The translations under genes were made by a program, and so were the position numbers. Of a stretch of DNA of 64,000 bases, positions 1-64,000 are shown piece by piece. The DNA lies in assembly GCA_014529675.2 (NCBI GenBank), contig CP076040.1:434001-498000 (forward strand), read 5' to 3'. Numbering within the stretch: position 1 is the first letter of the stretch; every line of letters begins with the position of its first letter. The notes under the pieces were generated by a model. The model was not told the DNA's origin. It did not search any database and saw nothing but the letters and a program-made list of their open reading frames with translations. The stretch comes from Opitutia bacterium ISCC 52 (GTDB lineage: Bacteria; Verrucomicrobiota; Verrucomicrobiia; Opitutales; UBA2995).

Positions 1-782
1 ATACCACGCCGGCTTTATTGAAAGAGTTGGGAGCTGAATTATTCGTTTATGGCAATGAACCGAATGGGTTGAACATCAACGAAGGTGTAGGAAGTCAGTA
101 TCCAAATCATCTCAGTGAAAAAGTCCTCGGGCATCAGGCTCATTTGGGAATTGCTCACGATGGAGATGCCGATCGTCTACTCATTTGTGATGAGTCGGGT
201 AAGGTGGTTTCAGGAGATAGACTGCTCGGGTTACTTGCCTTACACGAGTCCAAGCACGGTCGCCTGGAGAAGAACACGCTCGTAGCTACGAAGCAGAGTA
301 ATATTGGTTTAGACCACACCTTGGGGAAAGCGGGCGTCTCCGTCGTCAGGACATCCATTGGAGATCGCCATGTGTTAGAAGAAATGTCGAAGTCGGGCTA
401 CAACCTGGGTGGAGAAAGCTCGGGTCATGTTATAGTGTCCGATATCAATTCTACAGGGGATGGGTTGGCTGCTGCATTAAAACTCCTCGCTATTTTGGTG
501 GAAGAAGGGAGACCGCTTTCGGAGCTGCAATCGCGAGTGACCTTATTCCCTCAGATTTCTCAGGCCATAGAGGTCGTCGAAAAAAAACCATTGGAGGACC
601 TGGCGGAAATACAGTCGGTCCTCGACGGGTTGGAATCTGAGATGGGTGAGGCTGGGCGTGTGTTGTTGCGTTATTCAGGAACTGAGAACAAGATCCGTCT
701 CCTAGTTGAGGGAGAGGATGCCGATGCTGTAGAAGCTTGGTATCAACAGCTCGAAACAGTAGTCTGTGATCACCTTACCTGA
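1..782 (+). CDS. glmM: Phosphoglucosamine mutase, C-terminal part (5' end outside window)
   Basis: Interconverts glucosamine-6-phosphate and glucosamine-1-phosphate for UDP-GlcNAc, and so for peptidoglycan and LPS synthesis in the cytosol. The reading frame is open to the left edge, so the N-terminal domain with the phosphoserine loop lies outside the window. Visible are the metal-binding loop DGDADR (159-176), the sugar-specificity loop GGESSGH near 408-428, and the C-terminal phosphate-binding motif RYSGTENKIR near 669-698. The GESSGH loop is typical of GlmM rather than of phosphomannomutases. It is followed after 3 bp by a TPR gene and then psd, all on + and probably one transcript. Family assignment is firm; only the missing start limits the call. 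Confidence 0.93.
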   Translation, partial: TTPALLKELGAELFVYGNEPNGLNINEGVGSQYPNHLSEKVLGHQAHLGIAHDGDADRLLICDESGKVVSGDRLLGLLALHESKHGRLEKNTLVATKQSNIGLDHTLGKAGVSVVRTSIGDRHVLEEMSKSGYNLGGESSGHVIVSDINSTGDGLAAALKLLAILVEEGRPLSELQSRVTLFPQISQAIEVVEKKPLEDLAEIQSVLDGLESEMGEAGRVLLRYSGTENKIRLLVEGEDADAVEAWYQQLETVVCDHLT

Positions 783-785
783 CCT

Positions 786-1418
786 ATGGATGAACTGAAA
801 ATTTCTGAATTGGACGACCGCCTGCAGAAGCAGTTGCATTCAGCTCGTGAAGCACTTGGAAGAGGAGGCGTCGATTATATCGTCCAAATCTGTGGGGAGC
901 TATTGAAGCATCATCCAGGTGCATTTGAAGTTCGTGACTTACTCTGGAAAGCGCTCTACTCAGAAATTCAAAAGTCATCCGGCTTGTCTTGGCCGAACAA
1001 AAAATCGAGTGGCTTCCAATTCAAGCTCTCGACCCGATCATTATTAAAAACGGATCCATTGGCCTTGTTACTCAAATGCGATGAGCAACTGCGGGGAAAG
1101 CAGATATTTACGGAACTGTTTGTTTCTATGGACAAGGCTGCGGAGGCCCTGGGTTGGTTGGAATCGCGCGTGGTTGCCTGCAAGGCATTATCTGAATTGG
1201 AATCAGAGAAAGTAGCTCCCCGGCTTGCATTGGCCCAATTGTTAATAGAAGTAGGTCGACCTCAGCAGGCTATTGAATCTTTAGAATGGGCTCTATCGAA
1301 AGAGCCTTCCAATGCGAGTGCTCAAACCCTCCTTAAGAATGCCTCCGTTGCGGAAACCTTGCAACGTGGGAATTGGGAAGATTCGGGAACTTCCTTTCAT
1401 TCTAAAAAACAGTCCTAA
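786..1418 (+). CDS. TPR-like protein of unknown function
   Basis: This 210-residue protein has no signal peptide. The C-terminal third reads as a tetratricopeptide helix pair, with alternating small and large residues around LALAQLLIEVGRPQQAIESL and a following ALSKEPSNASAQ turn. The N-terminal half is helical and charged but not recognised. The ATG follows the glmM stop by 3 bp and the stop lies 7 bp before psd, so it is very likely translated in the same operon. A TPR fold implies a protein-protein interaction role, but no partner can be read from the sequence. No function is assigned. Confidence 0.75.
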   Translation: MDELKISELDDRLQKQLHSAREALGRGGVDYIVQICGELLKHHPGAFEVRDLLWKALYSEIQKSSGLSWPNKKSSGFQFKLSTRSLLKTDPLALLLKCDEQLRGKQIFTELFVSMDKAAEALGWLESRVVACKALSELESEKVAPRLALAQLLIEVGRPQQAIESLEWALSKEPSNASAQTLLKNASVAETLQRGNWEDSGTSFHSKKQS

Positions 1419-1425
1419 CTAAGGT

Positions 1426-2328
1426 ATGTCAGAAGCGATTCAAAAGGTTAAATTCTACAACCGATTATCCGGTAAGCTCGAAGAGGAACATATATATGGC
1501 GAGGCGTCTCTTCGATGGGCTTACTATAATCCGATCGGGAAGCTTGTTACGAAGCTGATAGTAAAGAACCCTATCTTATCACGTTTTTATGGTTGGCTGA
1601 TGAGTCGATCAAGTAGTCGCAAAAAGATCCTCCCCTTTATCGAACAGTACAAAGTGAACCCCGATGAATTCCTCGAGTCCCCTGAATCTTTCCGTCACTT
1701 CAATGATTTCTTCTATCGGGAACTAAAGCCGGAGAGCCGCCCCATCGAAGAAGGAGAAGGCACTATCGTGTTTCCTGCCGATGGTCGGCACCTCGCCTTT
1801 CCGAATATTCAGAAAGCGGATACAATCTATGCAAAGGGTCAGGTATTTAATCTCGAGCAGTTTCTCGGGGAAATGTCTCTTGTTCATGGGTTAGAAGGCG
1901 GCACTGTCCTCATCTCGCGATTGTGTCCCGTGGATTACCATCGGTTTCATGCTCCGTTTTCAGGCACTGCCATGACTCCGCAAATGGTTGGGAAATCTTT
2001 GTATTCAGTCAATCCGTTGGCTCTTTCTCAAAAGCTGGAGTATCTAACTGAAAATCGTCGTTGGATAATCCCCTTCAAATTGAAGGATGGAAAGATTGCG
2101 GTGGTAGTTGTGATCGGTGCCACCTTTGTCGGGAGCGCGGAGTTTACTTTTGAGCCCGGCTTCGTTGAAAAAGGGCAAGAGCTCGGCTACTTCCTCTTTG
2201 GTGGTTCCTGTGTAGCAACCATCTTGCCTCCGGGATATGTACAACTTGATGAAAGCCTTGCTTCCCAATCCCATGAAGGCGTTGAATCTTACGACCAAAT
2301 GGGGAGGCCATTTGCGGTATGTCGTTAA
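1426..2328 (+). CDS. psd: Phosphatidylserine decarboxylase proenzyme
   Basis: Makes phosphatidylethanolamine from phosphatidylserine at the inner membrane. The enzyme self-cleaves to form a pyruvoyl group. At 300 residues it has the expected length. Asp119 (in FPADG), His172/His175 (in DYHRFH) and Ser261 match the Asp-His-Ser triad of the family. The cleavage motif reads GGSC rather than the usual GST: the pyruvoyl-forming Ser is kept, but the next residue is Cys. Translation stays homologous to the end (EGVESYDQMG), so the gene appears intact. It is the last gene of the glmM-TPR-psd unit. Small overlapping frames after 2237 are shadows. Confidence 0.93.
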   Translation: MSEAIQKVKFYNRLSGKLEEEHIYGEASLRWAYYNPIGKLVTKLIVKNPILSRFYGWLMSRSSSRKKILPFIEQYKVNPDEFLESPESFRHFNDFFYRELKPESRPIEEGEGTIVFPADGRHLAFPNIQKADTIYAKGQVFNLEQFLGEMSLVHGLEGGTVLISRLCPVDYHRFHAPFSGTAMTPQMVGKSLYSVNPLALSQKLEYLTENRRWIIPFKLKDGKIAVVVVIGATFVGSAEFTFEPGFVEKGQELGYFLFGGSCVATILPPGYVQLDESLASQSHEGVESYDQMGRPFAVCR

Positions 2329-2488
2329 GGTAAACAGCCATGCTAAAAAGGGCTTGCATTCATCAAACCTCCACTTAGCTTTTCTCCCTCATTCATATTT
2401 GGGTGGTGTTGCCGAGTAAAGGTCACCTCAAAACACTCAGGAGTTAATTGACAGTTTAGATTTTTCATAACTCTTCGGAGTTACAGAT

Positions 2489-2573
2489 GCCTGGGTGGTG
2501 GAATTGGCAGACACGCTGGATTTAGGATCCAGTGCCGCGAGGCGTAGGGGTTCGACCCCCCTCCCAGGTACCA
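2489..2573 (+). tRNA. tRNA-Leu (anticodon UAG)
   Basis: An 85-nt tRNA with encoded CCA. The acceptor stem pairs 2489-2495 (GCCTGGG) with 2563-2569 (CCCAGGT), with one G-U pair. The anticodon arm CTGGA-loop-TCCAG carries TAG at positions 34-36, so it decodes CUN leucine codons. The long variable arm (TGCCGCGAGGCG) fits a class II leucine tRNA, and the TTCGA of the T loop is present. A TTGACA hexamer lies at 2448-2453, about 35 bp upstream, but no good -10 box follows. A partial copy of the 3' end lies at 2699-2719. Confidence 0.96.
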
Positions 2574-2698
2574 CTTAATCTCTATCTTGCTCTTCGTATT
2601 GATCTTGATCTGTTTCTAAATTTCACGGTCTCACCCCATACGGCGTGTTCCGGTTGCCTTCGGCCCCGGTCTTGTCAGTCGCCAATGCTCCTTCGGAA

Positions 2699-2719
2699 CG
2701 ACCCCCCTCCCAGGTGCCA
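2699..2719 (+). repeat. Partial copy of the tRNA-Leu 3' end
   Basis: Seventeen bases (2699-2715) repeat exactly the T-arm/acceptor end of tRNA-Leu (2553-2569). One differing base and CCA follow, matching 2571-2573. The rest of the tRNA is not duplicated. Copies of a tRNA 3' end downstream of the intact gene are typical of att sites left by integrases, but only about 130 bp separates the two and no integrase is present. An old attR-like scar or a tRNA decay fragment are both possible. Confidence 0.55.
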
Positions 2720-2792
2720 TCCGCCGCCGTTTCGAAGTTCGAAACTGTGGCGAGATGCCTTGTAAAAGATTTACCACTCCCTTCGATGTTCG

Positions 2793-3668
2793 CTACTTAC
2801 TTCCGTGATTTCTTTCCCAGGCAAAGAGGAATTGCTGAGCCAGTCCGGCATAAGAACCGAAGTGGGTTCGACCAAAGTGTGCGACTTGTTTGGGAGACCA
2901 ATCATCCAACCCATAGTGGCGTCGCATGACTTTCAGAATCCAGGTATCTACAGGAAAGGCTTCCAGCATATGGTAGCCGAATAAGAGAGTACAATCGGCC
3001 ACTTTTTCGCCCACTCCTGGAAATTCGCACAGGGCATCTTTCGCCTCTTCGTAGGGCTGCCAGCTGAGTGCGCTTAGGTCGATGTTCTCTTCGGCAATTT
3101 TGAGTGCCGTCTTGTGAATGTTGGCAGCACGAAATCCGAACTTACACGCCCGTAAAGCTGATTCCTCAATAGTCGTGAGATCCGCCCAAGTAGGTAGCTG
3201 ATTTATCTGATCTTCCAGCGGACGACCGAAGCGATTGCGCACCAGATGGATCATCTCTTTGATTTGCACAATCTGTTTGGTAGCGCTGCAGAGGAATCCA
3301 AGGAGCGTCTCGCCATGAGGTTGTGCCAGAATTCGTAATTCTGGATAGGTCTCCATGCAGCGTTTTAAATGCGAATCACTACGCCAGGGGAGTGTGTCGT
3401 AGTAAGCTTTATAAGCTTTGTTCGTTCCCAGGTAGTCGGTTAGTAATTTCTCAGCTCCTTCGCGTTGTTCCAGGAGACAACTCCACTCGACTTGCTTGTT
3501 CTCTAGCCAGCGAAGTCGTAGCGGGAAATTCAATACGACTCCTTGGTAGGAATATTCGTCCATCGAGTTCCAGCAAAATGCCTGGCCCCCATCCAGAGTC
3601 TCCTTAAATGAATTTAGGTCTGGTTGCCAATCGCTGTAGGCTTTCCAGGGAGACCACGAATCAATCAT
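2793..3668 (-). CDS. ogg: 8-oxoguanine DNA glycosylase/AP lyase, OGG1 type
   Basis: Removes oxidised guanine from DNA (base excision repair, cytosol). The N-terminal OGG_N-like domain is recognisable from SFKETLDGGQAFCW at residues 20-33. The helix-hairpin-helix GPD domain contains PGVGEKVADC with the predicted catalytic Lys222, then the conserved PVD with Asp241. This Lys/Asp pair matches OGG1 Lys249/Asp268 in spacing and context. At 291 residues it is close to human OGG1 in length and clearly not MutM. The ATG overlaps the stop of the upstream secreted-protein gene by 8 bp, suggesting co-translation. Confidence 0.9.
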   Translation of the reverse strand: MIDSWSPWKAYSDWQPDLNSFKETLDGGQAFCWNSMDEYSYQGVVLNFPLRLRWLENKQVEWSCLLEQREGAEKLLTDYLGTNKAYKAYYDTLPWRSDSHLKRCMETYPELRILAQPHGETLLGFLCSATKQIVQIKEMIHLVRNRFGRPLEDQINQLPTWADLTTIEESALRACKFGFRAANIHKTALKIAEENIDLSALSWQPYEEAKDALCEFPGVGEKVADCTLLFGYHMLEAFPVDTWILKVMRRHYGLDDWSPKQVAHFGRTHFGSYAGLAQQFLFAWERNHGSK

Positions 3669-4113
3669 CTCCCCACAAGAAACTCGATGCTGAGTCTAAC
3701 GTAGTACCATCCTTGCCGATCACCGATAATTTATACGCTACCGGAGGATGAGTCTTATCCGCCCACTTTTCACCGGTTAGCCCCAGGTAGATGGGTTTTG
3801 AAGGTTCGATCGACGAGCTTGCTTGAAAGATGTACTCTTTGAGGTCTGGAGAGCCTGGTTCATACACTTCCAGCTTGAAGTGATCGACCGCATCGGAAGT
3901 GGACAATTGGAAAGTAACATAGTGACCCGTCCTCGCTTCTGAATCGGATCGCAGGATCGTTCTGTTGCCGGCTACTTCGACTCCATTGAAATATTCTGAG
4001 ATTCGAGTGAAGGATTCCTCAGAGTAGTAGCGTTGCTCCAAATAATCGATAGAAGCAAAACCCACCGAACAGGTGAGTGCTAGCAAAGTGATAATGGATC
4101 GAATCAGCGGCAT
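3661..4113 (-). CDS. Small secreted protein of unknown function
   Basis: From the ATG at 4113 the protein has 150 residues and begins with a good signal peptide (MPLIRSIITLLALTCSVGFA, cleavage likely after the Ala), so it is probably periplasmic. The frame opens further to a TTG at 4149. I prefer 4113 because a TATAAT hexamer on the minus strand sits just upstream of 4149 and would leave almost no leader for the TTG. The mature part is mostly beta-prone and rich in Ser/Thr, and I do not recognise it. It precedes the OGG1-type gene with an 8-bp overlap. Confidence 0.7.
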   Translation of the reverse strand: MPLIRSIITLLALTCSVGFASIDYLEQRYYSEESFTRISEYFNGVEVAGNRTILRSDSEARTGHYVTFQLSTSDAVDHFKLEVYEPGSPDLKEYIFQASSSIEPSKPIYLGLTGEKWADKTHPPVAYKLSVIGKDGTTLDSASSFLWGDD

Positions 4114-4383
4114 GGTTGTAAATGATTGGGAAAAGGAGAGGGGAGTCAATGTTCCGGATTATACCGGACGAAGGACGTGAGGGTTGGTGAATGAGTAAAT
4201 TGTACCTGAATGGAAAGTAAGAGAAAGAACTATATATTTAGACTCGCCTGAGATTTCGGGCGGGTCACGGAAATGTTCCGAGGATTCGTAAAAAACGAGA
4301 GTTTTTGAGCTGGTTAGCCCCTGTTAGGCTAGGTTCTATTCGAACTAATTAGTATTTTTACCAATCCGGTGAACCGTCCGGAA

Positions 4384-6390
4384 TCACCATGAGGAGTAGC
4401 GCTTAAGTCGCACCACCTCATAAAGATCCGGATTTACCCGCTGGATAAAGCGACTTGGGTTCATGAAGTTCGTGTTGCCTCCAAACTGAGTCATACGTGG
4501 CGAGGTCATATAGAGTTCGTCCATAGCTCGAGTAACCGCTACATAGAAAAGGCGACGTTCTTCGTCGAGGTCGCCGCGGTCGATAGCTCGTTTGAGTGGA
4601 AATAGTCCCTCTGAACAACCAAGGAGGAATACCACTGGAAACTCCAATCCTTTAGCTTGGTGAACCGTCGTCAGGCGCAATTGGTCTTCGTCGGGATCGA
4701 TGGATTTCTGAGAGGTCTCCGAATTCATCAGCACGAGTTGCGACAGTAGCTCTTGCAGATCTGTAAAGCGCTGTGCGAAACCGATCAGACTCTGCAGATC
4801 ATCCATCCTTTGCAGGTAATTGGGGTAGAGGGTCTTTATGAAATCAGCATACCAGCCTTCCACGGCCAGAGCCACTACTTCGCTCGGTGACTCGGAGTTA
4901 GCTGCTTTCACAATTGACTGAACAGTAGCTGCCAGGGATTCCCAATGATCGCGCGCGCCTTTGGGGACTTTGGCTATGACCGGCTTCGTCAGAAACATGT
5001 CGGATATGTGTTCACCGGTTGTTTTAGCTTCCTCATATGCAGTAATGAAAATTTTCTCAGCCGTTTTCTCACCCACCTTAGGGAGCAATCCACAGAAACG
5101 ATGAAAGGCTCGGGAGTCGTTTGAGTTATAGGCAAATTTTATTTGAGCCACCAGATCCTTGATGTGGGCTTGTTCGAAGAACTGAACACCGCTGGTTATT
5201 TGAAAGGGCAGGTGCTGACGGGTGAGCTCCATTTGAAGATCCACTGCTTGGTAGTGAGCCCGGTAGAGTACGGTGATATCGCTAAGCGATCGACCTTCTT
5301 CGAGAAGCGCTTGAATTCTTCGTATAACCACTGAGGCTTCTTCCCTTCCATCCATAGCCTGGATCATCATGGGTTGAAGGTGAGAATCTCTGACTGGGCG
5401 TAGTTCTTTATGGAAGCCTTGCCCTGAGTCGAACTGGTTGATGATGTCGTTCGCAAATGACAGAATCTCTGGCGTGCTTCGGTAATTTGTTTCAATACGG
5501 TACATTTCTGTGCCGTCGTGATTGTCAGGAAAATGGAGGATGTTTTCGTAGTTGGCCCCGCGCCAGGAGTAAATGCTCTGGGCATCGTCTCCTACCGCCA
5601 TGATCTGGTTCCGACTGCCGATCAGGTCGATGATTTGTGCCTGGATCTTATTGGTGTCCTGATACTCGTCCACGAGTATGTGCTGGAATCGATCCTGGTA
5701 ATATTTCGCAACCTGCTCCTGGGTCTTTAAAATCTCCAACCAGTAGGCGAGTAGATCATCATAGTCAGCAACCTGCTGAGTCTTCTTTCTTTCCGTATAG
5801 CCCTCTGCGAATTTCTCGAAGTCGGGGATGTACTCATGGAAGTAGGGAGAGAATTGATTTACAGAATCCTCGATCGATTGGCAGGTGTTACGAGCGAGGC
5901 TGAGGGTGTTGGATATAACTTTGGCCTTGGGGTTATTCTTATCCTTAAGAAACAAGGCGTCTTTACTGCGGATGACCGTCGTCAGCAGTGACTCGGCATC
6001 GGACTGGTCCATGATGGTGTAGTTGGACTTTATGCCCAGCGGCTCCCCATGCATGCGCAGCATTCTCTGTCCGATGGAGTGAAACGTGCCCCCCCAGAAG
6101 GCTCGTCTTTGCACACCGGTTAGCTCCTCAACCCGGGCCAGCATTTCTCGGGCAGCTTTGTTGGTGAAGGTGAGCAGCAATATGTTTCCGGGATGAACAC
6201 CTTGTTCTAGTAGGTAAGCCACACGATAGGTCAGGGTGCGGGTTTTCCCCGAACCGGCTCCTGCCAAGACCAGTGCTGGACCCTCCGGTGCCGTTACAGC
6301 GGCGTATTGCTCGTCATTGAGTTCGGCACGAAAATCAATGGGTGGATAACCCATATCTTGAGGCGATGATGTCCAGCTGTCTAAATCCAT
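4384..6390 (-). CDS. uvrD: UvrD/PcrA/Rep-family superfamily 1 DNA helicase
   Basis: An ATP-driven 3'-5' DNA helicase for repair and replication restart, cytosolic. Walker A GAGSGKT is at residues 44-50, the Walker B/motif II VDEYQDTN at about 240, and motif III DDAQSIYSWRGA follows. The late motifs TVHQAKGLEFPVVFL and FYVAVTRA are present, so 1A, 1B, 2A and 2B are all covered. At 668 residues it is the size of Rep and slightly shorter than UvrD, lacking a long C-terminal tail. The three names cannot be separated by eye. It lies downstream of proB on the same strand. A 234-bp non-coding stretch with weak hairpins (4242-4265) follows. Confidence 0.92.
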   Translation of the reverse strand: MDLDSWTSSPQDMGYPPIDFRAELNDEQYAAVTAPEGPALVLAGAGSGKTRTLTYRVAYLLEQGVHPGNILLLTFTNKAAREMLARVEELTGVQRRAFWGGTFHSIGQRMLRMHGEPLGIKSNYTIMDQSDAESLLTTVIRSKDALFLKDKNNPKAKVISNTLSLARNTCQSIEDSVNQFSPYFHEYIPDFEKFAEGYTERKKTQQVADYDDLLAYWLEILKTQEQVAKYYQDRFQHILVDEYQDTNKIQAQIIDLIGSRNQIMAVGDDAQSIYSWRGANYENILHFPDNHDGTEMYRIETNYRSTPEILSFANDIINQFDSGQGFHKELRPVRDSHLQPMMIQAMDGREEASVVIRRIQALLEEGRSLSDITVLYRAHYQAVDLQMELTRQHLPFQITSGVQFFEQAHIKDLVAQIKFAYNSNDSRAFHRFCGLLPKVGEKTAEKIFITAYEEAKTTGEHISDMFLTKPVIAKVPKGARDHWESLAATVQSIVKAANSESPSEVVALAVEGWYADFIKTLYPNYLQRMDDLQSLIGFAQRFTDLQELLSQLVLMNSETSQKSIDPDEDQLRLTTVHQAKGLEFPVVFLLGCSEGLFPLKRAIDRGDLDEERRLFYVAVTRAMDELYMTSPRMTQFGGNTNFMNPSRFIQRVNPDLYEVVRLKRYSSW

Positions 6391-6471
6391 AAAGAGCCGA
6401 CGTTAGGGATCGACCTTGAGGAGGGAAACAAATTCTCCCAATTGTGAATAATTCGCCGAGACTAGCTCCGC

Positions 6472-7599
6472 TTAGACGAGCACCAGATCATCGCGATGGA
6501 TGACGTCCCACTTACTGCGGTTAGGAAACGATTGTGCGATTTCCTCTTTCGACTTCCCCAAAATAGATTGCAGTTCTTCGCTGCTGAAGCGGACGAGCCC
6601 ACGTGCGATCAGATTGTGATTCTGATCTACTACTTCAATGAGCGAGTCAGTCGGGAAATCCGATTCGCAGCTCCGAATTCCGAGGGCAAGCAAACTGCAG
6701 CCTTCTTCAACCAATGCGGTGGCGGCACCCTCATCTACAGCGATTTTTCCTTGAGGCTTGGCAAAAAAGGCTAACCAGCGCTTCCGGCTCTCAAGAGGTA
6801 TGTCGGATGGAATGAAGTAGGTTCCCTCAGCACTGCCCTTGAAAAGATCAGTTAGAATGTGAGGTGCATCCCCAGCGCCGAGGAATACTCCGCACTCTGA
6901 CCGTGTAGCGACTTTGGCCGCTTCGATCTTTGAAGTCATTCCGCCGATGGAGGTCTCGCTGGTGGTTCCTTTCGCGAGCGCTTCAATTTCAGGGTTGATA
7001 TTTTCAACGACGGGAATCAGTCTGTCACCATCATCGAGATCAAGTAGTCCAGGAACCGTTGTGAGAATAGAAAGTACTTGGGATTTCGTAATACTGGCTA
7101 CCAGGGCAGAGAGGATGTCGTTGTCTCCAAATTTGATTTCAAGCTCCTCTGCACTCACTGAGTCGTTCTCGTTGATAATAGGAACCACGCCTTCGCCAAG
7201 CAGTGTCTCTATCGTGTGCATAATGGCCAGGTGGCGCCTCCGACCGTGGACATCGTCCCGAGTCAGCAAAATTTGCCCGACGACAATATCAAATGGCTCG
7301 AAATGCTTTTGCCAGGTTTGGGTCAATATACTTTGGCCAACTGCGGCACAGGCCTGAAGCTTTTCAATAGCTTTGGGGCGTTTCTCTAATCCCAGTCTCC
7401 CCATCCCGAGGCCCACGGCTCCCGAGCTTACCAGGATGACCTGAATTCCCTTTTCTCTCAAGCTGGCGATTTGTTCACAAAATGAGCGGACATACGATTC
7501 GTTCATTTCACCGTTTCCAGAAGTGAGTACATTCGTGCCCACCTTCACGACCATTCGGCGTGCGTCTGAAAAATGCTTTAATGTGGTCTCTTCGTTCAA
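6472..7599 (-). CDS. proB: Glutamate 5-kinase
   Basis: Phosphorylates glutamate in the first step of proline synthesis (cytosol). The amino-acid-kinase fold is clear: VVKVGTNVL near residue 17, LVSSGAVGLGMGRLG near 58, then INENDSVS and the GGMTSKI loop. A C-terminal PUA domain (about 280-375) is present, as in most bacterial ProB proteins, giving a normal 375 residues. The opening codon is TTG at 7599; an ATG at 7554 would start too close to the first strand, so TTG is kept. No proA is adjacent. Confidence 0.93.
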   Translation of the reverse strand: MNEETTLKHFSDARRMVVKVGTNVLTSGNGEMNESYVRSFCEQIASLREKGIQVILVSSGAVGLGMGRLGLEKRPKAIEKLQACAAVGQSILTQTWQKHFEPFDIVVGQILLTRDDVHGRRRHLAIMHTIETLLGEGVVPIINENDSVSAEELEIKFGDNDILSALVASITKSQVLSILTTVPGLLDLDDGDRLIPVVENINPEIEALAKGTTSETSIGGMTSKIEAAKVATRSECGVFLGAGDAPHILTDLFKGSAEGTYFIPSDIPLESRKRWLAFFAKPQGKIAVDEGAATALVEEGCSLLALGIRSCESDFPTDSLIEVVDQNHNLIARGLVRFSSEELQSILGKSKEEIAQSFPNRSKWDVIHRDDLVLV

Positions 7600-7651
7600 A
7601 TCAACTGAGTTCTTGGGCGGATGGGATTAGATTTCTCCTAAAAACGCCAAT

Positions 7652-7678
7652 AAAAAAGCGCCGTGATAACGGCGCTTT
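7652..7678 (-). terminator. Rho-independent terminator after frr
   Basis: A 10-bp perfect stem (7655-7664 with 7669-7678, loop GATA) is followed on the minus strand by a run of six T (complement of 7652-7657). It lies about 20 bp past the frr stop, so it ends the pyrH-frr transcript before proB. Confidence 0.88.
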
Positions 7679-7698
7679 GAAATTGGATGAGAACGGGC

Positions 7699-8256
7699 TT
7701 ACATCGCTTGGAGCTCTTGTTCCTTGCTCTTCATGTGGTTGTCAATGTCTTCCACATGGTCGTGGGTGATTTTCTCCACTTCTTTTTCCCAGCGTTTGAA
7801 GTCATCCTCGGAAATTTCTCCATCCTTTTTGGCTTCTTTTAGAAGATCGAGTCCGTCCTTACGTGCATGACGCACACTGATACGGCCATCCTCGGCCATC
7901 CGGTGGGCTACTTTGACCAGCTCCTGGCGGCGGTCACCGCTGAGTTCTGGAATAGGAATCCGAATGATGGCTCCGTCAATCGATGGGTTGAGTCCCAGAT
8001 TGGCCGTCATAATAGATTTCTCGATCGGTTGCATCACTGACTTATCCCAAGGCTGAATTTGGATCGTTCTGGAATCGGGCGTGGTGATCGCTGCCATATC
8101 ACGCAAACGCATGTTGCTTCCGTAGGCGTCGACCATGACATTCTCCACCATGGAAGGGGATGCCTTACCCGTATGGAGAGTGGAGAAATCGTGCAAGGTG
8201 TGTTCCACAGCCTTGCCCATGCTTTGTTTGGTATCGTTAATAATTTCTTGGCTCAT
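7699..8256 (-). CDS. frr: Ribosome recycling factor
   Basis: Splits post-termination ribosomes together with EF-G. At 185 residues it has the canonical length. Landmarks are the ARKDGLD-like segment RISVRHARKDGLDLLK, the LTGDRRQELVK-like segment (here LSGDRRQELVKVAHRM) and the helical C-terminal KEKELQAM-type end (here KEQELQAM). It lies 22 bp downstream of pyrH on the same strand, the usual pyrH-frr order. The rpsB-tsf genes that often precede this pair are not present here; tRNA-Gln lies upstream instead. A strong terminator follows. Confidence 0.96.
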   Translation of the reverse strand: MSQEIINDTKQSMGKAVEHTLHDFSTLHTGKASPSMVENVMVDAYGSNMRLRDMAAITTPDSRTIQIQPWDKSVMQPIEKSIMTANLGLNPSIDGAIIRIPIPELSGDRRQELVKVAHRMAEDGRISVRHARKDGLDLLKEAKKDGEISEDDFKRWEKEVEKITHDHVEDIDNHMKSKEQELQAM

Positions 8257-8278
8257 AAATGGGTGTGATTGAGTGATC

Positions 8279-9019
8279 TTATCCGTGGACTAGGGTCCCG
8301 ATGGTTTCTCCTGATACAGCTTTTTTAATGGCATCTGGATCGTTGAGGTCAATCACGAGAATAGGGACCTGATTATCCATGCAGAGAGAAAATGCGGTGG
8401 AATCCATGACTTTGAGACGCTGATTCAAGCATTCCATATAGGTGAGCGTGTCGTATTTGACTGCGTCGTCGTGTTTCATTGGGTCTTTATCGTAGATACC
8501 GTCGACCTTGGTGGCTTTCAAAATGATTTCGGCCTGCACTTCGTTGGCTCGGAGCGCTGCCGTCGTATCCGTGGAAAAGTACGGGTTCCCGGTCCCAGCA
8601 CCAAAGATGACCAGGCGTCCTCGCTCCAAGTGACGGGTCGCTCGACGTAGAATGTAGGGTTCTGCCACTGCATCCATCCGTATGGCGGAAAGCACTCGAG
8701 TGACCACTCCCAGTTTTTCCAAACAGTCCATCAACGCCATAGAGTTGATCACGGTGGCCAGCATGCCCATGTAATCGCCGGTGGTTCGAGCCACGCCTTT
8801 ACCTTCGCCCTGGAGCCCTCGGAATATGTTTCCGCCGCCTACTACGACGCCGATTTCCATCCCAAAATCCCAGATTTCTTTCAGCTGTTTACAAATTCTC
8901 AGCAGAATCTCGGGATCGATCGGATCACCGGAATCGGGATTTTTTAATACTTCACCACTCAGCTTGAGAATGATGCGTTTATACTTCAGTTCGCGGGTCG
9001 CAGAAGAGTCTGTTTGCAT
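8279..9019 (-). CDS. pyrH: UMP kinase
   Basis: Phosphorylates UMP to UDP for pyrimidine nucleotide synthesis; bacterial PyrH acts as a hexamer. Recognisable motifs are [19 protein letters not shown], the acceptor loop [19 protein letters not shown] and the C-terminal [11 protein letters not shown] start at the ATG at 9019 because AAGAAGG lies 5 bp upstream. This gives 246 residues, the usual size. The frame extends to 9058 but without a ribosome binding site. It is co-transcribed with frr. Confidence 0.95.
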
Positions 9020-9190
9020 TAAAGCCTTCTTGTAGGTGAATCCCAGGTGGGTCGTCAATCGTTGAAAAGGAAAGATTCTAACTTATCCCTCGGATTTGCT
9101 GGTTTGTGAGCAGAAGTGAGTCCTCATATTCGACTGTTTTCAGTACTTGACGTGCCAAAAAAATCTTACCACCTTACCTGCCTTTATTGT

Positions 9191-9265
9191 AGCCCGATGG
9201 TGTAATTGGTAACACAACTGGTTTTGGTCCAGTCATTCAAGGTTCAAGTCCTTGTCGGGCTGCCA
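9191..9265 (+). tRNA. tRNA-Gln (anticodon UUG)
   Basis: A 75-nt tRNA with encoded CCA. The acceptor stem AGCCCGA (9191-9197) pairs with TCGGGCT (9255-9261). The anticodon stem ACTGG/CCAGT encloses TTTTGGT, giving anticodon TTG for CAA/CAG. A TTGACG hexamer occurs about 45 bp upstream (9147-9152) but the matching -10 is poor. A strong terminator follows directly. Confidence 0.96.
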
Positions 9266-9268
9266 TAA

Positions 9269-9298
9269 AAAAAGACGTCTTTCGAGGCGTCTTTTTTT
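9269..9298 (+). terminator. Rho-independent terminator after tRNA-Gln
   Basis: A 10-bp stem (9271-9280 with 9285-9294, one G-U pair) with a TTCG tetraloop is followed by an eight-T run. It is also preceded by an A run, so it could work in both directions. It starts only 4 bases after the tRNA CCA end. Confidence 0.93.
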
Positions 9299-9418
9299 GT
9301 TTTTCAATCTTGGTATTGGAGCTGATTTCAAATCCGTCTGAAATTCATCTACCTTATGGTTCAAGGTTTTTTGGAATATATATTTGTATGAGGTAATATC
9401 CTTAGCTGTGATCTCCGG

Positions 9419-10073
9419 ATGCCAGTAAAGGGAGTTTGTAGTTGGAGGAAGGCTTATTATGTCATCCTGGTGCTGTTGTTAGGTCGAACGTTGTTTGCTG
9501 CACCCGGTGATTTGCAGCTTGAGGTTGTAACTCAAACGGGAGATTCAGGTTCTGGTCCTGAGGGATTGGCATTTGAGCAGATTTTAACAACCGGCTCTGG
9601 TTCCGAGTTTCCAGTATCTATGGATGAATCCGGGGCAGTTACCTTCATGGCAACCATCCTTGTGGGTGAAGATGAGCTGCGCGGAGTATTTAAGGGAAGC
9701 TTGGGAGGACCTCCCGAACTGTTGTATCTCCTAGGTCAAAATATTCCAGGCCTGCTTCAGAACGGGGAGCCGGTCGTGAGTGACGATCTTCGGGCTTATT
9801 CCTCCAGTATGGATGCTCCCTGTTCGTCATGCGTTAGGTGCTTTGCTCATGGCCGATGGTCGAGCTGAAGAAGCGGAAACGGTGTATCGCGAGGATCTGG
9901 TCAGGAACCGGAACAACGGCTGGGGACTGATTGCTCTTCAGAATTCTCTCCGCGCTCAAGGAAAGTATGATGAAGCCCAATCCCTGGATACGAAGATCAA
10001 AACTGCCTGGGCAAAGGCCGATGTGCGGCCTACTTCGTCCTGCTATTGTGAGCCAGGAGCGAATGGTAAGTAG
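9419..10073 (+). pseudogene. Mosaic pseudogene: 5' end of a secreted protein joined to the 3' end of a TPR protein
   Basis: From the ATG at 9419 a frame encodes a signal peptide (VILVLLLGRTLFA) and then VVTQTGDSGSGPEG, a pattern of secreted repeat proteins that I know from Verrucomicrobia and Planctomycetes. That homology stops near 9790. From about 9805, in another frame, the sequence reads as the C-terminal end of a TPR protein: PVRHALGALLMADGRAEEAE, then VYREDLVRNRNNGWGL and SLRAQGKYDEAQ, ending at 10073. Neither part is complete and the frames differ, so I read this as a deletion junction between two once-separate genes. The first frame runs on as nonsense to 9868. The product, if any, is unlikely to work. 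Confidence 0.7.
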
Positions 10074-10112
10074 ATATATGAAAATTGTAGGAGCATTCAT
10101 TCTAAGAAGACA

Positions 10113-10189
10113 AGGTAGGGACAGACCGCCGGGCTGTCCGTTCGTCCACAGTAGAAAATGACGGACGGCTCGGCGATCCGTCCCTACCT
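10113..10189. repeat. REP-like inverted doublet with AGGTAGGG outer tags
   Basis: Two 29-base arms (10113-10141 and 10161-10189) are inverted copies around a 19-base centre. Each begins with AGGTAGGG and contains its own hairpin: GGACAG/CTGTCC in the left arm, GGACGG/CCGTCC in the right. Differences between the arms are paired inside each hairpin, so each structure is kept. The element lies between a pseudogene and a convergent ABC-transporter gene, a usual place for bacterial REP/BIME elements. A second doublet with the same tag is at 27276-27347. Confidence 0.8.
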
Positions 10190-10203
10190 ATTTTGATATT
10201 TTC

Positions 10204-11205
10204 CTACTCTTTCACCCGCTCGCTGGAATACAGAATCGTTCCAGAATCCAGCGATTCTTTCAGCACCCCCAAGTCAACCAGTTGTGAGATTTCATTCTCG
10301 ATGCGCGATCGGGTTATCGTACCAATGACCTGCTTGTCGCCGCTTTCTCCGGTCACCAACCCATAGTCTATCATCGCCTGCTTGGAGTAGGCTATAAAAT
10401 CATCATCGAGCTTCGGATTCAATGACTTGAGAAGTTTATCCGCTTTAGAAGACTCACCGAAGAGATATTCCTTCCACCCTTTGATACTGGCGCGGCTGAA
10501 GGCTTCCATGATCTCTGGATTTTTCAACGCATAGTCAGACCGTGTGTACCACACATGGTAGGGATCAAATCCGCTTTCCTTGATGAGTAGTGCGCCTGGG
10601 TTGGCACCCTCTTTTTTGGCGAAGTATGGCTCACTGGTGATATAACACTGTTGTATGAAGGTCTTATCTAAAAGGTATTGGGCGATACTGTAGTCGAGCG
10701 GAATAACATCGAAATCGATTTGGTATTTTTTCCGGATCAGATCAATGAACGCACTACCCGGACCGACCATGATTCGTTTGCCGTCGAGATCGGCGAAATC
10801 GTTAATGGGGTTTTCCTGGTGAAATAACAATGCTTGGGGATCGTGCTGAAGTAACGCGCCGACCATGACCAAGGGAACCCCTCGCGCGACGTAATTCATG
10901 AGATCGTTACTTTTGCCCATAGCAAATTGTACCTGTCCAAGGGCTACCTTCTCGGCGCTCACCGTATTGGGGCCGCCTGGCAAGATCTCTACTTCCAGGC
11001 CTTCTTCCTCGTAGTAGCCTTCGACCAGTGCCTGGTAGAAGCCGCCATGCTCCGGTTGTGGATACCAATCGGTTTGTAGTACAACTCTGGTCAATGACCC
11101 TGTGCTCTTATTATCCTGTTTCCCGCATCCGCTGAGAAAGATCGCGGTGAGGCTCAAGAGCTTCAGGCAGAACAGTCGCTGGCTTCGAAGAAGATTTTGT
11201 TTCAT
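10204..11205 (-). CDS. ABC transporter substrate-binding lipoprotein, NMT1/THI5-like
   Basis: Captures a small solute outside the inner membrane for the permease and ATPase encoded next to it. The N-terminus has a lipoprotein signal with lipobox LSGC (Cys at about residue 27). The mature protein opens with VVLQTDWYPQPEHGGFYQAL, which matches the THI5/NMT1-like family that includes ThiY (pyrimidine precursors) and SsuA-like binding proteins; DWYPQPEH is closest to ThiY types. The ligand cannot be fixed by eye. The ATG overlaps the permease stop by 4 bp. The operon order, from its 5' end, is amidase, ATPase, permease, binding protein. Confidence 0.85.
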   Translation of the reverse strand: MKQNLLRSQRLFCLKLLSLTAIFLSGCGKQDNKSTGSLTRVVLQTDWYPQPEHGGFYQALVEGYYEEEGLEVEILPGGPNTVSAEKVALGQVQFAMGKSNDLMNYVARGVPLVMVGALLQHDPQALLFHQENPINDFADLDGKRIMVGPGSAFIDLIRKKYQIDFDVIPLDYSIAQYLLDKTFIQQCYITSEPYFAKKEGANPGALLIKESGFDPYHVWYTRSDYALKNPEIMEAFSRASIKGWKEYLFGESSKADKLLKSLNPKLDDDFIAYSKQAMIDYGLVTGESGDKQVIGTITRSRIENEISQLVDLGVLKESLDSGTILYSSERVKE

Positions 11206-12035
11206 GTGTCGCTTTCCAACGTCGACTCGTGCCAGCTATGAAGCAACGCCCATTGCACATAGTGGATGAGTCCCACGAAGAGAAAGCCCATAAGGCAAGC
11301 GATTGCCGCACAAGCATATAACGCCGGTGTGTTTACGTCTCCTTTGTACAATATGGCTAGGAATCCGAGGCCACCCTGGCCACCAGCAGTGGTGCCTACA
11401 AAAATATCCCCGGCGATAGCTCCGATGGGCGCCAAGGTTGCAGCTATTTTTGCTCCGGTTAGAAAGTGGGGAAGTGCGTAGGGGAGTCGCAGGTGCAAGA
11501 TCTCTTGCAGCTTGCTTGCTTTGCTCACGGCAAACAGTTCGAGGAGGTTTTTATCCGTACTGGTAAGTCCCAGGGTTGTATTCGCTACAATAGGGAAGAA
11601 ACTTATCAGAAATGCAATGATGGTTACACTGTGGGCTCCCTGTTTCAGCCAGATTGCTATGATGGGAGCTAGAATAATGATAGGAGTCATCTGGAGAACC
11701 AGGATCCAGGGATAAAGAGATTTTTTTAGTGCGAGTGACGATGAAAGTATCAGCGCTAAACTCAGTCCTATGCCGATCGCTGATAGGAATCCGATGATTG
11801 CTGCTTTGAATGTGTTAAAGGTAGCCGCAGCCAAATGAGTCCTCTCTTCAACCGCCGCTTGCCAGATCTCGTTGGGATAGGGGAGCACGACCCTGCGAAT
11901 ACTGTCTGCTTGCTCTTCACTTAGCTTACCGCCATCCGTACTTCCCAGCATCGTTCCTATGAGTATCCAGATTAGAAGGATCACGCCTCCGGAGATCATT
12001 GGATATATCCAGGATGTGAATACGGACTTATTCAC
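11202..12035 (-). CDS. ABC transporter permease (ThiX/SsuC-like)
   Basis: Inner-membrane channel partner of the adjacent ATPase and binding protein. About six hydrophobic segments are visible, and the cytoplasmic EAA-like loop reads ELFAVSKASKLQEILHLRLP. I choose GTG at 12035 as the start: AAAGG lies 5 bp before it and the overlap with the ATPase gene shrinks to 8 bp. A longer reading from 12131 would overlap by 104 bp. The resulting protein has 277 residues, normal for the family. Confidence 0.86.
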   Translation of the reverse strand: MNKSVFTSWIYPMISGGVILLIWILIGTMLGSTDGGKLSEEQADSIRRVVLPYPNEIWQAAVEERTHLAAATFNTFKAAIIGFLSAIGIGLSLALILSSSLALKKSLYPWILVLQMTPIIILAPIIAIWLKQGAHSVTIIAFLISFFPIVANTTLGLTSTDKNLLELFAVSKASKLQEILHLRLPYALPHFLTGAKIAATLAPIGAIAGDIFVGTTAGGQGGLGFLAILYKGDVNTPALYACAAIACLMGFLFVGLIHYVQWALLHSWHESTLESDT

Positions 12036-12801
12036 TTCCGCCTTTCTGTTTGCGTAGCGCTTTGCTCGTGCGGGCGAGCAAGTCGAAATACTCAGGGCTT
12101 TCTCTGAACTCTGCGGTTCTTGGATAGTCATGGGGAACGTCGATGATATCGGCGATTCTTCCGGGATTGTTTTCCAGAACCACGATGCGGGTGGAGAGAA
12201 AAACCGCTTCGGCCACCGAGTGAGTTACGGAAAAGGCGGTAAAGGGATCCCTCTCGCGGATTTGTAATAGGTCTTCGTTGAGCTGATTGCGAGTGATGGC
12301 ATCCAACGCTCCAAAAGGCTCATCGAGCAATAGGATCCGCGGCGACACCGAAAGTGCACGTGCAATGGATACACGCATTTTCATGCCACCGGAAAGTTGT
12401 CTGGGAAAGCGATCAGCTGCCTCTTGAAGCCCCACGAGTTCTACCATCGCATCTGCCACAGATTGTCGTTCGATTTTAGGCTTACCCTGAAGCTTCATGG
12501 GCAATTCCACATTTTCTCTCACCCGGGCCCAAGGTAGTAGGTTGGCCTCTTGAAATACGAGGTAAAGGTCATCTCGTGGTTCGGTTGGTGTTGCTCCGTC
12601 GATCAGTAGTGAGCCTCCGGATACAGAGGTGAGGCCGGCCAGCATTCGCAATAGTGTGCTCTTTCCGCAACCGCTGGGCCCCACGAAGGAAATGAACTCT
12701 CCTTCCTTCACTTTGAGATCGATGTCGGTGAGAACATCTTGATCCTGGTCGAAGCGTTTGCTCAAATTTTTGAGCTGAACGATAGCGTTACCTTCAACCA
12801 T
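12028..12801 (-). CDS. ABC transporter ATPase (ThiZ/SsuB/TauB-like)
   Basis: Supplies energy for the importer. Walker A GPSGCGKST, Q-loop VFQEANLLPW, signature LSGGMKMR and Walker B ILLLDEPFGALD are all present, followed by the switch His in SVTHSVAEA. At 257 residues it is standard for nitrate/sulfonate/taurine/thiamine-precursor transporters. The signature is LSGGM rather than LSGGQ, which is common in this subfamily. The ATG overlaps the amidase stop by 8 bp. Confidence 0.93.
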   Translation of the reverse strand: MVEGNAIVQLKNLSKRFDQDQDVLTDIDLKVKEGEFISFVGPSGCGKSTLLRMLAGLTSVSGGSLLIDGATPTEPRDDLYLVFQEANLLPWARVRENVELPMKLQGKPKIERQSVADAMVELVGLQEAADRFPRQLSGGMKMRVSIARALSVSPRILLLDEPFGALDAITRNQLNEDLLQIRERDPFTAFSVTHSVAEAVFLSTRIVVLENNPGRIADIIDVPHDYPRTAEFRESPEYFDLLARTSKALRKQKGGSE

Positions 12802-14074
12802 TCAATACATACCTCCAGATGGATAGGGACTTTTCGCTTAGATCTGGGACAATGATCTGTAGACCACCGCTCAGGCCTGATTCCAAAAAGTAGGGAACAG
12901 TCAGTATGGGCAGCTGGCCCAGACTGCCAGGGGCGGTCAGGCGAAGGTGAGCTTCGCGTAGTTCGGTTGCCTCGCCCAGAAGTGGAGCCGGGCAGGGAGC
13001 GACAGGTAGCACTGCGAAGTCGTAGTCTGCGAACACGTCATCGAAAAATGTATGAACCTGGTTTTTGATTTCTGCGGCCTCTTCAAGTTCTGAAGGCTGC
13101 CAAGTGTTTCCTTTGGCTACCCGTTCCCAGGTTTGCGGATCGTAGTGCTCATTCTTTTCCTCATGCCATTCCTTATGGACTTCATACGCCTCATGACTGG
13201 AGGTTACGAGGTAAGCTCTCACCAGGTCCGGAAGGGAAAGCAGCCGATCAGTTGCTTCACTATTTGATTCGAGTGGTAGTTCTGAAATGGCCTCCTCGTG
13301 TGGGGTAGACAGGTTTTGGTCAATAAACGAGTAGTTGGGGAATAGTTCTAGGCCCTTAGGCTCATCTGCTTCTTTAGGGAAATTTGGAAACAACGCTTCC
13401 AGCGTGATCAAGAGGTCTTCTGCTGAGCGTGTGAACCAACCGGAGGTGTCGAAACTGGGGCTCAGGGGGAAGCAGCCGTCTTTCGACCAAGCATGATCGG
13501 GAGTGACTCGGATGCCATAGAGACCGTTATAGGCTGCAGGGACACGAACGGATCCACCGGTGTCTGATCCTGATGCGAGAGGGACGAGGCCGTTGGCTAC
13601 CGCCCAGACCGATCCGCTGCTTGAGCCGCCCGAGATCCTGGTGGGGAAATGGGGGTGAACTCCGTCACCAAAATGGCAATTGCTGCCTTCCATGCCGTAG
13701 GCAAATTCTACCAGATGGGTTTTCCCTGCGAATACACCGCCGGCTTGATCCAGTGACCTGGCTAGTGCGCTGGATTGTGTTGGGGTGCCGCGAAGTTCAT
13801 TGAGAAATAGGGAGGAGGCGTTGGTTTCCCAACTGGCTACGTCATACAGGTCCTTGAGTAGATAGGGTACTCCAGATAGGGGTCCATCGCCTTGGACAGA
13901 TGTCTCAAAGGCGCTTATCAACTGCTCTTTTGAGAGCGTCTTCGCAATCGCCGCAGCTCGCTGATCCTTTGGTTGTTGGTCCAGGTGGGAAAAGAAATGC
14001 TCGGCAGCGGCCTGCGGGTTTTTGCGGCTGTTTGTCGACCATTCAGAAATGGACCAATAGGCTTGGGAGTTCAT
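12794..14074 (-). CDS. Amidase-signature hydrolase
   Basis: Hydrolyses an amide; substrate unknown. The Ser-cisSer-Lys triad is visible: YLLKDLYDVA supplies the Lys, GGSSSGS the cis-Ser, and SDTGGSVRVPA the nucleophile. At 426 residues it is short for the AS family (usually 450-500), and the middle section (about 230-300) is divergent. There is no signal peptide, so it is cytosolic. It is the first gene of an operon with a THI5-like ABC importer, which suggests the imported solute carries an amide or yields ammonia. A RidA gene is divergently transcribed 62 bp away. Confidence 0.88.
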   Translation of the reverse strand: MNSQAYWSISEWSTNSRKNPQAAAEHFFSHLDQQPKDQRAAAIAKTLSKEQLISAFETSVQGDGPLSGVPYLLKDLYDVASWETNASSLFLNELRGTPTQSSALARSLDQAGGVFAGKTHLVEFAYGMEGSNCHFGDGVHPHFPTRISGGSSSGSVWAVANGLVPLASGSDTGGSVRVPAAYNGLYGIRVTPDHAWSKDGCFPLSPSFDTSGWFTRSAEDLLITLEALFPNFPKEADEPKGLELFPNYSFIDQNLSTPHEEAISELPLESNSEATDRLLSLPDLVRAYLVTSSHEAYEVHKEWHEEKNEHYDPQTWERVAKGNTWQPSELEEAAEIKNQVHTFFDDVFADYDFAVLPVAPCPAPLLGEATELREAHLRLTAPGSLGQLPILTVPYFLESGLSGGLQIIVPDLSEKSLSIWRYVLNG

Positions 14075-14136
14075 GCGTTTATTTTCAGTGGCTTCTTTGT
14101 CGCCGATTCCTAATTGTGTAGTTCTATTAGAGAACC

Positions 14137-14601
14137 ATGAGTGATATCGAAAACAAAATAAAAGAACTGGGATTAGAACTACCGGCTGCTCCTGCAGCAG
14201 CAGGAAACTACCTGCCTTATCGAATGCATGGCGATACGCTCTACATTGCCGGTGCCATTACTATGGTAAATGGAGCTCTCACTCACACAGGAAAAGTTGG
14301 TGATGTTCAAACCGTGGAGGATGGTTATGAAGCCGCCCGGGTTTGCACCTTGAACGCCATTGCAGTCATGAAAGCTGCCTTGGGTGACTTAGATCGTGTA
14401 GACAAAATATTGCTCGTATCCGGCTTTGTGAATGCGGTGGATGGATTTACTCAGGCTCCGGCTGTCATCAACGGGGCGAGTGACTTATTGGTAGAGATCT
14501 TTGGTGAGGTAGGTAAACACGCACGAGTAGCGGTTTCGACTTCTGGGCTGCCCTTAGACACCTCCACTGAGGTGCAGATCACTTTGGCCTTCAAAGATTG
14601 A
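14137..14601 (+). CDS. ridA: RidA/YjgF-family protein
   Basis: RidA-type enzymes hydrolyse reactive enamine/imine intermediates in the cytosol. At 154 residues it belongs to the longer YjgF subgroup (about 150 residues). Recognisable parts are GDTLYIAGAITMVNGALTH, the central NAIAVMKAALGDLDRVDKIL and KHARVAVSTSGLPLDTSTEV. The canonical RidA arginine (usually in a R-A-A/T-V context) is ARVAVS here. It is divergent from the amidase/ABC operon, and a queuosine-transporter-family gene follows on the same strand. Confidence 0.88.
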   Translation: MSDIENKIKELGLELPAAPAAAGNYLPYRMHGDTLYIAGAITMVNGALTHTGKVGDVQTVEDGYEAARVCTLNAIAVMKAALGDLDRVDKILLVSGFVNAVDGFTQAPAVINGASDLLVEIFGEVGKHARVAVSTSGLPLDTSTEVQITLAFKD

Positions 14602-14640
14602 TTCTGACGGATCTCGAATCACAACTCTTCTTCACTTTTA

Positions 14641-15318
14641 TTGAAAGACCCTAAAGAGCAGAAGTTCTTAGTCCTCTTTGGCCTCTATGTAGGCTTTTGG
14701 GGAATGTTGCAGGTATTAACGGTGAAGTTGGTCCCGTTGGATCTGTCCTGGCTGGGCCTAGGAGTGCTGGCATTTGGATTTGGTAGCTTTGCTCATGCCT
14801 TCACATTTCCCTGCACCGATGCAGTGGCGGAAGTGTGGGGTGCGAAGCGGGCCCGGATGATGGTTTATGTCGGCACCGCGGTATACATTCTAGCCACTAT
14901 CCTTTTATATATTGGAGTGAAATTGCCTCCGGCTACTGGCTGGGAGCATAATGAAGCTTACCGTGCACTCTTCAGTGGAGCTCCTCGTATTGTAGCAGGT
15001 TCGCTTATTGCGTCGGTCTGTGCCCAGTTGTGGGACGTTTATGTTTTTGAGTGGGTGAAGAAAAAGACGGGCCCTCGTTTTTTATGGCTCCGAAACAATG
15101 TATCGACTCTTGGTTCCCAGCTCATGGATACGTCCATCTTTTTCGTAATCGCATTCTATGGAGTCATTCCGAATGACGTGCTACCCAAATTGATTTTTGG
15201 CAGTTACCTGTTGAAACTGTTGGTGGCGTTGATCGATACTCCTATCGTTTATTTGGTCGTATATTGGATTACCGGAAATTGGACTTCAAAAGGAGATCTG
15301 GAGACCGAAACTAATTAG
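14641..15318 (+). CDS. Queuosine precursor transporter family (YhhQ/Vut_1)
   Basis: An inner-membrane protein of 225 residues with about six hydrophobic segments. The family motif region PCTDAVAEVWGAKRARMMVYVG is typical of YhhQ proteins, which take up deazapurine queuosine precursors, and the DxxxEVWGxKxAR pattern is the diagnostic part. The C-terminal YVFEWVKKKTGPRFLWLRNN segment also fits. The start is TTG at 14641 because hydrophobic residues begin almost at once and no upstream ATG exists. Its placement beside purine salvage genes is consistent with purine-like cargo, but that is inference. Confidence 0.85.
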   Translation: MKDPKEQKFLVLFGLYVGFWGMLQVLTVKLVPLDLSWLGLGVLAFGFGSFAHAFTFPCTDAVAEVWGAKRARMMVYVGTAVYILATILLYIGVKLPPATGWEHNEAYRALFSGAPRIVAGSLIASVCAQLWDVYVFEWVKKKTGPRFLWLRNNVSTLGSQLMDTSIFFVIAFYGVIPNDVLPKLIFGSYLLKLLVALIDTPIVYLVVYWITGNWTSKGDLETETN

Positions 15319-15320
15319 TT

Positions 15321-15785
15321 TCAGCAGGATTTGTGGGGTTCTAAAATAGCGGTTTTCAGTGCCTCAAAAGGACCATGGATTTGAACCTCTTTTTGGCCTG
15401 ACTGAAATACCGTGCGACAGGGAAGGCTCATGGTAGGATTTTCGGGATGGTTACCTGTCATTGCTCTCAAGTCATCCTCTGACACTCCATAAACCAAGTT
15501 TCCAATATTCGCTCAGTATTGCGTAGCCGCGCACATAGCGCAGGGTTCGATTGTAGTCACCAAGGTGCAATTCCATAGGTAGTCTTCATTGTAGAGTTTA
15601 GAAGCGCGTCGAGCTAACTCGTTTTCAGCGTGACGAACGGTATCTATGTTTCCCTGACGGAGAAGGACTGTTTCGTGATCGGGTGCAATGAGGAGTGCCC
15701 CAAACGGCATATGGCCTTCTTGCAGTGCCTTTAAAGCCTCTTGGTTGGCCGCTCTTAGATGAGCGAGCATTTGATCGTGGGTCAT
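15321..15785 (-). pseudogene. Cytidine/nucleobase deaminase, interrupted by an in-frame TGA
   Basis: A zinc-dependent deaminase of the guanine/tRNA-adenosine/cytosine deaminase fold. The zinc motifs HAE (in RHAENELA) and PCAMC are intact. TGA at 15515-15513 cuts the frame after CAATQY. The same frame then continues without another stop to 15321, reading ANIGNLVYGVSEDDLRAMTG and on. Relatives that I recall have Trp at the interrupted position (QYWANIG), so a single TGG-to-TGA change explains it. Only the short product, ending near the active site, would be made without readthrough. I start at ATG 15785, 14 bp after the NUP stop, rather than at 15839, which overlaps it. Confidence 0.82.
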
Positions 15786-15799
15786 CGTGTGGTCGTAAC

Positions 15800-16873
15800 T
15801 TAATTCCCTGAAGGAACCGAATCTTTGTAGGTGTCCCAATTCTCTACTAGTTCTTCGACGATCGGATTACCGGTTCGAAATACGTTTTCCATCGTAGGCA
15901 TGTAAGCGGAGTAGTGCCCTACGGTTTCGCCTTTCAAGCTTTCGTAGGCAGAAACGCTGTCGATGGGACGTGTGTAATTAGTAACACCGCGTAGAACCAT
16001 GACTCGCTCCAGGTCTGCTTTGCCTGCTTTATCGAGTCGGGTAAGTGACTGCAAGGTTCCCGTATCTTCCATGGCGGATGTAAAGTAATCTCCTTCACCC
16101 TCGGTCCAGTAATCCACCCAGCCGTTGGCCCAATCGTTCATCAGTGCTCCATGCCAGTAAGTAGCTGCTGCCAGTTGGGCACCCACACGAACGCGTGGTG
16201 GGTGTTGGGCACCTTCGAAATCCTTGAACTTAAGTCTCAGGTTTTCTGCTCCCTCACTGGTGGTTAGCTCAATATCTTTGGTCAGCTCATAGGCCCAGTT
16301 GAGGAGTCCTGCATTCAGTTTATAGCGAACACCCCAATGCTGATCTTCGGCGGGCAACGGCATTTGGTAGGGAGATTTATTTCGGAACGGTATGTATCCG
16401 GTCGGCCAGTCTTCAGGCGCTTCACGCGGATCAATCTCGTGACCGATATCACCATCAATGGCCCAATCGGTCCATACGGTATCCGCTGGCGAGGTGTCTT
16501 CTGGATCTCCACCAGCGATGCCCGCAACCAACCAATACGCATTGGATAGGTCGAATCGTGGATCCATGCCGAGCCCCATGATGGTGGCCGTCGAAAATTG
16601 AGTTCCTATGCCGGTCGTGACTCCTAGTATTCCTTTATCCGCATTGTAACGGAGCGGAGAGTAGCCTTGCGGGAAGTCGATGGTTTCACTGAGCGGCAGT
16701 CTTTCTACCCAGTATTGAAATTCTCCTGGTCGGTCCCCTTCGACATCGCCGATTTCAAACATGGCTACGACAACCACCTTGATGGGGATGGGAGCATCTT
16801 GGGTGGATGATTTTGAACAAGCAGAATAAGCCAATGCTGATAGCAGCAGGCATAAGCATAAAATAGGACGCAT
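15800..16873 (-). CDS. Exported purine nucleoside permease (NUP) family protein
   Basis: A member of the NUP family, named after a fungal nucleoside permease but related in fold to nucleoside phosphorylases. Diagnostic parts are VVAMFEIG near the mature start, GVTTGIGTQFSTATIMGLG, YWLVAGIAGGDP and AMEDTGTLQSLTRL. There are no transmembrane segments after the N-terminal signal (MRPILCLCLLLSALAYSACS), so export to the periplasm is likely. The Cys may be a weak lipobox. I use ATG 16873; the frame extends to 16897. A periplasmic nucleoside-cleaving or -binding role is inferred. It is divergent from the purine permease operon. Confidence 0.83.
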   Translation of the reverse strand: MRPILCLCLLLSALAYSACSKSSTQDAPIPIKVVVVAMFEIGDVEGDRPGEFQYWVERLPLSETIDFPQGYSPLRYNADKGILGVTTGIGTQFSTATIMGLGMDPRFDLSNAYWLVAGIAGGDPEDTSPADTVWTDWAIDGDIGHEIDPREAPEDWPTGYIPFRNKSPYQMPLPAEDQHWGVRYKLNAGLLNWAYELTKDIELTTSEGAENLRLKFKDFEGAQHPPRVRVGAQLAAATYWHGALMNDWANGWVDYWTEGEGDYFTSAMEDTGTLQSLTRLDKAGKADLERVMVLRGVTNYTRPIDSVSAYESLKGETVGHYSAYMPTMENVFRTGNPIVEELVENWDTYKDSVPSGN

Positions 16874-16940
16874 GAGAAGAATATTGGCAGATTCCATGCC
16901 GCTCTTGCAACCCCGGCATTTTATTTGCTCTAATCTAATT

Positions 16941-18260
16941 GTGAAATTGCTCGATCAACTCTTTAACATTAGTTCTCAAGGTAGCACTGTTCGCAAAGAA
17001 CTCCTCGCTGGAATCGCTACCTTTGCGGCTATGTCTTACATCCTTGTGGTGAATCCTTCGATGCTGGCAAAAACGGGAATGCCGCAAGAAGCGCTTATCA
17101 CGGTAACAGCGGTTGCAGCCGCATTTGGCTGTTTTCTGATGGCCTGGATGACCAACTACCCCATAGCCCTTGCGCCTGGGATGGGGACAAACGCTTATTT
17201 TACCTTTGTCATCTGTATCGGTATGAAAGTCCCCTGGCAGGCGGCGTTGGCTATGACTTTCTGGAATGGAGTTATATTCTTGATCCTCTCTGTTACCGGG
17301 TTGCGAAAGAAAATAGCCGAATCGTTGCCCAATGGGATGAAAGTGGGGATTCAGGTAGGGATTGGATTCTTCATTGCCTTTATCGGACTCAAGAATGTGG
17401 GCATTGTGGTGAATAATGACGCCACTTTGGTCGCAGTAGGTAGTTTAAAGTCGCCCGCATCAATCCTGGTTGTTGTAGGGGTTATTTTGATGACGGTGCT
17501 TTCGATAAAGAAAATCCCTGGTGCAATCCTGTTTTCAATTTTAGGTATTACATTTCTTGGTTTTTTCCTCAGCAGCGGTGGCTCGCCCATAACGCCGACA
17601 CCCTCCGGCGTGGTCTCCGCTCCCGCGGGCATTGGAGAGACATTCTTGCAGCTCAACTTCTGGTATCCTTTTCAATTCTGGAAAGAGGCCTTACCGGTCA
17701 TTCTGACCCTGCTCATCCTGGATCTATTTGATAGTATTGGTACGCTCGTGGGATTGTCGCGCAGGGCAAAGTTGGTTGATGAAAACGGAAATATGCCTAA
17801 TATGGGGAAAGCGCTCACAGCCGATTCGATTGCGACTATGGGCGGCGCGTTACTTGGCACATCCACCACTACGTCCTATGTAGAATCTGCAGTGGGCATC
17901 GAGTCGGGTGGAAAAACAGGGCTGACATCGGTCGCTTGTGGAATCTGTTTTCTTTTGGCGCTAATATTCACTCCGATACTAACCATTGTCCCTGCAGTAG
18001 CGACCGCGCCCGCTCTGGTCATGGTTGGTGTGTTTATGGCTCAAGGGCTCAAGGAATTGAACTTTGACGATCTGTCCGAAGTGGCGCCGGCATTTATCAC
18101 CATGCTGATGATTCCTCTCACCTTTAGTATTACGGAAGGAATCGGAATCGGACTGGTAGTATTTGTTTTTGTCATGATATTACTCAACCGTATGAAAGAG
18201 GTGCCGATATTCAGCTATCTGGTAGCGGCCTTGTTCCTGGTGTATTACGGATTGAAGTAA
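16941..18260 (+). CDS. Purine (hypoxanthine/guanine/adenine) permease, AzgA/NCS2-like
   Basis: A proton-coupled nucleobase importer with about 12-14 hydrophobic segments. Family hallmarks include AGIATFAAMSYILVVNPSML near the start, ALAPGMGTNAYF, and the TTSYVESAVGIESGGKTGL loop with the Glu characteristic of AzgA-type proteins. I choose GTG at 16941 because the family begins with a short stretch before the FxxxxxGST-like region (here LFNISSQGSTVRKE). The open frame reaches back to 16872, but that overlaps the NUP start. The stop TAA overlaps the ATG of the adenosine deaminase gene, showing tight coupling. Confidence 0.9.
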   Translation: MKLLDQLFNISSQGSTVRKELLAGIATFAAMSYILVVNPSMLAKTGMPQEALITVTAVAAAFGCFLMAWMTNYPIALAPGMGTNAYFTFVICIGMKVPWQAALAMTFWNGVIFLILSVTGLRKKIAESLPNGMKVGIQVGIGFFIAFIGLKNVGIVVNNDATLVAVGSLKSPASILVVVGVILMTVLSIKKIPGAILFSILGITFLGFFLSSGGSPITPTPSGVVSAPAGIGETFLQLNFWYPFQFWKEALPVILTLLILDLFDSIGTLVGLSRRAKLVDENGNMPNMGKALTADSIATMGGALLGTSTTTSYVESAVGIESGGKTGLTSVACGICFLLALIFTPILTIVPAVATAPALVMVGVFMAQGLKELNFDDLSEVAPAFITMLMIPLTFSITEGIGIGLVVFVFVMILLNRMKEVPIFSYLVAALFLVYYGLK

Positions 18261-19894
18261 TGAAAATTTGGATACTTATACGAATGATATTAGAAAAATT
18301 GAAACAAAGGATTTTCGGGGAAAATAAGAAAGTATCCGGAAACAAGGATCAGATATCTTCCAGTCGCCGGCGATTCCTCGGGCATGGCTTTCTTGCCGCA
18401 TTAGGGGGTAGTTTATTCGCAGGGTCTCGTGGAGCGACTGCACAGGAGACGTCCCAATCACCATCCTCAGGAATGGCAATTGAAGGTAGGCGTAGAAACG
18501 TTTCTGCCAGATTACAGTACTCAGATGGGATCGAGGCTGCCTGGAAAAAGGTGAAAGAGGAAGCATCAGCCGAGGATCTTTACCGAGTGCTCTATGCATT
18601 GCCCAAAGGCGGAGATATTCATCATCACCTGGGTGGTGGTATGTTGCCGGAAATGATTTGGGATATTGCCACTGACTCCAAGCGAAATGGTGGGCAGACG
18701 TTTTATACGCGCGTGCGCATATCGACTTTGAATCTCGCTGAAGTGGGGCACCATACAGACTCAAGGAGCATAGCTGGGTGGGTAACCATCGCAGGGCATT
18801 CCTATGAAAAGCTGACGGCTTCTCTGCAAAATGACTTTAAGCCTTTGGCAGATCTTAATGACAAAGAAAAGCGAGCTTGGATGAATGCCATGTTCCTTGA
18901 TCACGAAGGAGAAGGTCGTGATGAATTCTTTGAATACATCTGGAATCGCCTGGGTGATGTCTTGGTCTCGATTGAGGTGATGATGGAACTGACCGTGGAG
19001 AACATGAAACGGTTTGGTGCTGAAGGTGTGCGTTACTTGGAGATTCAATCACGCTTTCGCGGTTGGTATGATGCCCAGGGGAATGTAATCTCCATGGATG
19101 AGGCTACGAAGATGTGGCTGGACCGTTTTGATCAGCCCGATGCAAAGGCGACGGGTGTCCTCGTGCGCTTTCAAACGATTGTGTTGCGCTTTTCTCCAGA
19201 TGCGATTCAGGGAGTTGAGGAGTATTTCGAATACACCTACAATCATCCTGAGCTGTGGCTCGGAATTAATATGGCCGGTCGAGAGGATGATAACCGTGGC
19301 TACCCCAGTAAGTTCACGGATGTATTTGATCGCATGATTAGGAAATTCCCCGGTGTGGGTATCTCTATTCATGCCGGTGAAGCTGAGAAAAAAGATACGC
19401 ACATATTTGATACCCTTCGCCTGGGAGCGACTCGTATTGGTCACGGTATCAATCTGTTTCGAGATCCTCCGACCATGCAGATGATGCGAGGTGAAAATTT
19501 CCTTATCGAAATCAATCTAATCAGTAATCACCTGCTCGGGTATACTCCTGATTTGGATCAGCATCCATTTCCAATCTACATGCGGCAGGGAATTCCTTGC
19601 TGTTTGAATACGGACGATCGTGGCATGTGGCATTCTAATATGACGGATGAGTATTTTGTCGCAGTTAGTCGTTTCAATCTGACCTGGAAGGAGATGATTG
19701 CTCTTGGAGAAAACAGTCTGAAGCACTCATTCCTGGATGATCAAACAAAGGCGAGGCTTCTGTCGGAATATTACGCTGATGTCATGGTATTCCAAAACAA
19801 ACTCGAGAATGATGGCTGGAAGTCGGTCGCTCGATCGAGCCAAGCCGTCACGTATGACTACGGAAAAACTTACCTGAATCTCAATCTTAGCTAA
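18260..19894 (+). CDS. Tat-exported adenosine deaminase-family enzyme
   Basis: Predicted to deaminate adenosine to inosine outside the cytosol. A Tat signal with [12 protein letters not shown] at residues 33-44 and a hydrophobic stretch ending in ATAQ is present. The metal/substrate motifs are [26 protein letters not shown] and LNTDDRG, in the order of the ADA superfamily. At 544 residues it is longer than cytosolic ADA (about 340) and resembles secreted ADGF-type enzymes. The ATG overlaps the permease stop. A shorter start nearer the Tat motif is possible but does not change the call. Adenine deaminase follows after 5 bp. Confidence 0.9.
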
Positions 19895-19899
19895 TACTC

Positions 19900-21693
19900 A
19901 TGAATCGATTTAGCGTCGCTCCGCTTCATTCCTTAACTCAAACACTGGCCGGGGTCGCTTCGGGTACCATCGAACCTGATCTGGTTGTGACCGGTGCCCG
20001 TATCCTGTCCACCTATACCGAACGGATGTTGTCGGAAAAGGAAGTTTGGATTTCCAATGGACGCATAGCTGCCGTCAAGCCTGCGGGTAGTCATCAAGGT
20101 GCTGCCAGGAAAGTCGACGTGGCCGGTGGCATTCTTGCTCCCGGGTTGGTGGATCCACACATCCATATCGAAAGTAGTATGATGACGGCTTGTGCTTATG
20201 CAGAATCTGCCTTGCTGAACGGAACGACGACCATCTTTTGCGATAGCCACGAGATTGGCAATGTGAGTGATACCGAAGGCATTGAATGGATGCTGGAGGA
20301 TGCTCGAGTTGCTCCCTTAAATATTTTCCTAACTTTGCCTAGTACCATTCCTGCTACCAGCGCTGAAATGGAAACCTGCGGCGGGGATCTGACTCCCCAT
20401 AAAGCGGGGGCCATGTTCGATGCCTGGCCCGAGATTGTAGCGCTAGGTGAAAAGATGGACTTTGTGCCTGTATGTTTCGGGGACGATCGCTCACATGGTG
20501 TGATTCAGGAAGCTTTGAAGCGAGGTAGACCCGTCAGCGGGCATATTTATGGGCGCGAATTTGTCGCTGCCTATGCCGCGAGTGGAGTGACGGATACGCA
20601 CGAAGCCATTGATCGCGATATCGCAGATGATTTTCTAGAAGCGGGCATTTGGGTATTCCTGCGCGGTGGACCTCCAACCACACCTTGGCACAGTTTACCT
20701 GAGGCTATCAAGGCAGTGACCGAGCTTGGAGCTAGCACTAAACGGGTTTGCGTGTGCACCGATGACCGGGATGCGGATGATCTGTTTACCTTTGGTATGG
20801 ACTGGGTCGTTACCGAAGCCATCAAAGCTGGGATCGATATCCCCACGGCATGGTCGATGGGGTCACTGCACCCGGCGACTCGTTATTCCATGGATGGTGA
20901 TTTTGGTGCACTAGGTCATGGGCGGCGAGCGGATATGGTTTTGCTGAACGATGATCTGAAAGTAATCAATACTTGGTATGGAGGAGAGCTGGCTGTTGAG
21001 GATAGCAAGGTGACTGCCGTTTTAGATGAGCAATTGAGTAATCATCGTTACCAATATCCGAAAAAGGCATACCAAACAGTCAATATGCCTGCTGAGCCCA
21101 AGTTAATTCCGGACGTTCCAGAAGTCGCCACCGAGGTAACCGTATTAAGAACGGAGTTACCCGGTATCGTAACCCTTCACAGAAAAGCTAATTTGGACGG
21201 CGGCTCCACTGATTGGGGGGCATTCGTTAAAGATAATGATTGCTGTCACATGGCGGTTATCGAGCGCTATGGTGTTGAAGGTAATATCGCTTATGGTTTT
21301 TTGCAGAATTTTGGTCTGCGAGAAGGGGCTGTGGCCAGTAGTGTCGGGCATGATGCGCACAATGTTATTGTCGCTGGTCACGATGAAGCTTCCATGTCTC
21401 TTGCTGTTGAAACGATTCGCAACTCCCATGGTGGGGTCGTAGTTGTGCAGGGTGGGAAAGTGGATGCCTTTATCCCTTTGCCGATTGCCGGGTTGATTTC
21501 TGACCTTCGAGCGCCGGATGTGGCGGAGGCCGCCTCCAAGGTGAAGGAAGCCTGGGTCGCTGCCGGTTGTACGTTGCCTTACATGGGCTTCAACTTATTG
21601 CCGCTATCGGTTATTCCGGAAATACGACTCACAGACAAAGGTTTAGTCAAAGTCCCTGAAATGGAAATCGAACCGTTGTTTAAATCACTCTAG
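19900..21693 (+). CDS. ade: Adenine deaminase
   Basis: Converts adenine to hypoxanthine in the cytosol (Mn-dependent amidohydrolase, Ade/YfiH-unrelated). Landmarks are [33 protein letters not shown] for metal ligands, [10 protein letters not shown] and the C-terminal domain with [18 protein letters not shown]. At 597 residues it has the usual size. It is the third gene of the permease-adenosine deaminase-adenine deaminase operon, so import and conversion to hypoxanthine are linked. The stop at 21693 overlaps the end of a regulator fragment on the other strand by 9 bp. Confidence 0.95.
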
Positions 21694-21978
21694 GTGGTGT
21701 TTAAGATTTAAATACTTCTTCACTGTTCGTCGGTCTACTTGAAGACGTTCTGCTACTTGAGCCAAATTGGGGGTTTTAGCGTACTCGCGGTTAACGAGTG
21801 TCTGGATCCACTGATTTAATGTGGGAGTCTCAACATAACTTGGCGCTTCATTTGATGCCGACCTGGTTTGTTGGGATTGGTATTCTCCATGCACCATAAC
21901 ATTGCGGACACATTGCTCCAACTCGCGGAAGTTTCCTGGCCATGAGTAATCGGATGGCATTCCCCTGGATTCAGTCAA
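21685..21978 (-). pseudogene. C-terminal fragment of a sigma-54-type AAA regulator
   Basis: About 97 residues that match the end of a sigma-54-interacting activator: DYSWPGNFRELEQCVRNVMV is the end of the AAA domain, and LAQVAERLQVDRRTVKKYLN is a Fis-like helix-turn-helix. The nucleotide-binding part (GAFTGA loop, Walker motifs) is missing, and the sequence upstream belongs to another gene on the opposite strand. The frame stays open beyond 21978 but homology ends there. I read it as the remains of a deleted gene. The bare DNA-binding domain could still be expressed from the TTG at 21978. Confidence 0.72.
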
Positions 21979-22254
21979 CAGTGGGATGCAATTCCTGGTG
22001 AGACCTACACGATTGAATTTTGGGTTATGAATGATGGGGCTGAGTTTCTTGTGAACTGTGGAGCTGTGTCTGCCTTTGATGGTCGGATGGATACAATCAT
22101 TCGCTCCAATGAGCGCATCTCAAATTGGAAACGCTATACATATAAATACACGGTGCCCCATGAGTTTAAACAAATCCGTTTTGAGCTCAACGTTCTTAAG
22201 CCTGGGAGCTTCTGGGTTGATGACGTCACAATTAAACGGGGTGCAAATAAATAG
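21976..22254 (+). pseudogene. Fragment of a carbohydrate-binding-module-like domain
   Basis: In frame from about 21976 the sequence reads WDAIPGETYTIEFWVM, then YKYTVPHEFKQIRFEL and a final GSFWVDDVTIKRG. This is the beta-sandwich pattern of CBM4/9-type and similar galactose-binding-like domains. Only the last 90 or so residues remain and no signal peptide or catalytic domain is present. The ATG at 22027 is internal to the domain. The left border coincides with the truncated end of the sigma-54 regulator fragment on the other strand. Confidence 0.6.
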
Positions 22255-22269
22255 AAAGGATTAAGGAGC

Positions 22270-22683
22270 ATGAAAAGATATAATAATCTAATGAAGAAAG
22301 CCTGTATCGTTATCGCGTTAATTGGCTTAATCAATGTCGCCAATGCGACCAATAGGATGGACCGTTTCAGTTGGACAGATCGTGGATTGAGTAATCCGCC
22401 TTTGGTTCAACAGAGGTCTTCTCTGGATAATACTATTGAACAATTTTGGAATGTTAAGCTCGCGGACGAGCCGGTGAGAAGCGTTGCACCTCGTGCAACT
22501 GTTCCTACTCCTTCTTGTTCCGTTCCGCGTTCCAGTCACTCGATGGAGGTAAAGCAGGATCGCAATACACGTGAACGCCGTGGCTACTTTGGAATCAACT
22601 TATTCAACGCGATTCCGATCATCGATTTTGTTCATGGCAGTGTGACAACTGACAGCTCTGATAATGTCAAAGGTCGTAGATAA
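22270..22683 (+). CDS. Small exported protein of unknown function
   Basis: A 137-residue protein with AAGGAG placed 4 bp before its ATG. The signal peptide (KKACIVIALIGLINVANA) ends near residue 26. The mature part is polar with several Arg and two Cys-adjacent Pro/Ser stretches, and a hydrophobic patch YFGINLFNAIPIIDFVHG lies near the C-terminus. I do not recognise it. It overlaps the start of the rhombosortase-like gene by 20 bp, so the two may be translated together. It does not show a GlyGly-CTERM tail. Confidence 0.62.
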   Translation: MKRYNNLMKKACIVIALIGLINVANATNRMDRFSWTDRGLSNPPLVQQRSSLDNTIEQFWNVKLADEPVRSVAPRATVPTPSCSVPRSSHSMEVKQDRNTRERRGYFGINLFNAIPIIDFVHGSVTTDSSDNVKGRR

Positions 22684-23335
22684 ATCAAAGCAGCTACCCT
22701 GGATAAGTGGAGTTATCGGGGTAGCTGCCTGCTTTTTGGTTTTGTTCCCCGAATCGCTTGTAACAGCGTTTCAGTATGACCGGGAGCAAATTCTTGGAGA
22801 AGAGTACTGGCGCTTGTTTACCGGACACTTCGTCCATTGGAATTCCGCGCATCTTTTGTGGGATGTGGCTGTTTTTTTCGCCTGTGGTCTTTTCGTTGAA
22901 TGGGTGCGAAGAAGCTTATGGGTAGTCGTTCTGGTATTGGCTCCGTTGACCATTTCACTGGCTTTGTTAATTCTGCAACCCGACATGAACTTCTATCGAG
23001 GGCTAAGTGCGCTGGATATGAGTTTGTTTACAGCGATCTGTTTGCAAGCGATGAGCTACTGCCGTTTAAGAAAGAAAAGCGCGTTGATGCTTGTGTGGGG
23101 ATTCGCCTTCGTCACGAGTGTTTTAAAGCCGGTGATGGAGACTGTTTGGGGAGGTGCCTTATTCGTCTCTCACTTTGGAGAAGGGATCGAAGCCAGTCCG
23201 CTTTCTCACCTCTTGGGAGTCCTGGTTGCGGTGGCGCTTTTTAAAACGATTTCTTTTTGGGAAACAGTTTGGAATTTGGCTGGCTGCAGCCACAGCTTCC
23301 GGAACCGCAAGCTTTCGGAGACTTCCATTTCTTGA
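22664..23335 (+). CDS. rrtA: Rhomboid-family intramembrane protease, rhombosortase-like
   Basis: An inner-membrane serine protease of 223 residues with six hydrophobic segments. The opening EEYWRLFTGHFVHWNSAHLLWD matches the rhomboid/rhombosortase N-terminal signature, with the HxxxxN-like part intact. The nucleophile motif is GLSA (usually GLSG) and the catalytic His is in SHLLGVLVA. Rhombosortases cleave proteins with C-terminal GlyGly-CTERM anchors, but no such protein is encoded in this window. Its 3' end overlaps the convergent FeoB-associated gene by 95 bp. Confidence 0.8.
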   Translation: MSKVVDKSKQLPWISGVIGVAACFLVLFPESLVTAFQYDREQILGEEYWRLFTGHFVHWNSAHLLWDVAVFFACGLFVEWVRRSLWVVVLVLAPLTISLALLILQPDMNFYRGLSALDMSLFTAICLQAMSYCRLRKKSALMLVWGFAFVTSVLKPVMETVWGGALFVSHFGEGIEASPLSHLLGVLVAVALFKTISFWETVWNLAGCSHSFRNRKLSETSIS

Positions 23336-23408
23336 AGTAGTGCCTTCCCAGGTACGCGGCGGCGCCTAATACTAACAAGCTAACTATAATGGCATCCCAG
23401 GTGAGCAT
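23241..23408 (-). CDS. FeoB-associated Cys-rich membrane protein
   Basis: A 55-residue protein starting MLTWDAIIVSLLVLGAAAYL, with one membrane segment and then a Cys-rich tail CGSGSCGC. That pattern matches the small FeoB-associated family thought to help ferrous iron transport. The ATG at 23408 follows the feoB stop by 2 bp. The frame itself runs back to 23552, inside feoB, but that is not needed. The tail overlaps the end of the rhombosortase-like gene on the other strand. Confidence 0.78.
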   Translation of the reverse strand: MLTWDAIIVSLLVLGAAAYLGRHYFKKWKSPKACGSGSCGCSQPNSKLFPKKKSF

Positions 23409-23410
23409 CG

Positions 23411-25639
23411 CTAAAAGAGATGGGTTCCGACTTGATAACAGAGCACCGCGCCAAACCAGGCAAGGGCTGTCATATAGACGAATGAAATAATAGCCCATTT
23501 CCATCCGGCTTCCTTTACGATGATGGAGGTGGTCGCTCCGCACTGGGAGCAAAGGGCGAAAAATACCATAAGTCCGATTACGACTGGAACCGTGTAGATG
23601 GGGGTGCCGGATCGTTCACCTTCTTGCCACTCGCTGTTTTTTAAAGCGGCGCGTAGGCTTCCGTCTTCTTCGTCTACATCGCCACCCAAACTATAGATAA
23701 TACCTAGGGTTGAGATGATGACCTCACGAGCGGGATAACTGGCCAGGACGCTGATGGAGATTCTCCAGTCGAATCCTGCTGGTTCGAAAATAGGTTGGAT
23801 CGCTTTTCCGATATGGCCCATGTAGCTCTGGTTGATTTGTGAACTACCCAGGAACAGATTGAACTCATGAGACAGCTCCGAATCGGCATCCTCTAGAAGG
23901 GCGAGTATCTGTGCTTCATTACCGATTCCTTCAGTCACCTTTTCTGCTACAAAACTAGCTTGAAAATCTGCTGCTTTGTCGTCGGAACGGGGGAAGTAAA
24001 GACTGGCCCAGATAATGATGGTGATCAGGAAAATAATGGTGCCTGCCTTTTGGATAAACTCCCAACCTGCCTGCCACATGCGAAATAATACGTCCTTCAT
24101 GCGAGGGGTCCGGTATTTGGGCAGCTCCATGACGAATGGCTGGGACTTTGTTTTTAAAACAAAACGTGTTACCACCCAAGCCGTTGGGACCGCTACTGCC
24201 AGCCCAAGAAAGTGCATGGCGAAAAGGGTGAAACCTGCCCACCATGGACCATAGACCGGCTCGATGAATGCTCCTATACAAAGGATATAAACGGGCAAAC
24301 GGGCAGAGCAGCTCATGAAGGGTGCAACGAACACGGTTGCCAAGCGCGACTTCGGATCCTCGATCGTGCGGGTCGCCATGATACCTGGAATAGCGCAGGC
24401 ATAGCTCGAAAGGAGAGGGACAAAGCTTTTTCCATTGAGGCCGCACCAGCTAAATAGCTTGTCCATGATGAAAGCAGCACGTGCCATGTAGCCGCTATCT
24501 TCGAGAAGGGAAATGAAAGCGAACAGGATGAGGATCTGGGGAAGAAATACCAGGAAAGCACCGACGCCTTCAATGACGCCATCCAGCACCAGGCTTTGTA
24601 GCATCGGGGTTCCTGCAAGCACAGGGCCGATGAGATCCTGGGCCCAGACTTTTCCCATTTCGATGATGTCCATCACAGGACCTGCCCAGGAATATACGGC
24701 CTGGAAGACCACATACATCATGCCTACGAATGCAGCTAATCCCCAGCCTCTGTGTAGGAGCAGACGGTCGATCGATTCGGTTGCTCCATGAGCGAGTTGT
24801 GCGTCCTTCAATACAACGCCACCGATCAGTCCATCGATATGACGATAGTGTAGCATGGCTTCAGCGACCAACGGGTTCATCCCGTCTTTGCGAAGAAACT
24901 CACGTGCCGTCTTAACTTCTTTTCTAGCTTCCTCTGCGCTTACTTTGAGTCGACTGACTTCCGCTGAGTGAGTGTCAAAGAGTAGGCGATGGGTTTCGCT
25001 TTCGCTAAGTAACTCGTTTTCAACACAGGGCAAAGTGGCTTTTAAATGATCCACTGCCGATGCCATGGATTTTGGCCAATGAATTTCGGGAAGAAATTGT
25101 GGTTCTTCCAGAAGTGATTCGACTGCTTCGATGATCTCCTGGGTGCCTTTGTTTTTCGTTCCAATGGTTGGAATGACTGGAACTTTCAGGCGACCCTTTA
25201 AAAGATTTAGATCTATCTGTTGTCCCGAGGGTGCGACGGAATCCCATTGGTTCAGGATCATGACCATGGGGATCTTTAAGGTGGCAATTTGGGAAGCCAG
25301 AAAAAGGTTGCGGCGAAGATTGGCCGCGTCAGCGACGAAGAGTATGATGTCTGGCTTGCCTATCTCCGTGAAACGGCCGTTGAGGACGTCAATAACGACG
25401 CGTTCATCGGGTGAATGGGCCGACAGGCTGTAAGTGCCGGGTAAATCAATAAGCTCTGCGTTGCTGCCGCCTAGCTTCATGGTCCCGGCTTTTCGGCTTA
25501 CGGTTACGCCGGGATAGTTCCCGGTTCGCTGGCGAAGCCCGGTCAGGTTATTAAAAATGGTGCTCTTCCCCGTGTTTGGGTTGCCGATAAGGGCGATGCG
25601 GACGGTGCGCTCAGGCGCTGGAGAGACGGCGGATACCAT
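23411..25639 (-). CDS. feoB: Ferrous iron transport protein B
   Basis: An inner-membrane Fe(II) importer with an N-terminal G domain. GNPNTGKST (G1), DLPGTYSL (G3) and NQWD (G4) are clear. A spacer helical domain follows, then a membrane part with the two Gate motifs, including the Cys/Pro-rich SYACAIPGIMATRTI and QCGATTSII. At 742 residues it has normal length. The upstream gene is feoA (11 bp) and a small Cys-rich gene follows (2 bp), making a feoA-feoB-FeoB-associated operon under a likely Fur site. Confidence 0.96.
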   Translation of the reverse strand: MVSAVSPAPERTVRIALIGNPNTGKSTIFNNLTGLRQRTGNYPGVTVSRKAGTMKLGGSNAELIDLPGTYSLSAHSPDERVVIDVLNGRFTEIGKPDIILFVADAANLRRNLFLASQIATLKIPMVMILNQWDSVAPSGQQIDLNLLKGRLKVPVIPTIGTKNKGTQEIIEAVESLLEEPQFLPEIHWPKSMASAVDHLKATLPCVENELLSESETHRLLFDTHSAEVSRLKVSAEEARKEVKTAREFLRKDGMNPLVAEAMLHYRHIDGLIGGVVLKDAQLAHGATESIDRLLLHRGWGLAAFVGMMYVVFQAVYSWAGPVMDIIEMGKVWAQDLIGPVLAGTPMLQSLVLDGVIEGVGAFLVFLPQILILFAFISLLEDSGYMARAAFIMDKLFSWCGLNGKSFVPLLSSYACAIPGIMATRTIEDPKSRLATVFVAPFMSCSARLPVYILCIGAFIEPVYGPWWAGFTLFAMHFLGLAVAVPTAWVVTRFVLKTKSQPFVMELPKYRTPRMKDVLFRMWQAGWEFIQKAGTIIFLITIIIWASLYFPRSDDKAADFQASFVAEKVTEGIGNEAQILALLEDADSELSHEFNLFLGSSQINQSYMGHIGKAIQPIFEPAGFDWRISISVLASYPAREVIISTLGIIYSLGGDVDEEDGSLRAALKNSEWQEGERSGTPIYTVPVVIGLMVFFALCSQCGATTSIIVKEAGWKWAIISFVYMTALAWFGAVLCYQVGTHLF

Positions 25640-25650
25640 GGCGGATTAAC

Positions 25651-25878
25651 TTATACTGGTTCGACCAGGATTCCCTGCGCTTCAGATTTGCGCAGGATGA
25701 TCTGGGCGCCGTCTACTTCCACCGCAATTGGATCGCCGAGTGGAGCCACTTTACACACTTTCACGACCACGTCTGCCCCGATTCCTAGAGACAGGATGCG
25801 TTGGTCAATATGGTTTATGGCACGGATTTGGGTAACGCGTGCAGATTGACCTATCTTTAATGAAAGTAAATTAGTCAC
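25651..25878 (-). CDS. feoA: Ferrous iron transport protein A (SH3-like)
   Basis: A 75-residue cytosolic protein of the FeoA fold. Recognisable features are SLKIGQSARVTQIRA and the LGIGADVVVKVCKVAPLGDPI beta barrel. The start is GTG at 25878; no ATG is available and the family begins just before LSLK. A Fur-box-like palindrome lies at 25887-25903, only 9 bp upstream, so the promoter start is very close to the gene. feoB follows after 11 bp. Confidence 0.9.
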   Translation of the reverse strand: MTNLLSLKIGQSARVTQIRAINHIDQRILSLGIGADVVVKVCKVAPLGDPIAVEVDGAQIILRKSEAQGILVEPV

Positions 25879-25886
25879 AATTCTAG

Positions 25887-25903
25887 TTGAGAATGACTCT
25901 CAA
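25887..25903 (-). promoter_or_regulatory. Fur-box-like palindrome upstream of feoA
   Basis: TTGAGA-5 bp-TCTCAA reads as a 17-bp palindrome whose core, GAGAATGACTCTC on the + strand, resembles the GAGAATNATTCTC Fur core. Being directly ahead of feoA, an iron uptake operon, it fits repression by Fur-Fe(II). It lies so close to the GTG that the site would overlap the transcription start. Confidence 0.72.
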
Positions 25904-25959
25904 GAATGAAGTTTTGTCAAGAACGACCGAAAGAAATAATTAAAAGAGCCAGATTTTAC

Positions 25960-27243
25960 TTATTTCCCGTTCAGTTTAAACTCTAAGACACGCGGTTCCA
26001 GGGCAGGGGAGATGAACCCGCTAATGTAGATGCCGTCGTCCCGGGTTGTTTCTTCCTTCACGCAACCAGCTTGGTGTAGTTGGGAGATCAAGTCGTATCG
26101 ATCAAAGGGGAATAGATATTCACCAAACGTGGAATCGGTTTCTAAAACTTCATCCATGCGGCGAATCAGTTGTTCGATTCCTTTGTTCTCTATGACGCTA
26201 ATGAATTCCGCATCCGGAAATTGTGCCTGCAGTCGTTGGAGAGCGAAGGAGTCGTCGCAGATGTCGACCTTGTTGAAAACAGTCAGTATTCGTTTTTCGT
26301 CGGCCCCTAATTCCTTGAGAACTTCGAGAGTGGTTTCTGCGTGTTTCTCTACTTCTGGGCTGGATACATCCAGGACATGGATTAGAAAGTCTGCGACAAC
26401 CGCTTCCTCGAGTGTCGCTTTGAACGCCTCGACCAGATTGTGAGGAAGTTTACGGACAAATCCAACCGTGTCTGTGAGGAGGAGCTTTAAACCCGAGGGT
26501 AAAATGACCTGTCGCGTAGTCGGATCAAGGGTGGCGAAAAGTTTGTCCTCCGCTAAAATGTTGGCTCCTGTGATCAAATTGAGAAGCGAAGATTTGCCGG
26601 CGTTTGTGTAGCCGACGATAGCGGCTGATGGGACTGGCTTTTTCATTCGCCGCTTCCTTTGCGTCTCCCGCTGGGCACGCACGACAACGAGTTTCTTTTT
26701 CAAAGTCGCGATTCTATCACGAACAATTCGGTGATCGGCCTCCAACTGCGTCTCACCCTGACCACGCATATTGGTACCACCACCACGTTGTCTGCTTAAG
26801 TGAGTCCAGGCGCGTGTGAGGCGAGGGAGGCTGTAAACCATTCTTGCTAACCCAACCTGAAGAACGGCTTCCTTGGTTTGAGCGCGATTGGCAAAAATAT
26901 CCAGAATGACCTCCTGTCGATCAATGACGCAGAGCTTGGATTCTCTTTCCCAATTGCGTTGCTGAGCAGGCGTCAATGCGTCGTCGAACACGATACAATC
27001 GTAACCCTGTTCCTTGCAGTGCTCCATGATCTCGTAGGCTTTACCCTTCCCGATAAAGAAATGAGGATGTGGCTTCCTGATAGTAATAACCATGGATTCC
27101 ATAACGCCGATCTCCAAGGTGTTTACCAGGTCGGCCAATTCTATCAGCAGATTGTCGGTGTTGTCTTCCGTCTTGCCAGAGATGCGCACACCGATCAACA
27201 GCGTGCGCTCTACCATCTTGGGCTTTTCTCTAACGTCAAACAT
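25960..27243 (-). CDS. hflX: GTPase HflX
   Basis: A ribosome-associated GTPase. The N-terminal HflX domain includes FIGKGKAYEI and VFDDALTPAQQRN, then the glycine-rich RGGGTNMRGQGETQLEAD linker. The G domain follows with VGYTNAGKSSLLN (G1), LTDTVGFVRKLPH (G3) and FNKVD (G4). At 427 residues it has the expected length. It is oriented like feoAB, but 80 bp with the Fur-like site separates them, so it is probably a separate unit. Confidence 0.95.
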   Translation of the reverse strand: MFDVREKPKMVERTLLIGVRISGKTEDNTDNLLIELADLVNTLEIGVMESMVITIRKPHPHFFIGKGKAYEIMEHCKEQGYDCIVFDDALTPAQQRNWERESKLCVIDRQEVILDIFANRAQTKEAVLQVGLARMVYSLPRLTRAWTHLSRQRGGGTNMRGQGETQLEADHRIVRDRIATLKKKLVVVRAQRETQRKRRMKKPVPSAAIVGYTNAGKSSLLNLITGANILAEDKLFATLDPTTRQVILPSGLKLLLTDTVGFVRKLPHNLVEAFKATLEEAVVADFLIHVLDVSSPEVEKHAETTLEVLKELGADEKRILTVFNKVDICDDSFALQRLQAQFPDAEFISVIENKGIEQLIRRMDEVLETDSTFGEYLFPFDRYDLISQLHQAGCVKEETTRDDGIYISGFISPALEPRVLEFKLNGK

Positions 27244-27275
27244 CTGACTTATAAGGAATCTAGTGAGTCATCCGG

Positions 27276-27347
27276 TGGCATCGCAGGGATGCGATGGCCC
27301 TACCATCTTTGGAAAAGTCGGTAGGGAAACTGCGTCCTCGCAGTGCC
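27276..27347. repeat. REP-like doublet with inward GGTAGGG tags
   Basis: Two hairpin units face each other. The left, on the minus strand (27304 to 27276), has the tag GGTAGGG and hairpin CATCGCA/TGCGATG with a 4-base loop. The right (27320-27347) has GGTAGGG and ACTGCG/CGCAGT with loop TCCT. Tag sequence and layout match the doublet at 10113-10189, but the stem bases differ and stay paired. Tags point to the centre here and outwards there. It lies between hflX and the ppdK terminator. Confidence 0.78.
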
Positions 27348-27391
27348 GTTATGAGTCGTATGAAATGGATGTTAGAGTCAAAGGCGTAAAG

Positions 27392-27425
27392 AAAAAAGCC
27401 CTCCCCGAATTGGGAAGGGCTTTTT
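27392..27425 (-). terminator. Rho-independent terminator after ppdK
   Basis: AAAAAGCCC (27393-27401) pairs with GGGCTTTTT (27417-27425), extended by one pair and, after one mismatch, three C-G pairs around a 5-base loop. On the minus strand the stem ends in a T run. It is 20 bp past the ppdK stop. Confidence 0.9.
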
Positions 27426-27444
27426 GAAATTGAGACGCTTGCGA

Positions 27445-30231
<2,787 letters not shown>

Positions 30232-30297
30232 GTCGTATATGTATTTTAGTGTTGAAAGCGTTTCTCGGAGAACCTCCAAGTCCGTGAGAAAGGGCGC

Positions 30298-30326
30298 AAT
30301 TGAACCAATGGAAGTTTTTCTGTCAA
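30298..30326 (-). promoter_or_regulatory. Possible sigma-70-type promoter of ppdK
   Basis: On the minus strand a perfect TTGACA (30326-30321) is followed after 17 bp by TCAATT (30303-30298), a weak -10 hexamer. It would start transcripts about 60 bp before the ppdK ATG. The -35 match and spacing are good; the -10 match is poor. Confidence 0.4.
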
Positions 30327-30417
30327 CGGTTAAGGAAGCATGGTGAGAGTAATGTATGTGCCTAGCAACTCGGGGGTTGCCGTTTTCATTTCAAACTGTT
30401 TTCTGGTTCGTTTTTAA

Positions 30418-31842
30418 ATGGAAGACGACGGAAAAAAGAGTCCCGATGAGGACGAAGACTTGACCCCGGATGAAGGCCCTGAGGAGCCTTCGAAAAAGGG
30501 TGATGATTCATCGCATTCAGAGCAGGAGGAGTTTTCCTTAGAAGGTGAGCTTGTTCCGCCAGATGACGCGGATGCTTCTGAGGAAGATGAGACTATGGAG
30601 CCTGAGGATTCTGATCTTGAGAAGGATTTGGATAACGAATCTGTTGAGTCTGACGCGGATGACGAATCGTCGTCCAAGCCTGAAAATACAGAGGATATCG
30701 GCGAGGAAGATAGCCTCGAGCCTAAGAATGAAGGTGAGAATGATGCTGAATCCGGGGAAGAGCCAAAGTTGGGCTCTGAGGAGGAAAGTGACGCGTCAGA
30801 TGGGACTGACTCTGAACAGGATCAAAATGAATCTTCGGACGAGGATACTGTTTCCGGGGACGAAGGTTCAGATTATCACCACGAGGGAGATGATGGTTAT
30901 AGTCATTGGGACGACGATCATGATTACCATGGCGATGGCTACCATGATGAGGACTCTCATGGTGAGGAAGAGACCGCGCTTGCCAGCCAGGTAGAAAAAA
31001 GTGTGACTGAACTTGAGCGTCACCCTGATGAAGACATCGCAGCATTAGATGATGCCATCGAAGGTGGCCACATGACTTTTCTTGAGCACCTTGAGGAGCT
31101 CCGAGTCGTACTATTTAAATCTGCGGCAGCGTTCTTATCGGCCTTCATTCTTGTAGCGATATTTTTCCAACAGATTACGGGTTTGCTTAGAACACCGGTC
31201 GAAAAGGCTATGGCCAACCATGGTGTTACGGAAGCGCTGGTGACTACTTCACCGTTTGGGGTTTTCTCATTTTTGCTTCAATTAGGATTCTTAGGCGGGA
31301 TTGCTCTGGCGTCTCCTTTTATTCTGTATTTTGCCTCTTCCTTTATTGCGCCCGGTCTAAATCAAAAAGAACGGCGAACGCTATTACCTGGAGCTTTCGT
31401 TGCGTTGATGCTTTTCAGTGTCGGTTGCATATTTAGCTATATGGTGCTGGTGCCCTCGGCTCTGAATGTATCGATCTATCTGAACGAGCTTCTCGGTTTC
31501 AGCCTTGTTTGGGCTGCGGACCGCTACATGAGCCTGTTAATCTGGATGGTGCTTGGAATTGGGCTCAGTTTTGAGTTCCCCCTCGTTATTACCATCCTGG
31601 TCTATGTCGGCATCCTGTCCGTCGCTATGCTTAGGCAGTTTAGGCGGTATGCCATTGTAATCATCTTTATTCTGGCCGCGTTCATCACGCCCACGGCAGA
31701 TCCGATTACGCAAGGTTTGATGGCAGGTCCTATGATTCTTCTCTATGAGGCAGCCATCATTGTAGGCGCCTTTATTGAGCGACGTAAGAAGCGTGCCTAT
31801 GAGGCTGAGTTCGGATCCTGGGATGAAGATAACCAAGACTAA
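30418..31842 (+). CDS. tatC: TatC translocase with a long acidic, His-rich N-terminal extension
   Basis: TatC recognises twin-arginine signal peptides. The canonical protein starts at Met219 (31072) with MTFLEHLEELRVVLFKSAAA, and six hydrophobic segments follow over 257 residues, the normal TatC size. Residues 1-218 are an extra domain, overwhelmingly Asp, Glu and Ser, with seven His in residues 154-181 (HH, H163, H168, H171, H176, H181). It has no membrane segment or signal, so it should hang in the cytosol. GAAGGTGG ends about 5 bp before Met219, so internal initiation could also yield a normal TatC. No tatA/tatB is adjacent. A Tat-exported adenosine deaminase lies in the same window. Confidence 0.9.
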   Translation: MEDDGKKSPDEDEDLTPDEGPEEPSKKGDDSSHSEQEEFSLEGELVPPDDADASEEDETMEPEDSDLEKDLDNESVESDADDESSSKPENTEDIGEEDSLEPKNEGENDAESGEEPKLGSEEESDASDGTDSEQDQNESSDEDTVSGDEGSDYHHEGDDGYSHWDDDHDYHGDGYHDEDSHGEEETALASQVEKSVTELERHPDEDIAALDDAIEGGHMTFLEHLEELRVVLFKSAAAFLSAFILVAIFFQQITGLLRTPVEKAMANHGVTEALVTTSPFGVFSFLLQLGFLGGIALASPFILYFASSFIAPGLNQKERRTLLPGAFVALMLFSVGCIFSYMVLVPSALNVSIYLNELLGFSLVWAADRYMSLLIWMVLGIGLSFEFPLVITILVYVGILSVAMLRQFRRYAIVIIFILAAFITPTADPITQGLMAGPMILLYEAAIIVGAFIERRKKRAYEAEFGSWDEDNQD

Positions 31843-31855
31843 TTGTTAGTCTTGG
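31833..31855. other. Perfect stem-loop spanning the tatC stop codon
   Basis: 10-bp arms (31833-31842 and 31846-31855) are perfectly complementary around a 3-base loop. The left arm includes the last codons and the TAA of tatC. No T run follows, so it is not a classical terminator. It could stabilise the 3' end of the mRNA or slow ribosomes. Confidence 0.7.
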
Positions 31856-31907
31856 AACCATCTACCAATGCTTGGCCTGGATCAGGCTCAGTTGATCGTT
31901 TTGACTT

Positions 31908-32144
31908 CTAACCTTCGCGGTTTTTGTGATCTCTCAGTGTGACCTGGAACATGTTTATCGCAAAATAAAATGTCATGGTCAGAGTGGTGGCCGCGAAAGC
32001 AGAGAAAAGCCAGTTTAGCGCAACTGTCTTGGCTGGGACGTAAGGCCTGAGAATCCAAGTAAAAAACAGGAATACCAATCCAGTAAGAATTAGGTTAACG
32101 ATTGGGTTACCGAAGCCGGCTTTCTTTTCGTCTGATGAACTCAT
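31908..32144 (-). CDS. Small two-span membrane protein of unknown function
   Basis: A 78-residue protein. Two hydrophobic segments (about 14-34 and 41-64) are separated by RPYVPAKTVALN, with a short polar N-terminus and a charged C-terminus RDHKNREG. It is not recognised. It lies between the convergent tatC and the histone-like gene with 65 bp to the tatC stop. There is a strong stop and clear amphipathic composition, so it is probably real. Confidence 0.6.
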   Translation of the reverse strand: MSSSDEKKAGFGNPIVNLILTGLVFLFFTWILRPYVPAKTVALNWLFSAFAATTLTMTFYFAINMFQVTLRDHKNREG

Positions 32145-32230
32145 GGCGTGGTATCGGAATCATTTTTGGGGAATTGTCCACCTCTTTTTGTAAATTGTGA
32201 AGAGGGAGGTGTGGTTCATCGAAGGGGTAC

Positions 32231-32259
32231 AAAAAAAGACCGGCCGAAGCCGGTCTTTT
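32231..32259 (-). terminator. Rho-independent terminator after the histone-like gene
   Basis: An 11-bp perfect stem (32234-32244 with 32249-32259) has a CGAA loop. On the minus strand it is followed by T residues (complement of 32231-32237). It lies about 25 bp past the stop of the Lys/Ala-rich gene and may also act on the + strand. Confidence 0.9.
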
Positions 32260-32284
32260 GAAATAATCAAAGATAAGGAGCGCT

Positions 32285-33436
32285 TTACTTCTTCTTACGA
32301 GCTCTTTTCTTGGCAGCTTTCTTGGCAGCTTTTTTAGGAGCAGCCTTTTTCTTTGCAGCCTTCTTAGCAGCTTTCTTCTTTGGTTTAGCAGCAGCTTTCT
32401 TTTTAGGAGCGGCTTTTTTCTTAGCAGCTTTCTTGGCAGCCTTTTTAGGAGCAGCTTTCTTTTTAGCGGCAGCCTTTTTCTTTGGCTTAGCAGCAGCTTT
32501 CTTTTTAGGAGCGGCTCTTTTCTTAGCAGCTTTCTTAGCAGCTTTCTTAGCAGCTTTCTTGGCAGCCTTTTTAGGAGCAGCTTTCTTTTTAGCGGCAGCC
32601 TTTTTCTTTGGCTTAGCAGCAGCTTTCTTTTTAGGAGCGGCTCTTTTCTTAGCAGCTTTCTTGGCAGCCTTTTTAGGAGCAGCTTTCTTTTTAGCGGCAG
32701 CCTTTTTCTTTGGCTTAGCAGCAGCTTTCTTTTTAGGAGCGGCTCTTTTCTTAGCAGCTTTCTTGGCAGCCTTTTTAGGAGCAGCTTTCTTTTTAGCGGC
32801 AGCCTTTTTCTTTGGCTTAGCAGCAGCTTTCTTTTTAGGAGCGGCTCTTTTCTTAGCAGCTTTCTTGGCAGCCTTTTTAGGAGCAGCTTTCTTTTTAGCG
32901 GCAGCCTTTTTCTTTGGCTTAGCAGCAGCTTTCTTTTTAGGAGCGGCTCTTTTCTTAGCAGCTTTCTTGGCAGCCTTTTTAGGAGCAGCTTTCTTTTTAG
33001 CGGCAGCCTTTTTCTTTGGCTTAGCAGCAGCTTTCTTTTTAGGAGCGGCTCTTTTCTTAGCAGCTTTCTTGGCAGCCTTTTTAGGAGCAGCTTTCTTTTT
33101 AGCGGCAGCCTTTTTCTTTGGCTTAGCAGCAGCTTTCTTTTTAGGAGCGGCTCTTTTCTTAGCAGCTTTCTTGGCAGCCTTTTTAGGAGCAGCCTTCTTT
33201 TTAGCGGCAGCCTTTTTCTTTGGCTTAGCAGCAGCTTTCTTTTTAGGAGCGGCCTTTTTCTTAGCAGCTTTCTTAGCAGCCTTCTTTACAGCCTTTTTCT
33301 TGGCTTTTTTAGCAGGTGCTTTTCTTGCAGCTTTTTTGGCAGCTGGTTTTTTGGCAGGTTTTTTGGCAGCCTTTTTGGCGGCCTTCTTAACTACCTTCTT
33401 CTTGGTTGCTTTTTTAGCAGCTTTTTTTGGAGGCAT
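32285..33436 (-). CDS. Histone H1-like Lys/Ala/Pro-rich DNA-binding protein
   Basis: A 383-residue protein made almost only of Lys, Ala and Pro with some Arg. It resembles the disordered C-terminal tail of eukaryotic histone H1 and the chlamydial Hc1/Hc2 proteins, so it is predicted to bind DNA without sequence preference and compact the nucleoid. Seven copies of a 34-residue unit beginning KKRAAPKKKAAAKPKKKAAA are visible, one of them with an 8-residue insertion. No globular domain is present. The mirror + frame is an Ala/Phe/Leu-rich shadow. The start is MPPKK at 33436. The role is inferred from composition only. Confidence 0.9.
   Translation of the reverse strand: MPPKKAAKKATKKKVVKKAAKKAAKKPAKKPAAKKAARKAPAKKAKKKAVKKAAKKAAKKKAAPKKKAAAKPKKKAAAKKKAAPKKAAKKAAKKRAAPKKKAAAKPKKKAAAKKKAAPKKAAKKAAKKRAAPKKKAAAKPKKKAAAKKKAAPKKAAKKAAKKRAAPKKKAAAKPKKKAAAKKKAAPKKAAKKAAKKRAAPKKKAAAKPKKKAAAKKKAAPKKAAKKAAKKRAAPKKKAAAKPKKKAAAKKKAAPKKAAKKAAKKRAAPKKKAAAKPKKKAAAKKKAAPKKAAKKAAKKAAKKAAKKRAAPKKKAAAKPKKKAAAKKKAAPKKAAKKAAKKKAAPKKKAAAKPKKKAAKKAAKKKAAPKKAAKKAAKKRARKKK
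32512..33256. repeat. 102-bp in-frame tandem repeat in the histone-like gene
   Basis: The repeat unit is 102 bp (34 codons), seen as regular returns of GGAGCGGCTCTTTTCTT at about 32514, 32639, 32741, 32843, 32945, 33047 and 33149. The first interval is 24 bp longer (an 8-codon insertion). Units are nearly identical at the DNA level including third positions, so they spread recently by slippage or recombination rather than by ancient duplication. Confidence 0.92.
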
Positions 33437-33980
33437 AGTTTTAATCGATTATTGGTAACGCTTCGTGTTGATTTATACCTAGGTATTTATCCCAACGAAA
33501 AGAGGGCGCTTTGTCGGAACGATGCCGTCGATTCTTTTTAAAAAAGAAAAGGCGGTGGTTACGAGTTCAGCTGATGCCAACTTGTCTATGGAAAGTGGAT
33601 GAGTCTTTGTAGCTTGAAAGTGGGAGTGACTTGATTCTTCAAGTGCATTCAAAGTGTGCGCTTTTTTTTCATTCAATACCTTCATTGAATGATGCGTTAA
33701 CTGCTGGTTGATAGGTCCAGCAAAACGCCAAAGAAAACTATGATTAAAGCGCGTCAATTTGTTGGGTTTTGGATGATGTTGGGGGATAGTCCGGGATTTA
33801 TAAAAGCTTGGGGTAAGTTTCTTAATGTAAGCTTATTTAGAATGCAAGAGAAAGATGTCTTTTAAGCATGTCGTTGTTTTAAGTGTTTTTTCTTTGGTGA
33901 ACACTTGATGGATGAATGAATTATAATGTACCCAACAAGCAGGTACGTAGAAGTGTTTTATTTCTTCTGCTGTCTTTCGA
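33437..33980. other. Non-coding stretch, 544 bp, AT-rich
   Basis: No convincing gene. A 92-codon minus-strand frame (33479-33757) has no recognisable pattern or ribosome site. There are two hairpins: TCATTCAAT/ATTGAATGA at about 33669-33693, and AAGTGTT/AACACTT near 33880-33908. A TATAAT near 33920 has no matching -35 hexamer. It probably carries the promoter of the histone-like gene at its left end. Confidence 0.6.
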
Positions 33981-34625
33981 CTAGAGTAATTCTATGAGCT
34001 CTTGAAGACTGTCTAAGACTTTGGTCGATCTTTCGCGCAAGCGTTTTTCTGAATGATGGCCTTTTGAGATGAGTAGGTAATGAATGCCCATCTTTAATGC
34101 GACTTCTCTGTCGTGAAGCGTGTCTCCTATGAATAGGACATGTTCTTTGTCTATGTGGGTTTTTTCCAACCAGGTGTCTCCCAGGTGTGCCTTCCCATCG
34201 GCATAGTGATGGTCAAGGCCAAGTATTGTTTTGAAAAAGGATGTCAGCTGATGTTCATCCAGTGTTTTTCTTAGAGCATCAGATTGGGTAGCTGATAGAA
34301 CACATTGCGGAATATTTCTTTCTCTGAAAAAAGTTAACGCTTCCAGAGCTCCTGGTTGTAGCGGTAAATCTTTTCGTGATTGGATGTATTCAGAGATAAA
34401 CTCATTGCTTAAGGTTTCAAAAGGATGCTCTTCGAGATCAAAACCAATTCTGCGATAGTATTCAATGACAGGGAAATCAAATAGCTTACGATAATCCTCA
34501 AGGCTGATTAAAGGCATCGATCGCCTTCTTCGGATGCCGTTCATAATATCGACACAGCGTTGCCCATCATCTACGAGCGTGCCGTTCCAATCCCAGATAA
34601 TATGCTTAATGTTGTTTGGTATCAT
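33981..34625 (-). CDS. HAD-superfamily phosphatase, phosphoglycolate-phosphatase-like
   Basis: A cytosolic phosphatase. Motif I is WDWNGTLVDDG (nucleophile Asp, here with Asn in the usual DxDGT place: D-W-N-G-T), motif II is VLSATQ and motif IV is FIGDTLHDREVA. The N-terminal cap helix region is present. From ATG 34625 the protein has 214 residues; the frame extends to 34670. The DWNGT variant occurs in Gph-like proteins. Its substrate is unknown. It is the last of four minus-strand genes and its start overlaps the EamA gene by 20 bp. Confidence 0.8.
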   Translation of the reverse strand: MIPNNIKHIIWDWNGTLVDDGQRCVDIMNGIRRRRSMPLISLEDYRKLFDFPVIEYYRRIGFDLEEHPFETLSNEFISEYIQSRKDLPLQPGALEALTFFRERNIPQCVLSATQSDALRKTLDEHQLTSFFKTILGLDHHYADGKAHLGDTWLEKTHIDKEHVLFIGDTLHDREVALKMGIHYLLISKGHHSEKRLRERSTKVLDSLQELIELL

Positions 34626-35502
34626 GGGAGGTCTTATGAGTGTAAGTGTGTGAATACAAAGTCCACACAACTCCAGCCATCATGAATGCACTAGCAAGGT
34701 AAAAACTTGTTTGAGGGATTTCTGCAAAATAGAAATAGCCCAGGATGCCGGCGTAGACAAACTGCATCTGACTGACTATGGCAACGAACTGACTTCTATA
34801 CCAATGCATTGCTAAGTTGAGGAGAGAGTGACCAAACACGGTTGGAACTAACCCTAGTAAGAAAATATAAAACCATTCTACAGCTGGCGGAGCAGGGGGA
34901 ATACCTACTCTGAGTAAACCGGTGAAAATACAAATGAGTCCTGCAACGGTATAGAGAGGTACTAAGTATAACCATATGGAAGGAATGTGTCGGTACTTCC
35001 TTGCAAGAATGAGGTACCATGAAAGAACCAGCATGGATAACAAGCAAACAAGGTCACCTGCTAGTATGGTGGAGCTTACATGGTAATCTACGTAAGCAAG
35101 GATGACTACACCCAAGCATGTTATGAATGTGCCAATCCATTCTCCTCTGTTGAGTGCTTCTTTTAAAAGAAACAGACTGAAGAAAGGCATAGCTGCCGGA
35201 ATCAAGTTTGCAATGAGAGTGGAATTCGCACTGGTGGTCCAACGCGCTCCAATCGTCCATGTGATAAAGTGCAAAGCGAGAAGAAGCGCAGGTAGACCCG
35301 ATATCCGGAGGCTTTGTCTTAGCTTAAAATCGGGATTCCGTTTTTGATCCCTGATATAAATGGGAAGTAGAAGGAGAGCTGCAATTAACAGGCGACCTCC
35401 CGCTACATATTCAGCGGGTAGTTGACTCGCTTTAGTCATCACCACTGAGGTCCCTGCACAAAAGACACCCAGTGAAAGTATGAGGAATCGCAAAACCATC
35501 AA
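34606..35502 (-). CDS. EamA/DMT-family transporter
   Basis: A 298-residue inner-membrane protein with about ten hydrophobic segments in two EamA halves. The first half has AGTSVVMTKAS and the duplicated second half begins near the GDLVCLLSMLVLSWYLILARK region. The family exports metabolites such as amino acids or nucleosides; no substrate is readable. The ATG overlaps the stop of the alpha/beta hydrolase gene by 4 bp, so it is in the PfkB-hydrolase-EamA-HAD operon. Confidence 0.85.
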   Translation of the reverse strand: MMVLRFLILSLGVFCAGTSVVMTKASQLPAEYVAGGRLLIAALLLLPIYIRDQKRNPDFKLRQSLRISGLPALLLALHFITWTIGARWTTSANSTLIANLIPAAMPFFSLFLLKEALNRGEWIGTFITCLGVVILAYVDYHVSSTILAGDLVCLLSMLVLSWYLILARKYRHIPSIWLYLVPLYTVAGLICIFTGLLRVGIPPAPPAVEWFYIFLLGLVPTVFGHSLLNLAMHWYRSQFVAIVSQMQFVYAGILGYFYFAEIPQTSFYLASAFMMAGVVWTLYSHTYTHKTSHDTKQH

Positions 35503-36296
35503 TCAATTAGTGATGAAACAAATGAGTCGAGGATTTGCGTAAATGCCAACGGTTTCTCAAAGCAACAAGCATGACCTGCATCTATGATAGATGCGTGTTG
35601 TGCATTTGGAAGTTGTGTCTCCATTTTGCCCGCAATGGTTTTAAATTTTTCATCCCTATCTCCAGTAACCAGCAAAGTGGGTTGATGAAGCTTGGCCAAT
35701 TGATCCCATGCTGATGGCATGCTTCCAGTTCCGAGAGAAGAAAGTGATAGTGCAAGCGCGATGCTATTATTCGATTCCCGCGTCCTCCGCATATCTGAAC
35801 GGTAGGGTTCGGGTATCTGTGATTGAAATCGGATGATATCCTGCTTGAACCATTGTTTTAAAAAGTCTTCCAGAGATTGCTCCTTCAGCATGGCCGCTTG
35901 TGCGAAATCTTTTTGTATACGAGCCTTACGCTCATTTGCATTCGCTATACCCGGTGTTGCGCCAACTAGTACGAGGCCTGCCAAATGATCAGCGTGCTGA
36001 AGCGCATACTGTAGCGCTATGCGTCCGCCCATGGAATAGCCCAATAAAACACAAACGGCGTCTTTTGATTCAGTTACGATTAGTTCATCCAATGCCTGGA
36101 TGCAGCTTTCCCAGCTATAGTCACTTGCCGGGCTTTGGGAATAGTCCGGCAAGTTGGGAGCAATTATCGTGGGGTGATCTGCGTAATGGTCCCTTACGAT
36201 CTTGAAGTCTTTTCCATGTCCCAGGAAGCCATGGAGACAGATAACTTTTGGAAGTGATTGCTTTCCTTCCCATCGCTCAATGTCCCCTACATGCAT
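35499..36296 (-). CDS. Alpha/beta hydrolase, MenH-like
   Basis: A cytosolic alpha/beta hydrolase of 265 residues. The oxyanion motif ICLHGFLGHGKDF is near residue 19, the nucleophile elbow is GYSMGGR (Ser about 97), the acid is in VTGDRDEKF and the His is in DAGHACCFEKP. GYSMGGR and the ARIQKDFAQAA region look like MenH (menaquinone synthesis), but no other men gene is nearby, so other roles are possible. It follows the PfkB kinase by 18 bp and overlaps the EamA gene by 4 bp. Confidence 0.75.
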   Translation of the reverse strand: MHVGDIERWEGKQSLPKVICLHGFLGHGKDFKIVRDHYADHPTIIAPNLPDYSQSPASDYSWESCIQALDELIVTESKDAVCVLLGYSMGGRIALQYALQHADHLAGLVLVGATPGIANANERKARIQKDFAQAAMLKEQSLEDFLKQWFKQDIIRFQSQIPEPYRSDMRRTRESNNSIALALSLSSLGTGSMPSAWDQLAKLHQPTLLVTGDRDEKFKTIAGKMETQLPNAQHASIIDAGHACCFEKPLAFTQILDSFVSSLID

Positions 36297-36314
36297 AAGT
36301 ATAAAATCAAAAGG

Positions 36315-37193
36315 TTATTTGAAGGAGTTCAGAGACGTTACTTCGGAGATTTCAGGTGAAGCGCTACGGCCACCCGGTTTAGTTACGGATACACCGGCTA
36401 CCTCGTTTGCCCAAACCAGTGAAGTTTGAAAAGATCTTCCTTTGGCAAGTGCAAGAGCGCAAGCACCATGAAAAATATCTCCTGCAGCCGTGGTATCAAT
36501 TGCATTTACTGATGGGGCTTTGATGTGTCCGGCGGTGCCGTTTTTATCCTGCCAATGCACCCCATGCTCTCCGCAAGTTACAGCAGCACAGGACGCTTTC
36601 TCTGTCAGGCATTCTAGCCAGTCTTTTGAATCCTCTGACTGAGACAGATCTCGCGCGAATGATGAAGAGGCTACCAGGTGAGATACTATGGATGACAGTT
36701 CCAAAGTTTCATCCCTGAGGGATCCAGCGTCAAGAAGGGTGGGGGTACTGTCGGATTGCTTTAATACATCCATGGAAGCATCGAACTCATGCCCGTCTAC
36801 CAATATGCAGTGCGGGGTAATAGCGTATGTTGTGTTCGGAAGATCGGAAGGATCAGGTTTGAAGTTAACAACCGCGCGCTGGCCTTTTTGATTGACCCAG
36901 ATGCTTGATGTCGGAGTTGGTGTATTCGTAATCAAAATACGGCTTGTATCTACGCCTGCTTGTTTCAGCTCTTCCAGGTGCGCTTGTCCGAGGGCGTCGT
37001 TGCCTAATCGACTTGCCAAGGCTGCCTGACCTCCCAGCTTGGCTATAGTGTAGGCAGCGTTCGCGGCTGGACCTCCTCCCTCGCTGGTTAGCGACTTGGC
37101 AAAGATCTTCTTGTCCGGACCTGGATGGTCCGTGATGTGAAAATTGAGATCCCAGCAAGCATAGCCAATGCACAGCACGTCCACTTGATTCAT
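36315..37193 (-). CDS. PfkB-family sugar kinase
   Basis: A ribokinase-type kinase of 292 residues. The N-terminal signature GGGPAANAAYTIAKLGG and the ATP-site signature DTTAAGDIFHGACALA (catalytic Asp in GD) are clear. The substrate is not evident; related proteins act on ribose, fructose, adenosine or sulfofructose. It is the first gene of a four-gene minus-strand operon. Divergent to it is the TonB-dependent receptor-like gene, with 134 bp between. Confidence 0.85.
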   Translation of the reverse strand: MNQVDVLCIGYACWDLNFHITDHPGPDKKIFAKSLTSEGGGPAANAAYTIAKLGGQAALASRLGNDALGQAHLEELKQAGVDTSRILITNTPTPTSSIWVNQKGQRAVVNFKPDPSDLPNTTYAITPHCILVDGHEFDASMDVLKQSDSTPTLLDAGSLRDETLELSSIVSHLVASSSFARDLSQSEDSKDWLECLTEKASCAAVTCGEHGVHWQDKNGTAGHIKAPSVNAIDTTAAGDIFHGACALALAKGRSFQTSLVWANEVAGVSVTKPGGRSASPEISEVTSLNSFK

Positions 37194-37248
37194 GGAGTCA
37201 AGTTGGCGTTTGGGGTAGAGACTGTCAAAGACTGAAGGGAGTCCATTT

Positions 37249-37284
37249 TAATGTTAAGATGAATCAACACATAGGTTAACATTA
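37249..37284. promoter_or_regulatory. Inverted repeat in a divergent promoter region
   Basis: TAATGTTAA (37249-37257) and TTAACATTA (37276-37284) are perfect inverted copies around an 18-base centre. It lies between the divergent PfkB operon and the TonB-dependent receptor-like gene. An operator for a dimeric regulator or a hairpin in a leader are both possible. No B12 riboswitch motif is present. Confidence 0.5.
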
Positions 37285-37327
37285 GGATTGCCAAATGAAA
37301 TGAAAGTCACTTCATCTCACCGGTTTT

Positions 37328-39187
37328 ATGAAATCCGAATTAGTTATAAAATATATTTTGCTAATGCTCGTGGGGCCCATCCTATGCTCATATGGGCAAG
37401 AGGATGAGAGTTACCAATTGTATGAACTCGATACCGTAGAGACTGTTTCCCAGCGCATTGCTTTGGAAGACTCTCTTGCGACTTTCTCCATGCCGGTTTC
37501 TGCCTTGAAGTATGAACCCTTGGTGGATGTGCAGTCTCGTAATTCCGTAGAGAGTCAAGGTGATGTAACCATCCGGGGTGGTATTTTTGAAAACACCGGG
37601 TTCATGCTGGGAAGTGCAACTCTCTTTGATCCACAGACAGGACACTACTACGCGGAAATTCCGGTATCGCCGCACATGCTTTCAAGGGCAAACGTTTTAA
37701 CCGGAAGTGCGAATGCCTTCTCCGGGTTCAACTCAAGTGTAGGTAGCATTAACTATCAATGGAGTGCTATTCGCCCGCATCAGGAGCTTGCTTTGGGTGT
37801 CGGTGAAGATGGTTATTGGTATGGAAGCGCTTATGGTGCGCATGTAGAGCAGGCAGAGGATGGATCGACCTGGGGTATCGATACCGAGGTGTCTCATTCG
37901 GAGTCGGAAGGGCCCATCGAAAACGGAGATCATGACTTTGATCGTTTGAGTATACGCTTTCAAAGAATCGAAGGGAGTTCGCAGAGCGATGTGTTCTTTG
38001 GTTATCAGGATAAATTTTTTGGGTGGCCGAATATGTATACTCCTTTCGGCGTTGCTGAGACGGAGGATATTCAAACAAGCCTATTCTTTTTAAACCATCG
38101 TGTGGATCACGGAGATATCTTTTGGCAGGCCAGTGCTTATTACCGAAAGAATAAAGACGATTACGAATTCGATCGTACTCGTCCTGGAGTCTTCAATCCC
38201 TTCGAACATACGACTGAAGTGTACGACATCGCTTTTGAAGGTGGCTGGACTTGGGAGCAATGGAACCTGCTCACCAAAGTCGAGTGGTTGCAGGATGAGA
38301 TTGAATCGACTTCCTTAACCTTTGGAGCCTTCAATAGTCGTAGCTACTTAAAAGGAAGTGTCCTGGTTGATACCGAATGGGACGACAGGGATGGAAATCA
38401 ATGGCGGCTCGCTGGAGGTTTATCCTATGACGACAATAATCGTGGCGGTAGCAAAGTATTGCCCATGGCAAGACTCGATGTATCGGGACTCCCTGGTCTT
38501 GGAGACAACTCGCAGCTTTACATCGATGTTTCACGAGCCTCACAAGTGGCGGGATACACCGCGATTGCTGGAAACCCAAATGGAGGCCTGTTTCGTGGTA
38601 ATCCCAGCCTGGGGCGTGAAACGGCCACCAACTATGAACTCGGTTACCTTACCCAGTCCGATCATTTCAACTTTCAGGCTGCGGTATTCAAACGTGAAGA
38701 TGATGAACTGGTCGATTGGACATTTGCCTATGATATTTTTGGTCGAACCGCAAACCATGTGGATATTGATACCACGGGAGTAGAGTTATTGGCCTCTTAC
38801 GATTTTGATAAAGGCCGCGTTGTGGTGGGTTATACCTCCTTATCTAAAGACGAGGACTATGGCGTCGCCAATGTAGATGCTAGTTTCTACGCTCTTAATT
38901 TTGCCCGACACCGTGCAACTCTGGCTTTTATTTATGAACTGGCCTCAGGAATAGAACTTCGATCCGACAACGTATTTCGCATTCAGCAAGATAATTTGCT
39001 TCGGACGGAAGGCACCTCAGACGATGCGGTACTTTCATCGTTGGGACTCTATTATTTTCCAAAATCCATAGAAGGATTGGAGCTTGGTCTTGCTGTGGTA
39101 AATCTCTGGGACAGTGACTTCGAAGAGATTCCTTCAGTTCCTGCAGCTCCCAGACAAATCTCCTTGAACGCAGCCTACCGCTGGTAA
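37328..39187 (+). CDS. TonB-dependent receptor-like outer-membrane protein
   Basis: Predicted to take up a solute across the outer membrane with energy from TonB. A signal peptide ends near PILCSYG, then YELDTVETVSQRI resembles a TonB-box region. A plug-like part with DVTIRGGIFENTGFMLG follows, and about 480 residues show alternating beta strands. The final residues NAAYRW end with an aromatic residue, typical of outer-membrane barrels. At 619 residues it is in the BtuB range. The substrate is unknown. A terminator follows at 39236-39263. Confidence 0.75.
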   Translation: MKSELVIKYILLMLVGPILCSYGQEDESYQLYELDTVETVSQRIALEDSLATFSMPVSALKYEPLVDVQSRNSVESQGDVTIRGGIFENTGFMLGSATLFDPQTGHYYAEIPVSPHMLSRANVLTGSANAFSGFNSSVGSINYQWSAIRPHQELALGVGEDGYWYGSAYGAHVEQAEDGSTWGIDTEVSHSESEGPIENGDHDFDRLSIRFQRIEGSSQSDVFFGYQDKFFGWPNMYTPFGVAETEDIQTSLFFLNHRVDHGDIFWQASAYYRKNKDDYEFDRTRPGVFNPFEHTTEVYDIAFEGGWTWEQWNLLTKVEWLQDEIESTSLTFGAFNSRSYLKGSVLVDTEWDDRDGNQWRLAGGLSYDDNNRGGSKVLPMARLDVSGLPGLGDNSQLYIDVSRASQVAGYTAIAGNPNGGLFRGNPSLGRETATNYELGYLTQSDHFNFQAAVFKREDDELVDWTFAYDIFGRTANHVDIDTTGVELLASYDFDKGRVVVGYTSLSKDEDYGVANVDASFYALNFARHRATLAFIYELASGIELRSDNVFRIQQDNLLRTEGTSDDAVLSSLGLYYFPKSIEGLELGLAVVNLWDSDFEEIPSVPAAPRQISLNAAYRW

Positions 39188-39235
39188 ACTTTTCATTTGG
39201 TGAGAGGAGCTTTTTCAGCTCCATACTAGAAACCA

Positions 39236-39263
39236 AAAGGCCCCTGTTAACGCAGGGGCCTTT
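39236..39263 (+). terminator. Terminator-like hairpin after the TonB-dependent receptor-like gene
   Basis: An 11-bp perfect stem (39236-39246 with 39253-39263) with a 6-base loop ends in TTT and a T-rich stretch. It lies 49 bp past the receptor gene stop and faces the end of hemJ, so it may stop both strands. Confidence 0.82.
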
Positions 39264-39293
39264 CGGTTTAAAATGAAAAAATAGATCGAATGA

Positions 39294-39728
39294 TTACATC
39301 GGTTTTCCAATTACTAGGAACACAGCAATCACAACCAAAATGATCGGCAGTTCGTTAAACCAGCGCAGTGCTTTGGATGACCAAGAAAGTGAACCTTTCT
39401 CAGCTTTTTTGACTAAGCCAAGTGTCATGTGATTGTAACCGATCAAAATGACCACTAGGAGAAGCTTGGCATGCAGCCAGCCTTGCCCTGAAAAATAGCC
39501 CATGGATATCGCGATCCACAAACCGGTGATCCAGGCAATGACCATCATGATGTTGCCAAACATGAATAATTTGCGGGCCATGATGAACAGGCGATCTACG
39601 CTTTGATTCGCTGCGCGGCCTTCCACAATGTGGACGAGTATGCGAGGGAGATAGAAGATGCTGACCATCCATGCCATGACCATGACTAGGTGGAAAACTT
39701 TTAACCAGATGTAGAGTTGTGGATTCAT
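39294..39728 (-). CDS. hemJ: HemJ-type protoporphyrinogen oxidase
   Basis: Oxidises protoporphyrinogen IX in heme synthesis at the inner membrane. A 144-residue protein with four hydrophobic segments. The family pattern is evident: YIWLKVFHLVMVMAWMVSIFYLPR with conserved His, then the HAKLLLVVILIGYNHMTLG segment with conserved Lys, and the RWFNELPIILVVIAVFLVIGKP end. No other heme genes are nearby. It stands alone, after a hairpin that separates it from eno. Confidence 0.9.
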   Translation of the reverse strand: MNPQLYIWLKVFHLVMVMAWMVSIFYLPRILVHIVEGRAANQSVDRLFIMARKLFMFGNIMMVIAWITGLWIAISMGYFSGQGWLHAKLLLVVILIGYNHMTLGLVKKAEKGSLSWSSKALRWFNELPIILVVIAVFLVIGKPM

Positions 39729-39760
39729 AAGCTTGTGAATTGTTTAGCCTCTTATTGGAG

Positions 39761-39789
39761 AAAAGGCGGCCGAGTGTCGACCGCCTTTT
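39761..39789 (-). terminator. Terminator-like hairpin downstream of eno
   Basis: AAAAGGCGG (39761-39769) pairs with CCGCCTTTT (39781-39789) around an 11-base loop, with T residues on the minus strand after the stem. It is 160 bp past the eno stop and about 30 bp before the hemJ start. Confidence 0.7.
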
Positions 39790-39828
39790 CGAAAGTAGCG
39801 GTTGATATTATTTAGGTCGGATACAGAT

Positions 39829-39916
39829 ACTAGATGTCGAGCTTAACGACCGATGGGAGCGGGCGCGCACAATTGTGCGTAACCAATCCAAGAAGGAGGC
39901 ATACTCGGCATCTAGT
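39829..39916. other. Structured intergenic element downstream of eno
   Basis: An outer stem pairs 39829-39841 with 39904-39916 (13 bp, one G-U pair). Inside it lies the palindrome CGCACAATTGTGCG (39866-39879). Eno, on the minus strand, stops at 39952. The segment could be an RNA element or small RNA between eno and hemJ, or a protein-binding region. A similar palindrome is found at 56622-56640. No known RNA family is recognised. Confidence 0.55.
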
Positions 39917-39951
39917 TTCTAACAATGCATTCATCCGTTAGCCGGCCCAGA

Positions 39952-41373
<1,422 letters not shown>

Positions 41374-41472
41374 TTAGGCGTTATTGAGGGAATCTCCGAG
41401 CGAGGGGAATTTCTTTGCAACCATTCGCCTCATGTATTCGTATCCCTATTAGTAACTCTCCAATCGTCTTCT

Positions 41473-42894
41473 ATGAAACTTAGATTCTTCCTCTCACGCC
41501 TTTCCTGGCCTGCGTTTTGCCTCATCATGCTTCTACAGCGCTCTCCTCTGGTCCGTTATCTGGTCCAGCTTGAGAATTCTCTCATGCCGCGGGTTCAACA
41601 TATTTGGACTGTGGCGGTAGGTGCCTTCACGGTTGGCGCTTACAATTCAGTGACAGGAGCGTCGGGCGATTTGCAGTTTCGAGGTAATTTTAATGACACT
41701 ACTGTTTTGGCTGGGGAAGAGCTACGTTTGGTTATTGAGGTTGATGGGTCGGGGAACAACCCGGAGGATTGGCGAATGACAGATCCGCTACCCGAAGGTG
41801 TAGCCTGGAATTGGATTAGAAATGCTGCAACGGCTACGATTGCTGGAACTCCGACTGAATCTGGGAGTTGGAATGTAACCGTTCGTGCTTGGCAGCGCGA
41901 TCCCATGCAGGGTGCCGAAGGTACTCCTTTAAGTTTTACAATAACCGTAGATCCTTTGATTACTCAGCAACCGGTTGCTCAGGAAGTTAATTTTGGAAGT
42001 AGCCCTCAACTATCTGTGACTCTTGGTAACCCAGCCGGTGCCAGCTACCAGTGGCAGAAAGAAGATTCTGAAAACTCCGGCACCTATATTGATCTCGATG
42101 GGGAAAACGGTCCTTCCCTTTCAATTGAAAGTGCTACTTTGAATGATACGGGACTTTACCGTGTGGTGATAACCAAAGGAGAATATCAGGAGACCAGTGA
42201 TCCGGCTATGATCACAGTAGGTTCCTCCATTCAGACCCAACCCGCCGGCGTAGCAGCCGATTGGAGTGGGAACGCGGAGTTGTCTGTTGTGATGGTGAGT
42301 CCTGAGGGCGTAACTTACCAATGGCAAAAGCAAAACGCGGACGACCTGGAAGTCTTTGACGATATTCCCGGGCAAACGGGAGCTACATTAAGCCTGCCTG
42401 TAGTTACCTTGGCTGATGCTGGAAATTACCGGGTGGTGACGACTAGTGGCGAAAATGTAGAGCTTAGCGAGATCGCTGCCTTAGCTATCAATGCATCCCC
42501 ACTCCAATTATGGCAGGATACTTTCTTCGAGGATCCGTTCAGCGAGGATGCTGCTCTGGATAAAGATCTGGACGATGATGGCCTCATCAACGCTGTGGAA
42601 TTTACTTTTGGTCTTGATCCCAATGCGATGCAGAAGGAAGCCCTTGTTAGAACGACCCAAGAAACCATTGAAGGCGTCATTCACGCCGTATATAGTTTTC
42701 CGGCACTTTCGGGAGGTTCGACTACGACCGTCGTATTGGAGTCGAATACTACTCCTGATGCTGCAGGGTGGACGACCCTCGTAAGCGGAGTAGATGGCGT
42801 AATCATTGAGTCCACTGCGGAAGCTTATGTGGTTAAGTTACCGGCGGATCCACGGCAGTTTAATCGTCTACGAATTATCGAAAACGAGATCTAG
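41473..42894 (+). CDS. Exported protein with Ig-like domains, paralogue A
   Basis: Starts at MKLRFFLSRLSWPAFCLIML (ATG 41473; the frame extends to 41344) and has 473 residues. The N-terminal region shares LLQRSP...VTGASG with the neighbouring gene and may be an export signal. Then come two Ig-like domains (YQWQK cores near SYQWQKEDSENSG and TYQWQKQNADDLE), with D-G-Y/N-YRV motifs ending each. A segment DLDDDGLINAVEFTFGLDP follows, the metal-binding-like motif of verrucomicrobial exported proteins. A last beta-rich part ends at 42894. It probably binds carbohydrate or protein outside the cell; no catalytic motif is seen. Confidence 0.72.
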   Translation: MKLRFFLSRLSWPAFCLIMLLQRSPLVRYLVQLENSLMPRVQHIWTVAVGAFTVGAYNSVTGASGDLQFRGNFNDTTVLAGEELRLVIEVDGSGNNPEDWRMTDPLPEGVAWNWIRNAATATIAGTPTESGSWNVTVRAWQRDPMQGAEGTPLSFTITVDPLITQQPVAQEVNFGSSPQLSVTLGNPAGASYQWQKEDSENSGTYIDLDGENGPSLSIESATLNDTGLYRVVITKGEYQETSDPAMITVGSSIQTQPAGVAADWSGNAELSVVMVSPEGVTYQWQKQNADDLEVFDDIPGQTGATLSLPVVTLADAGNYRVVTTSGENVELSEIAALAINASPLQLWQDTFFEDPFSEDAALDKDLDDDGLINAVEFTFGLDPNAMQKEALVRTTQETIEGVIHAVYSFPALSGGSTTTVVLESNTTPDAAGWTTLVSGVDGVIIESTAEAYVVKLPADPRQFNRLRIIENEI

Positions 42895-43084
42895 TCGCTA
42901 TCAAATAGGTTTCTACGTCTGATTTACAGCGTTTGAGGCTTCGGCCGACTCAATTTAAATGGCATAGGGGAATCACCTAAAAGATTGCTTTTTACTTTGC
43001 ATAGGGTTTATCGATTTAGGTCTACTTTTACCCAGATCTGTTTCTGGATACTGTATCCAGGCTGCTACTACCCACACCTTTTAG

Positions 43085-44260
43085 ATGTTTTCCCGACTGT
43101 TATATCAAGTACTTCGAGCACGCGCTCGACTTGCCTGGACGGGGATGGCTTTGATGCTCTTGTTACAGCGGACTCCTATTCAGTGGGTATTGGCTGAACT
43201 GCGTTTCACAATGGGTCCCCGCATGATCCAGATCTTCAAATGGTTAGCTAGTGTGGGGACGGTTTCGACATTTTACAATACGGTCACGGGAGCGACGGGT
43301 GAATTGTCTATCTCTCCCGATCCTGGCTCGACTAGTGGAATTGAGAATGAATACATGGTTTTCGCCATTCAACCTTACAGAGCGCAAATACTTACTTATC
43401 AGTTGGAGGGTGTAATCCCATCTGGTCTGACAGTTGGACTAGCACAGGGTATCGTTTCAATTTCAGGGTTCCCAAATGTTTCCGGAAACTTCCCTGTTAA
43501 ATTGTCGGTTTTATCGTGGGAAAATAATCCTGATTACACACCAGGATCTATCTTCAAAGATTTTGTCATCACTTTGACTCCCGAGCCACCGGAAATTACC
43601 GAAGCTCCACAAAGTATACAGGTGCCTCTTGGAGGAACGGCCGAATTGACCGTCGAAGTCGATGACCCTGAGAACACCACCTATCAATGGCAGCGGAATG
43701 TGGGATCCAACTTAAACCAGTTCTCCAATTTATCAGGAGAGACAGAAGCGGTTTATCGCGTGGAAAATGCTACCCCAGCTGTGAATGGGGCTTATCGTGT
43801 GCAAGTGCGTAAGAATGGATTAACTGAGACAAGTCCCTCTGTATTCCTGACTGTCAGTCAGGAGGAGAATTTTGATTCCTGGCAGTTCGAAAAATTTGGT
43901 GAGGAAGCAAGCAGCGAGGACGCCCAGCCTGAGTCAAATCCGGACAAAGATGCCTTCGTCAATGCGTTTGAGTTTCTCTTTGATCTGGATCCTCAAATGC
44001 CGGATTCGGTTCAATCTCCCATCCTGTCAAGAGAGGTCATTCAGGGAACCGATTATGTGGTCTTTACGTTTCCTGCACTTATCGACTTCCCGAATTTAGA
44101 CTATTCCTTTGAGCGAACCGATGACCTTCAAAATGGCCCTTGGATTCAGCTACTCCATACTCTGGATGGTGTGCTGATTGAGACCGATGAAAACGGCACT
44201 GTGTTGAAGCTTCCGAGCGAAGAAGCAGCCTTCATTCGCATGAAAGTGGATACGGACTAA
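43085..44260 (+). CDS. Exported protein with Ig-like domains, paralogue B
   Basis: A 391-residue paralogue of the preceding gene. It has a hydrophobic start (MALMLLLQRTPIQWVLAELR) and the shared YNTVTGATG, then a putative Ig-like region, one YQWQRN Ig core with NGAYRVQV, and NPDKDAFVNAFEFLFDLDP. It is shorter than paralogue A, with one fewer Ig repeat. The 190-bp gap before it lacks a strong promoter. Tandem duplication is inferred from order and motif similarity. The role is unknown. Confidence 0.7.
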   Translation: MFSRLLYQVLRARARLAWTGMALMLLLQRTPIQWVLAELRFTMGPRMIQIFKWLASVGTVSTFYNTVTGATGELSISPDPGSTSGIENEYMVFAIQPYRAQILTYQLEGVIPSGLTVGLAQGIVSISGFPNVSGNFPVKLSVLSWENNPDYTPGSIFKDFVITLTPEPPEITEAPQSIQVPLGGTAELTVEVDDPENTTYQWQRNVGSNLNQFSNLSGETEAVYRVENATPAVNGAYRVQVRKNGLTETSPSVFLTVSQEENFDSWQFEKFGEEASSEDAQPESNPDKDAFVNAFEFLFDLDPQMPDSVQSPILSREVIQGTDYVVFTFPALIDFPNLDYSFERTDDLQNGPWIQLLHTLDGVLIETDENGTVLKLPSEEAAFIRMKVDTD

Positions 44261-44458
44261 GCTGCTTAAGTAGCTTCCAGTCTTTTCGTGCCTTAATGCT
44301 CCTTATTAGAGTATTGTATAGATACCTGTGTTTTCGACGACTGCCGTTGAGGAAAAAGCGCAAATAAATACAGTAAGGTAACGATAAATATTATGACCGC
44401 TTAGTACCATATATATGGATACGAATGGTCGTTGAGGCAATGTGTGTTTGATTTTTAG

Positions 44459-44611
44459 ATGAGAGGATTAACGATGTGGAAGCGTAAACATCCAACCGTT
44501 TTAGTTGCAGGAGCTGGTCCTATCGGGATGACAGCAGCAATCAGTTTACTCCGGCAGGGTAAAACCCCTTTGTTTGGAGAGTCGTCGCAGATTCTGCCGC
44601 ATGGCGGCTAG
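44459..44611 (+). pseudogene. N-terminal fragment of a FAD-dependent oxidoreductase
   Basis: ATG 44459 opens 50 codons that read PTVLVAGAGPIGMTAAISLL, the GxGxxG dinucleotide-binding start of FAD-dependent monooxygenases, followed by RQGKTPLF. Homology then ends and the frame stops at TAG 44609-44611. A full enzyme needs several hundred residues. The remnant joins, around 44555, a pilin-like leader on the opposite strand. It is preceded by 198 bp with no gene (44261-44458), where I see no recognisable element. Confidence 0.7.
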
Positions 44612-44629
44612 AGAGAGTTGTGTTCCCAT
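44546..44629 (-). pseudogene. Possible type IV pilin/pseudopilin leader remnant
   Basis: From ATG 44629 on the minus strand the frame reads MGTQ... then RRLSKQRGFTLPE and a stop at 44546. RGFTLPE matches the prepilin cleavage motif with Glu at +5 after the Gly. The hydrophobic helix that should follow is missing because the sequence enters the FAD fragment. The motif is short and could be chance, but it would fit the same deletion breakpoint. From 44630 to 44785 I see no gene. Confidence 0.3.
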
Positions 44630-44785
44630 GTTTGAAATACCCTTCGTTCTGCGAAAGGTTGCAGCTTTATTTCCAAAATATTCGAATTCAGCTGAAAATC
44701 CTTTGTTGGTCGTTGATTTTGGTTTCGCTACTCGTGAGAGTTTAGCTCCGATTCGGAACCTTAAATATCTGCAACCAAGCCACCT

Positions 44786-45019
44786 ATGCCTGATCAATCA
44801 TCCAAAGACCCACTGCACGGGATGACCTTGGAGAAAATTATAAAAAACCTGGTCGAATACTATGGCTGGGAAGAGCTGGGCAAGCAGGTGAGGATTGATT
44901 GCTTCAACTTTGATCCTTCTTTGAGTTCGAGCCTGAAATTTCTCAGGCGTACGCCTTGGGCTCGGGAAAAAGTGGAACAGCTTTATATACGTACGCTAAA
45001 GCGGGAGCAGTCAGATTAA
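44786..45019 (+). CDS. VF530-family small protein (DUF2132)
   Basis: A 77-residue protein with the family pattern [25 protein letters not shown], then [21 protein letters not shown]. It is known as a small helical putative DNA-binding protein; the role is not established. The start is ATG 44786, CTC-rich upstream with no clear Shine-Dalgarno site. Its end overlaps the convergent Ski2-like helicase by 9 bp. Confidence 0.85.
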
Positions 45020-47587
45020 TCCAGCGCTTTTGATGCTGAAGACCGCCTTGCCTTCTTTGCGAGAGGCTTCCAGGTCAACTTCGAAAACAAGTTCCCAGTC
45101 ATTGAACTCCTCTGAATCAACCAGCGTTTGTCTCACCACCCAATGGTTTCGGTCATCCGGTGATTCATCGATGCGGGTGTTCTCTTTCGAACGCGCTGCT
45201 GGATCAAGGCGTATCCATTGTCGGGTTTCGTAAAACGGAGCTATGACTTTTTCCAGCTCCATGTCTGGATACTTAACCGCTGCTGGATCTTCGAACAGGG
45301 CGTCTATGGAATATTGATCGGCTAGATCTTCATACTGTTTGCTGGCGAGCATACGGACGCAGGCAAAGATCTCATTGCGCACCAGCCGTGTGAATTCATC
45401 TTTGGACCTCGTAATATCAATGGGGCCATCGGTATCGGGAAGCTCTTGCAATTCGGCTGACTGATACTCCGGGTTCCGCATTTTCTCCCACTCATCGAGT
45501 AGGCTTGAATCCACCTGTCTTAGGAGATGTTCAAAGTAGGTGATCGCTTCATTAACTGCTTCGGTCTTGTACTCGGGAGGCACCGTGTATTCCAATATGC
45601 GGTACACCTGTGAAAGGTGCCTAAGCAACAATCCTTCCGACCGTGCCAGGCCATACAGTTTGATGTAATCGGAAAAGCTGCTGAATCGCTCGAACATTTC
45701 CCGCGCAATCGACTTGGGGCGAATATTCTCCTGTTCCACCCAAGGGTGTGCTGCGGCAAATTCATTGAAAGTGTCGTAGATGAAGTCGGCATCTGGTTTG
45801 GGATGTTCCACTTCTTCGAGGCGTTCCATCCGTTCTTCATACTCGACCCCCGCCGCTTTCATTTCGGCCACCAAGTCATCTTTCGCTTTATCGATCTGTC
45901 GTATGAGGAGCGCTTTGGGGTTTTCCAGAATGGCTTCAACCAGACTGATGACTTGTAAGGGGTACTCCAGCGCCTCCTGATCGAGAAGGGCCAAGGTATC
46001 TACGCAGTAAAGAGCCAGGGTTTGATTCAGGGAAAACTCGTCCTGCAGGTCGACATTGACTCGCAGCTTTTGTGCGGCTCCTTGCTCGGGATTGATTTCA
46101 ATGATCTTGCGATCGACCAAAGCACGAAAGAGTTGGAATCCTTTTTTGCGAAGGGCCTTTTTTCCTGATTCTGGATGGTGACAATCGCGGAGGAGTTGAC
46201 GCATGGCTCCACAGCCATCGCCTTCACGTCCCAACACATTGAGCAGCATCCCATGGGAGATGTTGAAACTGGAAGTCAGTGGCTCGGGGTCTGCGTTCTG
46301 AAGTTTTTCAAAAGTCTGTTCATCCCAAGGAACATACCCTCGGGCAGGTGGTTTGGATTTTACCAGTTTGCGGCGTTTTTTCGGATCGTCTTCGGCTTTA
46401 GCCTCCTTGCGTTTATTCTCAATCACATGTTGAGGAGCCAGCGCATAAACATAGCCATGGTCATCGAAACCTTTTCGACCAGCTCGGCCACAGATCTGAT
46501 GAAAGTCCCGGGCGGACAGGATAGCTGTCTTTTCACCGTTGTATTTGCACAGCTGAGTAAGCAGTACCGTTCTTATCGGCACATTAACGCCCACTCCCAG
46601 CGTATCAGTTCCGCAGATTAGCTTCATCAATCCCAGTTGCGAAAGCTTCTCCACCAGCACCCGGTATTTCGGGAGTAAGCCCGCATGGTGCAGGCCGATG
46701 CCGCTATGAAATAGCTTGCGCATTACTTTGCCAAAAGGACTGCTGAATTTCACGTCCTTCAACTCCTCTTTTATCCGGGCTTTTTCTTCCTTCGTACAGA
46801 CGTTGAGGCTCAGTAGGTTTTGAGCGGTTTCTGCTGCAGCCCGTTGAGTGAAGTTTACGATGTAGACCGGTAGTTTATTTTCGGCCTGTAGTTTTTCTAG
46901 CGTCTCTACGAGCGGAATTTCATAATATGAAAAGTCCAGAGGAACGGGTCGCTCACGGCTCGTCACCGTCACGCACTCGACCTCGGTATGCTTCTCTAAT
47001 TCGGAACTGAAAAACCGGGTGTCTCCCAAGGTAGCAGACATCAGAAGGAAACGGCAGTGGGGTAGAGTCAATAATGGCACTTGCCAGGCCACGCCCCGCT
47101 CCCGATCGGAGTAGTAGTGAAACTCATCCATGATCACGTCGTCCACACGCCCGGAGTCTCCATCGCGCAATGCGATGTTAGCCAGGATCTCCGCGGTGCA
47201 GCAAAGGATCGGAGCACCCTGGTTCACGCTGGCATCTCCGGTCATCATACCGACATTCTCCGGACCAAAGTCTTTGCACAGAGCGAGAAACTTTTCGTTG
47301 ACCAGTGCCTTAATCGGGCAGGTGTAAATTGACTTTCGGTTCATGGAGGCCGAAAAGAAATGCATGGCGGCCGCCACTAGCGATTTACCCGATCCGGTTG
47401 GGGTATTAAGAATCAGATTCTTGCTTTCAAAGATTTCCAGAATCGCTTCTTCCTGTGCCGGGTACAATTCGATCCCTTTGGCACTCACGTAATCGAGGAA
47501 GTGCTCCATCAATACATTCGGATCTTTCGATTCGAAGGTTGGCTGGAGCGGGAAATCCATCATCGATCCACCTGACTCACTTGTCAT
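45011..47587 (-). CDS. Ski2/Mtr4-like superfamily 2 helicase
   Basis: An RNA/DNA helicase of 858 residues. Motif I is [15 protein letters not shown], motif II is DEFHYYSD (DEFH), then [21 protein letters not shown] and the [13 protein letters not shown] motif VI. A long C-terminal part (DUF3516-like) follows. Relatives are known from Actinobacteria and others; the substrate in bacteria is unclear. The ATG overlaps the desaturase stop (TAATG), so the two are co-translated. It is cytosolic. Confidence 0.88.
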
Positions 47588-48678
47588 TACACCTTACCTT
47601 TTCGCAGCACTTCATAGCCCACGAGTTTCTTTGAATCTTCATCCCACAACCGAAGTTTGAGAGACTGCAGGCTTCTCCTTAAAGTTATTTCGGGGACCTG
47701 CTGAAAGAACGGTTCTGCTTTGTGACAGGCTTGTAGGTTGTAGTTCGGAATCCTTGAACTGAGGTGGTGAATATGGTGGTAACCGATATTGCCTGAAAAC
47801 CAGTTCAATATAGCAGGCAACTTGTAAAAGGAACTGCCCGTCAACGCTGCGGTTTCATAATCCCACTCATCTTCTGTTCGCCAATAGGTATCTTCAAACT
47901 GATGCTGTACGTAAAATCCCCAGACTCCCAAGCCGCCAGCTACAAACCCAATGGCCAGTTGGATCCAGAAGAAACTCCAAAATCCGAATATCAGGCTCAT
48001 ACCTACTACATAGGCTACCACAGCAACATTCATCAGCTGTACCGATATGCGTTCCCGTTTACTCGCTTTGCTATCCGGGAACCGTTGGTAGATGGAGAAT
48101 AGCCCAACCGGTGCAATAATAAATAGGATGATCGGGTTGCGGGATAGCTGGTAGAGAAGGCGGGCCTTTCGTGGTGCTGCCAGGTATTCCTTCACGGTCA
48201 TGACCCAAATATCGCCGCTTCCGCGATCGTCTAGATTGCCGGACGTTGCGTGGTGGACAGCATGCTGCCAGGTCCAATGGCGGTAGGGTGTGAAGGTAAT
48301 GATCCCTATCAGGAATCCTGTCACTTGGTTCGCTTTCCTGGATTTGAAAAATGAACCGTGTCCGCAATCATGAAAAATGATGAACAAACGGATGAGAAAC
48401 ATCGCAGCCAGGAAACTGAGGGCGATCGTCAGAGGCCAGGAGATGTGACGGGTATAGTACATCAATACCCAGAGTCCGAGATAGGGAATCCCCGTATTGG
48501 CCAATTGCCAAAGTCCTTTTGACAAGGATGGCTGCTGATATTTGCGCACGATCGCACGCCAGTTCTCAGTCTGGTTCTTGTCGGTAGGGTCTTTGGTAGC
48601 AGTGGGAGAAGTCTTGATGTTCGAGATAGAAAACAGATTGCCCCTATGCGCGACATAAATCGATCTGTTTTCCAACAA
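47587..48678 (-). CDS. Membrane fatty acid desaturase
   Basis: An inner-membrane diiron desaturase of 363 residues. The three histidine boxes are [16 protein letters not shown] and GYHHIHHL, in the expected order between hydrophobic segments. It introduces a double bond in acyl chains; the specificity is not readable. The start is a TTG at 48678; no better ATG is available before the conserved part. It shares TAATG with the helicase start. Confidence 0.85.
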
Positions 48679-48766
48679 ATGATTGCAAACATGATTCAGA
48701 TCTAGAATCCACTATAAGATCCTTTCTTATCCTAACTAATAATCCCAGAGCCTGCTGACCAAAGAC

Positions 48767-49384
48767 ATGTCCCTGGCCAATTCAGTTGTCATTCTTGATT
48801 TCGAAACCACGGGCCTTTCTCCTAATTGGGGAGATTGTGCAATCGAGGTCGGAGCGGTACGTATCCAGGAGGGAGAAGTGGTCGACCGGTTTCAAAAGCT
48901 CATGAATCCAGGTTGGCCAATTAGCGGATTCATCGAAGATTACACGGGGATCACAAACGCTATGTTGGCAGAGGCCCCTTCGAGTTCTGAAGTGATGCAT
49001 CAGTTCGCTGATTTTATAGGCGATGACAATGTGGTAGCCCATAATGCTTCCTTCGATAAGCGCTTCCTCGATGCCGAATTGGAAAAGATCTCCCGAACTT
49101 ACACCGGGAAATTCGCTTGTTCAATGATGGTCGCTCGGCGGATCTTTCAGGACGCACCCAACCACAAGCTTGGCGCCCTGGTTGATTATTTGCATCTGCA
49201 AAGCGAAGGAACCTTTCACCGAGCGTTGTACGATTCCGAGATGACCACCAAGTTGTGGTTAGCCATGCTGAGCGAAATTTGCGAACGCCAGTGTAGCCGA
49301 ACGGTGTCTTTCGAATTGGTTCAACGGCTCATGAAGACGCCTAAGAAATCAGTCCAGCGTTTGCTCCAACCTGCCAAGGTTTAA
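48767..49384 (+). CDS. DnaQ-like 3'-5' exonuclease (DEDDh)
   Basis: A 205-residue nuclease with Exo I VILDFETTGLSP (Asp, Glu), Exo II VAHNASFDKRFLDAEL and Exo III HRALYDSEM (His, Asp). This is the epsilon/PolC proofreading type and could act alone or with a polymerase. No dnaE is nearby. It is divergent from the desaturase gene, 88 bp away. There is no signal peptide, so it is cytosolic. Confidence 0.88.
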   Translation: MSLANSVVILDFETTGLSPNWGDCAIEVGAVRIQEGEVVDRFQKLMNPGWPISGFIEDYTGITNAMLAEAPSSSEVMHQFADFIGDDNVVAHNASFDKRFLDAELEKISRTYTGKFACSMMVARRIFQDAPNHKLGALVDYLHLQSEGTFHRALYDSEMTTKLWLAMLSEICERQCSRTVSFELVQRLMKTPKKSVQRLLQPAKV

Positions 49385-49549
49385 AGCTAAAGCCCTCCTC
49401 ATTTTCCAACGACGTAGGACGGCGAGTGGTGTTAATTAGTCATGATTTAACGGCCAGGTCTTGGGCGTTCTTGTGGGCAAGGCTCCACATTTTAGAGCAA
49501 TCGTTCGACCTCTTTTTTGCCCATAGTAGAACCTTCTTTGACGGACAAA

Positions 49550-49942
49550 TTACTCTCCGCTCGTATTGTCGAGTGAGAGTGGAATCTTATTCTCTTTGCA
49601 CCACTCGGTTAAGGCGATTCGAGTTTGAAGGGTTTCGAATTCGTGCCACTGTTCGAGAATGCCGTTGTAACTTAAGAAATCTTTGAATCTGCCATATGCT
49701 CCCTTTTGGCTGAAAATTTCTCGCACTTTTGGATAAAGCGCAGGGATTTCTTTGTCCACAAATTGCCAGACCAGTTGGGTCCCAAGATCTAGTTCATGCT
49801 TAGTAGGTATGGGAATGTAGTCTGGATTGTTTTCGATATCTTCAACAGGACAAGGTTCGTCTGAAATAGGCTCATCGTTGTAGACTACCTCCCCAGTGGA
49901 TTTTGAAACGTATGCGCTTACGTCGCCAAATCCATCATTCAT
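49550..49942 (-). CDS. UPF0158-family protein
   Basis: A 130-residue cytosolic protein. SKSTGEVVYNDEP is followed by a PDYIPIPTKHELD segment, and the last third reads WHEFETLQTRIALTEWCKENKIP. This arrangement matches UPF0158 proteins of unknown function. It lies between the exonuclease gene and the VapC remnant. UPF0158 genes are often in genome-plastic zones, which fits the remnant next door. The ATG at 49942 is used. Confidence 0.78.
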   Translation of the reverse strand: MNDGFGDVSAYVSKSTGEVVYNDEPISDEPCPVEDIENNPDYIPIPTKHELDLGTQLVWQFVDKEIPALYPKVREIFSQKGAYGRFKDFLSYNGILEQWHEFETLQTRIALTEWCKENKIPLSLDNTSGE

Positions 49943-49997
49943 TGAGATTTAATCAAACGCCAACTCAAGATCGTTTAATGTCATTTTGTTTATGTAA

Positions 49998-50156
49998 TCA
50001 ACTAGACAATGGATGCTTCCATTTCAATCCTGGAAAGCGTGCGAAGTCGGAATCTGTCGAATACCATTCGCAGTCATATTCTATGGCCAAGGCTGCATGC
50101 CAGGCGTCAGCAACGAGTTTACCTTGGGCGGGGATTCCTTTAAGTGCAGGTTTCAT
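49998..50156 (-). pseudogene. C-terminal remnant of a VapC PIN-domain toxin
   Basis: From ATG 50156 a 52-codon frame reads GKLVADAWHAALAIEYDC and then WYSTDSDFARFPGLKWKHPL. These are the VADA and STDxDFxRF motifs of VapC PIN toxins, whose full length is about 130-140 residues. The first two thirds, with the N-terminal catalytic Asp, are missing, and a stop codon lies a few codons upstream. No VapB antitoxin is visible. Between 50161 and 50331 I see only an unrecognised + frame ending near 50339. Confidence 0.72.
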
Positions 50157-50331
50157 ATGAGCAGGTAATTATCAGAGTCGTTAGGAGTGCTTGGCGTAGA
50201 TGATTCTCTGACTCCTTCAATTGATATCAAGATCATTGTAGACCCCCGCCGGAGCAATATTGTTTCGCGGGAAGGACTTTTTAAGTTCCTGGGATTATCT
50301 CAGAACCACTGGGTTTGGGGAGGAGTAAGCT

Positions 50332-50811
50332 CTATTTAAACTCATTTCTAAGAGCATTTCTTGAAGCCTTATCGACCAGGCTTAAGATGTGGTCGATAGC
50401 ATCTTTTTCATTCCGCTTCAGATGGCCTTTAACTTTTACAAACTGACAGTCCATGTGATCGATCAATTGGTAAAACTCCTGATAGAGCTCACGGTTCTTT
50501 AAAGGGCTCCCTTTTTTCGAGCGGAATTCATTTTTCTCCAAGCGGCTCCTTCTATTAGGTAGGCTCAGAATGTTTTGGGAGTCGGTATGGATTAGCACAC
50601 TCTCAGCATTCTCCCTGACTTCGTTAAGTGCCCATAGGAGGGTTTGTAATTCGAGTCTGGTTGATGAGGTGGGTTCAAATCGTTTGGCCTTTATTTGCGT
50701 TTGGAGAACTTCCAATGGAAGTGAAGCATTCGTCACCCGGAGGTAGGCTCCATATCCGACACTTCTCTGGGTGCTTACGCTTCCGTCAGTAAATAGGAGC
50801 ATCTCAGGCAT
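50332..50811 (-). CDS. rnhA: Ribonuclease H family protein (RNase HI-like)
   Basis: A 159-residue protein likely to cut RNA in RNA-DNA hybrids. The acidic residues are in FTDGSV (Asp), STRLELQTLLWAL (Glu), IHTDSQN (Asp) and LVDKASRNAL (Asp). The order and spacing match the RNase HI fold. KVKGHLKRNEKDAID precedes the last Asp. It lies 6 bp downstream of uvrA, so the two are probably co-transcribed. The name is by fold; a double-strand-specific role is not excluded. Confidence 0.85.
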   Translation of the reverse strand: MPEMLLFTDGSVSTQRSVGYGAYLRVTNASLPLEVLQTQIKAKRFEPTSSTRLELQTLLWALNEVRENAESVLIHTDSQNILSLPNRRSRLEKNEFRSKKGSPLKNRELYQEFYQLIDHMDCQFVKVKGHLKRNEKDAIDHILSLVDKASRNALRNEFK

Positions 50812-50817
50812 TCCAGA

Positions 50818-53800
50818 TTACTTGGTGAGTTTCTTTTTCAGAAACGGCCAGGTCGGGCTTTTCTTTATTTTTCCAAGATCTTTAACCGGACCTTGGTAAA
50901 GAATCTGTCCGCCTTCGTTCCCGCCTTTTGGGCCTACCTCAACCAGATAATCTGCCTCGGCGAGAAGATCGAGGTTGTGCTCGATGACGATAACCGTGTG
51001 GCCTTGGTCAACAAGCTGGTGGAGAAGATGAATCAGTTTCTCGCAGTCACTCATGTGCAGACCGATGGTAGGCTCTTCGAGGATGTAGAGATTTTGAAAT
51101 TTTATGGCTCGGCTTTTGTCGCGGAAACTGGGGAGGCCTTTGGCGAGTTCACTTACGAGTTTGAGTCGTTGGGCTTCGCCGCCTGAGAGAGTGGGGCTGC
51201 TTTGACCTAGAGTAAGGTAACCAAGTCCGGTTTGGACCATCAGGCCTAGCATGTCGCCCAATTGGCTATGAGTCTTGAAAAACTCCGCAGCCTCCTCGAA
51301 TGACATGTCCAATATGTCAGCGATGGTCTTTCCTTTCCAAAGGATATCGTTGAGCTCTGGGCCGTACCGCGTGCCGTTGCAGTCTTCGCAGGTCATGTAA
51401 GCATCCGGCAGAAAATTCATTTCCAGTTTGATCTGTCCGGATCCTTTACAGGTTTCACAACGGCCCTTGGCTGTGTTGAAAGAGAATGTGCTGGCGTTCA
51501 TTCCCCGCATCTTGGCCTCCGGTAGATTGGCAAAGAACTTTCGGATGATATCCATGGCCCCCATGTAGGTAGCAGGAGTGGAGCGAGGTGTTTTGCCTAT
51601 TGGATTCTGATCGACCTCAATGACAGCCCGGTAGCGATCGCCATTAAGCAACCCAAGAAAGGGCTTACCATCATGCGTATTGGGGAGGGTGACGTACTTA
51701 GAGAATTCCTTCTCTTCGACTTTGGGCTCTTTGTATTTACGTGCGTAATCCACCACCGGGTGAAGCAGGTCTCTGATCAAGGTCGATTTCCCCGCTCCAG
51801 AGATACCTCCGACCATGGTTAGTTTTCCCATAGGAATGTGGAGGTCGTCACCCTTGAGGTTTCGCAATGCAGATTTTTTCAGAACGAGCCAATCCTGCGG
51901 TGTTCGTTTTCGTGGACTATAAGCAGGTGGCAACTCCCGGTATTCGCCGCGAATGGGATGAGGAATCCCGTTCTTCAAATATTGACCGGTGAGGGAGTCT
52001 TTATTGCTGACGATCTCCTTCAGAGTGCCATTCGCCAGGATCGTTCCACCATGGATGCCTGCTCCTGGGCCGATATCGATGATGCGGTCGGCTTGCTCCA
52101 TGGTCTCATCGTCGTGTTCGACTACCAGCAAAGTATTTCCTCTGCTCTTCAGGTCTTTGAGGGATTCGATGAGTCGATGATTGTCGCGCGCGTGGAGACC
52201 AATGGAAGGTTCGTCTAAAACGTAGAGTACGCCGGATAAATTGGAACCCAATTGGGCGGACAGTCGGATACGTTGGGCTTCGCCACCTGATAGGGTAGAG
52301 GTGGGCCTATCCATGCCCAGGTAGTCGAGACCGACTTGGCCCATGAACTTCAAGCGTTCTTCGATCTGAGGAAGAATGTCGCTGATGACTGCTTTGCCTT
52401 TGCGGTCGAGTTTCAGCTTGCACAGGCGTTCAAGGAGTCCGTCAGGTGCAAGGCGGAGGAGCTGTGGAAGCGTTAATGAATTCCCGTCCTTAAAATTTAA
52501 ATACACATTTCTGGAAAGCAGGTTGAGGCGTTCGCCTTCGCAGGTCTCGCAACTTTCCAAGAGCCATTTGCGGTCTGAGCTCTCGTCTTCATTCTCGAAC
52601 CAGATGTTTCCATTTCCACGACACTCAGGGCACCAGCCTTTAGAGCTATTCCAAGAGAAGTGCTTGGGGTCGAGCTCCGGATAAGCTTCACCTGAGATGG
52701 GATCAACACGTTCTGTCGAAAGCCAGGATAGGATCTCTCCCTTGGAGTTAATGAGCATGGCGGATCCTTTGCCGAGGCGGAGAGAGCGCTTGAGAAGAGG
52801 AGAAAGTGCTGAGTCGGGTGTCGGTGTTCCCAGATCATCAACTATCACTTCGATGTCGTGCTCCTTATAGCGAGACAGCTTTTTGAACTTCGAGACTTCA
52901 ATCACTTCACCGTCAATGCGCATGAGTTTGTAGCCTTGTTTGGCGACCCATTTTGCAATGGGTTCGTGGTGTCCTTTTCGACCCCGTATAAGTGGGGATG
53001 CTAAGTAGATGTGCTTTTGTTTCTTGAGCTTGGGTTGCTTCAGTAAGGACTCGAGATGCTTAACGAGCGCAGAGTGACTGAGGGAAATGACAGGGAGGCC
53101 CGAGTCAGGTGCATACTGGATACCCAGCCGAGCGTAAAGAAGTCGTAGATATTGTGCGACCTCTGTAATAGTGGCGACGGTGGATTTACGACTGCCGCGA
53201 GTCACGCGTTGCTCGATGGCTACAGTCGGGGCGATCCCACGAAGATCATCGATGTCGGGTCGAGGAAGTTGCTCTACAAATTGTCGAGCATAGGCAGACA
53301 TGGATTCGAGGAAGCGGCGCTGGCCTTCGGCGAACACGATATCAAAGGCCAGGCTGGATTTGCCGGAGCCAGAGACGCCGGTCACGACCGAGATCTCGTT
53401 GTGAGGGATCTCGACGGTAACGTTTTTTAAATTATGTTCGCGAGCGCCCAAAATTTCTAAAACGCCACCTGAATGGCGGGGGGCGAGGGACGAGGGGCGA
53501 GGGGAACTACCGTAATTCTTCGGTGGTTCAGCGGCGAGGAGGGTATTTTCTGAAGACTGAAAGTTTCCATTGTAAGGCGAAGCTTCTTTCGCTGCCTTCA
53601 ACGACTTGCCTGACACTTGACGCCTTACACCTGCTTTTCCCCGATACAGTTCCTGCATGAGAAATGGTTGGGAGGGGACCTTCTTCTTGATAACTTGTTC
53701 GGGGGTACCTTCCGCAATTACTTTTCCTCCGGCGTCGCCAGCTTCCGGACCCAGTTCAGCAAGCCAATCGGCGCATTTGATGAGATCGAGATTGTGTTCG

Positions 53801-56457
53801 ATGACTATTACACTGTGCCCTTGATCGACCAGTTGGTGAAGCACGCCGATTAAGCGGCTGACGTCATGTTTGTGAAGTCCCGTAGTTGGCTCATCCAGCA
53901 GAAGCAGGAATGGGTCCTTGGCGTCTTCCACTTGCGATAGATACTTCACAAGCTTGAGCCGTTGAGATTCTCCGCCGGATAAAGTATTCAGTGGTTGTCC
54001 CAGTTTTAGATAGCCGAGGCCGACGGCGTCTAGTGATCGTAGTTTATACTGTAGCTTGGGCTGGTCTTCGAAAAACTCCAGCGCCTCGGTAACGGTCATA
54101 TGGAGAATCTGGGATATCGATTTTCCTCCCCATTGTATTTTTAGAATCTCTGGTTTGAAGCGTTCGCCTTCACAGATGGGGCAGGTGACAAACACATCGG
54201 AGAGGAACTGCATCTCCACCTGTTCATAACCGAGGCCGGTGCAATTGTCGCAACGCCCATCTCCAGCATTGAACGAGAAGTAAGCGGCGGTGAATCCTTG
54301 AGAGAGGGCTTCGTCGGTTTTCGCAAATAGGTTTCGGATGTCATCCCAGGCGTTTACAAAAAGAATGGGATTCGATCGGGGAGTTTTGGTTACAGGCCCC
54401 TGGTCAACTAGAACTACGTCGGAGAACTCAACCGGACAATCGATACGTGCGACTTCTGCAGGGTCTTCGACCATTAAGCCACGTGCTTGTTTGAAGGCCT
54501 GATGAACGACGTTGTCGAGTAGGGTGGATTTTCCGGAGCCGCTTACCCCGGTCAGGCAAACGAGCCTTTCGAGGGGTATTTTGAAATTCTGTCGGCGTAT
54601 GTTGTGTTTGGATACGTTGGAAAATTTCAGGAAAGCGGAGGCGCTTTTGCCTTTTGTCTTCACTGCTCTTCGCTTTCTCGGGGCGGCGATCTCTTTTCGG
54701 TTGGAGAGGTATTGCCCTGTGATCGAGACTTTATCTTTGAGGAGGTCTTTCAAGGATCCCTGGAAAACCAATTCTCCGCCAAGCTTGCCGGGGCGCGGGC
54801 CAATTTCCAACACCTGGTCGGCGGCGCGGATGATGGCTTCATCATGTTCAACCACCACCACCGTATTGCCCATATCGGTCAGGCTTCTAAGGATGCGAAT
54901 CAGACGGTCGATGTCTCTTGAGTGTAGGCCGATTGAAGGTTCATCCAGGACGAACAAAGTATCCACCAAGGATGTGCCTAGGCATGAAGTCAGATTTACC
55001 CGCTCTACCTCGCCTCCGGATAATGTTTTCGAGGGTCGGTTGAGAGTGAGATATCCCAAACCAACTTGGTCCAAGTAAGTTAGCCGCGTGAGAATGGACT
55101 CATAAGCTAGGTCGACCTGATGGTCACCGGTCGGTTTGAAATGATCGCGGACTAGAGGAAGCAGATCCTGGACAGGAATCTCATAGAGATCCGGCAACTG
55201 TTTGCCTCTCCATTTCCAGCAGAGCGACTCTGGCTGAAGACGCGTGCCATCACAGGCCGGGCATTCGTTATACGTGCGAAAGCGCGAAAGAAAAACGCGC
55301 ACGTGCATCTTGTAGGTATTGTTTTCAAGCCAGTTGAAAAATCCTTTTAGTCCGTACCAGGCTTTCGCCCATTTATAGCCTGGCTTGCCGTAATTGGGAT
55401 CTCCCTCGATGACATAGGCCTGATGTTCCTCCGGCATGTCCTCGAAGGGAATGTTGGTGGGGATTTTTTTCTTACGACATGAAATTTGTAGATCCTTCAG
55501 GCTCGCTCCATACACAGCTCCTTGCCAGGCCTTGATGGCGCCGTCGTCGATGCTTATTTTTCTATTGGGTATGGCCAATCGGTAATCGACACGGATGACG
55601 CGCCCAAAGCCCCGGCATTCCGGGCAGGCGCCTATCGGTGAATTGAATGAAAAGAGAGCGGGTGTTGCGGGCTTGAAGCGCTTGCCCGTTTTCGGCGAAT
55701 GAAGTCCGGTCGAGTAATGGCCGCTATCTTTACCTGATTCATCAAAAAGGATGATCTCTCCCTGCCCAAAGTGGAGGGCGGTTTGGATCGACTCAATGAA
55801 GCGGTTGCGGTTCTTTGTATTTATCCGGATCCTATCCTGAATGATGAAGAGAGGGGCCTTCCCAATCATGGGTGGTTTGAGGTCTTCCAGGCGGGTCACC
55901 TTCCCTTTTAAAAGGGCACGTGTGTAGCCTTGAGCTTTCAGAGGACCCAGGATTTCTTCCCACTTCAATTGCTTGGGCTTATCGACCCGAAAAGTGGGGA
56001 GGAGTGTGGTGTCCAAAGAGTTGGCTCGGACCTTTTTCCAAATCGTTTCAGGATTGTCGTCTTCGACTAATTCCCCGGTTTCAGGATCGTAGAGCTTAGC
56101 CACGTGGCTGAACCAGACTTTGAAAAAGTCCGTCAGCTCGGTCATGGTACCGACAGTGGAGCGTGTCGTTTTTACCGTGTTGCTCTGCTGGATTGCGATC
56201 GATGGCCTAATATTTTCAACCGAGTCGAGTTGGGGCCTGTCCAAAAGTTCGAGAAATTGCCGGGTATACGGGCTAAACGTTTCCACGTAACGGCGCTGAC
56301 CTTCAGCATGCAGTGTTTCAAAAACGAGCGATGATTTACCTGCCCCACTCAAACCGGTAACCACAATCAGCTTACCCAAGGGGATATCGAGGTCGAAGCC
56401 CTTGAGGTTATTTTGGCGGATGCCTTTGAGATGAATGTATTCTTGCTGAACAGACAT
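50818..56457 (-). CDS. uvrA: Double-length UvrA (excinuclease subunit A, tandem fusion)
   Basis: The damage-recognition subunit of nucleotide excision repair, normally about 940 residues; this is 1879. Two full UvrA copies are fused: the first spans about 1-940, the second about 998-1879. Walker A motifs are at residues 35-42, 637-644, 1027-1034 and 1551-1558. Each half has two LSGGE signatures and two DEP Walker B motifs. All four zinc modules are complete: CPEC/CPAC, CDNC/CPIC, CPEC/CETC and CETC/CEDC. The linker, about 940-998, is Ser/Pro/Arg-rich and encoded partly by a GA-rich repeat at 53477-53504. A similar fused UvrA is known in Chlamydia. The start is ATG 56457. Confidence 0.93.
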   Translation of the reverse strand: MSVQQEYIHLKGIRQNNLKGFDLDIPLGKLIVVTGLSGAGKSSLVFETLHAEGQRRYVETFSPYTRQFLELLDRPQLDSVENIRPSIAIQQSNTVKTTRSTVGTMTELTDFFKVWFSHVAKLYDPETGELVEDDNPETIWKKVRANSLDTTLLPTFRVDKPKQLKWEEILGPLKAQGYTRALLKGKVTRLEDLKPPMIGKAPLFIIQDRIRINTKNRNRFIESIQTALHFGQGEIILFDESGKDSGHYSTGLHSPKTGKRFKPATPALFSFNSPIGACPECRGFGRVIRVDYRLAIPNRKISIDDGAIKAWQGAVYGASLKDLQISCRKKKIPTNIPFEDMPEEHQAYVIEGDPNYGKPGYKWAKAWYGLKGFFNWLENNTYKMHVRVFLSRFRTYNECPACDGTRLQPESLCWKWRGKQLPDLYEIPVQDLLPLVRDHFKPTGDHQVDLAYESILTRLTYLDQVGLGYLTLNRPSKTLSGGEVERVNLTSCLGTSLVDTLFVLDEPSIGLHSRDIDRLIRILRSLTDMGNTVVVVEHDEAIIRAADQVLEIGPRPGKLGGELVFQGSLKDLLKDKVSITGQYLSNRKEIAAPRKRRAVKTKGKSASAFLKFSNVSKHNIRRQNFKIPLERLVCLTGVSGSGKSTLLDNVVHQAFKQARGLMVEDPAEVARIDCPVEFSDVVLVDQGPVTKTPRSNPILFVNAWDDIRNLFAKTDEALSQGFTAAYFSFNAGDGRCDNCTGLGYEQVEMQFLSDVFVTCPICEGERFKPEILKIQWGGKSISQILHMTVTEALEFFEDQPKLQYKLRSLDAVGLGYLKLGQPLNTLSGGESQRLKLVKYLSQVEDAKDPFLLLLDEPTTGLHKHDVSRLIGVLHQLVDQGHSVIVIEHNLDLIKCADWLAELGPEAGDAGGKVIAEGTPEQVIKKKVPSQPFLMQELYRGKAGVRRQVSGKSLKAAKEASPYNGNFQSSENTLLAAEPPKNYGSSPRPSSLAPRHSGGVLEILGAREHNLKNVTVEIPHNEISVVTGVSGSGKSSLAFDIVFAEGQRRFLESMSAYARQFVEQLPRPDIDDLRGIAPTVAIEQRVTRGSRKSTVATITEVAQYLRLLYARLGIQYAPDSGLPVISLSHSALVKHLESLLKQPKLKKQKHIYLASPLIRGRKGHHEPIAKWVAKQGYKLMRIDGEVIEVSKFKKLSRYKEHDIEVIVDDLGTPTPDSALSPLLKRSLRLGKGSAMLINSKGEILSWLSTERVDPISGEAYPELDPKHFSWNSSKGWCPECRGNGNIWFENEDESSDRKWLLESCETCEGERLNLLSRNVYLNFKDGNSLTLPQLLRLAPDGLLERLCKLKLDRKGKAVISDILPQIEERLKFMGQVGLDYLGMDRPTSTLSGGEAQRIRLSAQLGSNLSGVLYVLDEPSIGLHARDNHRLIESLKDLKSRGNTLLVVEHDDETMEQADRIIDIGPGAGIHGGTILANGTLKEIVSNKDSLTGQYLKNGIPHPIRGEYRELPPAYSPRKRTPQDWLVLKKSALRNLKGDDLHIPMGKLTMVGGISGAGKSTLIRDLLHPVVDYARKYKEPKVEEKEFSKYVTLPNTHDGKPFLGLLNGDRYRAVIEVDQNPIGKTPRSTPATYMGAMDIIRKFFANLPEAKMRGMNASTFSFNTAKGRCETCKGSGQIKLEMNFLPDAYMTCEDCNGTRYGPELNDILWKGKTIADILDMSFEEAAEFFKTHSQLGDMLGLMVQTGLGYLTLGQSSPTLSGGEAQRLKLVSELAKGLPSFRDKSRAIKFQNLYILEEPTIGLHMSDCEKLIHLLHQLVDQGHTVIVIEHNLDLLAEADYLVEVGPKGGNEGGQILYQGPVKDLGKIKKSPTWPFLKKKLTK

Positions 56458-56920
56458 GTATGCAGGGATTTATGACGCTGCAGGCCTCACCAGACGTGTG
56501 CAATGGATAATTGTGTATTTTGCATGTTATCGATATAGTTCTTAAATGAATCTTCATCACAGATATGGATATTGCACACGTCCTCGTGCGAACATGTCGA
56601 GTGTGCCTTCTTCTCGATTCAGTTACGCACACTTGTGCGCTCCATCATCTATCAGTCGTTAAGCTCTACATCTTCACTACGTGAGGCCCGCAGCGATGCT
56701 GCTATCCTTCTCGAATTGTGCAACTCCATCTGAAATATTTTTGCGACTTCTTGAATCTTTTCGGGGTCTAGATGTTGATAATGGCATAACTTTAAACACT
56801 TTGCATGGGAAACACTGCTGCTCAGAGCTTGTCAGCCCAGTCAGAATACTCTTTTTGATTGGTGGTTTCCTTCCTCATGCTCCCATTCTCTCACTTATTC
56901 GCTGCCTAAAAATAAAACTC
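56458..56920. other. Non-coding stretch, 463 bp, between uvrA and an efflux operon
   Basis: No convincing gene. It is a divergent promoter region. A GTTACGCACACTTGTGCGC element (56622-56640) contains the perfect palindrome CGCACA-CT-TGTGCG. Near it lies another imperfect CACG/CGTG arm pair at 56575-56590. An upstream extension of the adaptor frame (56681-56920) lacks a signal peptide and homology and is read as non-coding. No clear LexA box is seen. Confidence 0.55.
56622..56640. promoter_or_regulatory. Palindrome shared with the eno-hemJ region
   Basis: The palindrome CGCACACTTGTGCG lies in a 19-base segment that differs by one base from the reverse complement of 39865-39883. A second intergenic copy, also on the upstream side of a gene, suggests a protein-binding site. 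It lies about 165-180 bp upstream of the uvrA start and about 280 bp upstream of the adaptor gene start. Confidence 0.45.
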
Positions 56921-58255
56921 ATGGCTCCTCCAAAACGTAGAAAGAAATCTCGGAAAAAACTGATCGTATTCTCGGTCCTGATCCTGCTGTTGATTGTCGC
57001 CATGGCAGGAGTTTCGACCCGTAAAAAGGAGGAGATAGTCCAAGTGACTGTCGAAAAAGCCGAAAAACGGACAGTGACGAGCATCGTGTCTGCGACGGGG
57101 CGTATCTTCCCTGAAGTGGAGGTAAAGATTTCCTCCGAGGTGGCCGGCGAGATTATCGAGCTTCCGGTCGTCGAAGGCCAGTTGGTTAAAAAGGGAGACC
57201 TTCTGGTCAAGGTGGACCCAGACCGTTACGAATCGCAGGTTAGCCAGCGACGGGTCTCCATCAATACCGCGAAGGCACGATCTTTGGAAGCCAAGGCTCA
57301 GCGATTACAGGCAGAACAGGACTTAGGGCGCGTTGAAGAATTGTTTACCAAGGGATTTGCCAGTGAAAAAGAGTCGGATGATGCCAAGACACTGGTAGAG
57401 ATCCGAAAGACTCAGGAGCAGGCTTCCTTGTTGGAGATCGAACGAGCAGAATCACTTTTGGAGGAAGCGCTCGAATTTCTGTCGTTAACAGTGACCTTTG
57501 CACCCATGGATGGAACGATCAGTAAGTTGGATTCTGAGTTGGGTGAGCGGGTGGTTGGAACCGGGCAATTTGCCGGAACCGAAATCATGCGGGTGGCAGA
57601 CCTGACTAACATGGAAGTTCGCATTGAGGTGAGTGAAACCGATATCGTACACGTCAAAATTGGTGATGAGGCCACTGTTGAAGTTGATGCGATCGCCGAT
57701 AAAAAATTTGATGGATATGTGACGGAGATATCCAGCTCAGCCGCCAACGTGAGGCAGAACAACGACCAACTGACTACCTTTGAAGTACGGATCAAATTAA
57801 GGGATCCGAGTCCTCAGTTGCGACCGGGTATGACTGCGACAGCAGATATTGAGACTGACACCGTAGAGGATGCCATTGCAGTTCCTATGCAGTCGGTGAC
57901 CGTTCGGAAAAAAGAGGATATCAAGAAGGCGCTCGATCCGGATGCTGCCGAGACGGATGAATCCAAAGAAGAGGTAGCCAATAATGATGGCCCTGAAAAC
58001 AAAGAGCAGGAGGAAAAGGACGCAAAGGAAGATCTTGAGCGAATCCTATTTGTAGTGAAGGACGGCAAGTCCATCATGCGAAAGGTCAAGACCGGTATCG
58101 CCGACAACTCCTACATCGTCATCGAAGAGGGGATCGAAGTAGGTGAAGAAGTGGTATCTGGATCCTATCGTGCAATTACCCGTCAACTGAAACATGACAT
58201 GACGGTTACGATAAAAAAGCCGGGCGATGAAAAGAAGGACGATAAGAAAAGCTGA
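56921..58255 (+). CDS. Periplasmic adaptor of a MacAB/RND-type export system
   Basis: A membrane-fusion (HlyD/MacA-like) protein of 444 residues from ATG 56921. It begins with an uncleaved anchor ([20 protein letters not shown]). Then come the barrel-hybrid part [20 protein letters not shown], a coiled-coil hairpin about residues 130-200, and a beta-barrel with the [23 protein letters not shown] segment. A low-complexity acidic insertion ([22 protein letters not shown]-type) lies near residue 350. It links a MacB-like transporter to an outer-membrane channel. The frame is open back to 56681, but that part lacks homology. The ATPase and two permeases follow. Confidence 0.85.
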
Positions 58256-58281
58256 TTCATCAGCCACTTGAGCCTAAGAAT

Positions 58282-59004
58282 ATGATTCAGACTTACAAAG
58301 GAGTCGGAGAGCCGACCATTGATATTGGCCGAGTCGAAAAGTTTTACGATCTTGGTAAAGCCAACATTGTGAGGGCGCTGGATGGAGTGGATCTTAAGAT
58401 TTACAGGAACGATTATATGGCGATTATGGGTCCGTCGGGTAGTGGGAAATCTACACTGATGAACATGCTGGGTTGTCTGGATACTCCGACCTCTGGTCAG
58501 TATTATTTTGAGGGTGAGGATGTAGCCGACATGGATGACAATGAGTTGGCCTTCATCCGTAATCAGAAGATCGGGTTCGTCTTTCAAAGCTTCAATTTAC
58601 TAGCGCGCGCCTCCACTTTAAGGAATGTGGAATTACCGTTGGTCTACGCTGGTATGCCACGATGGGAACGAATTGAAAAAGCGAACCTGGCTTGTGAACG
58701 AGTCGGTTTAGGTGATCGTGTTCATCACAAACCCAATGAGCTTTCAGGAGGCCAGAGGCAACGGGTAGCTGTTGCGCGTGCATTGGTAAACGAGCCATCG
58801 ATCATTCTTGCAGATGAACCGACAGGAAACCTGGATTCGAAAACTGGGGCGGAGATTATGCAACTGTTCGATGAGCTGCATTCGCAAGGGAACACCATTA
58901 TTCTTGTAACTCACGAGAAAGATATAGCGGCGCATGCCCATCGTTTGATTCGATTGAAGGATGGGAAAATTGAAGTAGATCAGGTCAATCAGCGGAATAC
59001 ATGA
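58282..59004 (+). CDS. ABC transporter ATPase, MacB/LolD-like
   Basis: A 240-residue ATPase with Walker [11 protein letters not shown]-loop FQSFNLL, signature [15 protein letters not shown], Walker [12 protein letters not shown] and switch VTHE. The type is that of LolD/MacB (lipoprotein release or export). It is the second gene of the operon, 26 bp after the adaptor, and overlaps the first permease by 4 bp. As a stand-alone ATPase it would pair with the two MacB-like permeases as a heterodimer. Confidence 0.95.
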
Positions 59005-60260
59005 AGCGTATTTTGTCAGAGTTTTTTGAGAGCATTCGTATCGCCCTTGAGCAATTGAATGCCCACAAGACTCGAGCCATGTTGACCATGCTGGGCGTTA
59101 TTATTGGAGTGCTTGCTGTTACTCTAATGGGCACGGCGATGAATGGGATCGACAAGGGGGTTAATGAAACGCTCGATGTCGTCGGCTCAGACGTGTTCTA
59201 TGTGTCGAGGCAGACTTGGGAGCAATCGGAGGATGCCTGGAGATACCTGAAGAATCGCCCTTACATTCGGGATAATGAATCGGAAAAGCTGAATCAAATT
59301 ATCGCTCAGACACCGGACTCAAACCTTTTTCGTGGGGCCCCCGCTGTCAATTGGTGGCCACAGGCCGATGTCAAAACGACTGAAAAATCGGTATCTCGAG
59401 TCAACACACTGGGCACTGATGAAAACTTTGAATTTATAAACACAGCTTCTATTGAAGAAGGCCGCTTTATTTCGGAAGTAGAGGCTGTGAGTGGCAGGTC
59501 AGTTGTGGTGCTTGGGTACGATGTAGCTGAAGCTCTATTCGAAGGCGAATCAGCGGTTGGGAAAACGGTTCGCCTCAAAGGCAGGGAAGTCGAGGTCATT
59601 GGTGTTTTTTCCCGTATGGGATCTTTTTTTGGTCTGATGAGTTTTGATAATTATGCGGTCGTGCCATTGAGGTGGTTAAGAAAGCACTATCAGTGGAAGC
59701 TTCATACAGAAATACGAGTTAAGATGGCGGAAGGTGCGGATAAGGAAGAAGCTCGCTACGAGCTCATCGGCGCGATGCGTCGAATTCATGGCCAGGTCGC
59801 TGAGGAGGAAGACAACTTCTCAGTTAATAGTACCGATTCGATTGAAGAGGGACTCGCTCCAGTTAAAATAGGATTAGCTATCGCGGGGTTTAGTATTACC
59901 GGCTTGTCTCTTTTTGTAGGGGCTATTGGAATTATGAATATCACTTTCGTGAGCGTAAAGGAGCGTACCCGTGAGATCGGTACGCGTAGAGCTTTAGGGG
60001 CTCGGCAATCCTCTATTCTGTTACAGTTTTTGATCGAAGCGATTTCTGTCTGTGTTGTTGGTGGTATCGTAGGCCTCGGAGTCGCCTATGCTCTCCAGGC
60101 GCTATTGAACTGGGCCTTCCCCAACTTTCCCTTCGTGTTTTCTTTTAGCCTGATCGTTGCGGCTATGGTGGCCTCTATTATGGTCGGCATTCTTTCTGGT
60201 ATTATACCTGCGTTTTTAGCATCCCGGCTCGACCCGGCAACCGCCTTACGCCATGAGTGA
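59001..60260 (+). CDS. FtsX/MacB-like ABC permease A
   Basis: A 419-residue protein. Its first membrane segment ([20 protein letters not shown]) is followed by a large periplasmic domain of about 240 residues and then three segments. The conserved [24 protein letters not shown] motif of FtsX-like permeases is present near residue 313. It pairs with the adjacent ATPase. The stop overlaps the next permease start by 8 bp, so both are co-translated. Confidence 0.9.
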
Positions 60261-61521
60261 GCGCAAACGATTTGATAGGAGTCGCCGGATTCGTCCCTTG
60301 GAAATTGTTAGCATGGGGCTTGTCTCCCTGACGTCGAATAAGCTACGGTCGTCGCTTACGATTCTTGGAATAGCTATTGGGGTGTTCTCTGTTGTGGGTG
60401 TGATGACGGCACTTTCTGCTATGCGATCCTCCATCGATGAGGGCCTTGAGGTCTTTGCGGGTGGTGTTTTTCAAGTAAGCCGAATGCCGGCCGTAAGAAT
60501 AAACGATGGGTGGTGGAACTATCGGGATCGGCCACGAATAGACTATCGTCAGGCCAGGCGCTTTAAATTGATGATGGAGTCTGAGTCGGATGCGATTGTC
60601 TGCATGTATTTGGCGGATGGTGGTGAAATTGCCCGTTATAAAGAGCGAAAGACGGAACGAAATACCCGGGTGATTGGGACCAATGAGAATTATCTGGAAT
60701 GTTTCCCGATGGACGTAGAGCTCGGAAGAAATCTGACGAGCGAGGATGTTGAGTTCAATCGGACCGTAACGGTCATTGGCTCTGAGATACGAGAGACGCT
60801 ATTCCCTGATGAAGATCCACTGGGTAAGCAGATTACCCAATGGGGAACCAAGTATACCGTGGTAGGTGTCCTGGAGCAGAAAGGCGAGAGTTTCGGAAAC
60901 AATCCGGATAGGATCGTTCTTGTTCCGATTACACGCTTTCTGTCACTCCGAGCGCACGATTCGACTTCATTAGACTTGGCCGTCAAAACCCCGTCGCTGA
61001 CGGTGATGCCAGACTACCAGGATCAAGCCATAGGACTCCTGCGAGTGATCCGCGGACTAGAGCCTGAAGATCCGAATAATTTTGAAATTACTACCAACGA
61101 CGCAATCAAGGACATCTTTGACGGCGTTGCGGTTGTGATTGGAACCGGTGGCTTGCTCATCAGTGCCATCGCTCTTGTTACGGCTGGGGTTGGGGTGATG
61201 AATATCATGCTTGTCAGTGTAACTGAACGAACACGGGAAATTGGAATACGGAAATCTATCGGTGCGCGAAGAAAAGATATCCTGAAACAGTTTCTGTTAG
61301 AGGCTATATTCCTGTCGGAGCTCGGTGGAGTTATCGGTATAATAATAGGCGTTGTGGCCGGAAACATCATCGCTGCTCAGATGAATGTCTCCATGATCTT
61401 TCCGTGGTTTTGGACCGGAGTGGCGATTGCGACCTGTTCGGCGATAGGGATCTTATTTGGGATGTATCCTGCATACAAAGCGGCCAAGTTGCACCCCATT
61501 GATGCCTTGCGGTTTGAATAG
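60253..61521 (+). CDS. FtsX/MacB-like ABC permease B
   Basis: A 422-residue paralogue of the preceding permease. It has LRSSLTILGIAIGVFSVVGV as the first segment, a long periplasmic domain, and MNIMLVSVTERTREIGIRKSIGAR before the last segments. The stop is at 61521. Together with permease A and one ATPase it forms a probable heterodimeric exporter, unlike the single MacB fusion of Escherichia coli. No outer-membrane channel gene is in the operon. Confidence 0.9.
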   Translation: MSERKRFDRSRRIRPLEIVSMGLVSLTSNKLRSSLTILGIAIGVFSVVGVMTALSAMRSSIDEGLEVFAGGVFQVSRMPAVRINDGWWNYRDRPRIDYRQARRFKLMMESESDAIVCMYLADGGEIARYKERKTERNTRVIGTNENYLECFPMDVELGRNLTSEDVEFNRTVTVIGSEIRETLFPDEDPLGKQITQWGTKYTVVGVLEQKGESFGNNPDRIVLVPITRFLSLRAHDSTSLDLAVKTPSLTVMPDYQDQAIGLLRVIRGLEPEDPNNFEITTNDAIKDIFDGVAVVIGTGGLLISAIALVTAGVGVMNIMLVSVTERTREIGIRKSIGARRKDILKQFLLEAIFLSELGGVIGIIIGVVAGNIIAAQMNVSMIFPWFWTGVAIATCSAIGILFGMYPAYKAAKLHPIDALRFE

Positions 61522-61570
61522 GCATTTTTCCATCGACCGGAAGCGCTAGTTCTAAACAATTTGTCCCTGT

Positions 61571-63124
61571 ATGGCTTCTGAAGAAAAACCACGTCGATCC
61601 CTCCGTATCTTCGATCTGTTTTTTATTTTGTTAGCTCTAAGTCCTCTGGCTCTGCCATTTATGATGATTGAGCAACCGGACATACCGCCTGGTGCACATA
61701 GCGAGAGTGATTGGTATTCCGTTCTGGAATCGGATATAGAACTACTTATAGACTCAACTGCTTGGGATCCGAACAAAAAGCAACGCGTCATCAAGCAGGA
61801 GATCTTTGATGAGCTCTTGGATATGATTGATCGGGCCGACCGTTTCATAGTGTTGGACTTTTTTCTCTGGAATCACTTTCAGGGAAAAATATCCGAGGAT
61901 CACCGACGACTATCGACTGAGCTGGCACTGGCCCTGGTTAAAAAAAAGCAGGCCTTTCCTGATCTGCCAATTCTCGTGCTTACTGATCCTATCAATCGAA
62001 TCTATGGGGATATGGCGCCAACATTTTTTCAAGAGATGGAGAATGTGGGGGTAGAGGTCGTCTATATGTATTTATGGGGGATGCCTGACTCAAACTGGAT
62101 TTATGGTACCAATGCACGGTTTTATTCTAAGCTCGTTCCCAACAGCGACAAAGAAAACGCCTTTGTTAACAAGCCCTTGATTTCCAATCCATTTGTTCTC
62201 GATGGTCCAAAAATCTCTTTGAAGCAAACGGGGAACTTATTGTTTCTTAAAGCCAATCATCGTAAAGTAGCCATTACATGCTCCACAAACGAAGGCCTTG
62301 ATTTGCTCGTTTGTAGTTTCAATCCGGCTGATGGAAGTTCTGCTCATTCGAACGTGGCAGTACGGGTGAGAGGTGCAGTAGGCCTGGAAGCATTGGCTTC
62401 TGAATTGAAGCTGATTCAGTGGTCTCATGAGTCAGCATTTCCTGAAATCTTATTGCCAAAAGAGGTGGATCAGATTCAGCAGATCGCTCAGCAGCTTCCT
62501 ACTTCAAACAGAGCGGGTGGGGCTCAGGTTAAATGGATTACTGAAGGCGCGATAAGAGATAACTTAATCCGATTATTGAACGAAACCCAGGCGGGCGATG
62601 AGGTAATGATCGCTCTTTTCTATCTATCAGATCGAGGCGTCGTAAATGCTATCAAACAGGCTGCCCGAAACGGGGCACAGGTGCGTATGGTTTTGGATGC
62701 GAATCGAGACGCATTCGGGCGCGAAAAGAATGGAATCCCGAATCGGATGGTCGCTGCCGAATTTCGTAAGATGGCGGTTGAGCACAATATCAGCATTCTT
62801 TGGGCGGATACGCATGGTGAACAATTTCACTCTAAAATCTTGGCGATTCACAATCCGCTAAATGGGAAGAATCAACTGTGTCTCGGATCAGCCAATTGGA
62901 CCCGCCGGAATCTGGATGATTTGAATATGGAAGCGAATGTGTTGATCGAAGGTTCGGACGGCTCTATGCAGCGATTTAAGAGTTACTTCGACCGGAGCTG
63001 GAACAACTCCGATGGGTTGCATTACACGCTAGACTATTCGGCCTGGGAGGAAACAGGTTGGCGAGCTAAAGGGAAAGCACTGCTCTACCGATTCCAAGAA
63101 TGGTCCGGATTGTGTTCCTTTTGA
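61571..63124 (+). CDS. Phospholipase D-superfamily protein, cardiolipin-synthase-like
   Basis: A 517-residue protein with an N-terminal membrane anchor (FFILLALSPLALPFMMI). The first HKD-like motif is ANHRKVAITCSTNEG, the second is EQFHSKILAI, and a GSANWTRRNLDDLNMEANVL tail follows. The HRK of the first motif lacks the usual HxK spacing check, so activity is likely but not certain. Transphosphatidylation or phosphodiesterase roles are both possible. It lies 50 bp past permease B and probably is a separate unit. Confidence 0.8.
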   Translation: MASEEKPRRSLRIFDLFFILLALSPLALPFMMIEQPDIPPGAHSESDWYSVLESDIELLIDSTAWDPNKKQRVIKQEIFDELLDMIDRADRFIVLDFFLWNHFQGKISEDHRRLSTELALALVKKKQAFPDLPILVLTDPINRIYGDMAPTFFQEMENVGVEVVYMYLWGMPDSNWIYGTNARFYSKLVPNSDKENAFVNKPLISNPFVLDGPKISLKQTGNLLFLKANHRKVAITCSTNEGLDLLVCSFNPADGSSAHSNVAVRVRGAVGLEALASELKLIQWSHESAFPEILLPKEVDQIQQIAQQLPTSNRAGGAQVKWITEGAIRDNLIRLLNETQAGDEVMIALFYLSDRGVVNAIKQAARNGAQVRMVLDANRDAFGREKNGIPNRMVAAEFRKMAVEHNISILWADTHGEQFHSKILAIHNPLNGKNQLCLGSANWTRRNLDDLNMEANVLIEGSDGSMQRFKSYFDRSWNNSDGLHYTLDYSAWEETGWRAKGKALLYRFQEWSGLCSF

Positions 63125-63139
63125 TTTTCCTGGCTGGAA

Positions 63140-63388
63140 CTAGTGAAACGACTTTGGGTGCTGAGAGCGAATTTCTCGACCACGAAAGATCATCAGGCAT
63201 GCTACGGTTCCAAGCATAGCGATGAAAAGGTAGGTTCCGTAGGATCGTATTGTTTCGGTGTTTTCAGAGCCTGGTACCAGGCCAGAATTCATTGAGGCTG
63301 CGTAGCATTGAGTGCCAAGAATATACAAGGACAGCAGAATCGGGAGTACACGCTTCTGCGGGGATATTTTTAGACGGATAGGTGACAT
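63140..63388 (-). CDS. Small exported/membrane protein of unknown function
   Basis: From ATG 63388 the protein has 82 residues: a signal-like segment (VLPILLSLYILGTQCYA) and a later hydrophobic segment (YGTYLFIAMLGTVACLMIF) with a short basic tail. It is not recognised. The frame reaches back to 63442 via a TTG. Its position convergent to the PLD gene, 16 bp away, is compatible with a real gene. Support is modest. Confidence 0.5.
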   Translation of the reverse strand: MSPIRLKISPQKRVLPILLSLYILGTQCYAASMNSGLVPGSENTETIRSYGTYLFIAMLGTVACLMIFRGREIRSQHPKSFH

Positions 63389-63526
63389 AAGAGAAAGAAT
63401 TGCCCAAAAGGATAGGGTCCTGGGACCGATGGGCAAAACCAATTCAAAAAAGTTTCCCTTAAATTACCTCGAGTAGTGATGCTATGACTCTGCCGGGAAT
63501 CGCTGAGGGGTTTATAGTAGAATCAC

Positions 63527-64000
63527 TTAATTTTTGGGTTTCGGAGCAATGGGTATTTCGACCAAGACCGCATTGTGGTCCGACACTTTTCTTCGAATAA
63601 CTTCACTATGTGAAACATGATACGCCTCCGGAACGAAAATGTAGTCAATCGCCTTCCGGGGTAGATAGCTGGGGTAGGTAGCGGCCTTAACAGGGTAGGA
63701 TCGGTAGTGAGAATGGGTAGAGACTTCCTCGAGGAGAAATCGGGCCGCATCAAGCTGACTTTTCATTTGAGCATTAAAGTCGCCCATGACAAATGGCGTC
63801 ATGGGGCTGTAGATATCGTATTCTATTTCTTTGTTTAGAACGAATTTCTTAATCTCGTGGCACTGAATAAGGCGGCTCTTCTTTGATTTAAAGTCGAGGT
63901 GCACATTAATAAAGTCAAGTAGTCCAATAGGTGTGTCGCATCTGCAGTATAGAAAACCTTTGCTGCCAATTTTCTTTTTATCGAAGGCTACAACTTCATC
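63527..64000 (-). CDS. Endonuclease/exonuclease/phosphatase-family protein, C-terminal part
   Basis: The gene continues past the right edge, so only the last 157 or so residues are visible. The frame remains open to 64000. Motifs on this part are LLDFINVHLDF (the VNTHL-like box), FVMGDFNAQ (active-site Asp and Asn) and KAIDYIFVP followed by VSDHNAVLVEI with the catalytic His. These are the EEP fold of nucleases and phosphodiesterases. The substrate is unknown. Confidence 0.85.
   Translation of the reverse strand, partial: DEVVAFDKKKIGSKGFLYCRCDTPIGLLDFINVHLDFKSKKSRLIQCHEIKKFVLNKEIEYDIYSPMTPFVMGDFNAQMKSQLDAARFLLEEVSTHSHYRSYPVKAATYPSYLPRKAIDYIFVPEAYHVSHSEVIRRKVSDHNAVLVEIPIAPKPKN

Follow-up and report, generated by a model that had tools for sequence, protein, structure and literature searches.

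The question raised by the tatC gene of the 64,000-nucleotide stretch of DNA analysed here (the window) is why the receptor of the twin-arginine (Tat) translocase should carry a long acidic extension ahead of its conserved domain, how such an extension arose and whether it is maintained by selection. The features on which the answer depends are the following.

30365-30380, plus strand: short inverted repeat (GCAAC/GTTGC) within the conserved tatC leader, 5' of the start codon
30418-31842, plus strand: tatC, 474 codons plus stop (Pfam PF00902, TIGR00945)
30418-30429, plus strand: ancestral start, residues 1-4 (MEDD), common to the short TatCs of the genus
30430-30864, plus strand: acidic linker, residues 5-149, the bulk of the insertion
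30865-30978, plus strand: His/Tyr/Asp block, residues 150-187
30979-31071, plus strand: linker, residues 188-218, the end of the insertion and the remainder of the ancestral leader
31060-31067, plus strand: GAAGGTGG ahead of Met219, putative internal ribosome site, judged weak
31072-31839, plus strand: TatC core, residues 219-474, with profile and structure matches

The protein is an otherwise normal TatC with an unusual extension. Its open frame begins at an ATG immediately preceded by a TAA stop, and the TatC match in the Pfam and NCBIfam profile search covers about residues 222-443 (PF00902, at residues 223-438, 180 bits against a cut-off of 25.1; TIGR00945, 154.2 bits against 132.7). The N-terminal extension of 218 residues announced by the original prediction is real. 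Five residues (H224, L225, L228, R229 and E318) are invariant across 12 aligned TatCs; the HLxELR motif and the Glu of the first cytoplasmic loop are presumably the signal-binding residues of TatC. The gene encodes the sole TatC of a 4.8 Mb genome, a search for a second genomic copy yielding none at E<=10, while the single match to the TatA/B family in this genome is located away from tatC. Residues 1-218, taken alone, match no Pfam or NCBIfam family at E<=1.

In an AlphaFold2 model built on 12 sequences the TatC core (pLDDT mostly 62-86) shows the TatC fold, with a TM-score by target length of 0.78 to 4b4a in Foldseek; all seven Foldseek matches at E<=0.001, and likewise all seven sequence matches to structures at E<=1e-5, are TatC. 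The residues before 187 are helix-free in the model, with 10-residue pLDDT means of 35-56 throughout the acidic linker and the block, and two short predicted helices (187-197 and 206-215), overlapping the second linker, precede the core; for two tail segments no relatives were found in the PDB at E<=10. As modelled, the tail would be a long, disordered and strongly acidic arm. Its composition (43 D, 47 E, 27 S, 10 H, 4 Y, 9 K and 1 R over residues 1-218; net charge -80, counted as D/E minus K/R) bears out the description of the extension as mostly Asp, Glu and Ser, and the reported cluster of seven His in 28 residues is found at residues 154-181 (30877-30960), within a block which sits about 34-71 residues N-terminal of the TatC motif.

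The origin of the extension can be followed within the genus. A family search covered eight genomes, seven of which had a TatC. Within the genus the long form is also present in the genome G007 (at least 469 residues, running to the contig edge), which has the insertion in common with the window genome, whereas the TatCs of G003-G006 are 284-285 residues long, reading for example MEEDEKIVRHEDEDVALLEETVQEGHMTFLEHL in G003. These short TatCs already possess a 26-residue acidic leader ahead of the Met equivalent to Met219, and the start codon and a similar leader are kept in all six genus members. Since the short TatCs share the upstream start and leader, the long form has arisen by the in-frame insertion, behind MEDD, of some 189 residues, and since both are conserved in the six members, the upstream ATG is the lineage's own start. 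What is new is therefore confined to these inserted residues, which lie inside an ancestral leader, and does not comprise all 218. The leader of the gene (30280-30417), too, is strongly conserved in the genus.

The same comparison bears on the proposal that two products are made, the long TatC and a form of normal length started from Met219. Indeed, Met219 (ATG at 31072) lies at the usual TatC start position, is kept in all six genus members and is preceded, as had been noted, by GAAGGTGG; against this, the species with a short TatC begin at the same upstream ATG as the long form, sites resembling a Shine-Dalgarno (SD) sequence stand ahead of only 4 of the 47 first ATGs of long window ORFs, compared with 13% for randomly chosen places, and the five relatives have not retained GAAGGTGG, although G003 and G004 have other purine-rich stretches there. 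The internal start was therefore set aside, and two TatC forms now appear very improbable. As a separate observation, ribosome-binding motifs seem to be little used in the window, and the first ATGs of the 47 long ORFs may not be the true starts.

Selection on the tail was estimated from a single pair, the window genome (G000) versus G007. The dN/dS ratio is 0.48 for residues 1-149, 0.022 for the block at residues 150-187 (35 of 38 residues identical), 0.09 for residues 188-218 and 0.028 for the TatC core, the value for the block being a rough one (38 codons, one pair, a high dS of 1.46). Block and linker differ (Fisher p 0.0011) and block and core do not (p 0.38); in this single pair the His/Tyr/Asp block is constrained like the TatC core, the linker is loosely constrained, and the His cluster is kept by selection. 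Two other ORFs overlap the block, one of 107 aa on the minus and one of 149 aa on the plus strand, but the idea that such a frame accounts for its conservation was rejected, the block having 12 synonymous changes in its 38 codons.

Beyond the genus, one TatC per genus was sampled across the class (172 genera; a TatC match was obtained in 165, of which 163 remained once G069, truncated at a contig end, and G242, in fragments, had been left out). A tail was counted as a signature tail when some 30-residue window of it contained at least 3 H, at least 2 Y, at least 8 H+Y and at least 5 D+E; N-terminal tails were measured on the open frame and may include a little untranslated sequence. Such tails occur in the TatCs of 16 of the 163 genera, N-terminally in 12 and C-terminally in 4, as against 2 of 306 neighbouring ORFs, unannotated frames included, which served as control (p 2e-6); 11 H+Y as a stricter rule gives 12/163 versus 0/306, and a looser rule (at least 8 H+Y per 30 residues) 18/163 versus 11/306, a weaker contrast. 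In the window itself the signature is confined to tatC, one of 49 long ORFs. The statement that a normal TatC has no such domain holds for the textbook protein, but in this class such tails occur in the 16 genera just mentioned. The tails take forms such as DPYHDEYHDYH (L106), DPYHDEYHHDHDDYHHEHH (L122) and EDPYHDSYHDSYHDSWHDE (L033); their signature windows contain 132 H, 59 Y, 10 N and 11 K/R in 793 residues, His being the most enriched residue after Asp. An acidic tail of any kind is present in 38 of the 163, with His above 4% in 18 and Tyr above 4.5% in 12, and in six of the Tyr-rich ones His does not exceed 3%. In a phylogeny of 177 TatC cores (247 columns, built without the tails), tail presence by the looser rule changes at least 17 times, a minimum on one tree in which individual gains are not proven, and the tailed pair to which the window belongs adjoins a short TatC of its own genus. 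The extension rich in His, Tyr and acidic residues is a conserved and recurrent add-on to TatC.

Two further peculiarities of the TatCs of this class were observed in passing. The C-terminal tails of four genera of family f35 (L169, L195, L242 and L263) have in common the motif WDNxxYNPW; in addition, many TatCs (L012, L010, L106, L122 and others) contain some 60-110 extra residues within the TatC domain, by eye between membrane helices 1 and 2, their Pfam matches spanning 840-1020 bases versus about 640.

The placement of the motif YHDxYH offers another view of the recurrence. An exact DNA search for its codons in 384 genomes returned 52 sites in 38 genomes, no more than its backward control (52 versus about 52 sites genome-wide, tallied from listed rows and totals). 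Eleven of these sites belong to one repeat in G142; among the other 41, nine lie in the TatC tails of eight genomes. The remainder were assigned by eye: five to sulfatases, others to a deaminase, a Ku-like protein, a kinase-like protein whose end is rich in Tyr and an acyltransferase-like protein, and further ones to short or unassigned frames. Because the overall abundance is at the control level and 9 of 41 sites are in TatC, only the placing of the motif in TatC is telling: it lands there far oftener than expected of one gene. The kinase-like protein (L282), of capsule type by eye, has the C-terminal end YYYYHDHYHD, and the repeat of G142 (L118, L290) is dispersed and carries YHDSYHHHPH, 7 of its 10 listed sites being 55 bases or less from a contig start.

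As to the traffic that such a receptor would serve, twin-arginine signals were counted as TIGR01409 matches among up to 103 candidates per genome in 24 tailed and 42 tail-less genomes, picked beforehand from several hundred; six genomes with weaker or His-poor tails (G251, G288, G255, G280, G246 and G020) were placed in neither group. Tailed genomes have 14.3 matches per Mb versus 7.7 in tail-less ones (p 0.0023), and the tailed member is higher in 12 of 13 non-overlapping pairs (p 0.0034), two of the 12 being almost tied and G317 reversed. In raw counts the difference is less marked (p 0.066), the genomes of the tailed group are smaller than the tail-less ones (p 0.006), the pair test lacks significance when confined to well supported branches (median p 0.375), and within the genus of the window no contrast in density is seen. 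The TatA/B family is mostly represented by one match per genome across the 66, and two or more matches are found in 3/24 tailed and 9/42 tail-less genomes (p 0.51, no difference). The window does hold, as originally stated, a candidate Tat substrate, the only one among its long ORFs: 18128-19891 on the plus strand, a protein of the adenosine deaminase family. Another of its products, at 32285-33436 on the minus strand, is a 383-residue Lys/Ala-repeat protein, histone H1-like by eye.

The most likely reading, to which we would assign a rough probability of 0.37, is that the tail serves Tat precursors as a disordered docking arm. Both ends of TatC are cytoplasmic, and the known topology would place the acidic arm on that side of the membrane; here its acidic residues, together with Tyr, Trp and His, might engage the twin-arginine n-regions of the cargo, and possibly the basic part of TatA too, through multiple weak contacts, so that cargo becomes concentrated locally at the face of TatC which binds the signals. 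An arm of this kind could be useful in bacteria whose Tat traffic is heavy and which mostly have one TatA/B-family protein; condensate behaviour, with pH tuning through His, is conceivable as well. The tails, being acidic and nearly free of K/R, are apt for partners bearing Arg. The docking arm is favoured because the block is conserved like the core while the preceding linker is not, because tails recur at either end of TatC, because twin-arginine density is higher in tailed genomes, because the six Tyr-rich acidic tails are poor in His and because the plant proteins STT1 and STT2, discussed below, offer a precedent; it is weakened by the stricter twin-arginine tests and by the smaller size of tailed genomes. 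The observation that His is enriched more often than Tyr lowered its probability from 0.40 and raised that of the following alternative slightly.

According to this close rival, which we regard as possible, the His/Asp/Tyr patch would bind Zn, Ni, Cu or Fe at the mouth of the translocase on its cytoplasmic side, whether to store the metal, to gate export or to supply cargo that is loaded with metal. There are well-known metallochaperones rich in histidine; His outnumbers Tyr in the signature windows and is commoner among the acidic tails, the His of the block are retained between two species, and the one Tat candidate of the window belongs to a family which we take to be zinc enzymes. On the other hand, several of the related acidic tails on TatC combine much Tyr with hardly any or no His, and Tyr accompanies His in all 16 signature tails, although the signature itself required two Tyr. 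Less in keeping with the data is low-complexity drift, in which the tail has grown by slippage and is merely tolerated: the fast evolution of the 149 residues before the block and the absence of the insertion from four of six genus members would suit it, but the core-like constraint on the block and the recurrence of tails on TatC already strain it, and we consider it unlikely. Its special form, drift among NAY codons, was set aside, since the codons for D, H, Y and N are one base apart and N is nevertheless so rare in the signature windows. Finally, the tail might act on TatA rather than on cargo, binding its basic helix, controlling its recruitment or replacing TatB. The single TatA/B match in this and most other genomes and the Lys-rich stretch of the L111 TatA are in line with such a role; yet tail-less relatives also manage with one TatA, and multiple TatA/B matches are distributed without difference between the two groups, which renders it improbable.

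The docking-arm reading can be carried further, albeit more doubtfully, to the proposal that the class repeatedly gave TatC a built-in, disordered acidic His/Tyr/Asp arm capturing or condensing twin-arginine precursors, a bacterial counterpart, tethered to the membrane, of the plant STT proteins, tuned through its histidines by pH or metal and favoured under heavy Tat traffic. What is known of how folded Tat cargo reaches the translocase concerns mainly a few dedicated chaperones; an arm on TatC that recurs and is under selection would, if the docking reading is true, be a new part of the Tat receptor, while a metal-binding tail would tie metal status to the export of folded proteins. In the literature searched (titles and abstract openings, subscription papers being largely outside), no description of a TatC tail rich in His, Tyr and acidic residues was found, and the main text of PMC3827258 does not contain the words 'extension' and 'histidine'; the similar tails of scattered relatives suggest an undescribed add-on which helps the receptor to handle cargo or metal.

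Compared to known systems, the window TatC has the same core fold and sequence as the textbook proteins (Aquifex, 4b4a and 4hts; E. coli, 9dzz), which are devoid of the long acidic N-terminal arm, their matches starting at residue 219-221 of the query and residue 2-9 of the chain. The TatCs of Myxococcus (9e03) and Nitratifractor (9e02) are likewise enlarged by added sequence, and the Nitratifractor chain likewise ends in an acidic stretch; however, their extra sequence interrupts the TatC domain, whereas the tail of the window precedes it. HypB, SlyD and Hpn, with their His-rich metallochaperone tails, provide examples of a His-rich acidic stretch on a working protein, unrelated in sequence so far, judging from the two tail segments searched against the PDB. 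The His/Tyr proteins of the squid beak combine both residues in disordered repeats and undergo pH-dependent phase separation, as do peptides of such repeats (PMC6884462); these are animal proteins and the likeness is one of composition only. A precedent in function is that of the plant proteins STT1 and STT2, chloroplast factors whose disordered regions, of which one has an acidic WEEPD motif, bind to the RR of their Tat cargo, condense the cargo and hand it over to the Hcf106-cpTatC receptor (PMC8740050). The analogy lies in the disordered acidic region, the window arm being acidic and of low confidence in the model, with RR binding as a proposal; STT1 and STT2 are soluble ankyrin-repeat proteins, a family absent from the Pfam search of residues 1-218, and not TatC fusions, whereas the arm described here is part of TatC itself.
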